Positions 1 to 64,000 of a stretch of DNA of 64,000 nt are shown piece after piece (the first letter of the stretch is position 1; each line of letters opens with the position of its first letter). The translations under genes were made by a program, and so were the position numbers. The notes beneath the pieces are model-generated. The model was given only the letters and a program-made list of their open reading frames with translations, made no database searches and was not told the origin of the DNA. Source of the stretch: Chloroflexota bacterium (lineage in GTDB: Bacteria; Chloroflexota; UBA6077; SHYK01); contig DASRDP010000058.1 in the NCBI GenBank assembly GCA_035652535.1, positions 1 through 64,000 on the forward strand. Direction: 5' to 3'.

Positions 1-133
1 GGTCGTTGGATGCGAGCATCACGGTCGGCGTCTCATTCTGGGCGGCCACCGAGCGCACCGGCGCAAGGAAGCCCAAACAGAGCGTGACCAGTACGATCCA
101 GATCAGCGGGCGCGGCAGTGAACTCTTAGACAT
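1..133 (-). CDS. N-terminal part of an exported protein, cut by the window edge
   Basis: Only the first 44 codons are inside the window. The peptide begins MSKSSLPRPL and continues with a hydrophobic stretch (about residues 10-24, IWIVLVTLCLGFLAP) and then SVAAQ, which reads as a Sec signal peptide with an A-x-A-like cleavage site near residue 30. An AGGAGG ribosome-binding site (138-143) lies four bases upstream of the ATG (131-133), so the start is well supported. The gene is divergent from the lipoprotein at 479. The mature protein is not visible, so no function can be given. Confidence 0.7.
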   Translation of the reverse strand, partial: MSKSSLPRPLIWIVLVTLCLGFLAPVRSVAAQNETPTVMLASND

Positions 134-478
134 ACACCCTCCTGTGTTTCGATGCGTTCCGCCATCCCGCCGGCCATGCAGGGCAACGGGCCGTTCATGC
201 TGGGATTGGAGGTGGCCGGTCGAGGGATGGCTGCGTTCCCGTTCGGTACGCGCAGGCGCACGTCCGGAGTATCTTTGCGGCGGAAACGTTGCCGGCGAAA
301 TAGAAGGCCGTGAACGACGCGTAAATTGGCGTTACCACCGGTTTACACCGGGGTGCGCGGTTCGCGCGCACCCCGAGGGGCCGGGCCTCGCGCGTCGTGA
401 TAGACTGATCGGCAGATCGTTGCGGACGAAAATCCGGGACGACAGCACCGCCGCTGCGGTACATCACCGGAGGGAGAT
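134..478. other. Divergent intergenic region
   Basis: No convincing gene lies between the divergent start codons at 133 and 479. Open frames here lack ribosome-binding sites and recognisable protein features. The region holds one strong inverted repeat (350-374) and must contain the promoters of both flanking genes, but I see no clear -35/-10 pair. Confidence 0.6.
350..374. repeat. Perfect 10-bp inverted repeat, loop of 5
   Basis: GGGGTGCGCG (350-359) pairs perfectly with CGCGCACCCC (365-374) around the loop GTTCG. No T run follows on either strand, so it is not a standard intrinsic terminator. Its place between two divergent genes suits an operator or an mRNA leader hairpin; the function is inference. 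Confidence 0.5.
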
Positions 479-2191
479 TTGCAGCATCGTTTCGTGAAGA
501 TCGCGTGGCTGATCGCGGTCGGAGGCGCGCTGGTGAGCTGCGCCCCGAGTCCCGCGCCCTCCGCCTCGCGGGCGGTGGAGTCGCCGGCGACGCAGGCTCA
601 GCGGACTCTGGTCATCGCGGTTCGCGGTGAGCTCCCGAGCGTCGCGGCGAAGCCGATCGTTCCGGTGACGGGCGCGCTCGCGCCGCCGACCACCCTCTTC
701 AACGCGACGCTCGACTACTCGGACGAGCGCGGCATCCCGCAGCCCTATCTCGCGGAGGCGCTGCCCCAGGTCAACACCGAGACGTGGCGTGTCTTGCCGG
801 ACGGGCGCATGGAAACGCAATACACCCTGAAGCCGAACCTTACGTGGCAGGATGGGACGACACTCACAGCGGACGACTTCGTGTTCGGATGGCGCGTGTA
901 CGCGACCCCGGACTTCGGCGTCTCCACGGCGCCGCCAGTCGGCCAGATGGAGGAGGTGAGCGCGCCCGACGCGCGAACCGTCCTGATTCGATGGAAGGGA
1001 CTCTACGGTGACGCGATTTCGATGCAGAATGACTTCCAGGCGCTGCCGCGTCACCTTCTCCAGGATTCGCTCGGCCAGCTCGATCCGGTCGCCTTCGCAG
1101 GCCTCGCCTTTTGGACCGGCGAGTATGTGGGGCTCGGCCCGTATCGCGTGAGCGGCTGGGAGCCAGGGACCTACATCGACGGGACCGCGTTCGATGGGTA
1201 TGTCTTCGGGCGACCGAAGATCGACAAGATTCGGGTCCAGGTGTTCAGCGATCCGAACGCAGCCATGGCTGGTCTCCTGTCCGGCCAAGTGCACTTCGTG
1301 GGCGACTTCGTCTTCTCGGAGACCGACGGGGCGACCCTCGAGGAACGGTGGGCGGGCACCGAAGGGGGGAAGGTGCTCTATGCCCCGGTCGAGCTGCGCC
1401 TGTCCGTGATCCAGCTCCGTCCGGAGTATGCGGACCCGGCTGCTCTCCTGGACGTGCGCGTTCGCCACGCGCTCGCCGATTCTATCGACGCCGCAACCGC
1501 AGTGGAGGTCCTCTCCGACAACAAGGGGTTGCTCACGACGACCCTCACGACACCGGCCTCGCCGTACTACAGCCAGATCGAGCCGGTGATCACCAAGCAC
1601 GGGTACGACCCCCGACAGGCGCAGCAATATCTCGAGGAGGCGGGCTACGTCAAAGGGGCGAACGGCATCTATGCGGATCGTTCGGGCAAGTCCCTGTCGC
1701 TCGGCGTGTGGTCTTCGAGCGGACCGAAGAACGAGCGCGAGGCGGCCGTCTACGCCGACAGCATGCGCCGCGTGGGAATCGACGCCTCGACAAACGTGTT
1801 CTCGGCGGAGCAGCTTCGCGACGCGCAGGCGCGCGCGCTGATCCCGGGAGTCGGGATTCGGGGATTCGGGCAGAAGCGAATCGAGGCGTACACGAGCCAG
1901 CAGATTCCACGCCCAGAGAATCGCTGGCAGGGGGACAATCGGGGCGGCTGGTCCAACGCAGAGTATGACCAGCTCATGGCCTCGTACGTGAAGACCCTCG
2001 ACACGAACCAGCGCGTGCAGCAGCTCGCACAGATGGAGAAGATCTTCTCTGAGGAGGTGCCCGGCATCCCGCACTTCTTCAGCGCCATCGTCAACGCGCA
2101 TACGTCGGACATTCAAGGCCCGGTCGCCCGCCAAACTCCGGAGTCCGGCATCGGATACCTGTACGTGCACAAGTGGACCTGGCGGTCATGA
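479..2191 (+). CDS. Peptide/oligopeptide ABC transporter substrate-binding lipoprotein (SBP_bac_5 family)
   Basis: A 570-residue extracytoplasmic solute-binding protein of the DppA/OppA type, expected to capture peptides or similar ligands at the membrane surface. The N-terminus has a basic start, a hydrophobic core and the lipobox LVSC with the acylated Cys at residue 21, followed by a Pro/Ser-rich linker. Family features include the long two-lobe fold, W-x-L-P-DG-R and LTADDFVFGWR in the first third, and a C-terminal region with Q-x-P-R-x-NRWQGDNRGG and FFSAIVNAHT. The TTG at 479 is chosen because GGAGGGA (469-475) precedes it; the next start, GTG 494, is too far from that site. No permease or ATPase genes follow, so it is an orphan binding protein. 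The stop overlaps the next gene as ATGA. Confidence 0.88.
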   Translation: MQHRFVKIAWLIAVGGALVSCAPSPAPSASRAVESPATQAQRTLVIAVRGELPSVAAKPIVPVTGALAPPTTLFNATLDYSDERGIPQPYLAEALPQVNTETWRVLPDGRMETQYTLKPNLTWQDGTTLTADDFVFGWRVYATPDFGVSTAPPVGQMEEVSAPDARTVLIRWKGLYGDAISMQNDFQALPRHLLQDSLGQLDPVAFAGLAFWTGEYVGLGPYRVSGWEPGTYIDGTAFDGYVFGRPKIDKIRVQVFSDPNAAMAGLLSGQVHFVGDFVFSETDGATLEERWAGTEGGKVLYAPVELRLSVIQLRPEYADPAALLDVRVRHALADSIDAATAVEVLSDNKGLLTTTLTTPASPYYSQIEPVITKHGYDPRQAQQYLEEAGYVKGANGIYADRSGKSLSLGVWSSSGPKNEREAAVYADSMRRVGIDASTNVFSAEQLRDAQARALIPGVGIRGFGQKRIEAYTSQQIPRPENRWQGDNRGGWSNAEYDQLMASYVKTLDTNQRVQQLAQMEKIFSEEVPGIPHFFSAIVNAHTSDIQGPVARQTPESGIGYLYVHKWTWRS

Positions 2192-2667
2192 GCCGCGAAG
2201 ACACGCTGCGCCAGCACGTGCTCGACCACTTGGCGCGCGCGACGGATCGCGGTTTTGAAGAGGCGATCCGCGACTTCCCCCTGGATGCGATCAATGCGCG
2301 GCCGCCCCGTGTGGACTACACGCCTTGGCACCTTGTCGAACACCTGCGCATCGGCCAATGGGATATTCTGGAATACATCCGGAACCCAAACCACGTCTCC
2401 CCGAAGTGGCCGGACGAGTACTGGCCGAAGCGGGACGCGGTGGCGGACGCGGCATCCTGGGCGCAGACGATCGACCGATTTCGGGCGGACCGTGCCGCCC
2501 TCGCCGCGTTGGTCGCGGACCCGGCGACGGACCTCCTCGCTCCAATACCCCACACCCCGGGGCACACGGTGCTGCGCGAGGTCTTTCTGGTCGCGGGCCA
2601 TTCGGCTGGCCATCTGGGCGAGTTCAGCATCCTGCGCCAGATCATGGACACCTGGCCGAGTCGATAA
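2188..2667 (+). CDS. DinB-like (DinB/YfiT superfamily) four-helix protein
   Basis: A 159-residue, mostly helical protein. It has the family pattern of His-containing helices that usually bind a divalent metal: WHLVEHLRIGQWDILEYI around residues 46-63 and VAGHSAGHLGEF near residue 140. Superfamily members include thiol-dependent transferases and damage-inducible proteins of unknown role, so a precise function cannot be assigned. It starts at ATG 2188, overlapping the stop of the binding-protein gene (ATGA), so the two are probably co-transcribed and translationally coupled. No signal peptide; cytoplasmic. Confidence 0.7.
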   Translation: MSREDTLRQHVLDHLARATDRGFEEAIRDFPLDAINARPPRVDYTPWHLVEHLRIGQWDILEYIRNPNHVSPKWPDEYWPKRDAVADAASWAQTIDRFRADRAALAALVADPATDLLAPIPHTPGHTVLREVFLVAGHSAGHLGEFSILRQIMDTWPSR

Positions 2668-2673
2668 CTTCTC

Positions 2674-4611
2674 ATGGCGCCTCCGATCCGCCGCGGCGGC
2701 TGGCTTGCTGTTGTTGCGCTAGGTCTCGTCGCTCTGCTCGCCGGACCGTCCGCGGGCGCTCAATCGGACTCAGCGTTGGGGAATCGATCGGCGCAGGTGC
2801 GGCCGGCTCCGACCAACCAGCGCACCGACGCTGGCAGGCCCGCACCCGGTCGCGTCGTAGTGCGCTTCCGCGCGGACGCGACCGCCGCTGATGTGAATCG
2901 CGCCCTGAGCGAGGAGGGCCTGTCGCCGGGACGGACGCTTGGGCGGCTTCACGGGGTCGTCGCCAGGGTCGATCCGGGGCGCGAAGCCGCCGTCATGGCG
3001 CGGCTGTCGGCGCACTCAGCCGTCGCATCCGTTGAACGCGACTTCATCGTCTCCACGCTCGGGAACCCTACACCCACGGACCCGCTGTATGCGACCGACC
3101 AGTGGAACCTTCCCCAGATCGGCATGCCGCAGGCGTGGGGAGTCACCGTCGGCGCATCGTCTGTCCGGGTTGCTGTCATCGACACCGGAATCGACTTTGC
3201 GCACGAGGACCTCGCAACCCAGTGGGCGTACGCATCTGGCCACTCCGCGGCGGATCACGTGTTCCTGTCCACCCCGCTGTCCTCCGGGTGCTCGGCCCCC
3301 GGCGAGCCGTCGGACGATAACGGTCACGGGAGTCACGTGTCGGGCACGATCGCCGCGGCGAGCACGATCTCCGGCGCGCCGTCGGTGGGCATCGCCGGCG
3401 TCGCGCCAGGCCTGCGCGTCATCCCACTGAAAGCGCTGGACTGCCAGGGGAGCGGCTACCTGTCCGATGTGGCCGCCGCCATTGACTTTGCGGCCACCTC
3501 GGGCGCCGTCGCGATCAACATGAGTCTGGGCGGCGCCCTCGACACCGGATGTCCAGGCTATCTCCAGTCTGCCATCGACCACGCGACCGCCAATGGGCTC
3601 GTCGTCGTCGCCGCGGCGGGAAACGACGGGACGTCGGACCTCGAATATCCGGCCGGGTGCAACGGCGTGGCCGGCGTGGGGGCGACCGATAGCTCGGATC
3701 GCCACGCGGCCTTTTCGAATCAGAATTCCTCCGTCGCGATCACGGCGCCAGGCGTGCGCATCGTTGCGCCGTGGAACGATGGCGGGTATGCCGAAGCGAG
3801 CGGGACGTCGATGTCGACGCCGCACGTGTCCGCTTGCGCCGCCCTGATGAAGTCGGCGAGCCCGGGAGCGACTGCCAGCACGATTCTCTCGATACTCGAG
3901 GGCACGGCCGCGGACCTCGGCGCGCCGGGATGGGACTCGTCCTTCGGATGGGGACGACTCAACTGCGGCGCCGCGGTTTCCACTATCGCGACCGGCTCGA
4001 CCGGACAGCCGACCGGCACGCCGTCGCCCGGGACGACGGCGACGCCCCCGGTCACAGGAACGCCATCGCCCGGGTCGATCGGCGGGCGGAACCTCGCCGT
4101 GACAGCAGCGGCATCCGGCGTCCAGCTGAGCTGGGACCCCGGCACCGGCCAATCTGGATATCTGGTGGCGCGTCTCGCGAACGGCGTGCTCAGTCTGCTG
4201 CCACCTGCGCCGCTGCCCGCCAGCCAGACGGGATACCTCGACACTGGAGCGGTCCCCGGACTCAACTGCTACTCGGTGTTTCCGCTGGGTCCAGTTCCCC
4301 AGCAGCAGTCGGATCTCGAGTGCGCGTCCATCGGCGTCCACACGCCTGCCGGGAACCCGCAGAATCTCACTGTGCGGCTGAATCAGTCCACCATGGCGGC
4401 GCTCACCTGGGGCCCGCCGAACGGACCAGCGCCTACCGGGTACGTTCTCGCGACGATCGGGGCGGGAACAGAAATGCTCGCCAACAGCGTGACGAGCGCG
4501 AGCCGTCCGACAAACGGCTTGACCTGCTTCATCGTGGGCGCGCTGAACGGGAGCGCACTCGTCGGATACAGCGACATCGTGTGCGGCCTGCCCGGCTTCT
4601 CGACCTTCTAA
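2674..4611 (+). CDS. Secreted subtilisin-like serine protease (peptidase family S8)
   Basis: A 645-residue exported protease. Residues 1-29 form a signal peptide (RR-GGW then a hydrophobic core, ending SAGAQ). An inhibitor-like propeptide occupies about residues 45-120 (VVVRFRADATAADVN, then VASVERDF). The catalytic domain spans about 130-435 with the full triad: Asp170 in VIDTGID, His218 in NGHGSHVSGT and Ser379 in GTSMSTPHVS. After it comes a Thr/Pro/Gly linker with the repeated unit GTPSPG (about residues 446-470), then two fibronectin type III-like modules (about 470-645), probably for substrate or surface binding. Expected to be secreted, autoprocessed and released or wall-associated. 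No ribosome-binding site stands out before ATG 2674, only six bases after the preceding stop. Confidence 0.93.
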   Translation: MAPPIRRGGWLAVVALGLVALLAGPSAGAQSDSALGNRSAQVRPAPTNQRTDAGRPAPGRVVVRFRADATAADVNRALSEEGLSPGRTLGRLHGVVARVDPGREAAVMARLSAHSAVASVERDFIVSTLGNPTPTDPLYATDQWNLPQIGMPQAWGVTVGASSVRVAVIDTGIDFAHEDLATQWAYASGHSAADHVFLSTPLSSGCSAPGEPSDDNGHGSHVSGTIAAASTISGAPSVGIAGVAPGLRVIPLKALDCQGSGYLSDVAAAIDFAATSGAVAINMSLGGALDTGCPGYLQSAIDHATANGLVVVAAAGNDGTSDLEYPAGCNGVAGVGATDSSDRHAAFSNQNSSVAITAPGVRIVAPWNDGGYAEASGTSMSTPHVSACAALMKSASPGATASTILSILEGTAADLGAPGWDSSFGWGRLNCGAAVSTIATGSTGQPTGTPSPGTTATPPVTGTPSPGSIGGRNLAVTAAASGVQLSWDPGTGQSGYLVARLANGVLSLLPPAPLPASQTGYLDTGAVPGLNCYSVFPLGPVPQQQSDLECASIGVHTPAGNPQNLTVRLNQSTMAALTWGPPNGPAPTGYVLATIGAGTEMLANSVTSASRPTNGLTCFIVGALNGSALVGYSDIVCGLPGFSTF

Positions 4612-4728
4612 CCGTTCGGCTCTGCTTCGCGCGCACAGGCATGAATTGACCAGCGCTGCGAGATCAGGTACCGTTCGTGGCCGACGAGGGCCCGCGCGGC
4701 CCAACGACGCATGGCAGGAGTCGCGCTC

Positions 4729-5232
4729 ATGCGATGGGAATACGACCCCAACCACTCCCGCATCGGATTCTCTGCGCGCCACCTGGGCATCAGCACCATT
4801 CGGGGCCAGTTCGATCGCGCCGACGTTCAAGTGGATCTCGAATCCGACGACCCGACGCAATGGCGGCTGTCGGCGACCATCGCGGCCGACAGCATCAATA
4901 CGGGATTGGAGCGCCGCGACGACGCGCTGCGCGGCGAGAACTACCTCAACGTTGCGCGCTATCCCACCATTCGATTCGAGTCCCTCCGCGCGGAGCGGTG
5001 CGACGACGGGTACGTGCTCATCGGGGCGCTCACGATTCTGGAGACGACGCGCGAAGTGGAGCTGGCCGTCGCGTACAACGGCGAGGCCGAGGATCGGAAT
5101 CTCATGCATCGGGGGTTCTCGGCCAGCGCGATGATCGATCGCTTCGACTTCGCGCTTGGGGACCCCAAGGTCACGTGGACCGTGGGCGACACGATCCGCC
5201 TCGAGCTGGACATGGAGGCCGTTCAGAAATAG
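4729..5232 (+). CDS. YceI family lipocalin-like protein
   Basis: A 167-residue protein of the YceI family, whose beta-barrel fold in known members binds isoprenoid-type hydrophobic ligands. Family marks are the opening W-x-x-D-P-x-HS-x-IGFSARHL, the glycine-rich IRGQFD, the SINTG motif, the R-DD-L-RGENYLNV block and FDFALG near the end. There is no signal peptide, so this version is cytoplasmic. ATG 4729 is preferred over the in-frame ATG 4711 because GGAG ends eight bases before it and the protein then begins where the family normally does. It ends four bases from the end of the convergent VWA gene. Confidence 0.88.
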   Translation: MRWEYDPNHSRIGFSARHLGISTIRGQFDRADVQVDLESDDPTQWRLSATIAADSINTGLERRDDALRGENYLNVARYPTIRFESLRAERCDDGYVLIGALTILETTREVELAVAYNGEAEDRNLMHRGFSASAMIDRFDFALGDPKVTWTVGDTIRLELDMEAVQK

Positions 5233-5236
5233 ACGG

Positions 5237-7225
5237 CTACGCGGGCGCCCGGCGGTTTTTCACATAGTCGACGATCAGATACTCGCCGAGGCGGCTGGGG
5301 TCCGCAAAGAAGATCCGCCCGCGGTTGATCTTCGTCATGCTCTTGATGAAGGTCGTCACGACGGGCTCCGTGTCGAGCATGAATGTGTTGACCCGGATCC
5401 CATCGCGCGTGCAGCGGGTCACCTCACGAAGCGTGTCGTCCATGGCTTGCCGCATGCTCCAGCCGCCTTCGTAGCTGCCGAACCCCCAGGCATTCGCATG
5501 GGGCTCGCCATCCGTGATCAAGATGATCTGCTTCGTGCCGCCGCGTTTCTTCCCGAGCATGGCTCGAGCCTGGCGCAGCGCTTCCGGAAAGTCGGTGCCC
5601 CGCGGGTCGATCCAGTAGGTCTCGAGCAGCATGTGGGGCTCCAATGGAAGCACGAAGTAGGAGAAGGCGGCGACCTGGAGCGTGTCGCGGGGGAACTTCG
5701 TGCGAATCAGACTATCCAGCGCGAGGGCGACCTTTCGCCCCGCCTGAAACCGGCCCCCGTGCATCATCGAATAGCTCATATCCAGCATGATGACGGTTGT
5801 GCATTGATTGACCGACGCCGTCTGGAACACGTCGAAGTCATCCTTCGCGAGCTGAATGGGCGTCCCCGGTCCTTGTCTGCGGAGTGCGTTCATCAAGGTT
5901 CCGTTCGTGTCGATCTCGAGCGCGTCGCCGAAGGTATAGGGTTTCGTGTCGTCGAGCCGTTCCACGCCCCATCCCCAGCGCGTCAAGGAATGCTCGCCGG
6001 CAAGGCCGCCCTCCGCGCGCTCGAAGATACTTTCGAGCGCGCGTTCGCCGATCTTCCGCATGGCTCGGGGTGTAAGGGTCCACTGTTTCCCGTTTCGCTG
6101 GATGAGTCCCGCTTCCTCCAGCATCCGGACGAAATCGCGCAGCTCCTCTGCAATCTGGCGGGCATCATCTCCGACGAGCCGTCCGATTTCCTCGGCATCG
6201 ATTCTGCTGGCGTCATTCGTGCGCGCCGCGTCGATCAGCTCGCGCTCCAGCTCGTCAAGCCCGTGCATGTCGCCCATGAGGCGCATCGCCTCCTGAAGGG
6301 TGATGGGCTCGTCCCCGGCGAAGTCATACGCGTCCCATCGCGCGTCGGGAGACATGCCGTCGAGACTCGCCATGAGGTGGGCCAGATCGCGCTGCAACTC
6401 CTCATCCTGGAAGAGCGGCTCGAGCATCTGCTCGAGCTCGCGCCGCATGTCGGGCGTCATTGAATCGAGCAGAGCCTGCATCTGCGCCATTTGCTGCTGC
6501 ATGTGCTGCGCGAGCTGCTCCACGCTGGCGATGCCGGGGGGAAACATGTGCCCCCATTTTTTCATGAAGCCTTCGAATCCGGAATCATCGCCGTGGCGAT
6601 GCTCATCGAGCAGTTGGTTCAGGTCGCGCACCATCTGCCCGATCTGGCGCATCGAATCGGGCGTCATGGCGCCGATGCTTTGCTTCAATCCCTGGAAATA
6701 TGCGTCCATGACCTGCTGCTGGAGCGACTTGAGGAGGTCCTGGAACTGCTGCGCCGCGCCCTGGTCCATGAACTCGTAGTCTCGAAGCTGCTGAATCCGC
6801 CCGCCAACGTCCGTTGGGAGCGATTGCAGTCGATCGAGACGCTTCTGTGCCATACCCTTGAGCATCTCGCGCAGGTCGTCGCCGCCGGGGCCCTCCTGGC
6901 TCTGGGCCAGACGCCGTTCGATCGCCTCGCGCTCGGCCTTCACGATCTCGTCGAGCTGCTTGTTGATGTCGCCGATGATGGAGCCGAGGTTGTAGCGCTG
7001 GAGGTTCTGTCCTCGGCGCTCGCGAAGCCGCTCGAGCAGGTCTCGCAGCCCCGACATCCGCCGGCCCGACGGAAGCTGCGCGCCGCGTTGGAGCATTTCG
7101 CGCAGCGTTCCCCAAAGATCGCCATCTTCGAGCATCCGGTCTGCCAGGTGGTCCATGAGATCGCTGGCCGTAAAGGGCTCGACAGCTTGCGAGCCGTCCC
7201 AGCGGCTGTAGTGGTAGACCGGCAT
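5237..7225 (-). CDS. von Willebrand factor A (VWA) domain protein
   Basis: A 662-residue soluble protein. Residues 1-450 are helical, rich in Gln, Met and charged residues, with long coiled-coil-like stretches. The C-terminal VWA domain begins near residue 476 and has an intact metal-ion-dependent adhesion site: D482-x-S-x-S (DMSYS), the Thr of GTDFPEAL and the Asp of ITDGEPHAN. Such proteins usually work with a MoxR-type AAA+ ATPase in assembling or activating other proteins, but no MoxR gene is present in the window. ATG 7225 is chosen over the longer frame from 7288 because GAGAGG precedes it and the peptide then starts MPVYHYSRWDG. Function is inferred from the domain only. Confidence 0.82.
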   Translation of the reverse strand: MPVYHYSRWDGSQAVEPFTASDLMDHLADRMLEDGDLWGTLREMLQRGAQLPSGRRMSGLRDLLERLRERRGQNLQRYNLGSIIGDINKQLDEIVKAEREAIERRLAQSQEGPGGDDLREMLKGMAQKRLDRLQSLPTDVGGRIQQLRDYEFMDQGAAQQFQDLLKSLQQQVMDAYFQGLKQSIGAMTPDSMRQIGQMVRDLNQLLDEHRHGDDSGFEGFMKKWGHMFPPGIASVEQLAQHMQQQMAQMQALLDSMTPDMRRELEQMLEPLFQDEELQRDLAHLMASLDGMSPDARWDAYDFAGDEPITLQEAMRLMGDMHGLDELERELIDAARTNDASRIDAEEIGRLVGDDARQIAEELRDFVRMLEEAGLIQRNGKQWTLTPRAMRKIGERALESIFERAEGGLAGEHSLTRWGWGVERLDDTKPYTFGDALEIDTNGTLMNALRRQGPGTPIQLAKDDFDVFQTASVNQCTTVIMLDMSYSMMHGGRFQAGRKVALALDSLIRTKFPRDTLQVAAFSYFVLPLEPHMLLETYWIDPRGTDFPEALRQARAMLGKKRGGTKQIILITDGEPHANAWGFGSYEGGWSMRQAMDDTLREVTRCTRDGIRVNTFMLDTEPVVTTFIKSMTKINRGRIFFADPSRLGEYLIVDYVKNRRAPA

Positions 7226-7421
7226 GAGACTAACCTCTCGTTCGGCTCCATTCGTCAGGGGCGCGGCGTTGTTCCTGGACGATAGCAAAGATCACCGGCC
7301 AAAGCCACGCGGGCAGCGCACGCCGCGCGCGATCGGTGGGGTAAGCTATCGGAGCGGAAGTCTCGGCTCTTGTTGCGAGGTCGCGGTGGGTGCGCCGGTC
7401 CGTCCTAACGGGGAGTCCGTC

Positions 7422-7934
7422 GTGTTGCGTAGCGCCCGGCTCGACGAGTTTTCTGCCGCGTCGGACCTGATCCGGGCAGCCTATCGGGAATACGCGGCAC
7501 GTATGCCCGATCGGTGGCAACGCTATCTCGATCGGGCTGCCGACGTGTGGAGCCGCGCCGATGAGGGCGAGCTCCTGGTGGCGGAGCGCGACGGGAGTAT
7601 CGTCGGCTCCGTGACCTTCTACCATCCGGGGCCACAGGCGGCGGCGCAAGGGTGGCCGGAGGGCTGGGCGGGAATCCGCCTCCTCGCCGTTCCGCCTGCC
7701 GAGCGCGGCCGAGGCTTTGGCCGCGCCATCATGGAGGCGACCGTCGAGCGTGCGCGCCAGATCGGCGCCGGAGCGCTCGCGCTGCATACAACCGAGATGA
7801 TGGCCATCGCGCGGGCGATGTACGAGCGAATGGGTTTCGAGCGGGTGCCGGAATACGACTTCCACCCGTCGTCGGGGCGCACGGTTATGGCGTACCGTTT
7901 CTTGCTGAAATCCAACGCAGCGGCGAGTGGGTGA
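7422..7934 (+). CDS. GNAT family N-acetyltransferase
   Basis: A 170-residue single-domain acetyltransferase. It contains the acetyl-CoA-binding motif A, LLAVPPAERGRGFGRAIM (about residues 88-105), and the later LHTTEMMAIARAMYERMGF helix typical of the fold. The substrate is unknown. GTG 7422 is chosen because GGGGAG (7410-7415) lies six bases upstream and the protein then starts at the beginning of the GNAT fold (MLRSARLDEF); the reading frame is open further upstream but that part lacks coding features. Divergent from the VWA gene. Confidence 0.85.
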   Translation: MLRSARLDEFSAASDLIRAAYREYAARMPDRWQRYLDRAADVWSRADEGELLVAERDGSIVGSVTFYHPGPQAAAQGWPEGWAGIRLLAVPPAERGRGFGRAIMEATVERARQIGAGALALHTTEMMAIARAMYERMGFERVPEYDFHPSSGRTVMAYRFLLKSNAAASG

Positions 7935-8008
7935 CCGATGCAGGGTATGATCGACGTCAAATAGCCCGGCCGAGCGTCGGACGACGAGACGAGAGGAGGA
8001 CAGACGGG

Positions 8009-9208
8009 ATGGCGACCCAGGTTGCGACGAAATACAACGTCGGTGGTGTGCTGCTCGATCGACCCTTCAAGGTGCGTCGGTTGGGCCATTTTGGCTTCAA
8101 CGCCACCAACATCGACGCGTGCACCCACTTTTACAGCGATCTCCTCGGGTTCAAGATCTCCGACGAGGGACCGGTCGGTGGCGGCCACTTCATGCGCTTT
8201 GGCACCGACCACCATGCATTCGCGATGTTCAACCGACAGGCGATGGAGGCGCGCGCGGCGGCGTCGGGAGCGCCTCCGGGACGTCCCGACAACACCATCA
8301 ACCAGATCACCTGGCAGACCCAGAGTCTGAGCGAACCGGTGAATGCCGTCGACTACCTGAAGGAGCGGGGTATCCCCATTCAGCGAACCGGGCGGGATGG
8401 AGCGGGATCCAACTGGGCCACCTATTTCCCCGACCCGGACGGGCACATCAATGAGCTGTACTACGGCATCGAGCAGATCGGATGGGACGGCCACTCCAAG
8501 CCCGCGGAATACCGCCGTCCCATTCGCGAAAAGGTGGTGCTACCGGTCAAATCCGAGCTCGAAGAAGTCGAGGAATCGCTGGCGACGACCGGCGTCCCGT
8601 TTACCGCGGGCTATCGCCATGTGGAGACGATGCCGGCGATCTACGACGTATCCGGCGTCATGCTCCCGCGGCCCTTCAAGATTGTGCGCCACGGGCCCGT
8701 CTGCATCTTCGTTGAGGACGTCGATCGTGCTACGGCCTTCTACACCGATGTCGTGGGCCTCGAGGTCACGGAAGATTCTGTGTGGCAGGGGGATCGGTGC
8801 CGCTTCCTCCGCTGCAATACGGAGCACCACTCCATCGGACTGTTTCCGAAGAGCTGGCGCGACCGGCTGGGATTGAGCGCCCACACCTCGTGCATGTCCT
8901 TTGGCGTGCAGGTCGCGAACTATCAGCAGCTCCGCGACGGGGTGCGCTTCCTCCGGGAGCACGGCGTTCGCGTGGAGACGAACCTCATTCCGCCTGTGCT
9001 CTACCCCGGCATCGACTACTGCGCGCACGCGTTCGACCCCGATGGCCACTGCATCCAGATCTACTACTACATGGAGCAGGTCGGCTGGGACGGGACCCCG
9101 CATCCACGGTCGGCACGACGGCAGATCGATCCGACCAACTGGCCGGAGGTTCTGGAGCCGTTGAGCGACACGTACAAGGGCGAGCCGTTTCTCGGTCCGT
9201 GGGGCTGA
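8009..9208 (+). CDS. Two-domain VOC-superfamily protein, extradiol dioxygenase-like
   Basis: A 399-residue protein made of two homologous vicinal-oxygen-chelate domains (about 20-165 and 220-365). Both carry the same signature blocks: RPFK near the start, HH near the fourth strand (TDHHAFAMF, TEHHSIGLF), and a C-terminal DPDGH followed by YY-x-x-EQ-x-GWDG. The overall form is that of type I ring-cleavage dioxygenases. By my alignment, domain 1 offers His27, Gln99 and Glu149 at the metal positions, whereas domain 2 has Pro230, Cys295 and Gln350, so domain 2 looks structural. Substrate unknown; neighbours suggest an aromatic or meta-cleavage substrate. ATG 8009 follows the ribosome-binding site GAGAGGAGGA (7991-8000). 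Confidence 0.82.
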   Translation: MATQVATKYNVGGVLLDRPFKVRRLGHFGFNATNIDACTHFYSDLLGFKISDEGPVGGGHFMRFGTDHHAFAMFNRQAMEARAAASGAPPGRPDNTINQITWQTQSLSEPVNAVDYLKERGIPIQRTGRDGAGSNWATYFPDPDGHINELYYGIEQIGWDGHSKPAEYRRPIREKVVLPVKSELEEVEESLATTGVPFTAGYRHVETMPAIYDVSGVMLPRPFKIVRHGPVCIFVEDVDRATAFYTDVVGLEVTEDSVWQGDRCRFLRCNTEHHSIGLFPKSWRDRLGLSAHTSCMSFGVQVANYQQLRDGVRFLREHGVRVETNLIPPVLYPGIDYCAHAFDPDGHCIQIYYYMEQVGWDGTPHPRSARRQIDPTNWPEVLEPLSDTYKGEPFLGPWG

Positions 9209-9702
9209 GGGCAAGAGCGATCGTCCTGCGGCACGGCGCCGTCATCATCGACGCGCCGGAGCCGCGAAGAGGCCGCGCGACCCCGCTCGCCGGCGTCCGA
9301 TGGCGCGGGAGGAGCGCCGTCGGCCTGGTCGGCACGTTCGTGCTCTTCGCCTCCGTCTGGGGATGCAGCGGGGCGCGCTCAGGTCCGCCTTCGGGGGCAG
9401 GGGACAGCGTCCCGGCAAGCGGTGCATCGTCAGGAGCGGCTCCCGTTTCCAGCCGCATATCGCCGGAGCCGAGCGCCATCGCAGAACCGGCGGCTCGCTG
9501 GCATGTCGCCGCTGCGGTCGTGGCGTCGCACGTCGCAGACCAGATGCGCGCGCGCGACCTCCGCGACGGCGAGGGCGCCGCGCGAGCGGAAGCGGCCATC
9601 CGCGCCGCGTGTCAGTCCCTGTCGGGAACCCTATCGGTTGGGTCTGCCGAAGAACAGGTAGTGCGCGGAGCGTGCGAGCAAGCAGGCGCCGCCATCCCGT
9701 GA
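9199..9702 (+). CDS. Putative small lipoprotein of unknown function
   Basis: An open frame of 167 codons starting at GTG 9199, ten bases inside the end of the preceding gene. A hydrophobic segment (about residues 50-62, GLVGTFVLFASVWG) ends in a lipobox-like VWGC, followed by a Ser/Gly/Pro-rich linker and an Ala-rich helical part containing two further Cys residues. That layout suggests a lipoprotein, but the N-terminal region before the hydrophobic segment is unusually long, so the true start may be further in. No family recognised. Codon use is like the neighbours. It could be a chance frame. Confidence 0.4.
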   Translation: MGLRARAIVLRHGAVIIDAPEPRRGRATPLAGVRWRGRSAVGLVGTFVLFASVWGCSGARSGPPSGAGDSVPASGASSGAAPVSSRISPEPSAIAEPAARWHVAAAVVASHVADQMRARDLRDGEGAARAEAAIRAACQSLSGTLSVGSAEEQVVRGACEQAGAAIP

Positions 9703-9741
9703 CGCAGGCGACCACGCCGGCTGCGCACGATCTGTGGGATT

Positions 9742-9749
9742 GGTATCAT
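9742..9749 (+). promoter_or_regulatory. Candidate extended -10 promoter element
   Basis: TGGTATCAT matches the extended -10 pattern TGnTATAAT with one change in the hexamer (TATCAT, 9744-9749). No -35 is evident, as is common for extended -10 promoters. It lies about 40 bases upstream of the hydratase start at 9789. Confidence 0.4.
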
Positions 9750-9788
9750 CGCTGCGCTTGACCGCCACCACATTCTGAGGAGGTCTCC

Positions 9789-10787
9789 ATGATCGTCGAC
9801 ATCCACGGGCATACGAACGCGCCGCCCTCGCTCTACGCCTACAAGGCCCAGCTCCTTTCCAGCCGCGGGGCGCATGGCAAAGGGAACGCGGGGATCACCG
9901 AAGAGTCGATGGCCAACTCTGTAAAGAACCACCTTGCGAACAACCTGGACAAAGTTGGCACCGACATCCAATTTCTGTCGCCCCGACCCTTCCAGCTGAT
10001 GCATTCCGAGAAGCCGGACAAGATTGTCCACTGGTGGGTCCAGGCGAACAACGACGCCATCGCCATGAGCGTCAAGCTGGCGCCGGACCGCTATCGCGGC
10101 GTGGCGGGTCTGCCGCAGTGCGCGGGTTCACCGATCTCGGACACGTTCGAAGAGATCGACCGATGCGTCAACGACCTGGGGTTCGTCGGGATCATGATCA
10201 ACCCGGACCCCTATGAGGCGGACGGGCATCACGCGCCGGGGATGGGTGATGAGTACTGGTATCCGCTCTACGAGAAGATGGTCCAGCTCGACATCCCAGC
10301 CCTCATCCACTCGGCCGCGTGCAAAGACCCCTGGGACACCTACTCGAACTACTTCATCGCGACGGAGACGCGGTGCATCATCTCGATGGTGTCGAGCGGG
10401 GTGTTCGACAAGTTCCCCAACTTGAAGATCATCGTCGCCCACGGCGGCGGGGCCGTCCCCTACCAGGTGGGACGGTATCGAGCGTTCTTCGGCCGGCACT
10501 TCGAGACCAGCGGCGGCTTCGACGCTCAATTGAAGAAGTTTTATTTCGACACGGTCCTCTACAACCAGGAGGCGCTCGACCTGTTGTTCCGCATCGTGGG
10601 GAGCGACCGCTGCATGTTCGGCACCGAGAATCCGGGCACCGGCTCGTACCGCGATCCCACGTCCGGAAAGATGCTGGACGACCTCAAGCCAGTGATCGAG
10701 AGCATTCCGACCATCGCAGAGAAAGACAAGAAGAACGTCTTCGAAGACGTGGCCAAGAAGGTGTTCCCTCGAGCCAAGCTGCCGTAG
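9789..10787 (+). CDS. Amidohydrolase-superfamily protein, LigJ (4-oxalomesaconate hydratase)-like
   Basis: A 332-residue TIM-barrel protein. The opening MIVDIHGHTNAPPS carries the metal-binding HxH, followed by His in ALIHSA, the metal His of IIVAHGGGAVPYQVGRYR, and FGTENPG near residue 280. The combination of GFVGIMINPDP, WYPLYEKMVQLDIPALIH and a Glu rather than Asp in the FGTE motif resembles LigJ, which hydrates 4-oxalomesaconate in the protocatechuate/gallate 4,5-cleavage pathway, more than it resembles ACMSD decarboxylases. Ribosome-binding site GGAGG lies just before ATG 9789. A ring-cleavage-like protein upstream and a dihydroxyphthalate-decarboxylase-like protein downstream support a role in aromatic breakdown. 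Substrate is inferred, not shown. Confidence 0.82.
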   Translation: MIVDIHGHTNAPPSLYAYKAQLLSSRGAHGKGNAGITEESMANSVKNHLANNLDKVGTDIQFLSPRPFQLMHSEKPDKIVHWWVQANNDAIAMSVKLAPDRYRGVAGLPQCAGSPISDTFEEIDRCVNDLGFVGIMINPDPYEADGHHAPGMGDEYWYPLYEKMVQLDIPALIHSAACKDPWDTYSNYFIATETRCIISMVSSGVFDKFPNLKIIVAHGGGAVPYQVGRYRAFFGRHFETSGGFDAQLKKFYFDTVLYNQEALDLLFRIVGSDRCMFGTENPGTGSYRDPTSGKMLDDLKPVIESIPTIAEKDKKNVFEDVAKKVFPRAKLP

Positions 10788-10848
10788 ACACCGGAAGCAA
10801 TTGTCGATATCCTGAAACAGATCTTGAGAGGTTAGGAGGAGCCCGAAC

Positions 10849-11892
10849 GTGGAAGCCCGAATGTACATTGGGACCGAGCACGGCGTGGTGACGCTCAAGA
10901 GCACCGACGGGCACGCCTGGGACACCGAAAGCGAGGGCTTGCAGTCGTGGGCGGTTCCGTCGGTCGCGGTCGTGCCCGGTTCGCCGAACCGCGTCATCGC
11001 CGGTACCCGCGGCGACGGCGTGTGGGTGAGCGATGACTGCGGCAAGAGCTGGAAGAAGCCCTGCTACGGCAAGCGGGGCCCGGGCAAGGTTCGCGGCGTC
11101 GCCGTCGACGCGAAGAACCCGAACCGGATCTACGCCGGATGCGAGCCGATCGACATCTTCGTGAGCGAGGACCTCGGCGCAAGCTGGGATCGACTCGACT
11201 CGGTCTGGGACATCCCGTTCGTGGCAACCGTGCCCTATCCTGTCGCAACCGTGGAGCCTCACGTCCGTGACATCACCATCGATCCCAACGATCCGAGTGT
11301 GATCTACGCGGCGCTCCAGGTCGGCTACATCCTGAAGAGCACGGACGGCGGCAAGACCTGGCGCCTGCTGAACAACAACTTCGATTGCGACGTGCATACG
11401 ATCGTCGTGGATCCGCAGCACTCGGACAACGTCTACATCGCCACCGGCGGCCACGACTCGCGCTCCGGGCGAGCGCCCGGCCGGGCGCTCTACGCGAGCG
11501 CCGATGGCGGAGAGACCTGGTCGACGACCGCGATGAACTTCACGCAGGAGTACTCGGTCCCGCTGACCATGGACCCACAGGACCCGCGAACCCTCTACGC
11601 GTCGTTGGCCCACGGCCAGCCGAACCAATGGCGACGACCCACCGGCGCCGAGTCCATCATCATTCGGTCGAAGGACGGCGGGCGGAGCTGGGATCGGCTC
11701 CAGCGCGGTCTGGAGGGCGCAGACCACGAGTTTGCGGAAGCGATCGTCATCGACAGCCAGGCGCCGAATTGCGTCTACGCCGTGCAGCGCAGCGGCGATC
11801 TGTACGCGAGCGACGACAAGGGCGAGTCCTGGTCGGCCGTCGACGTCCGCGTGCCCGGCGTCGCGAGCGCGGAGCTGGCCCGCTTCGCCTAG
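10849..11892 (+). CDS. Cytoplasmic Asp-box (BNR) beta-propeller protein
   Basis: A 347-residue protein built of repeats with Asp-box motifs S-x-D-x-G-x-(T/S)-W: SDDCGKSW, SEDLGASW, STDGGKTW, SADGGETW, SKDGGRSW and SDDKGESW, plus a degenerate first copy STDGHAW, consistent with a propeller of about seven blades. Each is preceded by a D-P-x-x-P-x-x-(I/V)-YA-type strand. Sialidases and YCF48-like assembly factors share this architecture, but no sialidase Arg triad or signal peptide is seen, so the protein is probably intracellular and the activity unknown. GTG 10849 has the ribosome-binding site AGGAGGA (10834-10840) eight bases upstream. It follows the hydratase gene by 61 bases and is closed by a strong hairpin at 11919. 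Confidence 0.78.
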   Translation: MEARMYIGTEHGVVTLKSTDGHAWDTESEGLQSWAVPSVAVVPGSPNRVIAGTRGDGVWVSDDCGKSWKKPCYGKRGPGKVRGVAVDAKNPNRIYAGCEPIDIFVSEDLGASWDRLDSVWDIPFVATVPYPVATVEPHVRDITIDPNDPSVIYAALQVGYILKSTDGGKTWRLLNNNFDCDVHTIVVDPQHSDNVYIATGGHDSRSGRAPGRALYASADGGETWSTTAMNFTQEYSVPLTMDPQDPRTLYASLAHGQPNQWRRPTGAESIIIRSKDGGRSWDRLQRGLEGADHEFAEAIVIDSQAPNCVYAVQRSGDLYASDDKGESWSAVDVRVPGVASAELARFA

Positions 11893-11918
11893 CATTCCTG
11901 CGATCCATTGACACTGCG

Positions 11919-11947
11919 CGGGGAGGGGCGGCGGCCGCCCCTCCCCG
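11919..11947 (+). terminator. Strong hairpin after the propeller gene, probable terminator
   Basis: A perfect 13-bp stem: CGGGGAGGGGCGG (11919-11931) and CCGCCCCTCCCCG (11935-11947) with a three-base loop, 27 bases after the stop. Only a short TTCC follows, so termination without a U-tract is an inference from the very stable stem and the position. Confidence 0.5.
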
Positions 11948-12027
11948 TTCCATACCCCGGGCGACGCGATCGCCCCGGTGGCGCGCGACCGTTCGCTTCG
12001 CCCGAGGACCACAATGGCGGGGGCAGG

Positions 12028-13020
12028 ATGGCCAACGTGCAGATCACCATGGCGCTCGGCAACTACGACCGCCACGTTCCCCTGTTCACCGGGGAGGTGC
12101 AGCCGGAGGGGATCGACCTTCACGCCTTCCCCATGACCATCGAGGAGATCTTCTGGCGCCAGGCGCGGTTCCTCGAGTTCGATGCCTCCGAGTTCGCGGG
12201 CGCCGCGTACATCGTCTTGAAGGCCCAGGGTGCGAGCCCGTTCACGGCGGTCCCGGTGTTTCCCTTACGCGCCTTTCGCCACAACGCGGTCTATGTCAAC
12301 GCGCACGCGGGCATCGCGGAGCCTGGTGACCTCAAGGGCAAGCGGATGGGCGCGCCCGAATACGAGATGACCGCGATGTGCTGGATCCGCGATTTTCTCG
12401 CTCGGGACTTCGGCGTGCAGCCCGCCGATATGGAGTGGTTCACGGGAGGACAGCAGAATCCCGGTCGGCGGCCACGCGTGGCCTTCGACCCGCCGCCGGG
12501 TGTCACGATTCACCCGCCCGCGCCGGACCGCACGCTCGACGAGATGCTGGAGCGCGGCGAGATCGATGCTCTCATGTCGGCCAGGCAGCCGCGGCCGTTC
12601 GCCGACGGTTCGCCGAACGTGCGCCGCCTCTTCCCGAGCTACCGCGAGGTCGAGCGCGACTACTTCCGCCGCACGCGGCTCTTCCCCATCATGCACATCC
12701 TCGCCATTCGCAACGACGTTGCGGAGCGGTACCCGTGGGTCCCGATGAACCTCTACGCGGCCATGGTGCGCGCGCGGGACCTCACCGTCGCTCGCCTTCG
12801 CGAGAGCCTGTCAAATGTCACGACGATCCCATCGGCCTTGGCGGCGATCGAGGACGACATCGCGCTCATGGGCGACGACTTCTGGGCGTATGGCGCCGAG
12901 CCGAATCGGCGGCACTACGGCCACCTCGCGCAGATCGTGTTCGAGCAGGGCATCGCGCCGCGGCACGTCGCCTACGAGGAGCTGTACGTTCCGGCGGCGT
13001 ACGACGAGTTCAAGATCTAG
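12028..13020 (+). CDS. 4,5-dihydroxyphthalate decarboxylase-like protein
   Basis: A 330-residue protein with the periplasmic-binding-protein fold but no signal peptide. The N-terminal pattern (ITMALGNYDRHVPL, then G-x-V-x-PEGIDL and EEIFWRQARFLEFDASE) is that of the Pht5 family, in which the enzyme removes one carboxylate from 4,5-dihydroxyphthalate to give protocatechuate. Later blocks DLKGKRMGAPEYEMTAMCWIR and RLFPSYREVERDYFRRT are also family-like. Many relatives with this annotation have unproven substrates. ATG 12028 fits the family N-terminus; upstream GGGGGCAGG may act as ribosome-binding site. Its location next to a LigJ-like hydratase and a ring-cleavage-like protein favours aromatic catabolism. 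Confidence 0.8.
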   Translation: MANVQITMALGNYDRHVPLFTGEVQPEGIDLHAFPMTIEEIFWRQARFLEFDASEFAGAAYIVLKAQGASPFTAVPVFPLRAFRHNAVYVNAHAGIAEPGDLKGKRMGAPEYEMTAMCWIRDFLARDFGVQPADMEWFTGGQQNPGRRPRVAFDPPPGVTIHPPAPDRTLDEMLERGEIDALMSARQPRPFADGSPNVRRLFPSYREVERDYFRRTRLFPIMHILAIRNDVAERYPWVPMNLYAAMVRARDLTVARLRESLSNVTTIPSALAAIEDDIALMGDDFWAYGAEPNRRHYGHLAQIVFEQGIAPRHVAYEELYVPAAYDEFKI

Positions 13021-13030
13021 AGCGCCATGA

Positions 13031-14725
13031 TCAATGGCTGTCGAAGATGGCCTGATATTCCGCGTGCTTGACCCGCGCGGCCTTCAGCTCTGCGTCTGTG
13101 GGATGGGCGGGATCTTTCGCTGGCGGGAAGGCGCCGAAGCGCATCAAGCACGCCATCAAGAGCAACCGCGCCTTCGTGGCGGTCAGGTTGCTGCCTGAGA
13201 TCGTCAGGTCGCGCTCCGCCGGTGGCGCGAACCCCTCCGCGTTTCCCCGACCGACGCGAACCACCGGCATCCCGCACGCGACCGCGCGGTTGAGCGCGGC
13301 CGTCACCGACTCGGTCATCCGCGCAAAGGGTGAGGTTCCCTCAGCGACGAACCCGGCCAGCGGCGCCGTCTGCAGGTTCTGCTCGATCCGGGCGAGGATG
13401 TCGACCTCATCCTCAGCGGCCACGGTCGGCCGCTGAGCGAGGAATCGCGCGGTCTTCTCGATCGTCACGAGGGGAATCGCCGTGGGCAGAAGCTCTCCCT
13501 CGGCGTTCTTGATCTCGACAGGAATCGATTCGATGCGGTCTGCCACCCGTCGCACGCCCGAGACCGAGCGCGGGAGCCGCGTGAGATTGACGGCCGACCG
13601 CCACGTGTGCAGGCGGACGGGACGAAAGGTGAGGACGGGCGGACCGGGCTGGCCGATACTTCCGATGATGCCGCCGTGCCCACCGGTCGCCACATAGCCG
13701 CCGGGCCGCGCATCACCCTTCTGGATCTCCCGCGCGGTAAAAATCTGCTCATCCTGAAGCGCCACCGCACCGACCACGTCGCGGCCGTCGTCGCCGACCC
13801 AGATGCGCGACAGGATGTAGTCCACTGAATCGAGCAGATTGTGGTCGCCGTCGGCAGATAGCGTGCCGTGGGGACGCTGGGCCGCGTTGCCCACGATCGG
13901 GACGGTCGTGTCGATGAGGAGGTTCAGCCAATAGATCGTCTCTTCGACCGACGGGCTCCCCTCCAGCCAAACGGCGCCCGCATAGCTGCCGGACGCGAGC
14001 GCTCGCTGGACCACGTTGGTGAGGCGAGCCAGGTTGACGCCGCTGGGCCCGCGGCCGAGATGCGGAGGCCGATACGCAAAGAAATCCTCGCCCGCGCGCT
14101 CCGGCGCGACGTCGCCGCTGCCGAAATCGGTTCGGAGGGTCTCTGCCAGCCCTTTGGTGTAGCCACCCGAGGGCGCGGCGCGAATGAAGTCGAACTCGGT
14201 CTTCCCGCCAAGGATGTCGGCCGTCCCCTCCTCGCCGATGCCCAGTCGGTCGATCTCTTCCACGATGCGCGATGCATCCGGATAAAACGGCTGGCGGGTG
14301 AGGTGCGCAGGCGCGCCCGGATATGCCCCGTCGCCCTCCCACGCCGAGCCGTCGGCCTGGCGCGCCATGTACGGGAGAAGGTAGAGGCCGTCATCCGGCT
14401 CAAGGGTGACCTCGTACACGGGCCTGTCGTCAGGACTTTGCCGCTCGTGATGGAATTGCCCGTGCTTGTCCACATAGCCGTCCGGCGGCGCGTACAGCTC
14501 AGCGGCGTCGGCCTCCAACGGATGGGCGCTGAACTGCTCGACGTACACCGTGACCGGCGTCGCCAGCCGCTGCGGTCGAAGGGCGTCAAACCGCATCGGC
14601 GACCCGTCCGGGTGGGTGCGGAGCGGTAGACCGTATTTCTTGCGGGCCTTGTTGCTGGTGATGAGGGGAGCGCTGTTCTGAATCGTCGCAGTCGGTCCAG
14701 AGAAGATTGCGATCCTGGGCTTCAC
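13031..14725 (-). CDS. Large asparaginase-fold protein with altered active site
   Basis: A 564-residue protein whose central and C-terminal parts match the L-asparaginase fold: SVEETIYWLNLL, VPIVGNAAQRP, LSADGDHNLLDSV and DEQIFTAREIQKGDA, then CGMPVVRVGRG near residue 500. The N-terminal GPTATI could hold the nucleophile-type Thr12, and Lys336 corresponds to the catalytic Lys. The Thr-Asp pair of the HGTDTMEET motif is replaced by Ser257-Pro258 (EGSPSVEET). About 200 extra residues separate the N-terminal strand from the next conserved block, so the protein is far longer than ordinary asparaginases (about 330). GTG 14725 has the strong site GGAGGTGAG (complement of 14731-14739). Divergent from the binding protein at 14917. 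Asparaginase activity should not be assumed. Confidence 0.72.
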   Translation of the reverse strand: MKPRIAIFSGPTATIQNSAPLITSNKARKKYGLPLRTHPDGSPMRFDALRPQRLATPVTVYVEQFSAHPLEADAAELYAPPDGYVDKHGQFHHERQSPDDRPVYEVTLEPDDGLYLLPYMARQADGSAWEGDGAYPGAPAHLTRQPFYPDASRIVEEIDRLGIGEEGTADILGGKTEFDFIRAAPSGGYTKGLAETLRTDFGSGDVAPERAGEDFFAYRPPHLGRGPSGVNLARLTNVVQRALASGSYAGAVWLEGSPSVEETIYWLNLLIDTTVPIVGNAAQRPHGTLSADGDHNLLDSVDYILSRIWVGDDGRDVVGAVALQDEQIFTAREIQKGDARPGGYVATGGHGGIIGSIGQPGPPVLTFRPVRLHTWRSAVNLTRLPRSVSGVRRVADRIESIPVEIKNAEGELLPTAIPLVTIEKTARFLAQRPTVAAEDEVDILARIEQNLQTAPLAGFVAEGTSPFARMTESVTAALNRAVACGMPVVRVGRGNAEGFAPPAERDLTISGSNLTATKARLLLMACLMRFGAFPPAKDPAHPTDAELKAARVKHAEYQAIFDSH

Positions 14726-14916
14726 GTTGGCTCACCTCCGGTCGCGCTCGAAAAACGATGCGGGTCGTCCGGACGTCGGGATCCGCGGCTCGGACCACGG
14801 ACGTCGCAGATGATACCTGGGAAGCGGCTGAACCTCGGCAAACCGGCGATCCCGTATGATGGCAGCGCAGCGCTCCCCAACTTCGGCGCTGTTGCCCACT
14901 CGATTCGGAGGTATCC

Positions 14917-15879
14917 ATGCTGACCATCCCACGCGTCATTCGTCAACCGGTCGTCATGCGGTCGCGGCTCATGCTCGAGGTAGCGTCGGAGCTGGTTGCG
15001 GCGGATGAGTGGACCGAGAAGCAGGTGCTGATCCATTTTCGTGCGCAGGGCGCAACCGAATGGCCGGTGCGATTCTTTGCGAGCGACGCGCCGAACTCCA
15101 TCGACGCCCTCCTGGCCAACGAAGCGGACGTGGCGATCTGCAATCCGGGGGGCGTGCTCGCGATGGCCGTCCGGGGGGCCGGTCCGTTCAAAGAGCCCGT
15201 TCCCCTTCGAGCGATCATGGTGCTCCCCCAGTTCGACCAGTTCGGATTCGCGGTGATGGAGCGCACCGGCTTGAAGTCCCTGGCGGACCTCCGCGATGCG
15301 CGTTATCCGCTGCGGCTCTCGCTCCGAGGCCAGCGCGACCATTCCGTTCACATGATCGCCAGCCAGGTCCTCGCCGTCTACGGCATCTCCTTCGACGATA
15401 TCGACCGGTGGGGTGGTCAGGTGCGGTACGACAGTGAGTTTCCGGATGGCCCAAATCGGATCGGAGCGGTCGAGCGCGGCGAGGTGGACGCCATCTTCGA
15501 CGAGGCGATGCCGATGTACGCGAACCGTGCCCTCGAGCTGGGGATGAGGTTCCTTCCCGTCGACGAGCCGCAGCTTCAGCAGCTGGAGCGGATGGGCCTC
15601 CAGCGAGTCGCCATCACGCGCGAAGAGTTCCCCGCTCTCAAAGAGGACGTGTGGACGGTCGATTTCAGCGGCTGGCCCGTGTTCACGCTGGCGAGCACCT
15701 CAGACCACATTGTGGAATCGTTTTGCGCGGCCCTGGAGGCGCGGAAGGACCGGATCCCGTGGTACGGCGAGGGACCCATGCGGCTCGACCTGATGTGCAA
15801 GAACACGCGGGAGGGCCCCCTCACCATTCCCCTGCACCCGGCGGCGGAGCGATTCTGGCGGAGCCGCGGGTATCTGTGA
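14917..15879 (+). CDS. TAXI/NMT1-like solute-binding-fold protein without signal peptide
   Basis: A 320-residue two-lobe binding-fold protein. Relevant blocks are NSIDALLANEADVAICNPGG, typical of TAXI/SsuA-like ligand-binding proteins, GLKSLADLRD, and GAVERGEVDAIFDEAMP. Exported family members carry a signal sequence; this one begins MLTIPRVIRQPVVMRS with none, so it is predicted to be cytoplasmic, either as an enzyme-like derivative (as in the dihydroxyphthalate decarboxylase group) or as a ligand sensor. ATG 14917 has GGAGG (14907-14911) upstream. It is divergent from the asparaginase-fold gene and no transporter membrane subunit is nearby. Function unknown. Confidence 0.68.
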   Translation: MLTIPRVIRQPVVMRSRLMLEVASELVAADEWTEKQVLIHFRAQGATEWPVRFFASDAPNSIDALLANEADVAICNPGGVLAMAVRGAGPFKEPVPLRAIMVLPQFDQFGFAVMERTGLKSLADLRDARYPLRLSLRGQRDHSVHMIASQVLAVYGISFDDIDRWGGQVRYDSEFPDGPNRIGAVERGEVDAIFDEAMPMYANRALELGMRFLPVDEPQLQQLERMGLQRVAITREEFPALKEDVWTVDFSGWPVFTLASTSDHIVESFCAALEARKDRIPWYGEGPMRLDLMCKNTREGPLTIPLHPAAERFWRSRGYL

Positions 15880-15924
15880 TCGATCCGGCCGTCGGCGAGC
15901 GCGCGGCTCGCAGCGGGGCCAGGA

Positions 15925-16689
15925 TCAGTGAACGGACAGGAGCACCGGGCCGAGCGTTCCCTCGGCCGTGCCGCACACATCGTACAGCGACACGGTGACG
16001 ACGTTGACGCCTATTTGAAAGAGACTGGTGAGGTCTTCGGGCTGGTCAGGACGATTGCTCTGGCAGTCCTCGTTGAATAAGTGCTCCCATGTCGCGGTGG
16101 TCTTGTCCGGGCGGGCGACACTGAGCGCGATGCGGTCGTCAACAGAGAAGGTTCCGGTGGGTGCAGGATCGCCCGAGATCGTGACCGTTCCGCCCTCGTA
16201 CACGATGTTGAAGGCCTGGGAATAGAATTGCTCGCCGCGCTGGGTGACCCGCTGCTGGATCGTCGGCGCGATCATGGTCACGGATGAGCGAATGGAGGGT
16301 TGCACGCGGAGCTTCCCCGTCGCGGCGGCGCCGGCGGCGGCGATGGTGATGGCGACGATGCTGAGGACGATCACCGTCCTTCGCCGGTCGTTCTGGCTCG
16401 GAGGCTTTGGCGGAGGCAGAGGTTTGGCGAGGTCCGGGTTTCGACTGAGCAGCTGGGTCCGTCGCTCCTGGAGCGCCTGGAGCTGCTCTCGCTTGGACAC
16501 CAACTCGGTGCCGGCGAGCGATGCGCGGAGATGCTTCAGCGACCGGTCGACGCTGGAAGTGGCCGCCCCGGCGACCTCCTGATCGCGTTGGAGGCCGGAG
16601 AGGATCGCAATCTCGTCCTCGAGGTGCCCGATCTGCCGCTGCACCTCGTCATACTCGCGGCGGTCCGGACTCTGGCGGAACAGTGGCAT
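15925..16689 (-). CDS. Single-pass membrane protein with coiled coil, unknown function
   Basis: Predicted 254 residues from ATG 16689. Residues 10-85 are charged and heptad-like (EYDEVQRQIGHLEDEIAIL, then KREQLQALQERRTQLL), followed by a Pro-rich spacer (LAKPLPPPKPP), one membrane segment at about 105-124 (TVIVLSIVAITIAAAGAAAT), and an extracytoplasmic C-terminal beta-rich domain of about 125 residues with a Cys pair (NEDCQSN, YDVCGTAEG) that may form a disulfide. The order implies a cytoplasmic N-terminal coiled coil and an exposed C-terminus. The frame is open for another 98 codons upstream but that part looks non-coding. A GTG nine bases upstream of the ATG is an alternative. No family recognised. 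Confidence 0.6.
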   Translation of the reverse strand: MPLFRQSPDRREYDEVQRQIGHLEDEIAILSGLQRDQEVAGAATSSVDRSLKHLRASLAGTELVSKREQLQALQERRTQLLSRNPDLAKPLPPPKPPSQNDRRRTVIVLSIVAITIAAAGAAATGKLRVQPSIRSSVTMIAPTIQQRVTQRGEQFYSQAFNIVYEGGTVTISGDPAPTGTFSVDDRIALSVARPDKTTATWEHLFNEDCQSNRPDQPEDLTSLFQIGVNVVTVSLYDVCGTAEGTLGPVLLSVH

Positions 16690-16928
16690 GAGCGTCACAA
16701 CTCCGTCGAAGCACTCGATCGCGTTGGCCGGCCTCGTCCCTATCCGGCTGAGGGTCAGTTTGTGGTTCTCGCGGTTCGCGCGGACACTGTAGACGGATTC
16801 CCGATCAAGGGTCAAGCGACCAACGCCAGGAACGCCAGTCGTTGGCCGACACTGTACGAGGAAGGCAGGCACCACCGGCGCCCTGAGAGGCGTTCGAGAT
16901 CGAACAGTGATCGCGGAGGATGACGGGG

Positions 16929-17594
16929 ATGGACCTCGCCGGCATCGAAGTGCTTGGATCCCTGGAGGAACGAGTTGCGCCACGCCACACGGCGCTTCTC
17001 ATCGTTGATATGCAGAACGACTACTGCTCGCCGGGCGGGGCAAGCGACCGAAATGGGCGCGACCTGTCGCAGATTGAGGCGATAGTGCCGTCGATGGCCC
17101 GGCTGATCGACTCGGCGCGACAAGCCACGGTTCCGATCTTCTTCACAAAGTACACGCTGGGGCCCGGCGGCGCTGGCCTCTCCGGGCCGGAGATTCTGCG
17201 GAGAGGGGCCAACTTCAAGGGAGTCGAGAGCACCATCAAGGGCACATGGGGACACGATCTCATCTCCGGGCTCCCGCACGACGTGGCGACAGACGTGGTC
17301 ATCGAAAAGCGACGCCTTTCGTCTTTTACGGGCACCGACCTCGACCTCCTCCTTTCCGCCCGCGGCGTCAAGACGATCGTGATCGGCGGCGTGGTCACGC
17401 AGGGATGTGTGGAATCCACCGCGCGGGACGCCGCCAACTACGACTACTACGTCGCGGTGGTCGAGGACTGCGTCGCGTCGACGGATCCCGAGGCCCATGC
17501 GACGGCGCTGCGGTCGATGGCGACGGTCCTTCGCTACCCGGAGGCCGTGACGACGAGCGACCGCATTCGGGCGATCTGGTCGTCGCGGCGATGA
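16929..17594 (+). CDS. Isochorismatase-family cysteine hydrolase
   Basis: A 221-residue alpha/beta hydrolase of the isochorismatase/nicotinamidase group with the triad Asp27 (LLIVDMQNDY), Lys127 (VIEKRRLSSF) and Cys160 (GGVVTQGCVESTARDA), the last preceded by the usual cis-peptide Val-Thr. Members hydrolyse amides, carbamates or vinyl ethers; the sequence resembles biuret or N-carbamoyl amidohydrolase types rather than EntB, but the substrate cannot be fixed. ATG 16929 is chosen because GGAGG (16915-16919) lies at normal distance; the in-frame ATG 16920 touches that site. It stands 129 bases before the FAH-family gene. Confidence 0.87.
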   Translation: MDLAGIEVLGSLEERVAPRHTALLIVDMQNDYCSPGGASDRNGRDLSQIEAIVPSMARLIDSARQATVPIFFTKYTLGPGGAGLSGPEILRRGANFKGVESTIKGTWGHDLISGLPHDVATDVVIEKRRLSSFTGTDLDLLLSARGVKTIVIGGVVTQGCVESTARDAANYDYYVAVVEDCVASTDPEAHATALRSMATVLRYPEAVTTSDRIRAIWSSRR

Positions 17595-17639
17595 ATACAG
17601 ACTCGCTCTGTTCCCCATCGCGCCGGGCGCCCATGCGAT

Positions 17640-17668
17640 TTGCGCTCCAGCCGTCAGCGGCGTACACT
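17640..17668 (+). promoter_or_regulatory. Weak candidate promoter for the FAH-family gene
   Basis: TTGCGC (17640-17645) and TACACT (17663-17668) with 17-base spacing, followed by a 55-base leader to ATG 17724. Both boxes are imperfect, so this is a tentative call. Confidence 0.3.
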
Positions 17669-17723
17669 GGCGAGCCGGTGGTGCTGAACCCCATGCGCCG
17701 AGATCGGCGCACCTGGAGGATGA

Positions 17724-18617
17724 ATGAAGCTCCTGCTTTTCGATGACTATCGACCCGGCGTGCTCAAGGGCGACCGCGTGGTCGACATCTCCAGAGCGCT
17801 GCCGCAGGTCGATCGCCAAGGTCTCCCGCCCGTTCTTTGCGCCGAGGGACTGATGGAGACGCTGATCGACCGTTTCGGTGAGCTGCGCCCGAAGATCGAG
17901 CAGATCGTCGCGTCGGAGGGAGGCGTGCCCATCAGCTCGGTTCGCATTCGCCCGCCTCTACCCCGGCCGAGCAACGCCCTGTGCGCCTTCTCCAACTACC
18001 AGGACCGACCGATGGCGACGGCGTCGCCCCTCGACTTCTTCCACAAGAGCGCCACCAGCATCGTCGGAGACGGCGATACGGTGGAGCTGCCCGACATCCC
18101 GGAGGCGGAGGTCTTCCACCCCGAGCCGGAGCTGGCGTACGTAATCGGCCGCGCCGCGAAGAAGGTCCGCGAGGCGGACGCGCTCAACTACGTGTTCGGC
18201 TATCTGAACTTCGTCGACATCTCCGCGCGTGGCATCCCGAACCGGCGAACGACGTTCTTTCACAAGGCGCTCGAGACGTGGGCGCCGATGGGACCGGTCA
18301 TCACGACCGCGGACGAGATCCCGGACCCGCAGCACGTCCAGGTCCGCCTCTGGCTCAACGGGGACCTCAAACAGGACTACAGCACTTCGGCCATGACCTA
18401 TCCGATCCGCGCCCAGATCGAGTGGCTCAGCCAGTACCTCACCCTCAAGCCCGGCGACGTGATCTCGTGCGGCGTGCACCACGTGGGCCTCTCACCCATC
18501 AACGACGGGGATCGGGTGGAGATGGAGTGCGAGGGGATGGAGCGCCTGCACTTCACGATCCGGTCGTACGGGCCGCGCAAGACGGCGCACTGGCGGCCGC
18601 CCGGCGTTCCGGGTTGA
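17724..18617 (+). CDS. Fumarylacetoacetate hydrolase (FAH) family protein
   Basis: A 297-residue FAH-fold enzyme. Metal-binding carboxylates are visible in VFHPEPELAYVIGR (two Glu) and NFVDISARG (Asp), followed by the FFHKALETWAPMGP substrate-loop block and the C-terminal LKPGDVISCG motif. The family hydrolyses or decarboxylates C-C bonds in diketo acids and 2-oxo-hex-enedioates, steps that follow ring cleavage. It closes the run of catabolic genes on this strand, which supports a late step in ring-fission product breakdown; the substrate is not determined. GGAGG precedes ATG 17724. Ends ten bases from the end of the convergent glycosyltransferase gene. Confidence 0.88.
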   Translation: MKLLLFDDYRPGVLKGDRVVDISRALPQVDRQGLPPVLCAEGLMETLIDRFGELRPKIEQIVASEGGVPISSVRIRPPLPRPSNALCAFSNYQDRPMATASPLDFFHKSATSIVGDGDTVELPDIPEAEVFHPEPELAYVIGRAAKKVREADALNYVFGYLNFVDISARGIPNRRTTFFHKALETWAPMGPVITTADEIPDPQHVQVRLWLNGDLKQDYSTSAMTYPIRAQIEWLSQYLTLKPGDVISCGVHHVGLSPINDGDRVEMECEGMERLHFTIRSYGPRKTAHWRPPGVPG

Positions 18618-18626
18618 GCCGAGGCC

Positions 18627-19358
18627 CTACTCTCGGTACGCGGGAGCTGGCGCGGCGCGCGGCGCCTCACGCCGCGCCAGAATGCCCAGCTTCAGCCCCC
18701 AGATCGTGGGCTGGTCGTGGATCATGCGCCGTACGAGGCGTCCCAGCGATTCGCCGTGGGAGTGGAACACTGCTGCCGCCGGCTCGTAGCAGACGACCCA
18801 GCCGTGGCGCTCGATCCAGTCGGCCCACGCAAGGTCTTCCGCCCCGGGCAGTCGCTCGTCGAAGGGGTGTTTGACTGCGAGGTGGCGCCGAAACGCGCCA
18901 TTCGCGTTCGAGAACATCATGTCCCGATGCTGCCGTCGCGGCCGGTCGCTCGTCACGCCCGAAAGGCGCATGCCGAAGAGCTCGAGCCGCGTGGCGTTCT
19001 CCCGAGGGACGTGTCGCCCGTAGACCGCGCCGACCGACGGATCCGCGAAGGGCTCCAACAGCTTGGCGAGCCACGCGTCGGTGGTGGGCAGCGCGTGGGC
19101 GCTCAATGCCACGACGAACTCACCCCGCGCCGCGGCGATGCCGATGTTCAGCGCACGGCCGTAGGTGAATGACGCGGCAGGGATCTCAATGATCCTTGTG
19201 CCGTACTGGCGGGCGATCTCCACCGTTCCATCGCTCGAGCCCGAGTCCACCACGATGGTCTCGAATTGGGGAACCGATGTCTGTCGTTGAATTCGCTCGA
19301 GTGTGTCGCCAATGTCCCGGGCCTCGTTCTTCGCCCGAATGACGATCGAGGCGTTCAC
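18627..19358 (-). CDS. Family 2 glycosyltransferase
   Basis: A GT-A fold glycosyltransferase of about 243 residues. It opens with ASIVIRAKNEARDIGDTLE, has the nucleotide-binding IVVDSGSSDGT, YGRALNIGIAAARGEFVVAL and the acceptor-side EDLAWADW motif (ED equivalent). It probably transfers a sugar from an NDP-sugar to a lipid, polysaccharide or protein acceptor on the cytoplasmic face of the membrane; donor unknown. The GTG at 19358 is favoured because GGAG lies seven bases upstream; ATG 19364, two codons earlier, is only one base from that site. Confidence 0.85.
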   Translation of the reverse strand: MNASIVIRAKNEARDIGDTLERIQRQTSVPQFETIVVDSGSSDGTVEIARQYGTRIIEIPAASFTYGRALNIGIAAARGEFVVALSAHALPTTDAWLAKLLEPFADPSVGAVYGRHVPRENATRLELFGMRLSGVTSDRPRRQHRDMMFSNANGAFRRHLAVKHPFDERLPGAEDLAWADWIERHGWVVCYEPAAAVFHSHGESLGRLVRRMIHDQPTIWGLKLGILARREAPRAAPAPAYRE

Positions 19359-19502
19359 ACACATGCTCCGGTCGTGGAATTGAACACGGAGGATCTTCGA
19401 GGAGGTGGGCGGAGGTCCAACGCATTTTAGACGGCACGTGGCTCGGGGGCAACGTGACCGGAAGTCACAGGGCTCCGTGGCCGGTGAGATGACGGATCGC
19501 GC

Positions 19503-20201
19503 TCAATCGCGCTCGAGTTCCTCGCGCTGGGCCGGGGTCAGAAGATCCGGCCGCCGAAGCAGCGTGCGGCGCAGCGCCTCTCGTCGCTTCCACCGTTCGA
19601 TCGCCTGGTGGTTCCCGGAGAGAAGAATCTCCGGCACCTCGTGGCCCCGGTACTCGCGCGGCCGGGTGTACTGCGGGTATTCGAGGATGCCCTCGCTGAA
19701 CGCCTCCTCCCGGCACGAGCTCGCGCAGCCAACCGCGCCGGGGAGCAGGCGAACGACCGCGTCGACGATCACCATCGCTGGGATCTCTCCTCCGCTCAGC
19801 ACGTAGTCGCCGATCGAGATCTGCCTGGTAGCCAGATACTCGCCGACTCGATCGTCCACACCCTCGTAATGCCCGCAGATCAGCAGGAGGTGCTCGCGGG
19901 TCGCGAGCTCGACGACTGTCGTCTGTCGAAGCGGCTCCCCGTTGGGTGTGAGGAGGACGATCTCGGACGATGGCGTGCACAGGTCGTCGGCCGCCTCGAA
20001 GATCGGCTCCGGTTTCAGAATCATCCCCGGCCCCCCGCCGAACGGCGTGTCGTCGACGGTGCGATGCCGGTCGTGGGCCCAGTCCCGCAGATTGTGGATG
20101 GTGATCGTCACCAGTCCCTGGTCCTGAGCGCGCTGGACGATGCTGGCGCGAAACGGCCCCTCGAACATCTCCGGGAAGAGCGTGAGGATGTCGATGCGGA
20201 C
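19503..20201 (-). CDS. trmD: tRNA (guanine37-N1)-methyltransferase TrmD, apparent GTC start
   Basis: SPOUT-fold enzyme that methylates G37 of tRNAs with G36, preventing frameshifts. Marks: [21 protein letters not shown], the knot loop [11 protein letters not shown], and [15 protein letters not shown]. The family's N-terminal strand [16 protein letters not shown] is fully present, but it is preceded by GTC (20199-20201), not ATG, GTG or TTG. There is no standard start codon between the in-frame TAG at 20226-20228 and the internal ATG at 20166-20168. GGGAGGAG (complement of 20209-20216) stands seven bases before the GTC, the ideal distance. So translation most probably begins at GTC, or the base is a sequencing error or mutation. 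Length from GTC is 232 residues, normal for TrmD. The usual neighbours rpsP, rimM and rplS are not adjacent. Confidence 0.93.
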
Positions 20202-20208
20202 GGGGGTT

Positions 20209-20216
20209 CTCCTCCC
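20209..20216 (-). promoter_or_regulatory. Ribosome-binding site that fixes the trmD start at GTC
   Basis: GGGAGGAG on the minus strand, seven bases before the GTC codon at 20199-20201 and about 40 bases before the first standard start codon, ATG 20168. It points to initiation at GTC. Confidence 0.75.
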
Positions 20217-20225
20217 GGCTGCGCC

Positions 20226-20684
20226 CTAGAGGGCCGCGAGCCGCGTCTCGAGATCTTTGCGCGCTTTGACGGCGCGGTCCCACTGGCGCCGGGCTTCCAG
20301 CAGCTTCCGATTCGCCTCGCCAACCTTGGGTCCCGGGTCTTTGATCAGCGCCAGGTCAGCAGCCTCGCGGAAGAGGTCCGCGGCGGCGGCGCGTGCTTCC
20401 AGGCAATAGGAGTAGGCCATGTGAAAGCGCCGCGCTGGACGAATGATCTCGTGCTGAACGAAGTCGGTAGCGGCCTGGCCCACGCGCCACAGGTACACGG
20501 CCGCGTGCTGACCATCGGAGTCGCGCTCCAGGGAGAGCGTCGTGGCGTCTTCACTCCCCATGTCCATCCACGTCTGGAACTCGCGCTCGATCAATTCGAT
20601 CAACGGGACGACGTCGCGCAGATAGTCCTGAATCTCCAACTTCAGCTCGGGCGGCGAGCCCGAGTTGCCAAGCTGCCCGAACAT
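20226..20684 (-). CDS. Unknown helical protein upstream of trmD
   Basis: A 152-residue, mainly alpha-helical, charged protein with no signal peptide or membrane segment. It contains YLRDVVPLIELIEREFQTWMD and a C-terminal coiled-coil-like stretch (ANRKLLEARRQWDRAVKARK). No family is recognised. ATG 20684 is chosen because GGAGG is four bases upstream; the frame extends eight more codons. It ends 24 bases before the trmD start in the same frame, so the two genes are probably co-transcribed. Confidence 0.62.
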   Translation of the reverse strand: MFGQLGNSGSPPELKLEIQDYLRDVVPLIELIEREFQTWMDMGSEDATTLSLERDSDGQHAAVYLWRVGQAATDFVQHEIIRPARRFHMAYSYCLEARAAAADLFREAADLALIKDPGPKVGEANRKLLEARRQWDRAVKARKDLETRLAAL

Positions 20685-20737
20685 CGTGCCTCCGGCGCGC
20701 GAATTCAATGCGACTTGCCGAGCGCGCGCTCGACATC

Positions 20738-21076
20738 TTAGAAGGGAATGTCGTCCTCGCCAAGTCCGAAATAGTGGCCGACCTCGTGCAGCACGGTGAG
20801 CTGAATCTCCTGACGGAGCTCGCGTTGACTACGGCAGGCGGCCAGGAGGGGCGCCCGATAAATGCTGATCTTGTCCGGCAGGACCATCGAGTAGCTCAAT
20901 CCGCGCTCGCCGATCGGCGTTCCTTGATAGTAGCCGAGTGTGTCACCGTCCTCACCGACCGGCGGCCCGTCTTCCACGACGACGGCCACGTTGCGCAGGC
21001 GTCGACGGACGTGCTTCGGGAGAGCCCCGCACGCTTGCTCAACCAGGCACCAGAAGCGCCAGCGGGAACAGATCAC
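20738..21076 (-). CDS. Small zincin-type metallopeptidase family protein
   Basis: A protein of about 112 residues with the minimal zinc protease motif HEVGHYFGLGEDD at its C-terminus; the Asp/Glu after the HExxH site is typical of the small TTHA0227-like metallopeptidase family. Earlier conserved parts are FWCLVEQACGALPKHV and NVAVVVEDGP. Substrates of the family are unknown. The start is uncertain: GTG 21076 gives the length normal for the family, whereas the frame stays open to ATG 21124. Lies 54 bases upstream of the helical unknown on the same strand. Confidence 0.75.
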   Translation of the reverse strand: MICSRWRFWCLVEQACGALPKHVRRRLRNVAVVVEDGPPVGEDGDTLGYYQGTPIGERGLSYSMVLPDKISIYRAPLLAACRSQRELRQEIQLTVLHEVGHYFGLGEDDIPF

Positions 21077-21388
21077 ACCCCGGTGTCGGACTGGCCGCCG
21101 TATCCTCGCTCCTTGCATGCGCACCCCAATGGCTTGTGGTGCCCGGCTTTCGCGGACGAATATCCCTATAGTACCAATCTAGATGGCAAGAGAATTCGGA
21201 GCGCCGCTCGCGCAGCCGGCGGGCGAGGGCTGTATGGTCCCGCCCCGACGGAGTCGGGACTACGCAACCCGCGCTGTCGGCGTGGAGTACCATTAGCTAC
21301 GGTGGCCCGAAAGTCCAACGCCGCCAGACCAGCAAACGCACCAAGCACGCGGCACGGCGCGTCGCATCCATCAGGGCTGGAGAACGAG
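21077..21388. other. Divergent intergenic region with AT-rich patch and nested hairpins
   Basis: No gene is supported here. An AT-rich patch contains TATAGT (21167-21172), a possible -10 for the acetyltransferase gene without a recognisable -35. Further down, CCCGAC (21244-21249) and GTCGGG (21253-21258) form a short perfect hairpin, and the overlapping GTCCCG (21237-21242) and CGGGAC (21255-21260) form a competing one. Neither is followed by a T run. Confidence 0.4.
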
Positions 21389-22024
21389 ATGCTCCCAACT
21401 CGCGCAGGTCGCCTGGTGCTCGTCCGCGAGGTCGAACAGGACGACCTGCCCCTTGTGTGGGAATGGGAAAACGACAGCGAGATGGGTCTGTATCTGAACG
21501 CCGATCCGGGCAAGCGGATGTCGATGGACGAGGTGAAGCGCCGATTTCAGCAGTACCGAACGGACCCGACCAGCGGCCTCTTCATCATCAGTACGCTGTC
21601 GGGACAGGCGATCGGGATGCTCGGCTTCGACCGCCTGTACCGGGACATCGGCACGTGCCGATTGTTCATCGGCATCGGCGTCAAGGACTACTGGGGGCAG
21701 GGATACGGCTCTGAAGCGATGCGGCTCGCGCTCCAGTACTTCTTTCGAGACGTCCGCATTCAGAAGGTCCAGCTCAGCGTGTATGACTTCAACACGAGGG
21801 CCATCGCCTCATACCGAAAGTGCGGGTTCGAGGTCGAGGGCGTGCGCAGGAATATCGCCTATGTCCAGGGCGAGTGGTGCGACAGCATCGAGATGGCCAT
21901 CACAGTCGAGCAATTCGACCGTCTCGAGCCGCTCTGGGGTCTGACTCAACCCACACCGTTGGACGAGGAGACCGAGCGCCCCGAGCTTGTGCTCGAAACG
22001 GGGCACGGCAAACCGGACGCTTGA
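21389..22024 (+). CDS. GNAT acetyltransferase, RimJ/RimL-like
   Basis: A 211-residue acetyltransferase. Recognisable blocks are LVLVREVEQDDLPLVWEWEND at the start, FIGIGVKDYWGQGYGSEAMR (acetyl-CoA site), and LSVYDFNTRAIASYRKCGFEVEG near residue 140. The RimJ/RimL group acetylates protein N-termini or small amines; the target here is unknown. The C-terminal 20 residues are acidic and look disordered. ATG 21389 has GGAG six bases upstream. It ends five bases before alaS, so the two are probably one transcript. Confidence 0.85.
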   Translation: MLPTRAGRLVLVREVEQDDLPLVWEWENDSEMGLYLNADPGKRMSMDEVKRRFQQYRTDPTSGLFIISTLSGQAIGMLGFDRLYRDIGTCRLFIGIGVKDYWGQGYGSEAMRLALQYFFRDVRIQKVQLSVYDFNTRAIASYRKCGFEVEGVRRNIAYVQGEWCDSIEMAITVEQFDRLEPLWGLTQPTPLDEETERPELVLETGHGKPDA

Positions 22025-22029
22025 GTGCG

Positions 22030-24720
<2,691 letters not shown>

Positions 24721-24774
24721 TGTTGCGGTGGCTCGCCACCTACCGGCGTGCGCGCCTGTGCGACGTACGGTTCG

Positions 24775-25209
24775 TTGTCACGAGTGATTGGGCTCGACGT
24801 GGGATCCAAACGGATCGGCGTCGCCCTCAGCGACGAGCTCGGAATCATCGCCACGCCGGACGGCGTCGTGCCGCGTCGCTCGTACAACAAGGACGCTGAG
24901 GCGATCGAACAGATCGTTCAGTCGACGGGAGCCCAGGCGATCGTTGTGGGCCACCCGGTCACACTGGCGGGTGGAGCGAGTCGCCAAACAAGGCGGACGG
25001 AGCAGTTCGCGGAGGCGCTGACCGCGCGCGTAAGCGTCCCGGTCCTCCTGTGGGACGAGCGCCTGACGACGGCGATGGCCCATCGGCTGGGTTTCGCCCA
25101 TCGCGACGATGAGATCGCGGCGGCTCTTATCCTCCAGAGCTACCTCGATTCGGCGCAGCGCACACACGCAGACCCGAGCGATCCGCCCCCAGCGCCGGAT
25201 TTGCCATGA
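24775..25209 (+). CDS. ruvX: YqgF/RuvX family nuclease (putative pre-16S rRNA nuclease / Holliday junction resolvase)
   Basis: A protein of about 144 residues with an RNase H-like fold. Catalytic carboxylates are seen in GLDVGSKRIGVALSD, DERLTT and the C-terminal DDEIAAALILQSYLD. The family processes pre-16S rRNA ends in E. coli and was first predicted to be a Holliday junction resolvase. The start is unclear: TTG 24775 gives the usual N-terminus (MSRVIGLDVG), with GTG 24784 and GTG 24748 as alternatives, none with a strong ribosome-binding site. It overlaps mltG by four bases, an arrangement found in many bacteria (alaS-yqgF-mltG). Confidence 0.87.
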   Translation: MSRVIGLDVGSKRIGVALSDELGIIATPDGVVPRRSYNKDAEAIEQIVQSTGAQAIVVGHPVTLAGGASRQTRRTEQFAEALTARVSVPVLLWDERLTTAMAHRLGFAHRDDEIAAALILQSYLDSAQRTHADPSDPPPAPDLP

Positions 25210-26294
25210 AATGGCGACTCATCTCGCTCGCCGTCATCCTCGTCGCGGCGGCGGGGGCGGCTGGGCTCGGGGCTGCTAGCAGCGGAATTGGCGTAAACGC
25301 CATCGCCCGATGGGTTGATTCGATTCGCGGGCTGGACGGCGGGCCCGTCGGCGACGACCCGACGCCGGTGGCCTTCGCTATCCGGCCCGGCGAGTCCGCG
25401 AGCGCCGTTGCGGATGATCTGATGCGGGCTGGATTGATTCGATCGACGTCCGCGTTTCGGATCGAAGTGGAGATGCGAGACGCGGCGGCCCACATCGCGG
25501 CGGGAGACTATGAGCTACGTCGAACCATGAGCGTTCGCGAGGTCCTCGACACGCTCCTGCGGGGGCCGACGATCTCGAAGCGCCTCATCACCATCCCGGA
25601 AGGCTGGCGCGCCGAAGAGATCGCCCAGTACCTCCAGGCGCGGGGCGTGGTCGACGCGGCGCAGTTCCTCAACGCCGTGGCCGGGCACGACGAAGCCCTC
25701 GGCGTCGCGCTTCCGGCGCACGCGACGTCCTTTGAGGGCTACCTGTTTCCGGAGACCTACGATTTTGGCCCCGATCCGACCGTGGAGAGCGTGCTCGAAA
25801 CGCTTTACGGGCAGTTTCAGCAGCGGGTAACCGACAGCCTGGTCCAGGGCGCCGCGGCCCGTGGACTCACCCTCCACCAGATGGTCACCCTGGCGTCCAT
25901 CATCGAGCGCGAGGCGACGGAGCCGTCGGAGCGGAAAGAGATCGCCGCTGTGTTCGAGAACCGGCTTGCGAAGGGCATGCCCCTGCAAGCAGACCCCACC
26001 GTGCAGTACGCGCGCTTCCCGTTCGGCTCGTTGTCACAGACGCGCCTCTGGGCCGGCGACCTCGGGCGCGAAGATCTTCAGCGTGATTCGCCCTACAACA
26101 CCTACCGTGTGCGTGGTCTCCCGCCGGGCCCGATCGCCAATCCCGGGCTCGCCGCGATGCGGGCAGTGACCGCTCCGTCGGATGACCCATGGTTGTACTT
26201 TGTCGCGAAGGGCGACGGGACGCACCTGTTCTCCGCGACGCTGGATGATCACAATCGCAACGTGGCGCGGGTCAGCGCCACTGCTTCTCGGTAG
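25206..26294 (+). CDS. mltG: Endolytic murein transglycosylase MltG
   Basis: A 362-residue membrane-anchored enzyme that cleaves nascent peptidoglycan strands and so sets glycan length. One N-terminal membrane segment (about residues 5-24), a LysM-like domain (residues 58-105), then the YceG catalytic domain with SFEGYLFPETYDF, the catalytic Glu234 in LASIIEREA, QADPTVQYA, and the C-terminal SPYNTYRVRGLPPGPIANPG. All family landmarks are present. ATG 25206 overlaps the end of ruvX (ATGA), suggesting translational coupling. Confidence 0.95.
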   Translation: MKWRLISLAVILVAAAGAAGLGAASSGIGVNAIARWVDSIRGLDGGPVGDDPTPVAFAIRPGESASAVADDLMRAGLIRSTSAFRIEVEMRDAAAHIAAGDYELRRTMSVREVLDTLLRGPTISKRLITIPEGWRAEEIAQYLQARGVVDAAQFLNAVAGHDEALGVALPAHATSFEGYLFPETYDFGPDPTVESVLETLYGQFQQRVTDSLVQGAAARGLTLHQMVTLASIIEREATEPSERKEIAAVFENRLAKGMPLQADPTVQYARFPFGSLSQTRLWAGDLGREDLQRDSPYNTYRVRGLPPGPIANPGLAAMRAVTAPSDDPWLYFVAKGDGTHLFSATLDDHNRNVARVSATASR

Positions 26295-26328
26295 CCCCGG
26301 CCGGCGCCCCGGGGGGTGAGGACCACGA

Positions 26329-26337
26329 TGCTATAAT
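26329..26337 (+). promoter_or_regulatory. Extended -10 promoter for hslVU
   Basis: TGCTATAAT (26329-26337) is a perfect extended -10 element (TGn plus TATAAT). No good -35 lies 17 bases upstream, which is normal for this promoter class. Predicted transcription start is near 26344, giving a leader of about 35 bases before GTG 26379. Confidence 0.6.
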
Positions 26338-26378
26338 TTTGGGCCGTTGACGACGGCGCACGGTCCATGAGGCTGTGA

Positions 26379-26945
26379 GTGGGCACGAACCACCAAGTAC
26401 GGAGCACCACGGTTCTTGCGGTTCGCAGGAACGGTGAGGTGGCGATGGGCGCCGACGGCCAGGTGACCGTTGGCGAGCTCGTGATGAAGGCCGGCGCGCG
26501 GAAGGTCCGCAGGATCTTCCACGACGAAGTGCTCGTTGGATTTTCGGGTGCAACGGCCGACGCCTTCGCTCTCTTCGAACGATTTGAACGTCAGCTCGAA
26601 CATTACCATGGTAGCGTCCGCCGCGCGGCCGTCGAGCTGGCGCGCGAGTGGCGAAGCGATCGTTTTCTCCGGGAGCTTGACGCCTGGCTCCTCGTCGCAG
26701 GCCGAGAAGGAATCCTGGTGCTTTCGGGCACGGGCGACGTCATCGAGCCGGATGAGGACCTTGCCGCCATCGGATCTGGCGGCCCATATGCGCACGCCGC
26801 GGCTCGCGCCCTGATTCGGGTCACGAACCTCCCGGCCCCCGATATCACGCGGATCGCCCTCGAGACCGCCGCCGCCATGTGCATCTACACAAATGACCAG
26901 ATCTCCGTGGATACCGTCACCTATGGCGCAGTGCCGACACCCTGA
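26379..26945 (+). CDS. hslV: ATP-dependent protease subunit HslV
   Basis: A 188-residue proteasome-like peptidase that forms double hexamers and degrades proteins unfolded by HslU. Conserved parts are [47 protein letters not shown], and [16 protein letters not shown]. The catalytic Thr is Thr10, after a nine-residue leader (MGTNHQVRS), so maturation must remove more than the initiator Met, unlike the E. coli enzyme. The GTG start is supported by GAGG seven bases upstream. It forms an operon with hslU, 21 bases downstream. Confidence 0.96.
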
Positions 26946-26966
26946 ATTGGCAATTGGAGGTCGCGC

Positions 26967-28454
26967 GTGACCGACGAGCGTTCGCAGGCCGCTTCGAAGA
27001 GCTCTCCGACACGTGCGAGCCGTGACGGGCGACGCCGTCGACGAATGGATGCCCTGACACCGGCCGAGATCGTCGCCGAGCTGGACCGATTCATCGTCGG
27101 ACAGGGCGCGGCGAAGCGGGCGCTGGCCATTGCCCTCCGCAATCGGCATCGCCGCCGCCAGCTTCCCTACGAGCGGCGTCGCGACATCATGCCCAAGAAC
27201 ATCCTGATGATCGGACCCACGGGCGTGGGCAAGACGGATATGGTCCGCCGCGTCGCGTCCATGCTGGAGGCCCCGTTTATCAAGGTCGAGGCCACGAAGT
27301 ACACGGAAGTCGGGTACGTCGGGCGCGACGTGGAGTCGATCATCCACGACCTGGTGGAGGACACCGTTGCTCGGCTCCACGATCGACGGCTCCAGGATGT
27401 TCAGGCGAAGGCCGAGCAGCGCGCGACGGACCGGCTGGTCGACTACGTCGTCGCCCAGGCTCAAGCCGGATCCCTGCGCAGCTCGAGCGGGAGGGCTCCG
27501 GTGCGTATTCCTCAGGCGGTGCGCTCGGCCCAGGCGGCCGCGTCGGGTGGCGAGGACGCGACCGTCGAAGTGGACGACCTCAGCCGACGGCGCATCGGCC
27601 GGCTGCTTCGCTCAGAGAAGCTGGACGACGCCATGATCGAGATCGAGGTGGTCCCCGATGTCGAGCCCTACGATCCGTATTGGGACTACGGACCGGCAGA
27701 CGGCGCGGAGCTGTATCACGAGCCGCCACCGCCCATGATGGCGCGCCCCCGGCCGCGCTCGCGCGTCGTCTGCATTCGCGACGCGAAGCGCATCCTGGCC
27801 CGAGAGGAGGCGAACAAGCTCATCGACTTCGACGCGGTCGTCGATGAGGCGCTCGAGCGCGTCGAGGAGAGTGGCATGGTATTCATCGATGAGCTGGACA
27901 AGGTGGCCGGTCGCTCACACGACGCGGGCGCAGACGTGTCGGGAGAAGGCGTCCAGCGCGACCTGCTCCCCATCGTCGAGGGCTCGGTGGTGATGACCCG
28001 CTACGGGCCCGTGAGCACACGGCATCTCCTCTTCGTCGCGGCGGGGAGCTTCACGCGCGCGAAGCCATCAGACCTCATTCCAGAATTGCAGGGGCGATTT
28101 CCGCTGCGCGTCGAGCTGGACGCGCTCACCAAAGACGACCTCCAGGCGATCCTCGTGCAGCCCGAGAACTCCCTGTGCAACCAGTACCGGGCCCTTCTCG
28201 ACACGGAAGGCGTGAGCCTGGAGTTCACCCCGGATGGGATCGAGCAGATGGCCGAGGTGGCGGCCGAGGCCAACCGCCGGATCGAGGACATTGGCGCTCG
28301 CCGCCTGCAAACGGTCCTCGAACACGTGCTGGAGGATGTGTCGTTTCGCGCGCCGGACCTGGCCGGATCCACGATTGTCGTCGACCGCGCCTTCGTCCAG
28401 GAGCGTACCGACGCGCTCGTCGCAAACGACGACCTCAATCGATTCATCCTGTAG
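26967..28454 (+). CDS. hslU: ATP-dependent protease ATPase subunit HslU
   Basis: A 495-residue AAA+ unfoldase partner of HslV. Walker A GPTGVGKT is at residues 83-90, Walker B is VFIDELDK, the signature [16 protein letters not shown] lies between them, and the I-domain (about residues 115-265) is Arg- and acid-rich. The C-terminal tail NDDLNRFIL is the conserved element that docks into HslV and activates it. The first 27 residues are an unusual Arg-rich extension (ending [11 protein letters not shown]); an internal ATG at residue 27 is an alternative start, but GTG 26967 has GGAGG just upstream. Confidence 0.96.
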
Positions 28455-28459
28455 CAGGC

Positions 28460-28465
28460 TATAAT
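28460..28465 (+). promoter_or_regulatory. -10 box (TATAAT) upstream of rpsB
   Basis: A consensus TATAAT directly after the hslU stop. No -35 match is obvious. The predicted leader of about 100 bases is long enough for S2-type autoregulation, but I see no recognisable S2-binding structure. Confidence 0.5.
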
Positions 28466-28570
28466 CGACCAAGCCCGCAGGCAAATTCGCACGCTGTCGG
28501 ACTGCCGTGGCCGTGCCGCGAGGTCCCACGCAGATTGATGACAGCGGAGGCAGCAACGGAGGGAGTCGCA

Positions 28571-29419
28571 ATGGCCACGGTCTCGATGAAAATGCTCCTC
28601 GAATCCGGTGTGCACTTTGGGCATCAGACGCGACGCTGGAACCCGAAGATGCGCCCGTTCATCTTTACGGAGCGCAACGGAATCCACATCATCGATCTTC
28701 AGCAAACGGTCCGTCGGCTGGACGAGGCGATGGAGTGGGTCAAGAACCTCGCCGCGGATGGAGGCAAGATCCTCTTCGTGGGCACCAAGAAGCAAGCGCA
28801 GGACGCGATCCGCGAGGAGGCGTCCCGGGCCGGTATGCCCTATGTGAACCATCGCTGGCTCGGCGGCATGCTGACGAATTTCCAAACGATCCAGATGCGC
28901 ATCCGGCGGTTGGATGAGCTGGAAGAGCGCAAGGTGGCCGGTGATTTCGAGCGGCTTCCGAAGAAGGAAGCCACGCGGCTGGAGGATCAGATCGAGCGTC
29001 TCAATAAGCTCCTGGGGGGGATTCGAGCGCTCAAGCGTCTCCCGGACGCGGTCTTCATCGTCGACCCCCAGCGCGAGCACATCGTGATCGCCGAGGCGCT
29101 TCGGCTGGAGATCCCCATCGTCTCGATGGTAGACACCAATTGCGACCCCACCGTTGTGGATTACCCCATCCCGTCCAACGACGACGCGATCCGAGCGATT
29201 CGCCTGGTGACCAGTCGGATCGCGGACGCCGCGCTCGAGGGCACGCGAATCCGCGAGGCGGCGATGGTCGAGGCCGCGCCGGAAGAGACAGGCGAGGGCG
29301 AAGAGAAGGCGGGAGAGCTGGCCGCGGTCGCCGCCGACGTGACGGCCGCCGCGGAAGCGGCATTCCTTGAAAACGGGCAGGAGCCGGCGACGCCGACCGA
29401 AGTCGCGCCGGCAGAATAG
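28571..29419 (+). CDS. rpsB: 30S ribosomal protein S2
   Basis: A 282-residue S2. The family core is clear: [22 protein letters not shown] at the start, then [29 protein letters not shown] and the nucleotide-like [12 protein letters not shown] and VDTNCDP motifs. After residue 225 there is an Ala/Glu-rich acidic tail of about 55 residues that is longer than in E. coli and probably disordered. GGAGGGAGT precedes ATG 28571. It heads the series rpsB-tsf-pyrH-frr, a common bacterial order. Confidence 0.97.
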
Positions 29420-29457
29420 CTCACGCACCACATAGCCCACCAAGAAAGGAGCTCCGG

Positions 29458-29973
29458 GTGGAGATTTCCGCCGACCGGGTCAAAGAGCTGCGCGAGAAGA
29501 GCGGCGCAGGGGTAATGGACTGCAAGCGTGCACTCGTCGAAGCTGACGGGGACCTCGATCGAGCTGCGGCGCTGCTGCGCCAGCGAGGACTCGCCCAGGT
29601 GGCGAAGCGCGCCGGGCGCGAGGCGACCGAAGGAATCGTGGACGCGTACATCCACGCTGGCGGCAAGATCGGCGTGATCGTCGAAGTCAACTGCGAAACC
29701 GACTTCGTCGCCCGCACGCCCGACTTCCGCGCGCTTGCGCACGACATCGCGATGCAGATCGCGGCGACGAACCCGCCATCTGTCGGCGACGCCGAGGGCG
29801 ACGGCGAGGGCGGCGGCGAGAGCGCCGGCTCGACCGAGGATCTGCCACTCCTGAGCCAGCCATTCATCAAAGACCCGAAGCGCACCGTCGCGGATTTGGT
29901 GCGCGACACGGCTGCGCGCACGGGCGAAAATATCGTCATTCGCCGGTTCACACGGTACGAATTGGGCGCGTAG
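29458..29973 (+). CDS. tsf: Elongation factor Ts, short form
   Basis: A 171-residue guanine-nucleotide exchange factor for EF-Tu. It has the UBA-like N-terminal domain (VKELREKSGAGVMDCKRAL) and the TDFVARTPDF motif used to open EF-Tu, but only one core subdomain, so it is the short type. The usual short sequence after the ATNPP motif is replaced by a Gly/Glu/Ser-rich stretch (about residues 110-130) before the final helix. GTG 29458 has AAAGGAG six bases upstream. It abuts pyrH without any gap. Confidence 0.95.
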   Translation: MEISADRVKELREKSGAGVMDCKRALVEADGDLDRAAALLRQRGLAQVAKRAGREATEGIVDAYIHAGGKIGVIVEVNCETDFVARTPDFRALAHDIAMQIAATNPPSVGDAEGDGEGGGESAGSTEDLPLLSQPFIKDPKRTVADLVRDTAARTGENIVIRRFTRYELGA

Positions 29974-30690
29974 ATGTCTCGCGCCCGGTATCGCCGCGTC
30001 ATGCTCAAAATGAGCGGGCAGTCGCTCCAGGGCGATGCCGGCTATGGCATCGATCAGGGGACGGTCAACTACGTCGCCTCTCAGGTACACGGCGTGCGTG
30101 AGCGCGGGGTGCAGATCGGGGTAGTCGTCGGCGGCGGGAACATCTGGCGAGGCGAACAGGCCTCCCTGTCCGGGATCGATCGCGCGACGGCCGACTACAT
30201 GGGAATGCTGGCGACGGTGATCAACGCCCTCGCCCTCAAAGGAGCCCTGGAACGCCTGCACGTGGAGACACGCGTGCAGTCCGCCATCACGATGGCGCAG
30301 GTGGCGGAGTCGTACATTCGCGAGGCGGCGATCCAGCACCTGGAGAAGGGGAGGGTCGTGGTCTTCGGCGCCGGCACCGGCAATCCCTTCTTCACCGCGG
30401 ACACGGCCGCGGCCCTGCGCGCGCTGGAAGTCGGCGCCGATGTCCTGCTCATGGCGAAGAACCGGGTCGACGGCGTGTATACGGATGACCCACTGCGCAA
30501 TCCGAACGCAAAGCGCTATGATCGGCTCAGCTACATTGACGCACTGTCGCAAGGCCTGGGCGTGATGGACAGTACGGCGCTGTCACTGTGTATGGACAAC
30601 AGTCTGCCCATCATTGTCTTCGATCTGACCAATCCGAACAATCTCGCAAGGCTCTTGGACGGTGAAGCAGTCGGCACGCTTATTTCGTAG
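29974..30690 (+). CDS. pyrH: UMP kinase
   Basis: A 238-residue amino-acid-kinase-fold enzyme that phosphorylates UMP to UDP. Marks: KMSGQSLQGDAGYGID, VVVGGGNIWRG, ADYMGMLATVINALALKG, the GTGNPFFTADTAAALRA block and DGVYTDDPLRNP. The normal Lys-x-SGE motif reads KMSGQ, with Gln where Glu is usual. ATG 29974 follows the tsf stop directly (TAGATG). Confidence 0.96.
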   Translation: MSRARYRRVMLKMSGQSLQGDAGYGIDQGTVNYVASQVHGVRERGVQIGVVVGGGNIWRGEQASLSGIDRATADYMGMLATVINALALKGALERLHVETRVQSAITMAQVAESYIREAAIQHLEKGRVVVFGAGTGNPFFTADTAAALRALEVGADVLLMAKNRVDGVYTDDPLRNPNAKRYDRLSYIDALSQGLGVMDSTALSLCMDNSLPIIVFDLTNPNNLARLLDGEAVGTLIS

Positions 30691-30725
30691 GCGAAGCCCG
30701 GATGAGGTAGGGGAGGCGTCCGCGC

Positions 30726-31286
30726 ATGTCGGTGGATGATATCCAGAAGACGGCGCAGGAGCGCATGCACAAGAGCATTGAGGCGCTCAAACACGAGCTG
30801 AGCACCATCAGGACTGGTCGCGCGTCTCCAGCGCTGCTCGATCGCGTCATGGTCGACTACTTTGGGACTCCAACACCGGTCAACGCGCTCGCGACCATCT
30901 CGGCTCCTGAGGCTCGACTCATCACCATTCAACCGTGGGACCGCAGCGCCCTCCCGCTGATCGAAAAAGCGATCCAGAAATCGGACCTGGGCCTGAACCC
31001 CAACAATGACGGCACGATCATTCGGCTTTCCATTCCCCAGCTCAACGACGAGCGTCGCAAAGAGCTGGTGCGACTCGTGCAGCGGCGCGCGGAAGAGGCG
31101 CGCGTCGCCGTCCGCAACTGCCGACGCGACGCGGTTGAATCCCTCCGGCGCGAGGAGAAGGAGAAGACCATCTCCGAGGACGATCTGAAACGGGGCCAGG
31201 AACGATTGCAGAAGATCACCGACCAGTCTGTCGCCCAGGTGGACGAGATCCTCAAGTCCAAAGAGCGGGAGATCCTGGAGCCCTGA
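30726..31286 (+). CDS. frr: Ribosome recycling factor
   Basis: A 186-residue RRF that, with EF-G, splits post-termination ribosomes. The two-domain pattern is complete: LSTIRTGRASPALLD, YFGTPTPVNALATIS, SDLGLNPNNDGTIIRL and the C-terminal helix EDDLKRGQERLQKITDQSV. GGGGAGG precedes ATG 30726. The last base of its TGA is the first base of the uppS ATG. Confidence 0.97.
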   Translation: MSVDDIQKTAQERMHKSIEALKHELSTIRTGRASPALLDRVMVDYFGTPTPVNALATISAPEARLITIQPWDRSALPLIEKAIQKSDLGLNPNNDGTIIRLSIPQLNDERRKELVRLVQRRAEEARVAVRNCRRDAVESLRREEKEKTISEDDLKRGQERLQKITDQSVAQVDEILKSKEREILEP

Positions 31287-32041
31287 TGGAGCGCAACGCG
31301 AGGGCCGGGCAGGTGGTCGAGCCCAGTATCGCGGTCCCCGAGCACGTGGCGATCATCATGGACGGCAACGGTCGATGGGCCGCCGAACGTGGCCTCCCGC
31401 GCTCGGCCGGGCACCGGGCCGGCACCGAGAACATCCGGGGGATCATCCAGACGTGCGCCGATGTTGGCGTCAAAATCCTCACGCTCTACGCGTTCTCCAC
31501 AGAGAACTGGCGGCGGCCCTACGACGAGGTTGACGCGCTCTTTTCGATCCTCAGTGAGGTGATCGACCGAGAAACGCAGGAGCTGTGCCGGAAGGGAGTA
31601 CGAATTCGTCACCTGGGCACCCTGGAACACGTCCCGCCATCCCTCGCTCAGCGCATCCGAAACGCGGTCGAGACCACGCGGATGAACACCGGACTGATCG
31701 TGAACGTGGCGTTCAACTACGGCTCCCGGTCGGAGATCGTTCGCGCCGTGCGGCGAATCATGGCACAGGGCGTGGACCCGTCCGACGTCACGGAGGAAGT
31801 GATCTCCACGAATCTCGACACCTCCGGGATGCCCGATCCCGATCTGATCATTCGCACGGCTGGTGAAATTCGCCTCAGCAACTTTCTGCTCTGGCAGGCG
31901 GCATACGCGGAATATTGGGCCACAGACGTGTACTGGCCGGATTTTGATGTCGGAAAATTCCGAAGCGCCCTCGACGAGTTCGGTCGCCGTCAGCGGCGAT
32001 TCGGAGCCGTCCCGGGCGAACACCAACGAAGCAGCGCGTAG
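31286..32041 (+). CDS. uppS: Isoprenyl (undecaprenyl) diphosphate synthase
   Basis: A 251-residue cis-prenyltransferase that makes the C55 lipid carrier for cell-wall synthesis. The catalytic Asp26 is in IIMDGNGRWA; TLYAFSTENW, VNVAFNYGSR and RLSNFLLWQAAYAEYW are all present. The usual RTGGE motif reads RTAGE. Its start overlaps frr by one base, so translation is coupled. Confidence 0.96.
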   Translation: MERNARAGQVVEPSIAVPEHVAIIMDGNGRWAAERGLPRSAGHRAGTENIRGIIQTCADVGVKILTLYAFSTENWRRPYDEVDALFSILSEVIDRETQELCRKGVRIRHLGTLEHVPPSLAQRIRNAVETTRMNTGLIVNVAFNYGSRSEIVRAVRRIMAQGVDPSDVTEEVISTNLDTSGMPDPDLIIRTAGEIRLSNFLLWQAAYAEYWATDVYWPDFDVGKFRSALDEFGRRQRRFGAVPGEHQRSSA

Positions 32042-32963
32042 CCGCATTCCGCCCGCCGGTCTGGCGAGACCGCCAGCCATCCCAGTAGGGGGCGCTCGGA
32101 CGGCCAGCGGCTTGCTCATCCGGCTCGCCACTGCGCTGGTTGCTGCCCCGATCGTTGTGCTCTTGACATTCGCCGGCGGGCCCTGGTTTGCCGCGCTCGT
32201 TGTCTTGGTCGCCGGCTGGACCGGTTGGGAGCTGAGCGAGCTGCAGCGGAAGGGGGGTGTCCCCGCGTCCCCGGTCGTCACCATTCTGGCCTCGTCCGCC
32301 CTGCCCCTGTCGACCGCGTTTCATGCGCCCGCCATGGGGACAGGGCTGCTCGGACTCGCCATTATCGGAGGACTTTTGCCCGCATGGCAGCGGGTGCCGC
32401 AGTCTGAGGCGCCGAGGGGTGAATCGCTCCCGGGCGCAGAGGATGCGCCGGGCGCGACGCGCCCGCTCATTGGCTGGGCCCTCGCTCTCGCGTTTGGCCT
32501 CTACGTCGGCGTTCTACTGGCGCCGAGCATTGCCCTCCGGGAGCGTCCAGACGGCTTGCTGTGGCTCGTCGTCATTCTCGGCGCCACGTGGGCGTGCGAC
32601 AGCGCCGCCTACCTCATCGGCCGTCGATGGGGCAAGAATCGCCTGGTCCCGCGCATTAGCCCCCAAAAGTCGCGAGAGGGAACCGTCGCGGGACTCGTGG
32701 CCTCCCTCGTGGTTACCGCGGTCGCCGGGGCGGTCTGGAGCCAGCTCGGCTTGCGCGTGTTCGCCCTCGGGTTCGTCATTGCCCTCGGCGCGGTTCTGGG
32801 CGATCTCATGGAGTCCGTCATCAAGCGGCATCTTGGCGCCAAGGACTCAGGCTGGGTCATGCCAGGGCATGGCGGGCTCCTCGATCGCATCGACGGCCTG
32901 CTGGTATCGAGCTTTCTTGCGTTCTGGTACATCACGCTCACCGACGGATTTGCCAGCCGATGA
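31947..32963 (+). CDS. cdsA: Phosphatidate cytidylyltransferase
   Basis: An integral membrane enzyme that forms CDP-diacylglycerol from phosphatidate and CTP. At least seven hydrophobic segments are visible, and the C-terminal signature MPGHGGLLDRIDGLLVSS preceded by KRHLGAKDSGW is diagnostic. The start is uncertain. ATG 31947 overlaps uppS by 95 bases and gives a polar N-terminal extension of about 55 residues; TTG 32112 (MLIRLATAL) would start at the first membrane segment as in most homologues but has a poorly spaced AGGGGG site. The end overlaps dxr as ATGA. Confidence 0.92.
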   Translation: MSENSEAPSTSSVAVSGDSEPSRANTNEAARSRIPPAGLARPPAIPVGGARTASGLLIRLATALVAAPIVVLLTFAGGPWFAALVVLVAGWTGWELSELQRKGGVPASPVVTILASSALPLSTAFHAPAMGTGLLGLAIIGGLLPAWQRVPQSEAPRGESLPGAEDAPGATRPLIGWALALAFGLYVGVLLAPSIALRERPDGLLWLVVILGATWACDSAAYLIGRRWGKNRLVPRISPQKSREGTVAGLVASLVVTAVAGAVWSQLGLRVFALGFVIALGAVLGDLMESVIKRHLGAKDSGWVMPGHGGLLDRIDGLLVSSFLAFWYITLTDGFASR

Positions 32964-34108
32964 GGCGTGTGGTCGTTCTCGGCAGCACCGGCTCTGTCGG
33001 GACGCAGACACTGGACGTCATCGAGCGGCTTCATGGGCGGTCCACCGAGGGAGTCGAACGCTTTCGGGTCGTTGGCCTCGCGGCCGGGCACTGGTCTCCT
33101 GTGCTCGAGGGGCAGGTGGAGCGATGGGGGCCCGACGCGGTCGCGGTGTTCGCTCCGGCCGAGGTTGAGAAGCGGACCGATCTCCAGCTCATACACGGGA
33201 GCGATGCGCTCTCCCAATTGATCGACGTGACCGAGCCGGACGTCGTGGTCCTTGCGACCCCCGGATTGGTCGGACTTCCCGCGTGCTTGGTCGCCCTTCG
33301 TCGGGGCAAGACCGTCGCCATCGCCAACAAGGAAACGCTCGTCAGCGCAGGCGCGATCGTGACGCGCGCAGCCGCCGAGCACGGGGGAACGATCCTGCCC
33401 ATCGATTCGGAACACTGTGCCATCTGGCAATGCTTGCGGGGGGAGCGCATCGAGGAGGTCGCGCAGCTCGTCCTCACGTCCTCCGGCGGGGCCTTCCGCG
33501 ATACGCCGACCGAGGACCTCGAAATGGCCACACCGGAGCAGGCGCTCCGCCACCCGACCTGGTCGATGGGTCCGAAGATCACGATCGATTCGGCGACCCT
33601 GATGAACAAGGGCCTGGAGATCATCGAGGCGAGCTGGCTGTTCAACGTGCCAGCGCCGCGCGTCGCGCTGGCTCTTCACCGGCAGAGTATCGTGCACGCG
33701 CTCGTCGTCTTTGCCGACGGGTCGGTCAAGGCGCAGCTCGCGGTGCCTGACATGCGACTCCCCATCGCGGCGGCGTTGCTCGATCCGCACCACGTCGATC
33801 TCGACCTACCCCGCCTGGCCATCGCCGAGCTGGGTGCGCTCACCTTTGAGCCGGTTGACGAGCGACGGTACCCTGCCGTCGCCCTGGCGCGTGCAGCGGC
33901 TGCGGCGGGAGGGCTCCATCCAGCGGTCTTGAACGCCGCGAATGAGGTCGCGGTGGACCGTTTCCTGCGCCGGGAAGTAAGGTTCACTCAGATCACCGCG
34001 CTCGTGGCGGCGACCCTCGATCGCTATCAGGAAGATGGCGCCGAAGTCGAGGAGCTATTCGCGGTCGACGCGTGGGCGCGAGAAACCTGTCGCACGCTCC
34101 AAATCTGA
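32960..34108 (+). CDS. dxr: 1-deoxy-D-xylulose 5-phosphate reductoisomerase
   Basis: A 382-residue NADPH-dependent enzyme, second step of the MEP isoprenoid pathway, which feeds UppS two genes upstream. Conserved parts: LGSTGSVGTQTLDVI (nucleotide binding), ANKETLVSAG, ILPIDSEHCAIWQCL (metal-binding Asp and Glu), SSGGAFRDTP, and WSMGPKITIDSATLMNKGLE. Complete length. ATG 32960 overlaps the end of cdsA by four bases. Confidence 0.97.
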   Translation: MRRVVVLGSTGSVGTQTLDVIERLHGRSTEGVERFRVVGLAAGHWSPVLEGQVERWGPDAVAVFAPAEVEKRTDLQLIHGSDALSQLIDVTEPDVVVLATPGLVGLPACLVALRRGKTVAIANKETLVSAGAIVTRAAAEHGGTILPIDSEHCAIWQCLRGERIEEVAQLVLTSSGGAFRDTPTEDLEMATPEQALRHPTWSMGPKITIDSATLMNKGLEIIEASWLFNVPAPRVALALHRQSIVHALVVFADGSVKAQLAVPDMRLPIAAALLDPHHVDLDLPRLAIAELGALTFEPVDERRYPAVALARAAAAAGGLHPAVLNAANEVAVDRFLRREVRFTQITALVAATLDRYQEDGAEVEELFAVDAWARETCRTLQI

Positions 34109-34180
34109 TCGAACGCGGCCATTCGAACCATCGTTGCTGAGCCTCGCCAGTAAAGCGGCCCAGCGGGAGTAGGGACTATC

Positions 34181-35248
34181 TTGGAATATCTCGCCATCGT
34201 GCCCATTCTCGGGTTTCTGATGATCGCGCACGAGTTGGGTCACTTCATCGTCGCCAAGCGTAGCGGCGTGGTGGTGGAGGAGTTCGCCATCGGGTTTCCC
34301 CCGCGGCTCTTCTCCATCAGGCGCGGCGGCGTCGACTACACGCTGAACCTGATCCCGCTCGGCGCCTACGTCAAGATGCTCGGCGAGGAGGACCCGAGCG
34401 CGCCGGGCAGCTTTGCGAGCCAGCCGAAACGGATCCGCGCACTGGTGCTGGCTGCCGGGTCGGCAATGAACTTTCTGGTCGCGGTTGCCGTATTTACCGC
34501 CGCCTACGCATCCGGCTGGCCCGACTCCGATCACATGCAAGTCGAAGTGGCAGAGGTGTCGCCGGGATCTCCGGCCCAGGCGGCGGGCATTCAGCAGAAC
34601 GATCGCATCGAGCGGCTGGACGACGCTCCCGTGGTCTCGCTGGACCAATTTCGCGAGCAGTCAGCCCAGCGATTGGGCCAGCCAATCCATCTGACCATCA
34701 ATCGGTCGGGCGATGAGGTCAGCGTCGTGGTGACGCCGCGAACGGAATGGCCGGAGGGCCAGGGTCCCATCGGAATCCGATTGCGAGGACGTGCCCAGCC
34801 CGTGCCGCACGGTCCAATCGAATCGGTCGGGTTCGGGATTCGGCGATCGGTGAGCATCGTGGCGTACACGGTCGCGGCGCCGGTGCTGGCGGTGCGTGGC
34901 CAGATCTCGCCGGACGCGGTGCGCCCGATCGGACTTCCCGGGATGACGCAGGTCGCCGCCCAGGCTACGTCCGCGGCGTTCTCGAGCGGCTGGTTCTTCC
35001 CGGTGCTCCTCATCATGGGCGCATTCAGCGCAGGCCTCGCCGTCGCCAACATGCTGCCGCTACCGGCTCTCGACGGCGGCCGCCTCGTGTTCGTCCTGCT
35101 GGAGGCCGTTCGCGGGCGACGGGTGCCTCCGGAGCGCGAGGGCCTCATCCACCTCGTGGGTATGGCGGTGCTGGTGTCCATCATGGTCCTGATCTCATTC
35201 CACGACCTCGTGACGCCAGCGGTGCCAATCGATTGGGGCATTCGCTAA
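34181..35248 (+). CDS. rseP: Membrane zinc metalloprotease, RseP/RasP (site-2 protease) family
   Basis: A 355-residue intramembrane protease. The first membrane helix holds the zinc motif HELGH (His17, Glu18, His21), a central PDZ domain spans about residues 120-200 (VSPGSPAQAAGIQQNDRIE), and the last helices carry NMLPLPALDGGRLV with the third metal ligand Asp. The family cleaves membrane-bound anti-sigma factors and signal-peptide remnants. The TTG start at 34181 is supported by GGGAGTAGGG seven bases upstream. It ends the dxr transcript, 156 bases before nusA. Confidence 0.94.
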   Translation: MEYLAIVPILGFLMIAHELGHFIVAKRSGVVVEEFAIGFPPRLFSIRRGGVDYTLNLIPLGAYVKMLGEEDPSAPGSFASQPKRIRALVLAAGSAMNFLVAVAVFTAAYASGWPDSDHMQVEVAEVSPGSPAQAAGIQQNDRIERLDDAPVVSLDQFREQSAQRLGQPIHLTINRSGDEVSVVVTPRTEWPEGQGPIGIRLRGRAQPVPHGPIESVGFGIRRSVSIVAYTVAAPVLAVRGQISPDAVRPIGLPGMTQVAAQATSAAFSSGWFFPVLLIMGAFSAGLAVANMLPLPALDGGRLVFVLLEAVRGRRVPPEREGLIHLVGMAVLVSIMVLISFHDLVTPAVPIDWGIR

Positions 35249-35300
35249 CCCTTCTTAGCCTAAGCGGAACCGCGTGATCCTGGCCCCGTTTGGGGGAGCT

Positions 35301-35309
35301 TGATATAAT
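35301..35309 (+). promoter_or_regulatory. Extended -10 promoter upstream of nusA
   Basis: TGATATAATG contains TGn directly followed by the consensus TATAAT (35304-35309), a perfect extended -10. No -35 match. The predicted start of transcription is near 35315-35317, 16 bases before a terminator-like hairpin. Confidence 0.68.
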
Positions 35310-35314
35310 GTTTC

Positions 35315-35357
35315 GCAGTTGAGGGACTGCTGAAAGTGGGTTCACCCCCACTTTTTT
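35315..35357 (+). terminator. Two-hairpin leader ending in an intrinsic terminator, probable nusA attenuator
   Basis: Hairpin 1: GCAGT (35315-35319) with ACTGC (35326-35330), loop TGAGGG. Hairpin 2: AAAGTGGG (35333-35340) with CCCACTTT (35347-35354), loop of six, perfect 8-bp stem, with a run of six T (35352-35357). Hairpin 2 is a textbook rho-independent terminator. It lies after the promoter at 35301 and before the nusA start at 35405, and no other promoter is visible in the remaining 47 bases, so nusA transcripts must read through it. It would also stop transcripts from dxr-rseP. Confidence 0.72.
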
Positions 35358-35404
35358 GTTGCGCTCGAAGCGACGAGGCGCCACGGAGAAAACGGGGAAC
35401 GCGG

Positions 35405-36607
35405 ATGAAAGGCGAGTTTTTAACCGCGATCAATATGCTTTCCAACGAAAAAGGCGTTTCGCCAGATATTGTCGTTGAGGCACTCGAAAGCGCCTTAGTA
35501 TCCGCCTACAAGCGGAACTTCAGCGACGCGAACATGAACGTCGTCGCCCGGATCGACCCGGACACCGGCGAGCCGCGAGTGCTGGCCGAACGCACCGTCG
35601 TCCTGGATCCGACCGATGCGAACGAGATTAGCGTTGAGCGGGCACGGCGAATCGAGCCGGAGGCGAAGGTGGGCGACACGGTTTGGGAGGACGTGACACC
35701 CCGCTCGTTCGGACGCATCGCCGCTCAGACGGCCAAGCAGCACATCGTCCAGAAGCTGCGGGAAGCCGAGCGCAAGCGGGTGTACGACGAGTTCTCCGAG
35801 CGCGTCGGCGAGATCATCCACGGCGTGGTCCAGCGCATCGAGCAGCGCACCGTCGTGCTGGAGCTCGGGAAGACGGAAGCGATCATGCCGCCGTCGGAGC
35901 AGGTCCCCACCGAGCGCTACTTCTCGGGTCAGCGGCTTCGCGTGTACCTGGTCGAAGTGCACGAGACGCACAAGGGTCCCCAGCTGCTCGTCTCGCGCGC
36001 CCACAAGATGATGATCAAGCGGCTCTTCGAGCAAGAGATCCCGGAGATCTTCAACGGCACCGTGGAGATCAAGGCGATTGCGCGAGAGCCCGGGGCTCGG
36101 TCCAAGGTCGCCGTCCATGCCCATCAGGAGGGGATCGATCCGGTTGGCTCATGCGTGGGGCTTCGAGGGGTCCGTATTCAAAACATCGTCAACGAGCTGG
36201 GGGGCGAAAAGATCGACGTAATTCCCTGGGACCCCGATCCCGCGACCTTTGTCGCGTCGGCCCTCAGCCCCGCGCAGGTCCAGCGCGTCGACGTGGACGA
36301 GCAGGAGAAGACGGCCACGGTCGTCGTTCCGGAGCGCCAGCTCTCGCTCGCCATTGGCAGGGAAGGGCAAAACGCCCGGCTCGCAGCACGGCTGACCGGG
36401 TGGCGAATTGACATAAAGTCTGACGCGGCCCTGGCGCGCGCCGAGCTCGAAGCCTGGGCGGCGGGTGGCACCTTGGGCGCGACGAGTGAAGCGGACGCGA
36501 GCGGGCCCAGTCAAGGCGCCGGCTCACCCCCGGAGCCCGACGCGGCAGCGCCCGCCGAAGAGCACCCGGTGGAAGCAGCGGTCGACGCGACTTCGGAGCG
36601 AGAATGA
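35405..36607 (+). CDS. nusA: Transcription termination/antitermination factor NusA
   Basis: A 400-residue RNA polymerase-binding factor that promotes pausing and hairpin termination. The N-terminal domain binds polymerase (residues 1-110), then come an S1 domain (about 130-200, [14 protein letters not shown]), KH1 and KH2 ([17 protein letters not shown] and [18 protein letters not shown]). The C-terminal tail of about 50 residues is acidic, Ala/Pro-rich and lacks the E. coli acidic repeats. The usual partner rimP is not upstream. Overlaps ylxR by four bases (ATGA). Expression is probably controlled by the leader hairpin. Confidence 0.97.
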
Positions 36608-36930
36608 AGCAGCGGCATGTGCCGCTTCGGACGTGCGCAGGCTGCCGAGAGCAGCGACCCAAACGGGAGATGGTGCGGATTGTGCGCACCCGCGAAGGAA
36701 ACGTCCGAATCGATGCGACCGGCAAGGTGTCTGGCCGTGGCGCGTACGTCTGCCTGCGCCAGGAATGCTGGGCCGCGGCCCTTCGATCGACATCGCTGGC
36801 TCACGTCCTGAAAACAGCGATATCCAGTTCGGATCTCGACGAGCTTCACCGGTTCGTCCGGGAGGGGTTTCGCCTCAAGCGCGGTGGCGGGACGGGGTTC
36901 TCCGATGCCTCAGCCCCGCTGCCGGCCTGA
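36604..36930 (+). CDS. ylxR: YlxR/RnpM family RNA-binding protein
   Basis: A 108-residue basic protein located, as usual, between nusA and infB. Family motifs: RTCAGCREQRPKREMVRIV and the strand-loop GKVSGRGAYVC. In Firmicutes the homologue binds RNase P RNA and modulates its activity; whether that holds here is unknown. The ATG overlaps the nusA stop. Confidence 0.92.
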   Translation: MKQRHVPLRTCAGCREQRPKREMVRIVRTREGNVRIDATGKVSGRGAYVCLRQECWAAALRSTSLAHVLKTAISSSDLDELHRFVREGFRLKRGGGTGFSDASAPLPA

Positions 36931-36956
36931 TATTGAAGAAAGAGTAGGGAGGAGAT

Positions 36957-38828
36957 ATGCATGGTCGCCCTCCACGTCGGCCCGGCCCGCGGCGTCGACC
37001 CTCCGGTGGTCCGCGTCAGAATGCTGCCGAGCGTGAAGCACCCGCGGCGGTGGCGCCCGCCGCGCCAAAGGCTCCCGTCGAGCTGCCGCCGTCGATATCG
37101 GTGAAGGACTTTGCCGATCGGATTGGCGTTTCGCCATCGAACGTCATTCGAGAGCTGCTTCAGAACGGCATCATCGCCAGCATCAATCAGACTATTGACT
37201 ACGAAACCGCGGCCATCGTCGCGGGCGACCTCGGTCTCGAGGTACGCGAGATGTCGATCCAGGTCGATGGGTCTGCCGGCGAAGAGGAGCCCGATCGGCC
37301 CGAGGACCTGCAGCCGCGTCCGCCGGTGGTCACCGTCATGGGTCACGTCGACCACGGCAAGACGAGCCTCCTCGACGCGATCCGAAAGACGCGAGTGACG
37401 GCGGGCGAGGCTGGCGGAATCACGCAGCACATCGGCGCGTATCAGGTCGAGGCGCAAGGCCAGCTCGTGACCTTCCTGGACACGCCCGGCCACGAAGCGT
37501 TCACGGCCATGCGCGCCCGCGGCGCCAAGGTGACCGACATCGCCGTCCTGGTGATCGCGGCGGACGACGGCGTGATGCCCCAGACCCGTGAGGCGGCCGA
37601 CCACGCGCGCGCGGCCGGGGTCCCCATCATCGTCGCGCTCAACAAGATCGACCGACCAGATGCCAATCCCGAGCGTGTAAAGCAGGAGCTGACGGAGATC
37701 GGTCTCGTGGTCGAAGACTACGGCGGCGACGTGGTCATGGTGCCCGTGTCGGCGCGCACCGGTGAAGGGATCGAAACGCTGCTCGAAATGATCCTGTTCG
37801 TCGCTGAAATGGGAAATTATCGGGCCAACCCCCATCGCACCGCGACGGGCAGCGTGATCGAAGCGAAGCTCGATAAGGCTCGTGGTCCGGTGGCCACCGT
37901 GCTGGTGGAGAACGGCACGCTCAGCGTCGGGGACGTTATCGTCGTGGGCGGCTACTCGGGCAGGATCAAAGCGCTCTTCAACGACAAAGGCAAGCGCATT
38001 CGTCACGCCGAGCCGGCGATGCCCGCCGAGGTCCTTGGCCTCGACGGCGTGCCCGAGGCGGGCACTCGCTTCCAGGTCGTCGCTGATGAGCGGGCGGCGC
38101 GCGCTCTCAGTCAGGCTGGGCGACGAGCCGCCGAGGCCCAGGGGGCGGCGGGCGCGCGAGAGGCCACGATTGAATCCATCATGGAAGGCATTCGCGCCGG
38201 GACGCTCAAGGAGCTGAACCTGATCGTGAAGGCTGACGTTCGCGGATCGCTGGAGGCCATCACCGGCGCCATTCAGAGCATCGCCGAGCAGGAACACGTG
38301 CAGCGTGAAGTGCGGACCAAGATCATCCACGCGGACATCGGAAATGTGACCGAATCCGACGTCATGCTCGCGGTCGCGTCAAAGGCGCCCATCATCGCCT
38401 TTAACGTTCGCGTCGAGCCCGGGGCGCGCCGCGCCGCCGATGCGCAGGGGGTCCAGATCCGGCCGTACAACGTCATCTACCACATGACCGAAGACATCGA
38501 GAAGCTGCTGAGCGGCATGCTCGAGCCGGAGTATCGCGAAGTCGTCGTGGGCGAGGCCGAGGTTCGCCAAGTGTTCAAGATCGGGCGAACGCGCGCTGCC
38601 GCCGGGTGCTATGTGACGTCGGGCACGATTCCGCGCAACAGCCAGGTTCGAATCTTCCGGGCCGGCCAGCTCGTTCTCGAGGGCAGACTCGAGAGTCTGC
38701 GGCGGTTCAAAGATGACGTCCGCGAGGTCCAGGCCGGGTACGAATGCGGCATCAGCATTGCGGGCTTCGCCGACTATCAAGAAGGCGACGTCATCCAGGC
38801 GTTCACCAAGGAAACCGTCGGCGGCTGA
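36957..38828 (+). CDS. infB: Translation initiation factor IF-2, short form
   Basis: A 623-residue GTPase that places initiator tRNA on the 30S subunit. The N-terminus is only about 50 basic, Pro/Arg-rich residues, followed by the IF2-N domain ([17 protein letters not shown]), G1 [15 protein letters not shown]3 DTPGHEAF, G4 NKID and domains II to IV (C-terminal [20 protein letters not shown]). Much shorter than the 890-residue E. coli form because the long N-terminal part is missing. GGGAGGAG precedes ATG 36957. Confidence 0.97.
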
Positions 38829-38866
38829 TCGCGGCCTCGCAGCGAGAAGCCGAAGGGTGAAATGCG

Positions 38867-39217
38867 ATGCCGACATCCCGCCGCATGCAGCGGCTCAACG
38901 ACCAGATCCGCGATGAGCTGGCGGACCTGCTCGCCCGCGAAGCCCGCGATCCCCGCCTCCATGGCGTGATCAGCATCACCGGGGTTGAAACGGCGCCCGA
39001 CTTGAGCATAGCGCGAATCTACGTGAGCGTCCTCGGGGACGAGAAGGAAGCCGAGGCCACCGTCGCGCAGATTCGCCGCGCGACGTCGTTCTTTCGACGC
39101 GAGCTGGCAGCGCGCCTGAACCTCCGTCGGACGCCTGATCTGGACTTTCGGCTCGATCGCACCATCGCCGAGGGCGCCAGGATTCAGGAGCTGCTGCGCG
39201 AGATTCACGGTGCGTAG
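38867..39217 (+). CDS. rbfA: Ribosome-binding factor A
   Basis: A 116-residue KH-fold protein needed for 16S rRNA 5-prime-end maturation and cold adaptation. Marks: R-M-x-R-L-NDQIRDELADLLAREARDPR, ISITGVETAPDLSIARIYVSVLG and LAARLNLRRTPDLDFRLD. Complete. Its end overlaps the DHH phosphoesterase start by eight bases. Confidence 0.95.
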   Translation: MPTSRRMQRLNDQIRDELADLLAREARDPRLHGVISITGVETAPDLSIARIYVSVLGDEKEAEATVAQIRRATSFFRRELAARLNLRRTPDLDFRLDRTIAEGARIQELLREIHGA

Positions 39218-40265
39218 GAGCCCGTCGACAGCGAGTCTCGGGCCGCCGCTGCAGGGCGCCCTCGCGGGATCGCGGCGGGTCTTCATCACGGCCCACGCGG
39301 ACCCAGACCCGGACGCGCTCGGGAGCATGCTCGGCCTGTGCAACATCCTCCGGCGGGAGGGGTGGGACGCAACGCCCGTTTGCGTCGGACGCCGTCCGTC
39401 GTTCGCTGCGTCGCTCCCGGGCAACGAGTCCATCGTTTCGTTTCCGGATCGGCTGGGTCCTGGCGAGGCGCCCACCCTCCTGCTCAACGCCGGCGATGCG
39501 CTGGCCGTTATGGACACGCCGACCCCTGATCGAATGGCGGCCTTCTACGAGCTTCACCGTGACGTCCTGCACGATTGCCCGATCGTCGTTTTCGATCACC
39601 ACTACACCAACACGCGGTTCGGCACCGTCAACTATGTCGATTCCGCGGCGGCCGCCACTGCCGAAGTCGTCACGAGGGTCCTCGACGCGAGCGGACTGGC
39701 TCTCGACGCGGCAAGCGCCACGTGCCTGATGACGGCACTCGTGGGAGACACTCAGGGGTTCCGGACCGAGAGCACCACGGTGGAGTCGCTTCGCTTGGGC
39801 GCGCGCTTTGCGGCGGCCGGGGCACCCATCTTCCGCACCGCTGAGCTGCTCTTCAGCACGCGCCCGCTCTCCGCCATCAAGCTCTGGGGCGCGGCAATGG
39901 CCCAAGTTCAGGAAGCCGAGGGGTTCCTCTGGACCTGGGTGACCAGCGACATGCTGGCTGCCGCCGAGGCAACCCTCGAGGACGCCGAAGGGCTGGTGAA
40001 CTTTCTGCTGGCGTCTCAAAACACGCGCGTCGCCGTCGTCTTGAAGGAAACCCAAACGGGTGCCACCAAGGTCAGCATACGCACCATTCCCGGGGTCGAC
40101 GCCACGAAGATCGCCGGGTATTTTGGCGGCGGGGGCCATCAGCGGGCGGCCGGATGCACAATTGACGCGCCGCCTCGCCAGGCTGCGGACCGGCTCATCC
40201 CGCGCGTTCTCGAGGAGCTCGCTTCGTCGGCTCCGCCTCCGTCCGTGTCCGCGCAGCGGCCGTGA
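39210..40265 (+). CDS. nrnA: DHH/DHHA1 phosphoesterase, NrnA-like
   Basis: A 351-residue bifunctional-type nanoRNase and pAp phosphatase. DHH motifs: HADPDPDALGS (family HxxPDGDAxGS), the Asp in AGDALAVMDTPT, the DHH itself in VVFDHHYTNTRFG and [11 protein letters not shown]; the C-terminal DHHA1 domain ends in GGGGHQRAAG. It degrades 2-5 nt RNA and 3-prime-phosphoadenosine phosphate in studied homologues. GTG 39210 overlaps rbfA. The rbfA-nrnA-truB-ribF order is common in Gram-positive-type bacteria. Confidence 0.92.
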   Translation: MRRSPSTASLGPPLQGALAGSRRVFITAHADPDPDALGSMLGLCNILRREGWDATPVCVGRRPSFAASLPGNESIVSFPDRLGPGEAPTLLLNAGDALAVMDTPTPDRMAAFYELHRDVLHDCPIVVFDHHYTNTRFGTVNYVDSAAAATAEVVTRVLDASGLALDAASATCLMTALVGDTQGFRTESTTVESLRLGARFAAAGAPIFRTAELLFSTRPLSAIKLWGAAMAQVQEAEGFLWTWVTSDMLAAAEATLEDAEGLVNFLLASQNTRVAVVLKETQTGATKVSIRTIPGVDATKIAGYFGGGGHQRAAGCTIDAPPRQAADRLIPRVLEELASSAPPPSVSAQRP

Positions 40266-40301
40266 TCCGGCAAGCGTTTGAATCGATTGGCTGCCGACCG
40301 C

Positions 40302-41276
40302 ATGGCCAGGCCATCCGCACCGCACGTCGATGGGTACCTGAACGTCCTGAAACCGCCTGGGCTGACGTCGCACGACGTCGTGGCTCGCGTGCGACGACTC
40401 ACCGGCGCGCAGCGCGTCGGGCATACCGGAACGCTCGATCCGTCAGCGGCCGGCGTTCTGCCCCTCGCGCTGGGACGCGCGACGCGGACCGTCGATGCTT
40501 CCGCCTGGGACCGCAAGATGTACTGGGCCGACGTGCTGTTCGGCTTGTCCACGACCACGGACGACGCGGAGGGAGCGCCACTAGCTGTCGGCGACCCGTC
40601 GAATCTTGAAGAGTCCGACATTCGCGCGGCGCTGCGGAGCTTCATCGGGCAGATCGATCAGCGCCCACCGGCGTACTCGGCTGTGCACGTCGGGGGGGAG
40701 CGCGCGTATCGCGCGGCGCGGCGCGGCCTGGAGACCCGGCTCCCATCGCGCTCGGTCGTCATTCACGCAATACAGGTAGCGGTCTGGTCGCCGCCCCTGC
40801 TTTCGCTCCTCGTCGACTGCGGATCGGGTACCTACATTCGGGCTCTTGCGCGCGACATTGGCGAGGCGCTGGCCTGCCCCGCGCACCTGCAAGCGCTCGT
40901 CCGTCTCCGCGTCGGGCCCTTCGGGATTGGTGAAGCGACCGATCTCGCTTCGCTCGAAGCGCTCGGCGGTGGCGCAGCGTGGCTCTCGCTCGTTTGGCCA
41001 CCGGACATCGCGCTGCGCGAGACGCCGGCTGTTGTCTCGCCATCGTCGCGGTCGTTAGACTTCCTCTACGGGCGACGATGGTGCGCGGCGGGCGCCGAGG
41101 CCGGACCCGATAGGCCGCTCCCGACGGCGCGGGATGAGCGACCCATCTCCGCCGCGCCCCGAGCCCGGATCTATTCCGTCGAGGGCGACCTCTTGGGCGT
41201 CGCCGTTCAACGCGACGGCGAGGAGTGGCAGCCCGTCCTCAGCTTTGTTCGGAGCCCGGCGCACCATCTGTCCTAA
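40302..41276 (+). CDS. truB: tRNA pseudouridine-55 synthase TruB
   Basis: A protein of about 324 residues that forms pseudouridine 55 in the T-loop of tRNAs. It has YLNVLKPPGLTSHDVV, the catalytic Asp46 in RVGHTGTLDPSAAGVLP, PPAYSAVHVGGERAY and YIRALARDIG. The C-terminal 100 residues are less conserved and include an Arg/Pro-rich part. ATG 40302 is used; TTG 40278, eight codons upstream, is possible, and neither has a clear ribosome-binding site. Confidence 0.94.
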   Translation: MARPSAPHVDGYLNVLKPPGLTSHDVVARVRRLTGAQRVGHTGTLDPSAAGVLPLALGRATRTVDASAWDRKMYWADVLFGLSTTTDDAEGAPLAVGDPSNLEESDIRAALRSFIGQIDQRPPAYSAVHVGGERAYRAARRGLETRLPSRSVVIHAIQVAVWSPPLLSLLVDCGSGTYIRALARDIGEALACPAHLQALVRLRVGPFGIGEATDLASLEALGGGAAWLSLVWPPDIALRETPAVVSPSSRSLDFLYGRRWCAAGAEAGPDRPLPTARDERPISAAPRARIYSVEGDLLGVAVQRDGEEWQPVLSFVRSPAHHLS

Positions 41277-41295
41277 ATGAGGTCCAGGTAAGCGC

Positions 41296-42237
41296 GTGGA
41301 GCACGACACTCCGGAAGTTGCCCTCACCATTGGTGTGTTCGATGGCGTCCATCGAGGCCATCAGGACCTCGTGCGCCGGATGGTCGAATCCGCGCGTCGC
41401 GCCGGCCTGGCAGCGCATTGCATCACGTTCGATCCTGATCCCGAGGCGTTTCTCCGTCCAGAGCGTCCGCCCAAGGCGTTGACCGATCCCGGCGAGCGCT
41501 CGTCGCTCCTTCGGGACCTCGGCGTCGAGTGCGTCGAAGTTGTCCCGTTCGACGCTGCCGTGGCGTCCGAGACGGCCGAACAATTCCTCCGCGACGTGAG
41601 TCAGCGGTGTCGGCCGCGCCAGATCTGGGTTGGCGAAGATTTCGCCCTCGGGCACGACCGCGCCGGTACAGTGCCCGTGATCCGGGAGCTTGGGAGATCG
41701 ATGGGCTTTGACGTGACGTCGGTGCCGCTTCTGATGCACGCGGGTCGACCGATCAGCAGCTCGTGGGTGCGATCAGCCCTCGCGTCGGGCGACGTCGGGC
41801 TCGCCGAGAGGCTGTTGGGGCGCCCATACACGATCTCCGGCATCGTGGAACCGGGGGCCCGGCGTGGGCGGTTGCTCGGCTTTCCGACGGCCAACGTCTC
41901 GCCACCCCCCGGACGGGCGCTGCCTGCAGACGGCGTCTATTTCGTGATGGTCACCGTCACCTCGAGTCCGGACGGACCGGACCCATCGCCCACCCAGAGG
42001 CGGTTCGGTGTCGTGAACCTCGGGGGACGGCCGACTTTCGACGAGGCCGAGCGCCTGCTGGAAACGCACATCCTGGACTTCGCCGGAGACCTGTATGGCG
42101 CCCGACTTGCCGTATCCTTTCTTGCACAGCTTCGGGGGACTCAGCGCTTCGCGTCCATCGACGAGCTTCGATTGCAGATCGATCGGGACGTGGACCGGGC
42201 GCGCAAACTCGTGGCAGAGCGATCAGAGCGATCGTGA
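41296..42237 (+). CDS. ribF: Bifunctional riboflavin kinase / FAD synthetase
   Basis: A 313-residue enzyme that converts riboflavin to FMN and FMN to FAD. The N-terminal nucleotidyltransferase domain begins TIGVFDGVHRGHQDLV and ends with ISSSWVRSAL; the kinase domain contains GIVEPGARRGRLLGFPTANV and GVVNLGGRPTFD. The flavin-binding Glu is in ETHILDF. GTG 41296, 20 bases after the truB stop. No FMN riboswitch-like leader is present, consistent with its place inside an operon. Confidence 0.95.
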   Translation: MEHDTPEVALTIGVFDGVHRGHQDLVRRMVESARRAGLAAHCITFDPDPEAFLRPERPPKALTDPGERSSLLRDLGVECVEVVPFDAAVASETAEQFLRDVSQRCRPRQIWVGEDFALGHDRAGTVPVIRELGRSMGFDVTSVPLLMHAGRPISSSWVRSALASGDVGLAERLLGRPYTISGIVEPGARRGRLLGFPTANVSPPPGRALPADGVYFVMVTVTSSPDGPDPSPTQRRFGVVNLGGRPTFDEAERLLETHILDFAGDLYGARLAVSFLAQLRGTQRFASIDELRLQIDRDVDRARKLVAERSERS

Positions 42238-42258
42238 TACAGCGCAAGGAGCGGTAGG

Positions 42259-42465
42259 ATGCCCGTCTACGAATACTATTGCCGCCAGTGCGACACCAAG
42301 TTCGAGAAGCTCCAGCCGATGAGCGCCTCGGCCGAGCCCGCGGTCTGCCCGGAGTGCCACGCAGGGGCGCTGCGCACCCTCTCCGTCATCGCCGGTCGCG
42401 GGCACGGGGACGATGGGATCGGCGCAGGGGGGTGCGCCTGCGGTGGGGCGTGCAGCTGCGCCTGA
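42259..42465 (+). CDS. FmdB-type small zinc-ribbon protein
   Basis: A 68-residue protein starting MPVYEYYCRQCDTKFEKLQ, with a second Cys pair in CPECHAG, forming a four-Cys zinc ribbon. After a Gly-rich linker the C-terminal ten residues hold four more Cys (CACGGACSCA), as in many FmdB homologues. The family is linked to regulation of formamidase operons in one organism; the general function is unknown. AGGAGCGG precedes ATG 42259. Ends 43 bases from the convergent EF-G-like gene. Confidence 0.9.
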   Translation: MPVYEYYCRQCDTKFEKLQPMSASAEPAVCPECHAGALRTLSVIAGRGHGDDGIGAGGCACGGACSCA

Positions 42466-42507
42466 GGAGCGCGCCAGTCATCGGGCCCGGCAGGCCGAGG
42501 CTGCGCC

Positions 42508-44550
42508 CTACTTCTGAGCGGCGTGTTCCGCCTTCAGCTTCTCCACGAGCTGCTGCGCCACGTGGGCCGGCACCTCCTGATAATGCGAGAAGCGCATCGA
42601 GTACGTGCCGCGTCCCTGGGTGAGCGCTCGAAGATCGGTCGCGTAGCGGAGAATTTCGGCCTGGGGGACGTCCGCCGAGATCGTCGTCGTTCCCCCCTCG
42701 GGGTTCATCCCGTGCACCTGCGCGCGTTTCGTGTTCAGGTCGCCGATGACGTCGCCGGTGAACTCGTCGGGGACGGTGATCTCGAGCTCCATGATGGGCT
42801 CGAGCAGCTCGAGGCCGGCCTCCGAGGCCGCCTTCTTGAACGCGAGCGAGCCGGCGATCTTGAATGCCATCTCCGACGAGTCGACGGGGTGTTCCTTTCC
42901 GTCATAGAGGGTCGCGCGCACGTCCACGACCGGATATCCGGCCAGGACGCCCTCCTCCATCGCCTCGCGAATGCCCTTCTCGACCGCTGGCCGATAACTC
43001 TGCGAGACCACGCCCCCGACGATCCGATCTACAAACTCAAACCCTCCGCCCCGCTCGAGCGGCTCCAGCTCGATCCAGCAGACCCCGTACTGGCCGTGGC
43101 CACCCGTCTGTCGGACGTACCGGCCCTCCGCTTTCGCCGATGACCGGATCGTCTCGCGGTAGGGCACGCGCGGCGTCGAGAGTGTCACGTTGACGCCGAA
43201 CTTGCGCTGCATCCGCTCGCAGGCGATCTCCAGGTGCGATTCGCCGAGACCGGACAGAATCATCTCGCCAGTGGAGGACTCGCGATGCACCGACAGGGTG
43301 GGGTCTTCCTCGATCATCCGCGCGAGGGACGGGCTCAGCTTTTCGAGATCATTCTTCGTTTTCGGTTCGATGGCGGCAGAGTACGCCGGTTCCGGGAATT
43401 TGATGCGGGCGAGCGTGATCGGGTGGTCCTTTGTCGTCAGCGTGTCGCCCGTTCGGGTCTCGCTCAGCTTCGGCACCACCCCGATGTCACCCATGGGGAT
43501 CGACGGGATCGGCTCTTGCTGCTTCCCACGCATCATGAAGAGCTGCCCGATGCGCTCTTCCTTCCGACGCTCGGAGTTCCAGACGTGGCTGTCGGAGTGC
43601 ACCTCACCACGATAGGAGCGGAGGAAGCTCAGCCTCCCGATGAACGGATCGGAAATGGTCTTGAAGACCAGCGCCGCGACTCCGTCGGCTCCATCTCCCG
43701 ATTCGATTCGCGGTTTTGCCTGAGAAGCCGGCGGCGCGAACGCGACGATGGCGTCGAGAAGGCTCCGGATCCCCCGCACCTGGAGGGCGGATCCGGCCAG
43801 GACGGGCACCACGCGTCCATCGGCGAAGCCCGAGCGGATCGCGGAGCGGATCTCGTCTGTGGAAAGCTCGCCCTCTTCGAGGTACTTTGTCAGGAGATCG
43901 TCGTTCAGCTCCGCCGCGGACTCGATCAACATCTCGCGATACCGCGCGACATCCCCAGCCGCGTCATCCGGAACTGACGCAGGGGCTCCCTTCTCGTCGA
44001 GGATGGCCTGCTCTGCAATGACGTCCGCGACGCCGCGAAACGCGCTTTCGGCGCCGATGGGGATCGAGAGCGCGAGAACGCCCGTGCCGAACCGCTCGCG
44101 GAGCTGGTCGAACACCTGATGGAAATTCGCGTTCTCGCGATCGAGCCGATTGACGAAGACCATGATGGGGCGGTCGTCGGCGGCGGCCTGTCGGCGAGCG
44201 GCATCGGTGCCGACCTGGAGACCGGAAACGCCGTCCACCACGAGCAGCGCAGTGTCGCTGACGGCCATCGCCTGGACCACCTCGCCGAAGAAGTCGGCGT
44301 AGCCGGGAGCGTCGATGACATTGATTTTCGTGTCGGTCCACTCCAGCGGCGCAAGCGCGGCGCTGATGGACATCTTGCGCTTCACTTCGTCGGGGTCGTA
44401 GTCGGTGGTGGCGGAGCCGTCATCGACGCGTCCGAGCCGACTGATCGCGCCCGCGTGGAAGAGCATCGCCTCTGCGAGCGTCGTCTTGCCGGCGCCGCCA
44501 TGGCCGAACAATCCGACGTTGCGAATTGCATCAGCCGTGTAGCTCTTCAT
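42508..44550 (-). CDS. Elongation factor G paralogue (EF-G2-like translational GTPase)
   Basis: A 680-residue five-domain GTPase of the EF-G family. G1 is FGHGGAGKTTLAEAML, G3 is DAPGYADF with Tyr84 where true EF-G has the catalytic His, G4 is NRLD (134-137) instead of NKMD. Domains II-V are intact, including TGGHGQYG in domain IV and the C-terminal LTQGRGTYSMRFSHYQEVP. These changes match the EF-G2 class, whose members bind GTP and ribosomes but whose cellular role is unclear. It stands alone, not with rpsL-rpsG-tuf, so another gene probably supplies canonical EF-G. Confidence 0.9.
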   Translation of the reverse strand: MKSYTADAIRNVGLFGHGGAGKTTLAEAMLFHAGAISRLGRVDDGSATTDYDPDEVKRKMSISAALAPLEWTDTKINVIDAPGYADFFGEVVQAMAVSDTALLVVDGVSGLQVGTDAARRQAAADDRPIMVFVNRLDRENANFHQVFDQLRERFGTGVLALSIPIGAESAFRGVADVIAEQAILDEKGAPASVPDDAAGDVARYREMLIESAAELNDDLLTKYLEEGELSTDEIRSAIRSGFADGRVVPVLAGSALQVRGIRSLLDAIVAFAPPASQAKPRIESGDGADGVAALVFKTISDPFIGRLSFLRSYRGEVHSDSHVWNSERRKEERIGQLFMMRGKQQEPIPSIPMGDIGVVPKLSETRTGDTLTTKDHPITLARIKFPEPAYSAAIEPKTKNDLEKLSPSLARMIEEDPTLSVHRESSTGEMILSGLGESHLEIACERMQRKFGVNVTLSTPRVPYRETIRSSAKAEGRYVRQTGGHGQYGVCWIELEPLERGGGFEFVDRIVGGVVSQSYRPAVEKGIREAMEEGVLAGYPVVDVRATLYDGKEHPVDSSEMAFKIAGSLAFKKAASEAGLELLEPIMELEITVPDEFTGDVIGDLNTKRAQVHGMNPEGGTTTISADVPQAEILRYATDLRALTQGRGTYSMRFSHYQEVPAHVAQQLVEKLKAEHAAQK

Positions 44551-44624
44551 GACCTACTCTCCCAAAAAGCGGATTACCGTGAGCGCGGTGGCGCGTCAGG
44601 GCTCGCATCCCAGCACGCATGGTT

Positions 44625-44633
44625 AATATAGCA
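44625..44633 (-). promoter_or_regulatory. Extended -10 promoter for the EF-G paralogue
   Basis: On the minus strand TGCTATATT (44633-44625) matches TGnTATAAT with one change. It is one of the very few AT-rich spots in the region, and gives a leader of about 70 bases before ATG 44550. No -35 seen. Confidence 0.48.
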
Positions 44634-44678
44634 GAGGGGTTTTCGGGCGCCCCGAAGCGCGTTCTGAAGGGAGCTGAC

Positions 44679-45380
44679 GTGATTCCAATCAGCGACAGTC
44701 CGCGACGGAGGTCGTTTCCCTGGGTCACGATTCTCATCATTGCCCTGAATATCGCCGTCTTTCTGTACGAGTTAACGCTCAACGGGACGCAGCTTGATCG
44801 ATTCACCCAATCGGTGGGCGTGGTTCCCGTCGAGATCTCCACCGGACGCGACATCCCGCCCGCCGACCCTGGACCCGTCTACGTCACGCTCCTGACGTCC
44901 ATGTTCGTGCACGGGGGATTCCTGCACATCGCCAGCAACATGCTCTATCTCTGGGTTTTCGGCGACAACGTCGAGGACGCATTCGGCCACCTCGGGTATC
45001 TCCTCTTCTATCTGGTGACGGGTGTCGTCGCCGGCCTTACGCAGGTCCTGATCAACACGACGGCGACGGTACCCAGCATCGGCGCCAGCGGCGCAATCGC
45101 CGGCGTCCTGGGCGCGTACCTGCTGCTGTACCCCAGAGCCGACGTGCGGACCATTCTGTTCATCGGGCCCTTCCTGACCGTGCCGCGAATATCCGCCCTC
45201 TTCTTGATTGGCTTCTGGTTCCTGACGCAGCTACTCTCGGGTGTTGCCGCGCTCGAGGTGAGCACGCAGCAAACCGGAGGTGTCGCATTCTGGGCGCACA
45301 TCGGCGGGTTCATCTCGGGGTTCGTGCTCGCCCTCGTCTTTCGGCCGCGTCGGGCCGCGGTCTCCAGGACCGCGTGGTAG
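44679..45380 (+). CDS. Rhomboid family intramembrane serine protease
   Basis: A 233-residue polytopic membrane protease with six to seven hydrophobic segments. The catalytic dyad is Ser137 in SIGASGAIAG and His207 in FWAHIGGF; MFVHGGFLHIASNMLYL supplies the HxxxN oxyanion motif. Substrates unknown. GTG 44679 is chosen over the longer frame from 44619 because AAGGGAG (44667-44673) is five bases upstream and the protein then begins MIPISDSPRRR, as usual in the family. Divergent from the EF-G-like gene. Confidence 0.92.
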   Translation: MIPISDSPRRRSFPWVTILIIALNIAVFLYELTLNGTQLDRFTQSVGVVPVEISTGRDIPPADPGPVYVTLLTSMFVHGGFLHIASNMLYLWVFGDNVEDAFGHLGYLLFYLVTGVVAGLTQVLINTTATVPSIGASGAIAGVLGAYLLLYPRADVRTILFIGPFLTVPRISALFLIGFWFLTQLLSGVAALEVSTQQTGGVAFWAHIGGFISGFVLALVFRPRRAAVSRTAW

Positions 45381-45383
45381 AAT
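45375..45383 (+). promoter_or_regulatory. Candidate extended -10 element before yebC
   Basis: TGGTAGAAT (45375-45383) overlaps the rhomboid stop codon and matches the extended -10 pattern with one change. Leader of about 75 bases to GTG 45464. No -35 evident. Confidence 0.35.
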
Positions 45384-45463
45384 CCGATAGTGTCGAGCGC
45401 GCGTGCACTCGGCAACGTTGTCTATGCAGTTGGACAGACTTCTGAGGACGAGCTAGGGAACAG

Positions 45464-46216
45464 GTGTCAGGACACTCCAAGTGGGCACAGATCAAGCGGC
45501 AAAAAGGGGTCGCTGACGTCAAGCGCGGTCAAATTTTCACGAAGCTGGGACGGGAGATCTCCGTCGCGGTTCGGGAGGGCGGCCCCAACGCCGACGCCAA
45601 TCCGCGACTTCGCCTCGCGATCGATCGCGCGCGGGCCGCGAACATGCCAATTGACACAATCGACCGCGCCATCAAACGCGCCGCCGGCGGCCCCGAGGGA
45701 GCAGCCCTCGACCAGGTGACCTACGAAGGGTACGGGCCCGGCGGGGCGGCGATCCTGGTCGAAGTCTTGACGGACAATCGCAACCGGGCCGTGGCCGAGG
45801 TGCGAAGCGCCTTCACCCGCGCTGGCGGCAGCCTCGGCGAAGCGGGCTGCGTCGCGTGGATGTTCAATCAGCAAGGGCTGCTCACCATCGAGGCGGACGG
45901 GAACGATCCAGACGAGATCAGCCTCTGGGCGATCGACGCCGGGGCGGAGGACGTGCGCGTGGACGGCAGCACGGTCGAGGTGTACACCGCTCCGGGCGAT
46001 CTCGAGAGCGCTCGATCCGCCCTCGCCGCGCGCAAGGCGAACATCACCGGCGCGGAGCTGGCAATGGTGCCCACGACGTCGATCTCGCTCGACCCGAAGG
46101 AGGCGGCTTCGACGTTGCGGCTGATGGAGCGTCTCGAAGACCTGGACGACGTCCAAAAGGTCTACACGAACCTGGAGATCTCGGAGGAGGCGCTCGCCGA
46201 GTACGAGCAGCGGTGA
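45464..46216 (+). CDS. yebC: YebC/PmpR family protein
   Basis: A 250-residue protein beginning MSGHSKWAQIKRQKGVADVKRG, followed by NPRLRLAIDRARAANMP, YEGYGPGGAAILVEVLTDNRNR and the domain-2/3 block. Family members act as DNA-binding regulators or, by newer evidence, as translation factors that relieve ribosome stalling. As in many bacteria it precedes ruvC. GTG 45464; AGGGAA lies a few bases upstream. Ends with a GTGA overlap with ruvC. Confidence 0.95.
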   Translation: MSGHSKWAQIKRQKGVADVKRGQIFTKLGREISVAVREGGPNADANPRLRLAIDRARAANMPIDTIDRAIKRAAGGPEGAALDQVTYEGYGPGGAAILVEVLTDNRNRAVAEVRSAFTRAGGSLGEAGCVAWMFNQQGLLTIEADGNDPDEISLWAIDAGAEDVRVDGSTVEVYTAPGDLESARSALAARKANITGAELAMVPTTSISLDPKEAASTLRLMERLEDLDDVQKVYTNLEISEEALAEYEQR

Positions 46217-46737
46217 GCGAGCGCGTTCGGACGATTCTCGGGATCGATCCGGGAATCGCGCTGCTCGGCTATGGTGTCGTGGAGTCCCGCGGCGAATCCC
46301 TCGCTCACCTGGAACACGGGTGTGTCGCCACTCCGTCCGGCACCGCGCTCCCAGCCCGTCTCCGGGCGCTGTACGAGGGCCTCAGCGGGGTCATTCGGCG
46401 GTATTCGATAACCGATGTTGCGATGGAGTCGCTATTTCACTCTCGGAACGTCACGACGGCGGTTTCCGTTGGGCAAGCCCGGGGCGTTGCGATGCTGGCG
46501 ACGGTGTGTGGCGACACGGCGTACGCGGAATACACGCCAACGGCCGTGAAGCAGCTGGTCACGGGGTACGGCCGGGCTTCAAAGCGGCAGATGCAGGAGA
46601 TGATTCGCCTGCTGCTGCGACTGGATTCGCTTCCCACGCCGGACGATGCCGCGGACGCGCTTGCCGTGGCGATCTGCCACGCCCGCCGCGCCGATCTCGA
46701 CGCCATCGTCTCGAACGCCGCCGCTCGCGCGCAATGA
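46213..46737 (+). CDS. ruvC: Holliday junction resolvase RuvC
   Basis: A 174-residue endonuclease that cuts four-way DNA junctions. The four catalytic acids are in ILGIDPG, VAMESLF and the C-terminal PDDAADALAVAICH. It also has the DNA-binding SVGQARGVAM and YTPTAVKQLVTGYGRASK. GTG 46213 overlaps yebC; the end overlaps ruvA (ATGA). ruvB, the usual third member, does not follow. Confidence 0.96.
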   Translation: MSERVRTILGIDPGIALLGYGVVESRGESLAHLEHGCVATPSGTALPARLRALYEGLSGVIRRYSITDVAMESLFHSRNVTTAVSVGQARGVAMLATVCGDTAYAEYTPTAVKQLVTGYGRASKRQMQEMIRLLLRLDSLPTPDDAADALAVAICHARRADLDAIVSNAAARAQ

Positions 46738-47303
46738 TTGCTGGCGTTCGGGGAGTGGTCCAGCGCGTCGGGCCGAACGACGTTGTGCTCGCGGTCGGGC
46801 CGGTGGATGTTCGTGTGTCGGTCCCTGCCAGAACAACTTCGGCGCTCGTCCCCGGGGACGAAATCGCGCTCCGTACCTACCTGTACGTACGTGAAGACCA
46901 ACTCGCCCTCTATGGCTTTCACACCGGAGATGAGCTGGCCCTGTTCGAGCTGCTGATGACGGTCTCGGGCATCGGACCCAAAGCGGCCCTGGCGATTCTG
47001 TCGGTGCTGGAGGCCAACGAGGTTCGGCGCGCCATCAACCTGGGCAATGCGCAGCCGTTCACGCGCGCCCCGGGAGTCGGCGCGCGCGCAGCCGCGCGGA
47101 TCGTGACCGATCTTCGTGGGAAGGTGGGCGCAGTGGAGGCGGAAGCCGAGGCCGTCTCAGATGTCGAGGTGGCCGCGCTCGGAGCATTGATGGCGATGGG
47201 GTATTCCAGCGGTGAGGCGAAGCGCGCCGTCGAGAACGCCGGCGCGCGGGACACCGTTGAGGATCTTCTCCGATCGGCCCTTGGAATTCTGGCCGATCGA
47301 TGA
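46734..47303 (+). CDS. ruvA: Holliday junction DNA helicase subunit RuvA
   Basis: A 189-residue protein with the OB-fold (residues 1-63), the two helix-hairpin-helix motifs (LMTVSGIGPKAALAIL and FTRAPGVGARAAARIV) and the C-terminal RuvB-binding domain (EVAALGALMAMGYSSGEAKRAV). It binds Holliday junctions and loads RuvB. The ATG overlaps the ruvC stop by four bases. Confidence 0.96.
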   Translation: MIAGVRGVVQRVGPNDVVLAVGPVDVRVSVPARTTSALVPGDEIALRTYLYVREDQLALYGFHTGDELALFELLMTVSGIGPKAALAILSVLEANEVRRAINLGNAQPFTRAPGVGARAAARIVTDLRGKVGAVEAEAEAVSDVEVAALGALMAMGYSSGEAKRAVENAGARDTVEDLLRSALGILADR

Positions 47304-47396
47304 AGAAATATTTGGCGGCCCCGGGGCGTTCTGAATCGCGCACGTCCGACCGGGCGGGGTCCACGACCGGTGTGAGCGGGGAGAGAAGGGGAACAT

Positions 47397-47912
47397 ATGG
47401 ATGAGTTCGATCGGGAGCTAGAGGTGGAAGACGTTGCGCTGGCGGAGTCGGAGCCCGAAGAGCGCTATTTCATCGACGGGGAGTGGTACGACCGTCATGA
47501 CCTGATCTTCAACGAAGTCGTGCAGGCGCGCATGTGCGCGCAATGTCAGGCGCGGCTGGGCGAGGAGACCGAGGAGCGGTACCCAGTGGCGGAACGTCGG
47601 ACCGGACGCGTGACCTACGAGGTCCGCAGAGTCCAGTACGGCACCCGACCCATCCCCATCATTCGCGACTGCTGCTCACGCAAGAGCGGATACATCACGA
47701 CCGACATGTCGGCCCTCGAGGCGGTATTTCGCATTCTCCTGGCAAACGGAAACCAGCCGATGCCGCTCGAGCACATCCGCGAGCAACTGCGGGAGTGGTG
47801 CCCGACCGGACGATGCCAGTGGCTCCTCATGCCCCTCGACGTGCTCCGGCAGGTCGTGCGCGGAGACCGATCCTACGGGTTGAAGCGGCACGAATTGCCA
47901 GACGTCGCCTGA
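47397..47912 (+). CDS. Unknown Cys-rich protein, possible zinc ribbon plus winged helix
   Basis: A 171-residue acidic protein. Cys47, Cys50, Cys92 and Cys93 could form one metal site (CAQC; DCCSRKSG), and Cys135/Cys140 (CPTGRC) a further pair. The C-terminal third, SALEAVFRILLANGNQPMPL and the helix after it, looks like a winged-helix DNA-binding unit by pattern. No family recognised. ATG 47397 follows a GGGGAGAGAAGGGG ribosome-binding region and lies 93 bases after ruvA, in the position where ruvB often stands. Ends 40 bases from convergent galU. Confidence 0.7.
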   Translation: MDEFDRELEVEDVALAESEPEERYFIDGEWYDRHDLIFNEVVQARMCAQCQARLGEETEERYPVAERRTGRVTYEVRRVQYGTRPIPIIRDCCSRKSGYITTDMSALEAVFRILLANGNQPMPLEHIREQLREWCPTGRCQWLLMPLDVLRQVVRGDRSYGLKRHELPDVA

Positions 47913-47952
47913 CGCGGAGTCCGCGGCGGCTCCTGTTCTCGACGCACATGGG

Positions 47953-48837
47953 TCAGCGGACGGGTTCGCTCGCGAGGATCGATTCGAGGTACCGGCGCAG
48001 CCCCGGGCCCAGATCGTCCCTTCGCAAAGCGAAATCGATGGTGGCCTGGAGAAATTCGAGCTTGTTCCCTGCGTCGTAGCGGCGGCCGTCGAACTCCATC
48101 GCGTATACGGGCTCGTCCTCAAGGAGCCGCATGATGGCATCCACGAGCCAGATCTCGTCGTCCTTGCCGGGTGGCGTGGACTCGAGGATCGGAAAGATGC
48201 TGGGCGGGAGTATCCATGCGTGAACGGTCGCGAGGTTTGACGGCGCGTCGTGCGCCGACGGTTTTTCGACAATCCTGCGAAGGCGATGCATCCGTCCGCC
48301 CATCGGCTCGGCGTCGATGATGCCGTACCTCGAGACGTCAGCGTCCGCGACGCGCATCACGGCGCCAATGGCGCCGCCAAACTGTTCGTAGGCAGCGATC
48401 ATTTGGCGAAGACACGGGGTCGCCGCGTCGACGATGTCGTCACCCCAAACCATCGCAAAGGGCTCTGAGCCGACGGCGACCTGCGCGCAGAGGACGGCGT
48501 GGCCGTTTCCCTTGGGCTGTCCCTGTCGCACGTACGCGAACTCGGCCAGCTCCGTGATTTTCCGTACCATCTGGAGATCGTCCATTCGGCCGGCTGCCTC
48601 GAGCCGGGATTCCAGCTCAAACTGCGCGTCGAAGTGGTCTTCGATCGCCCGTTTGGATTGGCCGGTGATCACGACGATCTGCCGGATTCCCGAGGCTACG
48701 GCCTCCTCAACAACGTATTGAATCACTGGCTTGTCGACAATCGGAAGCATCTCCTTCGGGAGCGCCTTCGTGGCGGGGAGAAACCGCGTTCCGAGGCCAG
48801 CCGCGGGAATCACCGCCTTCCGAACGGTCATCCTCAT
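47953..48837 (-). CDS. galU: UTP-glucose-1-phosphate uridylyltransferase
   Basis: A 294-residue enzyme that makes UDP-glucose. The nucleotide-binding start is KAVIPAAGLGTRFLPATKAL with PKEMLPIVDKPVIQYVVEEA; WGDDIV supplies the metal Asp, VEKPSAHDAPSNLA and the C-terminal DGRRYDAGNKLEFLQA complete the family pattern. GGAG lies eight bases before ATG 48837. It follows the permease gene by 39 bases on the same strand and may be co-transcribed. UDP-glucose could feed the glycosyltransferases in the window. Confidence 0.95.
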   Translation of the reverse strand: MRMTVRKAVIPAAGLGTRFLPATKALPKEMLPIVDKPVIQYVVEEAVASGIRQIVVITGQSKRAIEDHFDAQFELESRLEAAGRMDDLQMVRKITELAEFAYVRQGQPKGNGHAVLCAQVAVGSEPFAMVWGDDIVDAATPCLRQMIAAYEQFGGAIGAVMRVADADVSRYGIIDAEPMGGRMHRLRRIVEKPSAHDAPSNLATVHAWILPPSIFPILESTPPGKDDEIWLVDAIMRLLEDEPVYAMEFDGRRYDAGNKLEFLQATIDFALRRDDLGPGLRRYLESILASEPVR

Positions 48838-48876
48838 TCACCAATCTCCTGAGCAGAATCAGTTGGACGGCTCGGG

Positions 48877-50037
48877 CTAACGTTCAGCAGTGACCCGCTG
48901 CTCTTCTTCGTCCAGCTCATGGATCCGCATTGGGGGCTCCGGCTCGACGGCGCCGGCGACGGAGAGCACGCGCGCTCGGCGCTCCGTAACGGTGAGCTTA
49001 TAGAAGGATGCCATGGTGGCGATCACCGCGGCAGCGGGCGCACCGAAAATCGCGCCCCACGGACCGGCGAGGCGCGCGCCGATGAGCACGGCGGCCAGGA
49101 CCACGGTCGGGTGCAGTCCGATCTCTTGCGCCATCACCTTCGGCTGGATGACGTTGACGACGAAGATGTTGAGGACCAGCGTCGGCAAGAGCGCGACCCA
49201 CCAGCGCCCGGCATCAGCGGCGAGGACGACCAGGACGGTTGGAATCAGGCCCAGGCCGGGGCCCAGGAACGGAATGAACATCGCCACGCCCGCCGCTACG
49301 CTCGCCAGGGCAACGTAGGGCAGGCCGACTGTGGCCATGATGATGGCAACGCCGAGGCCGTAGACAAATGACTGGATAAACTGCCCCCGCAGAAACCCGC
49401 CGAACGACCGTTGAAGACTTCCCGTGAAGTAGAGAAAATCGTCGCGATACTGTGTGGGAACCGCTTGGAGCAGCGCCGCTCCAAGGTGAGGACCGTCCAA
49501 CATGAAATAGACGGAGAGCACGACGATCAGGAGGATCTGCGCAGCAATTGACGCGGCCCCGGTCGCCAAGGACAATCCGTTGGCGACGAGTGCGGCTTCG
49601 ATGGGGCGCAGAACTTCGTCAGCGTACGTCCCGACGGCAATTCCGTGCGCGGCGAGGAGTGCGGTCATCCCACTGCCAAGGATGGACACGCGTTCGACGA
49701 TCTGCGGAAGCTGCTGAGCGGCGAGGGCGCTCTGGTCCGCGACGGCGGGCAGGAGCACCATGAACGCGCTGGTCATGGCCACCAGCACCGCGAGGTACAC
49801 CAGGAGCACGGCGCCCGTGCGCGATAGCCACGCAAGCCGGGTGAGGCCCACTACGGTGGGCTCCAGGACGAAGGAAATGATCCAGGCGACCAGAAACAGG
49901 ACCAGCAGGTCGCCGACGCGCGCGGCGAGGCCCCACACCATCTGGCCAAGATAGAGCGCAGCGATAATCGTGAGCAGGATGATGAGCGCCCGAAACCAGG
50001 GGTCCCGCGTGGGCGGCGTGGTTACATCGAATCGCAA
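48877..50037 (-). CDS. AI-2E family transporter (YdiK/PerM-like permease)
   Basis: A 386-residue polytopic membrane protein with about eight hydrophobic segments. The family pattern is a pair of N-terminal helices, a central soluble segment (residues about 95-165), VVLSVYFMLDG, GGFLRGQFIQSFVYGLG, FIPFLGPGLGLIPTVLVVL and QPKVMAQEIGLHPTVVLAAVLIG. Members transport AI-2, ions or unknown solutes; the substrate here is not known. TTG 50037 has GGAGG four bases upstream. Divergent from thiE, 38 bases apart. Confidence 0.9.
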   Translation of the reverse strand: MRFDVTTPPTRDPWFRALIILLTIIAALYLGQMVWGLAARVGDLLVLFLVAWIISFVLEPTVVGLTRLAWLSRTGAVLLVYLAVLVAMTSAFMVLLPAVADQSALAAQQLPQIVERVSILGSGMTALLAAHGIAVGTYADEVLRPIEAALVANGLSLATGAASIAAQILLIVVLSVYFMLDGPHLGAALLQAVPTQYRDDFLYFTGSLQRSFGGFLRGQFIQSFVYGLGVAIIMATVGLPYVALASVAAGVAMFIPFLGPGLGLIPTVLVVLAADAGRWWVALLPTLVLNIFVVNVIQPKVMAQEIGLHPTVVLAAVLIGARLAGPWGAIFGAPAAAVIATMASFYKLTVTERRARVLSVAGAVEPEPPMRIHELDEEEQRVTAER

Positions 50038-50075
50038 CGGGCCTCCAAAAGCGATTCTATCATCGAGGAGACCGC

Positions 50076-50732
50076 ATGTCTGACCGGGCGACGCGATTTT
50101 CTGAGATCCTCGCCGCCACGCGCCTGTGCGCGATCACCGACCAGTCGCCGTCGGACGAGCGAATGCTGCAGATCGTCGACCGGCTCCTCGACGCGGGCGT
50201 ACGGCTGATCCAATATCGTGATAAGGCGCGGTCGGACGGCGGCCGCGTCGTACTAGGACGGGCGTTGGCGACGCTAATCCACGCACGCGGAGGCCTCCTG
50301 ATCGTGAACGACCGAGTGGACGTCGCGCTGGCCTGCGGGGCCGACGGGGCCCACCTGGGGCAGGATGACCTTCCGCTTGACGCGGGTCGCCGCATACTGG
50401 GACCGGACCTGCTCCTGGGGGCGTCGGCCTCCTATGCGGAGGAGATCCCCGCGATCGTCGCGGCTGGGGCCGACTACATCGGTTTCGGTGCCGTCTTCCC
50501 CACGGAGACGAAGCCCGACGCGGAGTACGCGGGTCTCGACCTGCTGAGAACGGTCGTACACAGCACGGCGCTCCCGGTCATTGGGATCGGGGGGATAACG
50601 GAGGCCAGGGCGCCAACGGTCCTTGCGCAGGGCGCCACCGGAGTCGCGGTGGTGAGCGCGCTGTTTGGCGCGCCCGATCCGGGATTGGCGGCCACACGCC
50701 TCTTGCGCGCCCTCAGCCGCTCGTCATCTTGA
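50076..50732 (+). CDS. thiE: Thiamine-phosphate synthase
   Basis: A 218-residue TIM-barrel enzyme that couples HMP-diphosphate and HET-phosphate in thiamine synthesis. It has LCAITDQ, LIQYRDKARSDG, LLIVNDRVDVALACGADGAHLGQDDLP, DYIGFGAVFPTETKPDA and VIGIGGI. The 38-base gap upstream is too short for a TPP riboswitch. GAGGAG precedes ATG 50076. Confidence 0.95.
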   Translation: MSDRATRFSEILAATRLCAITDQSPSDERMLQIVDRLLDAGVRLIQYRDKARSDGGRVVLGRALATLIHARGGLLIVNDRVDVALACGADGAHLGQDDLPLDAGRRILGPDLLLGASASYAEEIPAIVAAGADYIGFGAVFPTETKPDAEYAGLDLLRTVVHSTALPVIGIGGITEARAPTVLAQGATGVAVVSALFGAPDPGLAATRLLRALSRSSS

Positions 50733-50757
50733 TCGCCGCCAGCCAGACTGGTACACT
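50729..50757 (+). promoter_or_regulatory. Promoter for hppA
   Basis: TTGATC (50729-50734) and TACACT (50752-50757) are 17 bases apart, with TG just before the -10 (TGGTACACT). Predicted start near 50764 leaves a leader of about 185 bases before ATG 50950. This is the best -35/-10 pair in the window. The leader has no recognised riboswitch. Confidence 0.6.
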
Positions 50758-50949
50758 TCGTCTGCTCGATTTCCGCAGGCAGGCGGTGATCGTCTGCCCG
50801 GCTTCCGACCGGAACCATGACACTCGAGCCCGGCGACGATCTGGGCTCCCAGCGCCAATACGCGTCGCCGCGTGCTGCCGACTTCGGACTGATCCGTTGA
50901 TTCCCGGCGCAATGGCGCGCCGTCCGCCAATGAAGGAGGAGAGGAGCTT

Positions 50950-53127
50950 ATGGATCTTGCCTTGGTGATTCCCATCGCTGGGATCGTGGCGGTACTCTTC
51001 GCCATGTATCTCGCGTGGGACGTTCTCCGCCGCGACACCGGCACAAAGGCGATGCAGGAAGTCGGCGGAATGATCTTCGAGGGAGCTACCGCCTTTCTCC
51101 GACGGCAGTACCAGACGATCGCGATGATCGCGATCGTCGCAGCCATCCTCGTCGGCGCGGTCCTCGGCGGAATCACCGGCGACTCATCCCTCGGGGTGAA
51201 GACCGCGATCGCATTTCTCGTGGGGGCCGCAGCCTCCGCCCTCTCTGGAATCATCGGGATGTACGTCGCGGTGCAGTCCAACGTTCGCACCGCCGCGGCA
51301 GCCCAGCGCAGCCTCAACGAGGCGATCACCGTCTCGCTTCGCGGCGGAGCGGTTTCCGGGTTCCTCATCGTCGCCCTGAGCCTCCTGGGCGTCGCGGGCA
51401 TCTACTACCTCTACGGACACGACCCCATCAGCACTCCCGCGACGATCGTGGGTTTCGGCTTCGGAGCCAGCTTCGTCGCCCTTTTCGCGCAGCTGGGCGG
51501 AGGCATCTACACGAAGGCCGCGGACATGGGCGCTGACCTCGTAGGCAAGGTCGAGGCGGGGATCCCCGAGGACGATCCGCGGAACGCCGCCGTCATCGCG
51601 GACCTCGTCGGCGACAACGTGGGCGACTGCGCTGGTCGTGGCGCCGACCTCTTCGAATCAACGGCTGCCGAGAATATCGGGGCGATGATCCTGGGCGTTG
51701 CCATCGCCACACGAACAGGGCATGCCGAGTGGGTGCTCTTCCCGCTCATCGTCCGCGCCTTTGGCGTCTTCGCGACGATGATCGGGCTCCTGTGCGTGCC
51801 GCTGTGGGGAAGGATCAATCGTGACCCCGACCAGGACCCGATGAACGCCCTCAACTTCGGGTACTTCATCGCGGTCGGGCTTGCCACCTTGATGCTCTTC
51901 TACGTCACGACGACCGAGCTCCACGCCGTCGTCTTCTTCTGGGCCGGCCTCGTCGGCATTGTCACCAGCATCGCTATCGTCTTCATCACGCAGTTCTACA
52001 CGGCTGGATCCTGGCGTCCGGTGCGCGAGATCGCGGACGCTGCACAGACGGGACCGGCGACGGTTATCGTCATGGGCGTCGCCGTTGGGTTCGAGACCAC
52101 CGCGTCCACGGCCGTCGCCGTGGGCATCGCGCTCCTCGCCGCCTACGGCTTGGGCTCCCAGGCGGCCGCGGTGGTTCCGGTCGCCGCCGGCCAGCCGCCG
52201 CTGTCACCCGCTGAGGGCGGCCTGTTCGGAACCGCCGTCGCCACGATGGGGATGCTCATGACGGCGGCATACGTGCTGGCGATGGACACGTTCGGGCCCA
52301 TCACCGACAACGCGAACGGCGTGATCGAGATGGCCGGCGCTGGCGGGCAGGCCCGGGATATCACCGATCGCCTGGACGCGGTCGGCAACACCACCAAGGC
52401 TCTCACCAAAGGCTACGCGATGGCCTCGGCGGCGCTGGCCGCGTTCCTGCTGTTCGGCGCGTATGGCGACACCGTGCGCGAGGGCGTTTGTCGCAAGTTG
52501 GGCCAACCCCTCACCACCTGCACCTATAACTTCTCGGTAGACCTCACGCGGGTGGAAATCTTCGTCGCCGCGCTTCTCGCGGTCATGCTGGTGTTCCTCT
52601 TCAGCTCGCTCGCAATCCGCGCCGTGTCCAAGGCCGCCTCGGCCATCATCGAAGAGGTTCGCCGCCAGTTCCGCGAAGAACCGGGAATCATGGCAGGCTC
52701 CGTCCGTCCGGATTACGGCCGGGCCGTCGACATCACGACGCGGGCCGGGCTCCGCGAGATGATTGCGCCGGGCATGCTGCCGATCTTCGCGTCGTTGGTC
52801 GTCGGGCTCCTCTTCAAGGCGCTCCATCTCGACGCGCCCGAGGCCGTCGGCGCGTTGCTGATGGTTGGAACGATCGCGGGGATCATCCTCGCCACGGTGC
52901 TCAACAACGGCGGCGGCGCATGGGACAATGCGAAGAAGTACATCGAGGCTGGGCACCTGCGCGACGTCGGCGGGGGCGTGCTGGGGAAGGGCACCCAGGC
53001 GCACGCCGCGGCCGTCGTGGGTGATACCGTCGGCGATCCGTTCAAAGACACGGCGGGCCCATCGTTGCACGTCCTGGTGAAGCTCTTGAGCACCATCACC
53101 CTCGTGCTGGCGCCCCTGTTCATCTAA
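50950..53127 (+). CDS. hppA: Membrane-bound proton-translocating pyrophosphatase, K+-independent type
   Basis: A 725-residue protein with about 16 membrane helices that pumps protons using the energy of pyrophosphate hydrolysis. The active-site acidic motifs are complete: [20 protein letters not shown] and the C-terminal [15 protein letters not shown], with [20 protein letters not shown]. Lys483 in [10 protein letters not shown] occupies the position that is Ala in K+-dependent enzymes, which points to a K+-independent H+-pump. GGAGGAGAGGAG precedes ATG 50950. It heads the run hppA to glmS; only 13 bases separate it from rplS. Confidence 0.96.
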
Positions 53128-53140
53128 AGAGAGGCGAACG

Positions 53141-53500
53141 ATGACCGAACTCCACGAGCTGCTCGACGGACGCCGACCCGAAAACTCCACGGTCGAAGTG
53201 GGAGACACGGTGCGGGTGCACGTGCGCGTCGTCGAGGGCGGCAAAGAGCGCGTGCAGGTCTTCGAAGGGATCGTTGTCGGCGAGCACCGGCCAAAGCAGG
53301 TCGACGGCACGTTTACCGTGCGGCGGATTGCTCATGGCATCGGCGTCGAGCGAACATTCCTGTTCGCCTCTCCGCGCATTGACAAGGTGGAGGTGGTCCG
53401 CCATGGGGAGGTCCGCCGAGCCAAGCTCTACTATCTCCGCGGACTCACCGGCAAAGCAGCGCGCATCCGCGAGCGCCGTACGCCCCGACCTGCGAATTGA
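53141..53500 (+). CDS. rplS: 50S ribosomal protein L19
   Basis: A 119-residue L19. Core features: [57 protein letters not shown] and [25 protein letters not shown] precedes ATG 53141. In most bacteria it follows trmD, which here is 33 kb away. The 3-prime part overlaps the proposed rnhB start. Confidence 0.97.
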
Positions 53501-54152
53501 ATCGCTCCTTTGGAGCCATGGCGCCGGCACTATCGCCGGTGTGGATGAGGCTGGCCGCGGCGCGTGGGCCGGCCCCGTGGTCGCGGCCGCTGTGGTCTTC
53601 CCCAACGATCGGTCGCTGGTGGAGTCGCTGATCGAGGGCCTCCCCGGCGGAACCGACCGTCGGACTTCCTTCGCCGGCATCCGCGATTCCAAGCAGCTCA
53701 GCCCCGCTCAGCGCGCCTCCGCCGATCGTGTCATCCGGGCATCCGCGCGAGGAATCGGGCTCGGCGTAGTCCCTCCCCAGGTCATCGATGAGATGGGGCT
53801 GGCACTCGCCGGCCAGCTCGCCCTGTGGCGCGCCGTGTGCAGCCTGTCGGCTCAGCCCGACCACGTGCTCGTGGACGGATTTCACCTCTGGTCTCCCCAG
53901 TTCCCGCAGACCGCGATCATCCACGGCGATGCAATCTGCGCGAGCATCGCGGCCGCGTCGATCGTGGCCAAGGTTGCGCGGGATCGGTTGATGGAGCGCC
54001 TGGAGGTCGATGCCCCCGGGTACGGCTTCGGCCAAAATCGCGGATACGGGACGGCTGCGCACGCGCGCGCGTTGCGCGAGCGTGGACCCTCCTGCCACCA
54101 TCGGCGGAGTTTTGCGCCCCTCGTCGAGCTTACCGGCAGCGTCGATGGATAG
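53403..54152 (+). CDS. rnhB: Ribonuclease HII
   Basis: An enzyme that removes RNA from RNA-DNA hybrids. Catalytic acids are in [23 protein letters not shown] and [21 protein letters not shown]. The start is a problem. The only standard start in frame before the first motif is ATG 53403, which lies 98 bases inside rplS but has GGAGG nine bases upstream; it yields 249 residues with a 45-residue Ser/Ala-rich extension. Otherwise translation would need a rare CTG (53490) or ATT (53496) start near the rplS stop. The 3-prime end overlaps yraN by eight bases. Confidence 0.9.
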
Positions 54153-54510
54153 CCGAAGGGCAACCGGGCGTCTGGGAGAGGAGATCGCCACCGCTTTTCT
54201 CTCCCGCAAGGGCTACCGGATCCTGGAACGCAATGTTCGCACGCGGTATGGTGAGATCGATATCGTCGCGCGTGATGGCAATTGCCTGGTCTTCGTGGAG
54301 GTCCGGACCGTTCGAACGACTTTTGTGCTGCCTGAGGAGTCGATCTCTCCGCGAAAGCAGCATCGCATGATAGCGCTTGCTCAACAGTACCTTCAGCGGG
54401 CAGGAAACAGCAACGACGACTGGCGCGCGGACGTCGTCGCCGTCGAGCTGACGGCCGACGGCCGCGCGGGGGAGATTCGCCACGTCGTGAACGCGGTGGA
54501 GGCGGTGTGA
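54145..54510 (+). CDS. YraN/UPF0102 family nuclease-fold protein
   Basis: A 121-residue restriction-endonuclease-like protein with GRLGEEIATAFLSRKGYRILERN, RYGEIDIVARDG and VFVEVRTVR (the family VEVK has Arg here). Homologues commonly lie downstream of rnhB; the role is unknown, perhaps in DNA handling. ATG 54145 overlaps rnhB by eight bases, and the stop overlaps the next GTG as GTGA. Confidence 0.9.
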   Translation: MDSRRATGRLGEEIATAFLSRKGYRILERNVRTRYGEIDIVARDGNCLVFVEVRTVRTTFVLPEESISPRKQHRMIALAQQYLQRAGNSNDDWRADVVAVELTADGRAGEIRHVVNAVEAV

Positions 54511-56105
54511 GGGCGCTAACCGCCAGGCCCGGGCGCGAAGGCTCGACGCGCACCATTGGGGATCGTCCGAACGCGCGGACGCGTGGCATCCTTCCTCCCA
54601 CGCAATCCTCCCCCATGCGGCTCGGTCGGGCACTCTCGGTCCTCGGGTTTTGCTCGCGGCGAGAGGCTGAGCGCCAGATTGGTCAGGGACGCGTGGCGGT
54701 CGATGGACACACGGTTACGGACCCGGCGCATCTGGTTGCGCTCGACGCGGCGAAGATCAGCGTCGACGGACACGTCATAAGTGCTCCGCAGGAGCGGACC
54801 TACCTGGCCGCGTACAAGCCGATCGGCGTCACGACGACCATGCGCGATCCGCACGCGGCGCGCACGATCGCGGAGCTGGCGCCGGGCCATGGCCGCCTGT
54901 TCCCAGTCGGGAGGCTCGACCGCGACTCAGAAGGGCTCATCCTGTTGACGAACGACGGCGTTTTCGCGAATTTCGTCGCGCACCCGCGGTACAGAGTGGA
55001 GCGAGAGTATGTGGCGATGATCGATCGCGCGCTCACGGACCGCGACCTGCGGCGATTGCGGCGTGGCATCGTCATTGACGGCCAGCCGGTCGTCCCGGCG
55101 GCCGTGGAGATAGCAGCTCCCGACGCGCTGCCCACGGGCGAGCGAGGCCGCGCGCGCGAACACTGGGTGCGCGTGGTTCTGCGCGAAGGTCGGAACCGCG
55201 AGGTGCGTCGACTCCTCGCGTCCGCGGGAGTCGGGGTCTCTCGCCTCGTCCGGGTGCGAATCGGTCCTGTTCGGCTCGCGGGCCTGCGGCCCGGACAATA
55301 TCGACCTCTGCGCCGACAGGAGATCGCGCAGCTCTCGCGTGGATATGCCCGCGGCGTCGAGCGTCGGGCGCTGCGGAGCGGCCCGCGCCGAGCCGAATCG
55401 CCGGGTTTCGATCCCGGCGACACGGCACGGCTAGTGGTCGCCATCGATGGGCCGGCCGCTTCGGGAAAGTCCACCGTCGGACAGGCTGTCGCACGGCGGC
55501 TCGGAGCCACCTTTCTCGATACCGGGCTCCTGTATCGGGCCGTCACGCTGGTTGCCCTCGAGGGTGGCGTTCCCCCGTCCGACGAGCGCGCGCTCGCGGA
55601 ACTCGCACGCTCATTGAAGGTGCGCGTGGCGGAGCGCGGGGCCGGTACGGAGGCGGCGACGGTGGTGTTCATCGACGAGCGCGACGTGACCAACGCGCTT
55701 CGCTCACCGGACGTCGACGCTCACGTGTCGACGGTCGCCGCCCATGAGCAGGTGCGAGCCGCGCTGATCCCGGTCCAGCGGCGGGCGGCAGAAGCACGTC
55801 GGATCGTGGCCGTCGGTCGTGACATCGGCACAGTGATCTTTCCCGACGCTGCGGTGAAAGTGTTTCTCGATGCGTCAGAGCACGAGCGCGCGCGACGACG
55901 CGCGCTCGAATCCACCGGCGTGGCGTCCTCGGAGGCTGTGCGGGCAGAGATCGCGCGGCGTGATGAAACGGATCGGTCCCGCGCCGTCGCTCCCCTCCGA
56001 CCCGCACCGGACGCGACGGTCATCCAGACCGACGGTCTCACCATCGAAGACGTCACGGATCGCATCGTCGATCTCGTCGCCGCGGCAGAACGCGATCGTG
56101 CTTGA
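54507..56105 (+). CDS. Fused RsuA/RluB-type pseudouridine synthase and CMP kinase
   Basis: One uninterrupted 532-codon frame joins two enzymes. Residues 37-275 are an rRNA pseudouridine synthase: S4 domain RLGRALSVLGFCSRREAERQI, catalytic Asp138 in VGRLDRDSEGLILLTNDG, and EGRNREVRRLLASAGV. Residues 308-530 are cytidylate kinase: P-loop GPAASGKST (315-323), FLDTGLLYRAVT, VGRDIGTVIFPDA and RDETDRSRAVAPLRPAPDA. A basic linker of about 35 residues connects them. Both halves keep their catalytic residues. The two genes are neighbours in many bacteria, so the fusion probably came from loss of the separating stop. GTG 54507 overlaps yraN; ATG 54615 starts exactly at the S4 domain and is an alternative, without a ribosome-binding site. 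Confidence 0.92.
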   Translation: MRALTARPGREGSTRTIGDRPNARTRGILPPTQSSPMRLGRALSVLGFCSRREAERQIGQGRVAVDGHTVTDPAHLVALDAAKISVDGHVISAPQERTYLAAYKPIGVTTTMRDPHAARTIAELAPGHGRLFPVGRLDRDSEGLILLTNDGVFANFVAHPRYRVEREYVAMIDRALTDRDLRRLRRGIVIDGQPVVPAAVEIAAPDALPTGERGRAREHWVRVVLREGRNREVRRLLASAGVGVSRLVRVRIGPVRLAGLRPGQYRPLRRQEIAQLSRGYARGVERRALRSGPRRAESPGFDPGDTARLVVAIDGPAASGKSTVGQAVARRLGATFLDTGLLYRAVTLVALEGGVPPSDERALAELARSLKVRVAERGAGTEAATVVFIDERDVTNALRSPDVDAHVSTVAAHEQVRAALIPVQRRAAEARRIVAVGRDIGTVIFPDAAVKVFLDASEHERARRRALESTGVASSEAVRAEIARRDETDRSRAVAPLRPAPDATVIQTDGLTIEDVTDRIVDLVAAAERDRA

Positions 56106-56775
56106 CGCCGGTTCCTGGTCGCCCGTTCCGCCGGGCGGCGCCCTGTACCACGCCATTCGTCGGACGGCGCAGGGCGTCGGGCTTTCGCTGGCGCGTCCCC
56201 ACGTTATCGGGGGTGATCGCGTGCCGCGCCGCGGCGGCGTCCTGATCGTCTCGAACCACGCCAGCATCGCCGACCCGCTGATCCTCGTGGCGGCCTCCCC
56301 CAGGCCCATCACCTTCATGGCGAAATCTGAGCTGTTTCGACGATGGTACGCGCGGCTTGCGGCGCGCCTGACCGGGGGCGCCTTCCCCGTGCGGCGCGGA
56401 CAGCATGATGTGCGCGCGATCCGGGCCGCGCTCGACCTGCTCCACCGCGGTCATGCCGTGGTCGTATTTCCCGAAGGCACCCGTCAGCCCGGCGGACTCG
56501 GTGAGGCGCATGTCGGCGTCAGCTACCTGGCCACGCGAGGCCGATGTCCTATTCTGCCGGTCGCCATCGTGGGAAGCGAACACGTCGCGGGCGTCGGAAG
56601 CCTGGTCCACCGGCCGCCGATTGAGGTTCGGTTCGGGGAGCCCTTCGCGCTTACAGCCGACGATGGAGACGCCGAGGCGCTGTCGCGACGCATTATGGAG
56701 CGCATCGCGGCCCTGCTCCCGCTGGATCGACGGGGCGTATATGGATCGAGTGGAGACATCGTCCATGCATCGTAG
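56098..56775 (+). CDS. plsC: 1-acyl-sn-glycerol-3-phosphate acyltransferase (PlsC family)
   Basis: A 225-residue membrane-associated acyltransferase of phospholipid synthesis. The HX4D motif is His54 to Asp59 (VSNHASIADP), followed by FMAKSELFRR, the FPVRRG block and VVFPEGTRQPGG with Glu126, then ILPVAIVGSE. GTG 56098 overlaps the fused gene by eight bases. The end overlaps the DUF512 gene by 11 bases. Its product is the substrate of CdsA encoded elsewhere in the window. Confidence 0.9.
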   Translation: MLDAGSWSPVPPGGALYHAIRRTAQGVGLSLARPHVIGGDRVPRRGGVLIVSNHASIADPLILVAASPRPITFMAKSELFRRWYARLAARLTGGAFPVRRGQHDVRAIRAALDLLHRGHAVVVFPEGTRQPGGLGEAHVGVSYLATRGRCPILPVAIVGSEHVAGVGSLVHRPPIEVRFGEPFALTADDGDAEALSRRIMERIAALLPLDRRGVYGSSGDIVHAS

Positions 56776-58210
56776 GGTGGCCAGCGCCGACGTCACCCAG
56801 CCCATCGGACCAAGACGCGCACGCCTCCCCCACGGCGACGTCATCCGCGTGCTCCTCGATGGACCCGCTGCGGTTGCTGGCCTGCGGGCGGGCGATCGAG
56901 TCCTCGCGGTCAACGGGCTCGTTCCTCGCGATATCATCGACGTTCGCCTTGACGCCACGTCCGAGCACGTCGAGCTCGACGTCGAGCGGAACGGCGAACG
57001 GATCGTCATCGCGGTGGACAAGCGCGTGGACGAAGATCTCGGAGTCGAGTTCGCCAGCGCGGCTTTCGACCGAATGAAGACCTGCAACAACCGCTGCGCC
57101 TTCTGCTTCATTGGAGGGTTGCCGCCGGGTCTTCGCAGAAGCCTCTACATCAAAGACGATGATTTTCGCTATTCGTTCCTCTACGGGAACTTCACGACGC
57201 TGACCAATCTCTCAGAGCACGAGTGGCAGCGCATCATCTTCCAGCGGCTGAGCCCGCTCCGCGTATCGGTCCACGCCACAGATCTCGACCTCCGCCGTGA
57301 GATCCTCGGAAACCCACACGCCCCGGACATACTGGCGCAGATCGATGAGCTGGCCCCCCACGACATTCGGATCCATGCGCAGATCGTTTTGATGCCGGAC
57401 AAGAACGACGGCGAGCACCTCCAGCGAACCATCAGCGACCTGATGGCTCGGTACCCGACCGTCGAGAGTGCAGCCGTGGTGCCTGTCGGTTTCACCACCC
57501 ATAACCAGCCTGCGACCATGCGCGCCGTCGAGGCATCCGACGCCGACTCCGCGATCCGAATCGTGGAATCGGCCCAACGTCGGTGTCGACGTGCCCTCGG
57601 CGTGGGCTTCGCGTATGCCAGCGATGAGCTGTACCTCCTCGCGGGCAGGCGCCTGCCGGCGCACCGCTCTTACGACGGGTATCCGCAATACCACAACGGC
57701 GTGGGATTGATTCAATCGTTCCGGACCGACTGGCGCCGCGTCGCCCGGAGGCGACCGGCATCCGTTGACCCGGCACGGAGCGTCGGGTGGGCGACCGGGC
57801 CGCTCCTCGCACCGATCCTCGAGGAGATGGCGGCGGACTTGGCTCCCGTGCGCGGCCTCCGCGTCGACGTCTTTCCGATATCCAGCTCGCTGTTCGGCGG
57901 GTCCGTGACGGTGGCGGGTCTGCTCTCCGGGGCTGACGTAGTCGCCCAGCTCGCGGCGCGGCCATTCGATCGGCTCGTGCTCTCGCGCTCGATGTTCGAC
58001 GCCGCCGGCGAGCGCACCATCGATGGGTGGACCGCTCGGGACATCGGCGCGCGGATTGATCGCGAGGTCGTGGTGGCGAGCGGCGCGTCCGGTCTCCTCG
58101 AAGCGACGCTGGGCGCCCCGGCATCGGTTAGGATGCAGGTAACGAACCCTCGAGACGAGATCAACGCCGACGGCGTCGGCGACGGAGACGCGGTATGTGC
58201 GGCATCGTAG
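56765..58210 (+). CDS. DUF512 radical SAM protein with N-terminal PDZ-like domain
   Basis: A 481-residue protein of a conserved but uncharacterised radical SAM family. Residues 22-60 resemble a PDZ fold (GDVIRVLLDGPAAVAGLRAGD). The FeS cluster motif is Cys107-x3-Cys111-x2-Cys114 in MKTCNNRCAFCFIG, followed by LPPGLRRSLYIKDDDFRYSFL, NFTTLTNLSE and LSPLRVSVHATDLDLRREIL, all typical of DUF512. A C-terminal domain with VAGLLSGADVV follows. Often located near der or plsC in other bacteria; the reaction is unknown. ATG 56765 has GGAG nine bases upstream. Overlaps glmS by 16 bases. Confidence 0.88.
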   Translation: MHRRVASADVTQPIGPRRARLPHGDVIRVLLDGPAAVAGLRAGDRVLAVNGLVPRDIIDVRLDATSEHVELDVERNGERIVIAVDKRVDEDLGVEFASAAFDRMKTCNNRCAFCFIGGLPPGLRRSLYIKDDDFRYSFLYGNFTTLTNLSEHEWQRIIFQRLSPLRVSVHATDLDLRREILGNPHAPDILAQIDELAPHDIRIHAQIVLMPDKNDGEHLQRTISDLMARYPTVESAAVVPVGFTTHNQPATMRAVEASDADSAIRIVESAQRRCRRALGVGFAYASDELYLLAGRRLPAHRSYDGYPQYHNGVGLIQSFRTDWRRVARRRPASVDPARSVGWATGPLLAPILEEMAADLAPVRGLRVDVFPISSSLFGGSVTVAGLLSGADVVAQLAARPFDRLVLSRSMFDAAGERTIDGWTARDIGARIDREVVVASGASGLLEATLGAPASVRMQVTNPRDEINADGVGDGDAVCAAS

Positions 58211-60054
58211 GCTACACTGGCGCCCACGACTCGGCGCGCCTGATCCTGGAAGCGCTCCGCCACCTGGAGTATCGCGGCTACGATTCCGCCGGCATCGCGG
58301 TGATCACGCCAGACGGTCGCCTGGAGATCCGCAAGGCCGTCGGAAAGCTGGAGCGCCTGGCATCAATGCTGAATGGCACGGCGCCACCAGGCTTTACTGG
58401 CATCGGCCACACGCGATGGGCCACGCACGGGCGCCCATCGGACGAGAACGCGCACCCGCACACGGATTGCAGCGGGCGGGTCTGTGTGGTCCACAATGGC
58501 GTGGTCGAGAACTATGAGGAGCTGCGCCACGAGCTTCAGGCCGCCGGCCACAGGCTTGCGTCAGAGACCGACACCGAGGTCATAGCCCACCTCATCGAGG
58601 ACGAGCTGGGCGGCGCGCGCGCGAGCGCGGGGTCCCGCGACGGCCACGAATCCGCGCTGTTGGAAGCGACGAGACGGGCCCTTGCCCGCGTGCGGGGGCT
58701 CTACGCTATAGCGGCCGCCTCGCTCGACGAGCCGGACCTCGTCGTCGGCGCACGCAATCGCGCGCCCCTCATCGTCGGGCTGAGCCCCGACGGGAACTTC
58801 GTCGCCTCGGACGTCCCGGCGGTGCTCGATTACACCCGCGACGTCCTGAGGCTCCGCGAGGGCGAGCTCGTCGCCGTGCGACCGGGCGCCGTCACCGTCA
58901 TCGATCGCCACGGAACGGTCGTGCTGCGCGAGCCCGAGTCGCTCACCCTCGATCGATCAGCGGCGGAGAAGGGCGGTTATCCCCACTTCTTTTTGAAGGA
59001 AGTGCACGAGCAGCCGGAGGCCATCGAGCGCACGCTCGCCGGGCGGCTCGACGGCGGACGGGTGCGCCTCCCGGAGATGGACGCCATCGACGCATCGCGC
59101 GTCCGACGCGTCATCCTCACTGGATGCGGCAGCGCCTATCACGCGTGCATGATGGCCCGCTACGCGTTCGAGCCGTGGCTGCGCATCCCCATCGACGTCG
59201 AGATCGCGTCGGAGCTCCGGTATCGCGATCCGACCATCGACGAGGACGTGCTCTGCATCGGGGTCAGCCAGAGCGGCGAGACGGCGGACACGCTGGCCGC
59301 GTTCGAGCTGGCCGGTGAGCGCGGGGCGCAGCGTATCGCCATCACGAATGTCGTCGGCAGCGCCATCACTACCCTCGCCGAGAGCGTCCTGTATCAGCAC
59401 TCGGGTCCCGAAGTCGCCGTCGTCGCGTCGAAGAGCGTCACCGGGCAGTTGGTGACCCTGTCGCTGCTCGGCACCTGTCTTGCGCATCGGTTGGGGCGCC
59501 TCTCCCCAGAGGATATGCGCGCCAACGTCGAGACGCTCGGCTCCTTGCCCGCGCTCGTGGAACGCGCACTCAGCACGGCGGCCGAGGCGTCACGAATCGC
59601 CGAGCAGCACGCAACGGTGGATAAGCTCCTGTTTCTCGGCCGAGGCGTTGGGTATCCGACCGCGCTAGAAGGAGCCCTGAAGCTCAAGGAGATCTCGTAC
59701 ATTCAGGCCGAGGGCTACCCGGCGGGCGAGCTGAAGCACGGGCCGTTGGCGCTCGTCGAGGCCGGATCGCTCGTGATGGTCCTGGCCACCCAGAGCGCGA
59801 CGCTGGAGAAGGTACTCAGCAACATCGAAGAAGTGCGCGCCCGGGGAGGCCACATTATCGCCATCGCGTCCGAGGGCGACGATCGCGTTGCGGCCCACGC
59901 CGACGAGCTGATCCACGTCCCCGCCACGCCAGAGCTGTTCTCTCCCGTCGTCAACGTCATTCCGATGCAGCTCTTCGCCTACTACGCTGCGATCGCGCGC
60001 GGCTGCGACGTGGACAAACCGCGGAACCTGGCCAAATCCGTCACGGTCGAATAG
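58195..60054 (+). CDS. glmS: Glutamine-fructose-6-phosphate aminotransferase (isomerizing)
   Basis: A 619-residue enzyme, first step of UDP-GlcNAc synthesis for the cell wall. Cys2 (MCGIVGYTG) is the glutaminase nucleophile; GHTRWATHGRPSDENAHPH and HNGVVENYEELR belong to that domain. Two SIS domains follow (GCGSAYHACMM, GVSQSGETADTLAA, and ALKLKEISYIQAEGYPAGELKHGP), and the C-terminus ends KPRNLAKSVTVE as in the family. The start lies inside the preceding gene, so no glmS ribozyme can fit upstream. Confidence 0.97.
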   Translation: MCGIVGYTGAHDSARLILEALRHLEYRGYDSAGIAVITPDGRLEIRKAVGKLERLASMLNGTAPPGFTGIGHTRWATHGRPSDENAHPHTDCSGRVCVVHNGVVENYEELRHELQAAGHRLASETDTEVIAHLIEDELGGARASAGSRDGHESALLEATRRALARVRGLYAIAAASLDEPDLVVGARNRAPLIVGLSPDGNFVASDVPAVLDYTRDVLRLREGELVAVRPGAVTVIDRHGTVVLREPESLTLDRSAAEKGGYPHFFLKEVHEQPEAIERTLAGRLDGGRVRLPEMDAIDASRVRRVILTGCGSAYHACMMARYAFEPWLRIPIDVEIASELRYRDPTIDEDVLCIGVSQSGETADTLAAFELAGERGAQRIAITNVVGSAITTLAESVLYQHSGPEVAVVASKSVTGQLVTLSLLGTCLAHRLGRLSPEDMRANVETLGSLPALVERALSTAAEASRIAEQHATVDKLLFLGRGVGYPTALEGALKLKEISYIQAEGYPAGELKHGPLALVEAGSLVMVLATQSATLEKVLSNIEEVRARGGHIIAIASEGDDRVAAHADELIHVPATPELFSPVVNVIPMQLFAYYAAIARGCDVDKPRNLAKSVTVE

Positions 60055-60103
60055 CGATCGGTTCGATGGGCGCAACCAGGGTCGTGCGCCACAGGGCGAT
60101 GCA

Positions 60104-61336
60104 GTGACCGCGCCGCGTCAAGCCGATGCCGCCCAGTTGCGCGTGGCGCTCGTCGCGCCGTTTGGCCTACGGCCGAAGGGCACGACCGCCGCCCGCGTCA
60201 TGCCCATCGCGCGGGTTCTTGCGAGCGAAGGGGCCGCAGTCCGGGTAGTCATCCCGCCGTGGGATGACCCGGCGTCCGCGCGACAGCGCTGGCTGCTTGG
60301 CCTCGTGGACGTCGTCCACACGCGCGCGAGCACCCCGCCCCTGGGGCCGGCGGCCGTTGCGGCCCAGATCTTTCGGACCGTGCAGACCTGGCGTCCACAC
60401 GTGGTCCACGCTTTCAAACCGATCGGGTACAGCGGGCTCGCCTCGTGGCCGCTGGCTCGCATGATGGGATCGGACGGACGCCGGCGCAGGCCGCTCGTCA
60501 TCGTCGATGCTGACGACCTCGAAGGCCTCCGGGGCTGGGCTGGACGCGAACGCATGGGCCTGGCGGGCGCTCTCCGAGGAGCCCAGGAACGGTGGACGCT
60601 GCGGCGGGCCGACGGTGTTACGGTGGCGAGCCGGTGGCTGGAATCGTACGTGTCCGAGCTGGGCGTTTCACCGGAGCGCGTACGGTATCTCCCGAATGGG
60701 CAGGAAGTCGGCCCCGAACACTGCGAGGCTCGGGGGCGCGATGCGGCATCCCAATCGGCCCGGCAGCCGCGCCTTCTCTGGTACACCCGATTCACCGAGG
60801 CGGACCCCGAGCGCGCCGCACGGCTGGTCGCTCCACTCCTGGCGCACGGCGCTGCGCGCCTCACCGTCGTTGGGGAGGAGATCCACGACGGATCGCGCGA
60901 AGCGCTCCGGAGCGCCTGTGCGCGCCATGGCATCGACAATCGCATCGAATGGGCTGCGTACGACCCGGCGGTGCTCGGGGCGCTCCCCCGGGACCCATCG
61001 CCGCTCGTGGCGATTTACCCTCTGGACGACGACCTGGTCAACCGGGCTCGGTGCCCGTCGAAAATTCCCCAGCTCATGGCGCTCGGGATACCCGTCGTGG
61101 CCGAAGCGGTAGGCGAAGCCGTATCGTACCTCGCCGGTTTCGAGGAGCGCTGCCTCGCCGCGCCGGGCGACACGCAGGGCTTCCGTACGCGCGTCGACCG
61201 ACTGCTGAACGACGACGGTACGCGCCGCGCCGTCGCGACCGGGCTCCGCGCGGCCGCGGAGCGCTGGCGCTGGGACCGGACGGCGGCCGGATTGTTCGAG
61301 TGGTATCGCACCGCACTCGCCCGGGCGGGCCATTGA
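60104..61336 (+). CDS. GT4-like glycosyltransferase
   Basis: A 410-residue GT-B fold protein. The N-terminal domain has [26 protein letters not shown] (N-terminal Rossmann start), [15 protein letters not shown] and [14 protein letters not shown]; the C-terminal domain has [25 protein letters not shown] and [20 protein letters not shown] in the donor site. Probably sugar transfer to a lipid or polysaccharide; donor and acceptor unknown. GTG 60104 lies 49 bases after glmS. Ends in a TTGA overlap with the RNase HI gene. Confidence 0.82.
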
Positions 61337-61905
61337 CTCGCCAGGTCCGCTCGGACGAACCGCCTGCCGGAACCCGCGACGCTTCCGTCGGCCCGTCGGG
61401 CGGAAGCCCCCGAAAGACGGTGGTGATCTACACGGACGGGGCCTGTCTCGGAAACCCCGGCCCGGGCGGCTACGGCGCGATTCTCCTCTTCGAACGCCAT
61501 CGAAAGGAGCTTTCCGGCGGCTTCAACCCGACCACGAACAATCGAATGGAGCTCCGAGCAGCGATTGTGGCCCTCGAGGCCCTGCGCGAGCCGTGTAACG
61601 TCGTCCTCCACAGCGATTCGGAATACGTGGTGAAGGCGATGACGCTGGGCTGGGCGGAGCGGTGGGAAGCTGCCGGGTGGCGACTGGCCTCGAGACAGCC
61701 CGCCGCAAACGTCGACCTATGGGAGCGCCTGCTCGCCCAGTGTCGGCGCCACCAGGTGACATTTCGGTGGGTCCAGGGGCACGCTGGCGACCCGGAGAAC
61801 GAACGCGCCGACCAGCTCGCCATGCGCGCGGCGCTCGGTCCAAGCCTACCCAGGGACGAGGGATACCAGCCTTCGCCGAGGCCGGGGCCCCGTCGGGGTC
61901 GGTAA
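61333..61905 (+). CDS. rnhA: Ribonuclease HI
   Basis: A 190-residue RNase HI. Catalytic acids are seen in [43 protein letters not shown] and the C-terminal [15 protein letters not shown], with the substrate-binding His in that last motif. About 30 residues of unconserved N-terminal extension precede the domain if TTG 61333 (overlapping the previous stop) is used; GTG starts just before the first motif are too late. The C-terminal tail is Pro/Arg-rich. With RNase HII at 53403 the organism has both types. Confidence 0.93.
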
Positions 61906-61911
61906 GGGGGC

Positions 61912-61928
61912 CGGCGGCCGGACCGCCG
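61912..61928. terminator. Candidate bidirectional terminator hairpin between rnhA and scpA
   Basis: CGGCGG (61912-61917) and CCGCCG (61923-61928) with a five-base loop, in the 28-base gap between convergent genes. No T run on either strand, so weak support. Confidence 0.3.
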
Positions 61929-61933
61929 CCGCT

Positions 61934-62659
61934 TCAAGCCAGCGCTTCCGACGCCTCGGCCGGCTGGACGATGACGATCCGGCCGAACAGCTCGTCCTGC
62001 ACCAGTGAGACACGGCCCTGGCGGGCAAGGGTGAGGCACGCCAGAAACGCCGCGACCCGCGCGTCGCGCGTGTCGCCGGCGATCTCGTGAAGCATCACCT
62101 CGCCACGCGCTTCCAGCTCCACGAGTATGCGGGCCGAGGTGTGCTCGACGGAGGCCCGCACGATCTTCGGAGCGATGGTGGGAACGCTCGCCGCGCGTTC
62201 GCGGCCGTCGAGCGCGAGGAAGACGGCGCGCAGGCGCATCGGGGCGATCGGCGCAAGCATGCGCGTGCTGGATTCCGCGTGCGCTCGGGCTGGGCCAATG
62301 TGCGACAGGGGCCCAAGTGCAAGACGCGACGCCAGCCAGCTCCGCCTGATGGGCAGCTCGGGAGGTGGGCCGGTCCAGGTCGACGTTTGCTCCAGCAGAG
62401 CCTCGTCGGAGTGGCCAACCAGGCGCCGTGATTTGAGGAGCGCGAGGCGCGCCGCGCTCTCCAGGACCCCGCACAGCTCCTCGAGTGACGGCTGGGATTC
62501 GCCGCGTCGGCCGAGCAGCCAGCGGACGAGGTCCCCCAGGCGCACGAGCGTGAAGTCCAGCCGACCGCGATCGAGCAGGTCCCGAATGCGTTGGAGGAAG
62601 CGGCTCGGCCCCGGCAACCAATGGCGGGCCCGTGCCTCTTCGATGCGAGTGACCGTCAA
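61934..62659 (-). CDS. scpA: Segregation and condensation protein A (ScpA)-like
   Basis: A 241-residue kleisin-type protein. Marks: FLQRIRDLLDRGRLDFTLVRLGDLVRWL near the N-terminus, a SMC-head-binding helical part LESAARLALLKSRRLV, and the C-terminal winged helix FLACLTLARQGRVSLVQDELFGRIVI. It is more diverged than most ScpA, notably in the first helix. It would bridge SMC heads in chromosome condensation together with ScpB; scpB is not next to it on the visible side. TTG 62659 is the family-length start. Confidence 0.8.
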   Translation of the reverse strand: MTVTRIEEARARHWLPGPSRFLQRIRDLLDRGRLDFTLVRLGDLVRWLLGRRGESQPSLEELCGVLESAARLALLKSRRLVGHSDEALLEQTSTWTGPPPELPIRRSWLASRLALGPLSHIGPARAHAESSTRMLAPIAPMRLRAVFLALDGRERAASVPTIAPKIVRASVEHTSARILVELEARGEVMLHEIAGDTRDARVAAFLACLTLARQGRVSLVQDELFGRIVIVQPAEASEALA

Positions 62660-63053
62660 ACGCGGCCTATCCCCACGCGACTGTCTCCACCCGGGGGCAG
62701 GTGGGCGAGCACACTCTTAGGTTGCCACAAGCGCAGGCGAGAAACGCGGCCGGCAGGCCTACAAAGCCATCACAGTCCGTTGCGCCAGGGCGCGCGAGGT
62801 GCCGCGCGGCGCGGAGCTGCGGGTGCCGGAGCGTGCGCGCGATTGCCGCTTCACCCGCGACTCGGCTCCGAGTCCCACCAGCAGGGGCGATCGACCTCGC
62901 CAGGGACTCCCGCAGTGTCCCACAGCGCTGACCACCGTCGAGTCGCGCGCCGTCACCGACGACGTCCGCGGCGTGCTCGTCGGCCGCCACCCCCGATCGA
63001 TTTTCGAGTACATTTGGACGACAAGAAAACCGTCGCTTTACGGGAGGAACGCG
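62660..63053. other. Intergenic region between divergent scpA and VOC gene
   Basis: No gene is supported in this 394-base stretch. Frames open on either strand lack ribosome-binding sites and family features. It holds a palindrome at 62859-62874 and a moderately AT-rich patch (about 62999-63040) just before the VOC gene, which probably includes that gene's promoter, though no clear -35/-10 pair is seen. Confidence 0.5.
62859..62874. repeat. 16-bp near-perfect palindrome, possible operator
   Basis: GACTCGG and CCGAGTC flank a central CT (GACTCGGCTCCGAGTC). The two-fold symmetry and its place upstream of 63054, in a divergent gap, suit a regulator site; this is inference. Confidence 0.4.
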
Positions 63054-63491
63054 ATGGCAGCGACAGCGGAAGTACCCCTCGCGGTCCAGGCGGGCGCGAT
63101 GGACGCCATGGAAGTCAAGCTCGACCACACGATCGTGCTCGCCCCGGATAAGCTCAGCTCAGCCCTCTTCCTGGGATACATTCTGGGCCGGCCCTACACC
63201 GGTATGTTCGCTCGGTTTGCCCCGGTCAAGCTGGATGACGAGCTCTGCCTCGACTACGCGGACGCGGAGAATGACGATTTTGAGCGCCGCACCTTCACCC
63301 TACTGGTGTCTGACGACGAATTTGACGGGATCCGCGGGCGCCTTGAAACCGAACGAGTTCCCTTCGGGAGTGAACTCGAGCAGATCGGCAACAAGCAGCT
63401 CAACAATCGGGGCGGAGGCCGGGGGCTGTTTTTCAAGGACCCTAATGGTCACATCTTCGAGATCACGACAGTCCCCTACCAGATGATCTAG
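63054..63491 (+). CDS. VOC-superfamily (glyoxalase/dioxygenase-fold) protein
   Basis: A 145-residue single VOC domain. It has VKLDHTIVLAPDKLSSALFL, FTLLVSDDEFDGIRGRL, a Gly-rich loop GGGRGLFFKDPNGH, and EITTVPY at the end, giving candidate metal ligands His (in KLDHT) and Glu (in FEITT). The enzyme activity is unknown. GGGAGGAAC stands seven bases before ATG 63054. Followed 14 bases later by a second VOC protein with which it may form a complex or operon. Confidence 0.8.
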   Translation: MAATAEVPLAVQAGAMDAMEVKLDHTIVLAPDKLSSALFLGYILGRPYTGMFARFAPVKLDDELCLDYADAENDDFERRTFTLLVSDDEFDGIRGRLETERVPFGSELEQIGNKQLNNRGGGRGLFFKDPNGHIFEITTVPYQMI

Positions 63492-63505
63492 CACAGGAGG
63501 ATAAG

Positions 63506-63931
63506 GTGAGCGTTCGCATGCATCACGCGCTCGTGCCCTCCAAGGACGCGGAGGCATCGGCCACATGGTTCGCCAAGGTGATGAACTTGCCCCGTGAAGG
63601 GACGAGCGTCCGGCTCAACGACGTCCAGGTGCTGGAGTTCGTGCCCCATGGCCGACACTCGGGCCAGGGCGGAGAGCGCCACTTCTGCTTCCGAGTGGGG
63701 GATCAGCAATTCGATCAGCTCTTGGAGCGCGTCCGCGCGGAGGGCATCACGATTCGGAGCGATCCCGGCGGCGCCATGCACCCCGGCGCAAACAAGACAA
63801 CCGGGCAGATCAACTACTATCACTACGGGCGCGGTTTCTACTTCACCAGTCCGGACGGTCACGGGTTCGAGGCCATCACCATGCCGTACGTCCGTGGCAA
63901 GGGCGGCCACCAGGGAGACCAGCAGGCCTAG
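63506..63931 (+). CDS. VOC-superfamily protein, second of a pair
   Basis: A 141-residue VOC-type domain. It has VRMHHALVPSKDAEASATWFAKVMNL at the start (His ligand candidate), HFCFRVGDQQFDQLLERVRAEGI (second His) and FYFTSPDGHGFEAITMPY (Glu ligand), so the His-His-Glu pattern of active VOC enzymes can be traced. Substrate unknown. GTG 63506 has AGGAGG (63495-63500) five bases upstream. Its stop overlaps that of a minus-strand frame. Confidence 0.8.
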   Translation: MSVRMHHALVPSKDAEASATWFAKVMNLPREGTSVRLNDVQVLEFVPHGRHSGQGGERHFCFRVGDQQFDQLLERVRAEGITIRSDPGGAMHPGANKTTGQINYYHYGRGFYFTSPDGHGFEAITMPYVRGKGGHQGDQQA

Positions 63932-64000
63932 ACCTGCACGCGATCCTCGCGCCGTAGCGTCAGGTCGACGCGGTTCAGCAGCTCGACGGCGAGGGGGCTG
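63928..64000 (-). CDS. C-terminal end of a minus-strand gene, cut by the window edge
   Basis: The last 23 codons of an open minus-strand frame, ending ELLNRVDLTLRREDRVQV before TAG (complement of 63928-63930). Almost every codon ends in G or C, as expected for coding sequence in this genome. The stop overlaps that of the convergent VOC gene. No function can be inferred. Confidence 0.4.
   Translation of the reverse strand, partial: SPLAVELLNRVDLTLRREDRVQV

Follow-up and report, generated by a model that had tools for sequence, protein, structure and literature searches.

Uncultured Chloroflexota are believed to act on recalcitrant carbon of plant origin, but substrates have been assigned to few of their enzymes. 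Aromatic gene clusters and enzyme expansions have been described in SAR202-VII-2 Chloroflexi (PMC6123686). Enzymes with which the present genes can be compared include LigY, the DDVA meta-cleavage compound hydrolase of Sphingobium SYK-6 (PDB 6e6i, 5vn5), Pht5 (PDB 9jp7; copies in Novosphingobium KA1 and Caballeronia), the dioxygenases BphC, XylE and HPCD, and IppB, a VOC-type dioxygenase that adjoins a FAH-family gene in the ipp cluster (PMC12442392). Here the analysis covers a segment (8009–18617) of a 64-kb stretch of a Chloroflexota genome, hereafter the window, in which an initial annotation had recognized a candidate aromatic or phthalate-type catabolic island.

Gene content of the segment

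All eight genes named in the initial annotation are intact ORFs in the window whose codon bias is coding-like, and they were backed by Pfam, NCBIfam or PDB matches; most of the names given to them held (Table 1). A ribosome-binding-like AGGAGG was found upstream of most starts, and scans for promoters and terminators gave nothing useful. The segment is not an operon, because the genes for the asparaginase-like protein and a predicted membrane protein lie on the opposite strand. Within 8009–18617, Pfam and NCBIfam searches found no LigAB, LigC, LigI or LigK, in agreement with the earlier remark that the last three were missing, and no oxygenase able to make a diol was found there.

Table 1. Genes of the segment and its right-hand edge (positions in the window; G002 is the closest syntenic relative).
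Feature	Position	Strand	Basis
Two-domain VOC protein, extradiol-dioxygenase fold	8009-9208	+	Pfam Glyoxalase 2.6e-24; Foldseek; invariant residues
Amidohydrolase, LigY side of LigY/LigJ family; putative meta-cleavage-product C-C hydrolase	9789-10787	+	PDB LigY, LigJ; tree
Asp-box (BNR/Vps10-type) beta-propeller, without signal peptide	10849-11892	+	Pfam Sortilin-Vps10 4e-25, BNR
Pht5-like (4,5-dihydroxyphthalate-decarboxylase family), periplasmic-binding fold, without signal peptide	12028-13020	+	PDB 9jp7 E 4.5e-70
Asparaginase-fold protein, catalytic Thr-Asp pair lost	13031-14725	-	Pfam Asparaginase 2.9e-11; PDB alignment
NMT1/TAXI-like binding-fold protein, without signal peptide	14917-15879	+	Pfam NMT1_3 7e-10; NCBIfam TRAP_TAXI 1.5e-12
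Opposite-strand ORF, probably membrane protein starting ~16700	15925-16983	-	Coding-like composition; TVIVLSIVAITIAAAGAAA segment
Isochorismatase-type cysteine hydrolase	16920-17594	+	Pfam 7.5e-46; RutB/biuret hydrolase relatives
Fumarylacetoacetate-hydrolase (FAH) family, HpaG/maleylpyruvate hydrolase-like	17724-18617	+	Pfam 2.3e-45; PDB 1gtt/6jvv
GT2 glycosyltransferase, right-hand edge of variable region	18627-19364	-	67-69% to G002

Relatives of the propeller (55–66%) occur in G001, G002 and G040, one of them near a Pht5-like gene. The asparaginase-fold assignment held at the level of the Pfam match but not of the active site, as the PDB alignment showed EGSPS in place of HGTDT and hence loss of the catalytic Thr-Asp of L-asparaginases; orthologues (64–67%) lie in different contexts in G001 and G009. 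The NMT1/TAXI-like protein scored below the TRAP_TAXI cut-off and its ORF's first start codon yields no signal peptide. Signal peptides were judged by eye from every in-frame start, and neither this protein nor the Pht5-like protein has a hydrophobic N-terminus from any of them, so that both lack the signal peptide of ABC/TRAP solute-binding proteins. The ORF interrupting the + strand run at 15925 had no family match in Pfam and NCBIfam searches. The isochorismatase-type enzyme retains the catalytic Asp-Lys-Cys (VDMQND, IEKRR, QGCVES).

The amidohydrolase belongs to the LigY side of its family

The amidohydrolase had been annotated as a LigJ-like hydratase, an assignment that is revised here. 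The PDB matches were LigY (E 1e-99) and LigJ (1.6e-58), with 48% identity to LigY over 322 residues versus 34% to LigJ. In the family tree, where LigY and LigJ are sister groups, the protein fell within the 25-row LigY side, apart from the 11-row LigJ side, with support of 100/100. The metal ligands (H6, H8, the H of IHSA and the E of GTEN) are kept and DIHGH, IHSA and GTEN align with LigY, while SPRPF, FDTVLYNQ and TENPGTG stand where the LigJ side has SPRAS, FDTCVYHQ and SEMVGAV. SYK-6 LigY itself clusters with rows from Aminobacter and Acidobacteria (96/91) and the segment protein lies elsewhere, outside the LigY subclade, so that it is not an orthologue in that sense. These sequence features suggest a putative C-C hydrolase of meta-cleavage products. 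LigY-side relatives adjoin LigB-type (PF02900) dioxygenases in Acidobacteria, Bradyrhizobium, Rhodococcus and Aminobacter, and in the three plasmid cases RraA aldolases are also nearby.

Orthologues of the amidohydrolase in four genomes from two families shared 84–86% aa identity, compared with just 40–46% for AlaS. Recent transfer between families was considered as a source of this high identity and rejected because four-fold degenerate sites were saturated (0.36–0.42 identical vs 0.34–0.40 expected). The four orthologues sit in unrelated neighborhoods with no shared context, except for an equal distance from GT2 in G002, and the enzyme therefore need not work with its neighbors in the segment. 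All this would fit a strongly constrained enzyme, near-core in this clade and with a conserved role of its own, beside which the other genes are incidental. Its scattered occurrence (10 of 101 genomes at E<=1e-60), the lack of a close orthologue in G015, a member of the genus of G005 and G011, and the catabolic roles of the family elsewhere speak against this explanation, which is rather improbable.

The VOC protein departs from the extradiol metal triad

The longest ORF of the VOC protein starts at 7652, and GAGGAGG precedes the ATG at 8009. A structure model (pLDDT 67) gave BphC/XylE/HPCD-type dioxygenases as top Foldseek matches (E ~1e-15), indicating a predicted two-domain fold of type I extradiol dioxygenases. 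The description of this protein as ring-cleavage-like was thus borne out for the fold but not for the metal site, as the second His ligand is missing: the site in the N-terminal domain is His27/Gln99/Glu149 rather than a 2-His-1-Glu triad. The His-Gln-Glu set was invariant across phyla in 10 family members, seven from Chloroflexota and three plasmid-borne. Full-length plasmid homologues (Sphingobium CFD-1/CFD-2, Leisingera M527 and Rhodococcus koreensis) are 44–50% identical, and an FAH gene is adjacent in every case in Sphingobium, Leisingera and Rhodococcus. In the segment, the FAH gene lies 8.5 kb from the VOC gene with other genes between, and its product is merely 33% identical to the plasmid FAHs.

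A bolder proposal is that these ~400-residue proteins found an uncharacterized enzyme family spanning Chloroflexota, Alphaproteobacteria and Actinomycetota, in which the N-terminal His-Gln-Glu site in an extradiol-dioxygenase fold would cleave rings or act on ring-fission products, coupled with a hydrolase of the FAH family. Here the LigY-type hydrolase and the Pht5-type decarboxylase would join it in a new pathway for aromatic acids. We regard this as doubtful.

The Pht5-like protein lacks the usual partners

The call of a dihydroxyphthalate-decarboxylase-like protein was upheld: with 35% identity to PDB 9jp7 and the family-invariant R44, E55, R81, H85, R121, D180, H223 and R294 all kept, it is a genuine family relative. 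A Pht5 family tree, drawn to place it relative to bona fide Pht5, was poorly resolved, with the segment copy on a long branch. It is one of ten paralogues in its genome, where LigB, Rieske or Rieske and Gfo/Idh genes adjoin other copies. No Rieske or Gfo/Idh (Pht3/Pht4-type) partner is found among the genes of 8009–18617, whereas such genes are linked to Pht5 copies in L200, L201, L202 and contig C65 of the same genome, the last in the order Rieske-Gfo/Idh-Pht5-like.

The initial annotation had proposed a route from phthalate to protocatechuate (Pht5), 4,5-cleavage and hydration of 4-oxalomesaconate by LigJ. Membership of the Pht5 family and the sister relationship of LigY and LigJ speak for it, but the supposed hydratase is on the LigY side, LigAB, LigC, LigI and LigK are lacking in the segment, no Pht3/Pht4 neighbor is present and the VOC protein has no His-His-Glu triad. 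The route is very improbable, and phthalate as the substrate is unsupported.

Conservation and likely role of the segment

Relatives were searched gene by gene in ~100 genomes (60 for some genes). None of the ~100 carries the whole gene set together, and the expectation of an island conserved as a set was not borne out. Pairs do recur elsewhere, namely LigY+Pht5, FAH+Pht5, VOC+FAH and LigB+Pht5, and the segment is therefore read as a mosaic of modules for aromatic meta-cleavage that is specific to its lineage. To the right of it, the core block from GT2 (GT2-GNAT-AlaS-RuvX ...) is syntenic with relatives, and 18627–41276 is collinear with contig C144 of G002. Contamination of the contig is unlikely, because its right side is collinear with two same-family genomes.

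Aromatic catabolism as the role of the segment is well supported, as the initial annotation had supposed: in other bacteria, clusters for ring oxidation and ring cleavage contain homologues of its amidohydrolase, Pht5-like, VOC and FAH genes, and the 4.45-Mb host genome has 75 Amidohydro_2, ~98 LigXa-type Rieske (LigXa_C), 19 LigB-family, 10 Pht5-like and, elsewhere, three RraA-like hits. Such abundance also fits a chance accumulation, in which unrelated acquired or duplicated enzymes gathered at a variable site, with partners elsewhere and no pathway, as do the absence of a conserved set, the mixed strands and the replacement of the amidohydrolase-to-GT2 interval in G002 by a core PBP and other genes. 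Against it, LigY-like and Pht5-like genes lie side by side on a single strand in G009 and G006, two genomes of distant genera, although only ~0.03 such pairs would be expected over the genomes searched by a rough hand calculation based on copy numbers; FAH adjoins a Pht5-like gene in G001 and G002, and VOC+FAH occurs in three host genera. Chance accumulation is possible, at perhaps one chance in three.

Our best explanation, held with middling confidence, sees the segment as a mosaic of modules for aromatic catabolism, specific to its lineage and lying beside a block of core genes in the genome of a soil Chloroflexota. The + strand genes would most likely encode part of a meta-cleavage pathway acting on a carboxylated aromatic, probably one from lignin or humic matter. 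What the data show directly are the identities of the genes, the clade of the amidohydrolase, the conserved residues and the pairings that recur in other genomes; the absence of signal peptides from both binding-fold proteins also speaks for this explanation. We infer the substrate, the sequence of reactions and the joint action of the genes as follows. The Pht5-like protein would remove a ring carboxylate, the VOC enzyme or a LigB-type dioxygenase encoded elsewhere would open the ring, the LigY-type amidohydrolase would cleave the ring-fission product hydrolytically at a C-C bond and the smaller acyl product would be processed by the FAH protein; removal of an amide is a possible role of the isochorismatase-type enzyme. 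Arguments against a joint route are the absence of the whole set from every relative, the distance between the VOC and FAH genes and the low identity of the FAH protein to the plasmid FAHs, the two opposite-strand genes, the lack of a diol-forming oxygenase in the segment, the non-canonical VOC metal site and the differing neighborhoods of the amidohydrolase orthologues.

Among the concrete enzymes that the locus offers for study, the LigY-side hydrolase is far better conserved than a tRNA synthetase, the Pht5-type decarboxylase lies apart from the operon in which it is usually found and the VOC protein represents a family departing from the textbook metal triad. Gene neighborhoods in such genomes are shuffled modules, so that pathways cannot be read from operons and one is better guided by the gene pairs that adjoin in several genomes.

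Comparison with known systems

The VOC protein shares with BphC, XylE and HPCD the fold, the two VOC domains and, at the site, the first His, Glu and Tyr, but has Gln for the second His ligand and Asp for the active-site His (H246 of XylE); its site lies in the N-terminal domain and the C-terminal site is lost. The VOC is homologous to that of the plasmid VOC-FAH modules, where the two genes are neighbors, unlike here. IppB retains the His-His-Glu triad (PMC12442392), whereas the segment protein does not.

The amidohydrolase shares with LigY the metal-ligand, SPRPFQ, NPDPYE, FDTVLY and GxExPGxG motifs, but belongs to a different well-supported subclade and has no LigZ-type dioxygenase adjoining. 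The Pht5-like protein is 35–41% identical to Pht5 (PDB 9jp7 and the KA1 and Caballeronia copies), with which it shares the family-invariant polar residues and the lack of a signal peptide; the KA1 and Caballeronia copies are flanked by Gfo/Idh/MocA and Rieske genes and the segment copy is not.

With SAR202-VII-2 (PMC6123686), the segment shares the phylum, the clustering of ring-cleaving, demethylating and decarboxylating enzymes with metal-dependent hydrolases and the lack of a complete reference pathway, and a SAR202-VII-2 genome (L014) carries a LigY-side homologue (54%). The host of the segment differs in being a soil relative with more LigXa-type Rieske genes and another combination of genes.

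Gene content and genomic setting

All eight genes named in the initial annotation (VOC, amidohydrolase, propeller, Pht5-like, asparaginase-like, NMT1/TAXI-like, isochorismatase-type and FAH) were present, together with a ninth ORF. The run is not one operon, as this ORF and the asparaginase-like gene interrupt it on the minus strand. In the asparaginase-fold protein, EGSPS replaces the catalytic HGTDT; orthologues (64–67%) occur in relatives G001 and G009. No signal peptide was found by inspection of the longest ORFs of the Pht5-like and NMT1/TAXI-like proteins, so that both binding-fold proteins are more likely to act as enzymes or sensors in the cytoplasm than to form part of a transporter.

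Features of the segment and related rows
Feature	Position	Strand	Remark
Gene set	8009-18617		
VOC	8009-9208	+	
Amidohydrolase	9789-10787	+	
Pht5-like	12028-13020	+	
Asparaginase-fold	13031-14725	-	
Ninth ORF	15925-16983	-	probably membrane protein; start about 16700
GT2	18627-19364	-	glycosyltransferase
AlaS	22030-24720		
Core block	18627-41276		
Rieske row on contig C65	L117:7217-10817		one strand

The host genome (4.45 Mb, 168 contigs, completeness 98.3, contamination 4.56) carries the window on contig C58. From GT2, GNAT, AlaS and RuvX onward, the right-hand part is collinear with G002:C144 and G001:C208, contigs from two same-family genomes; the contig is therefore genuine and the core block begins at the 18.6 kb edge. 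AlaS, although in a syntenic position, shared only 40–46% identity with its counterparts in all relatives searched, those of the same family included.

A strongly constrained LigY-side amidohydrolase

Against PDB, the amidohydrolase matched LigY (337 bits, 48% identity), which hydrolyses meta-cleavage products in the DDVA pathway, better than LigJ (202 bits, 34% identity). A tree of 36 sequences separated LigY and LigJ sides at 100/100 support and placed the window protein, which retains the metal ligands and LigY-side motifs, on the LigY side. Since LigY itself falls in a different subclade, the protein is no LigY orthologue and is LigY-like in working at most. The genes of the aromatic island initially proposed are real, and a role in aromatic catabolism is probable, but the specific pathway, from phthalate through protocatechuate to 4-oxalomesaconate, is wrong.

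The closest named relatives of the enzyme are Chloroflexota MAGs from soil and elsewhere. LigY-side relatives on Bradyrhizobium, Rhodococcus and Aminobacter plasmids adjoin PF02900 (LigB-type) dioxygenases and RraA-family aldolases, the copy on pNL1 has ring-hydroxylating dioxygenase genes and RraA nearby, and a MetE-like gene and a LigB-type gene come after each of two copies from Acidobacteria. These neighbourhoods fit the pattern expected for handling of ring-fission products.

Orthologues in G001, G002, G005 and G011 were 84–86% identical to the window copy, whereas AlaS reached 40–46% in the same genomes and other core-block genes 40–83% (against G002 or G001). Identity at four-fold degenerate sites was at the level expected from composition, i.e. 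synonymous divergence is saturated; the high identity is therefore due to strong purifying selection, and recent transfer is rejected. Constraint this strong is surprising in a catabolic-type enzyme. These orthologues have unrelated gene neighbours, except that the same GT2 gene lies 8.0 kb away in G002 and 7.8 kb in the window; in G002, a penicillin-binding protein and other genes replace the propeller-to-FAH genes.

The VOC family and its metal site

Foldseek assigned the VOC protein (model of medium confidence) a two-domain extradiol-dioxygenase fold, with BphC, XylE and HPCD as top matches. Aligned with the catalytic domain of known PDB members, its N-terminal domain has His27, Gln99 and Glu149 in the positions of the three metal ligands, with Asp130 in place of the active-site His of extradiol enzymes. 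No variation was seen at His27, His68, His69, Asn98, Gln99, Asp130, Tyr139 or Glu149 across seven proteins from Chloroflexota and the homologues encoded on plasmids of Sphingobium, Leisingera and Rhodococcus; in the C-terminal domain, Pro230 and Gln/Glu350 occur instead. Given these residues, the family in all likelihood binds metal, yet it fails the 2-His-1-Glu test that defines extradiol dioxygenases. It travels on mobile elements, since IS6100 copies lie near the module on the Sphingobium CFD-1/CFD-2 plasmids. That module comprises VOC, FAH, alpha/beta hydrolase, enoyl-CoA hydratase and CoA transferase genes.

Co-occurrence and interpretation

No relative has the whole set, an outcome that the initial annotation named as counting against it; pairs recur. 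LigY-like and Pht5-like genes are neighbours in G009 and G006, FAH and Pht5-like genes are paired in G001 and G002, and 1.4 kb separates propeller and Pht5-like genes in G040. Estimated by hand from copy numbers, about 0.03 LigY-like/Pht5-like adjacencies would be expected across the searched genomes, against the two observed, and such recurrence supports functional coupling between the paired families. The window's particular collection is not conserved, and chance accumulation of genes, the main rival, is a tentative but serious possibility. The most likely reading, at about even confidence, is that meta-cleavage modules form a mosaic here. Two parts merit bench work: the VOC family with its His-Gln-Glu site and the LigY-side hydrolase with its unusually strong constraint.

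Pht5-like copies and comparison with known systems

The window Pht5-like protein shares 35% identity with 4,5-dihydroxyphthalate decarboxylase (9jp7), keeps the residues invariant in 28 family members, and is 41–44% identical to copies from Novosphingobium KA1, Caballeronia and Agrobacterium that adjoin Gfo/Idh and Rieske genes. Its own genome holds ten Pht5-like copies (E<=1e-40); others than that of the window sit beside a LigB-type dioxygenase on C77, LigXa-type Rieske oxygenases on C25 and C65, or a different Rieske oxygenase on C92. On C65, genes for a LigXa-type Rieske oxygenase and a Gfo/Idh/MocA dehydrogenase and a Pht5-like gene follow one another on one strand, arranged as in an upper pathway of the phthalate type, for which this row would be a stronger candidate than the window. 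Contig C134 (L089, L090) is denser in catabolic genes, with Pht5-like and LigB-family genes, several LigXa-type Rieske genes, a propeller gene, a luciferase-like gene and two amidohydrolases, one a second LigY-side copy (48%).

Genome-wide, there are 75 Amidohydro_2 domains, 19 LigB-family matches and 104 matches (about 98 genes, pieces merged by eye) to LigXa_C, a domain of Rieske O-demethylases with no matches in 14 control genomes. SAR202-VII-2, whose genome holds a 54% homologue of the window amidohydrolase, has comparable but smaller expansions (25 ring-cleaving dioxygenases and 30 ring-demethylating monooxygenases, the latter far exceeded by LigXa_C here), with metal-dependent hydrolases grouped among ring-modifying enzymes without a complete reference pathway (PMC6123686). 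In all plasmid records of VOC homologues, an FAH-family gene is directly adjacent, an arrangement shared with the ipp cluster, in which an FAH-family gene adjoins the extradiol dioxygenase IppB (PMC12442392).
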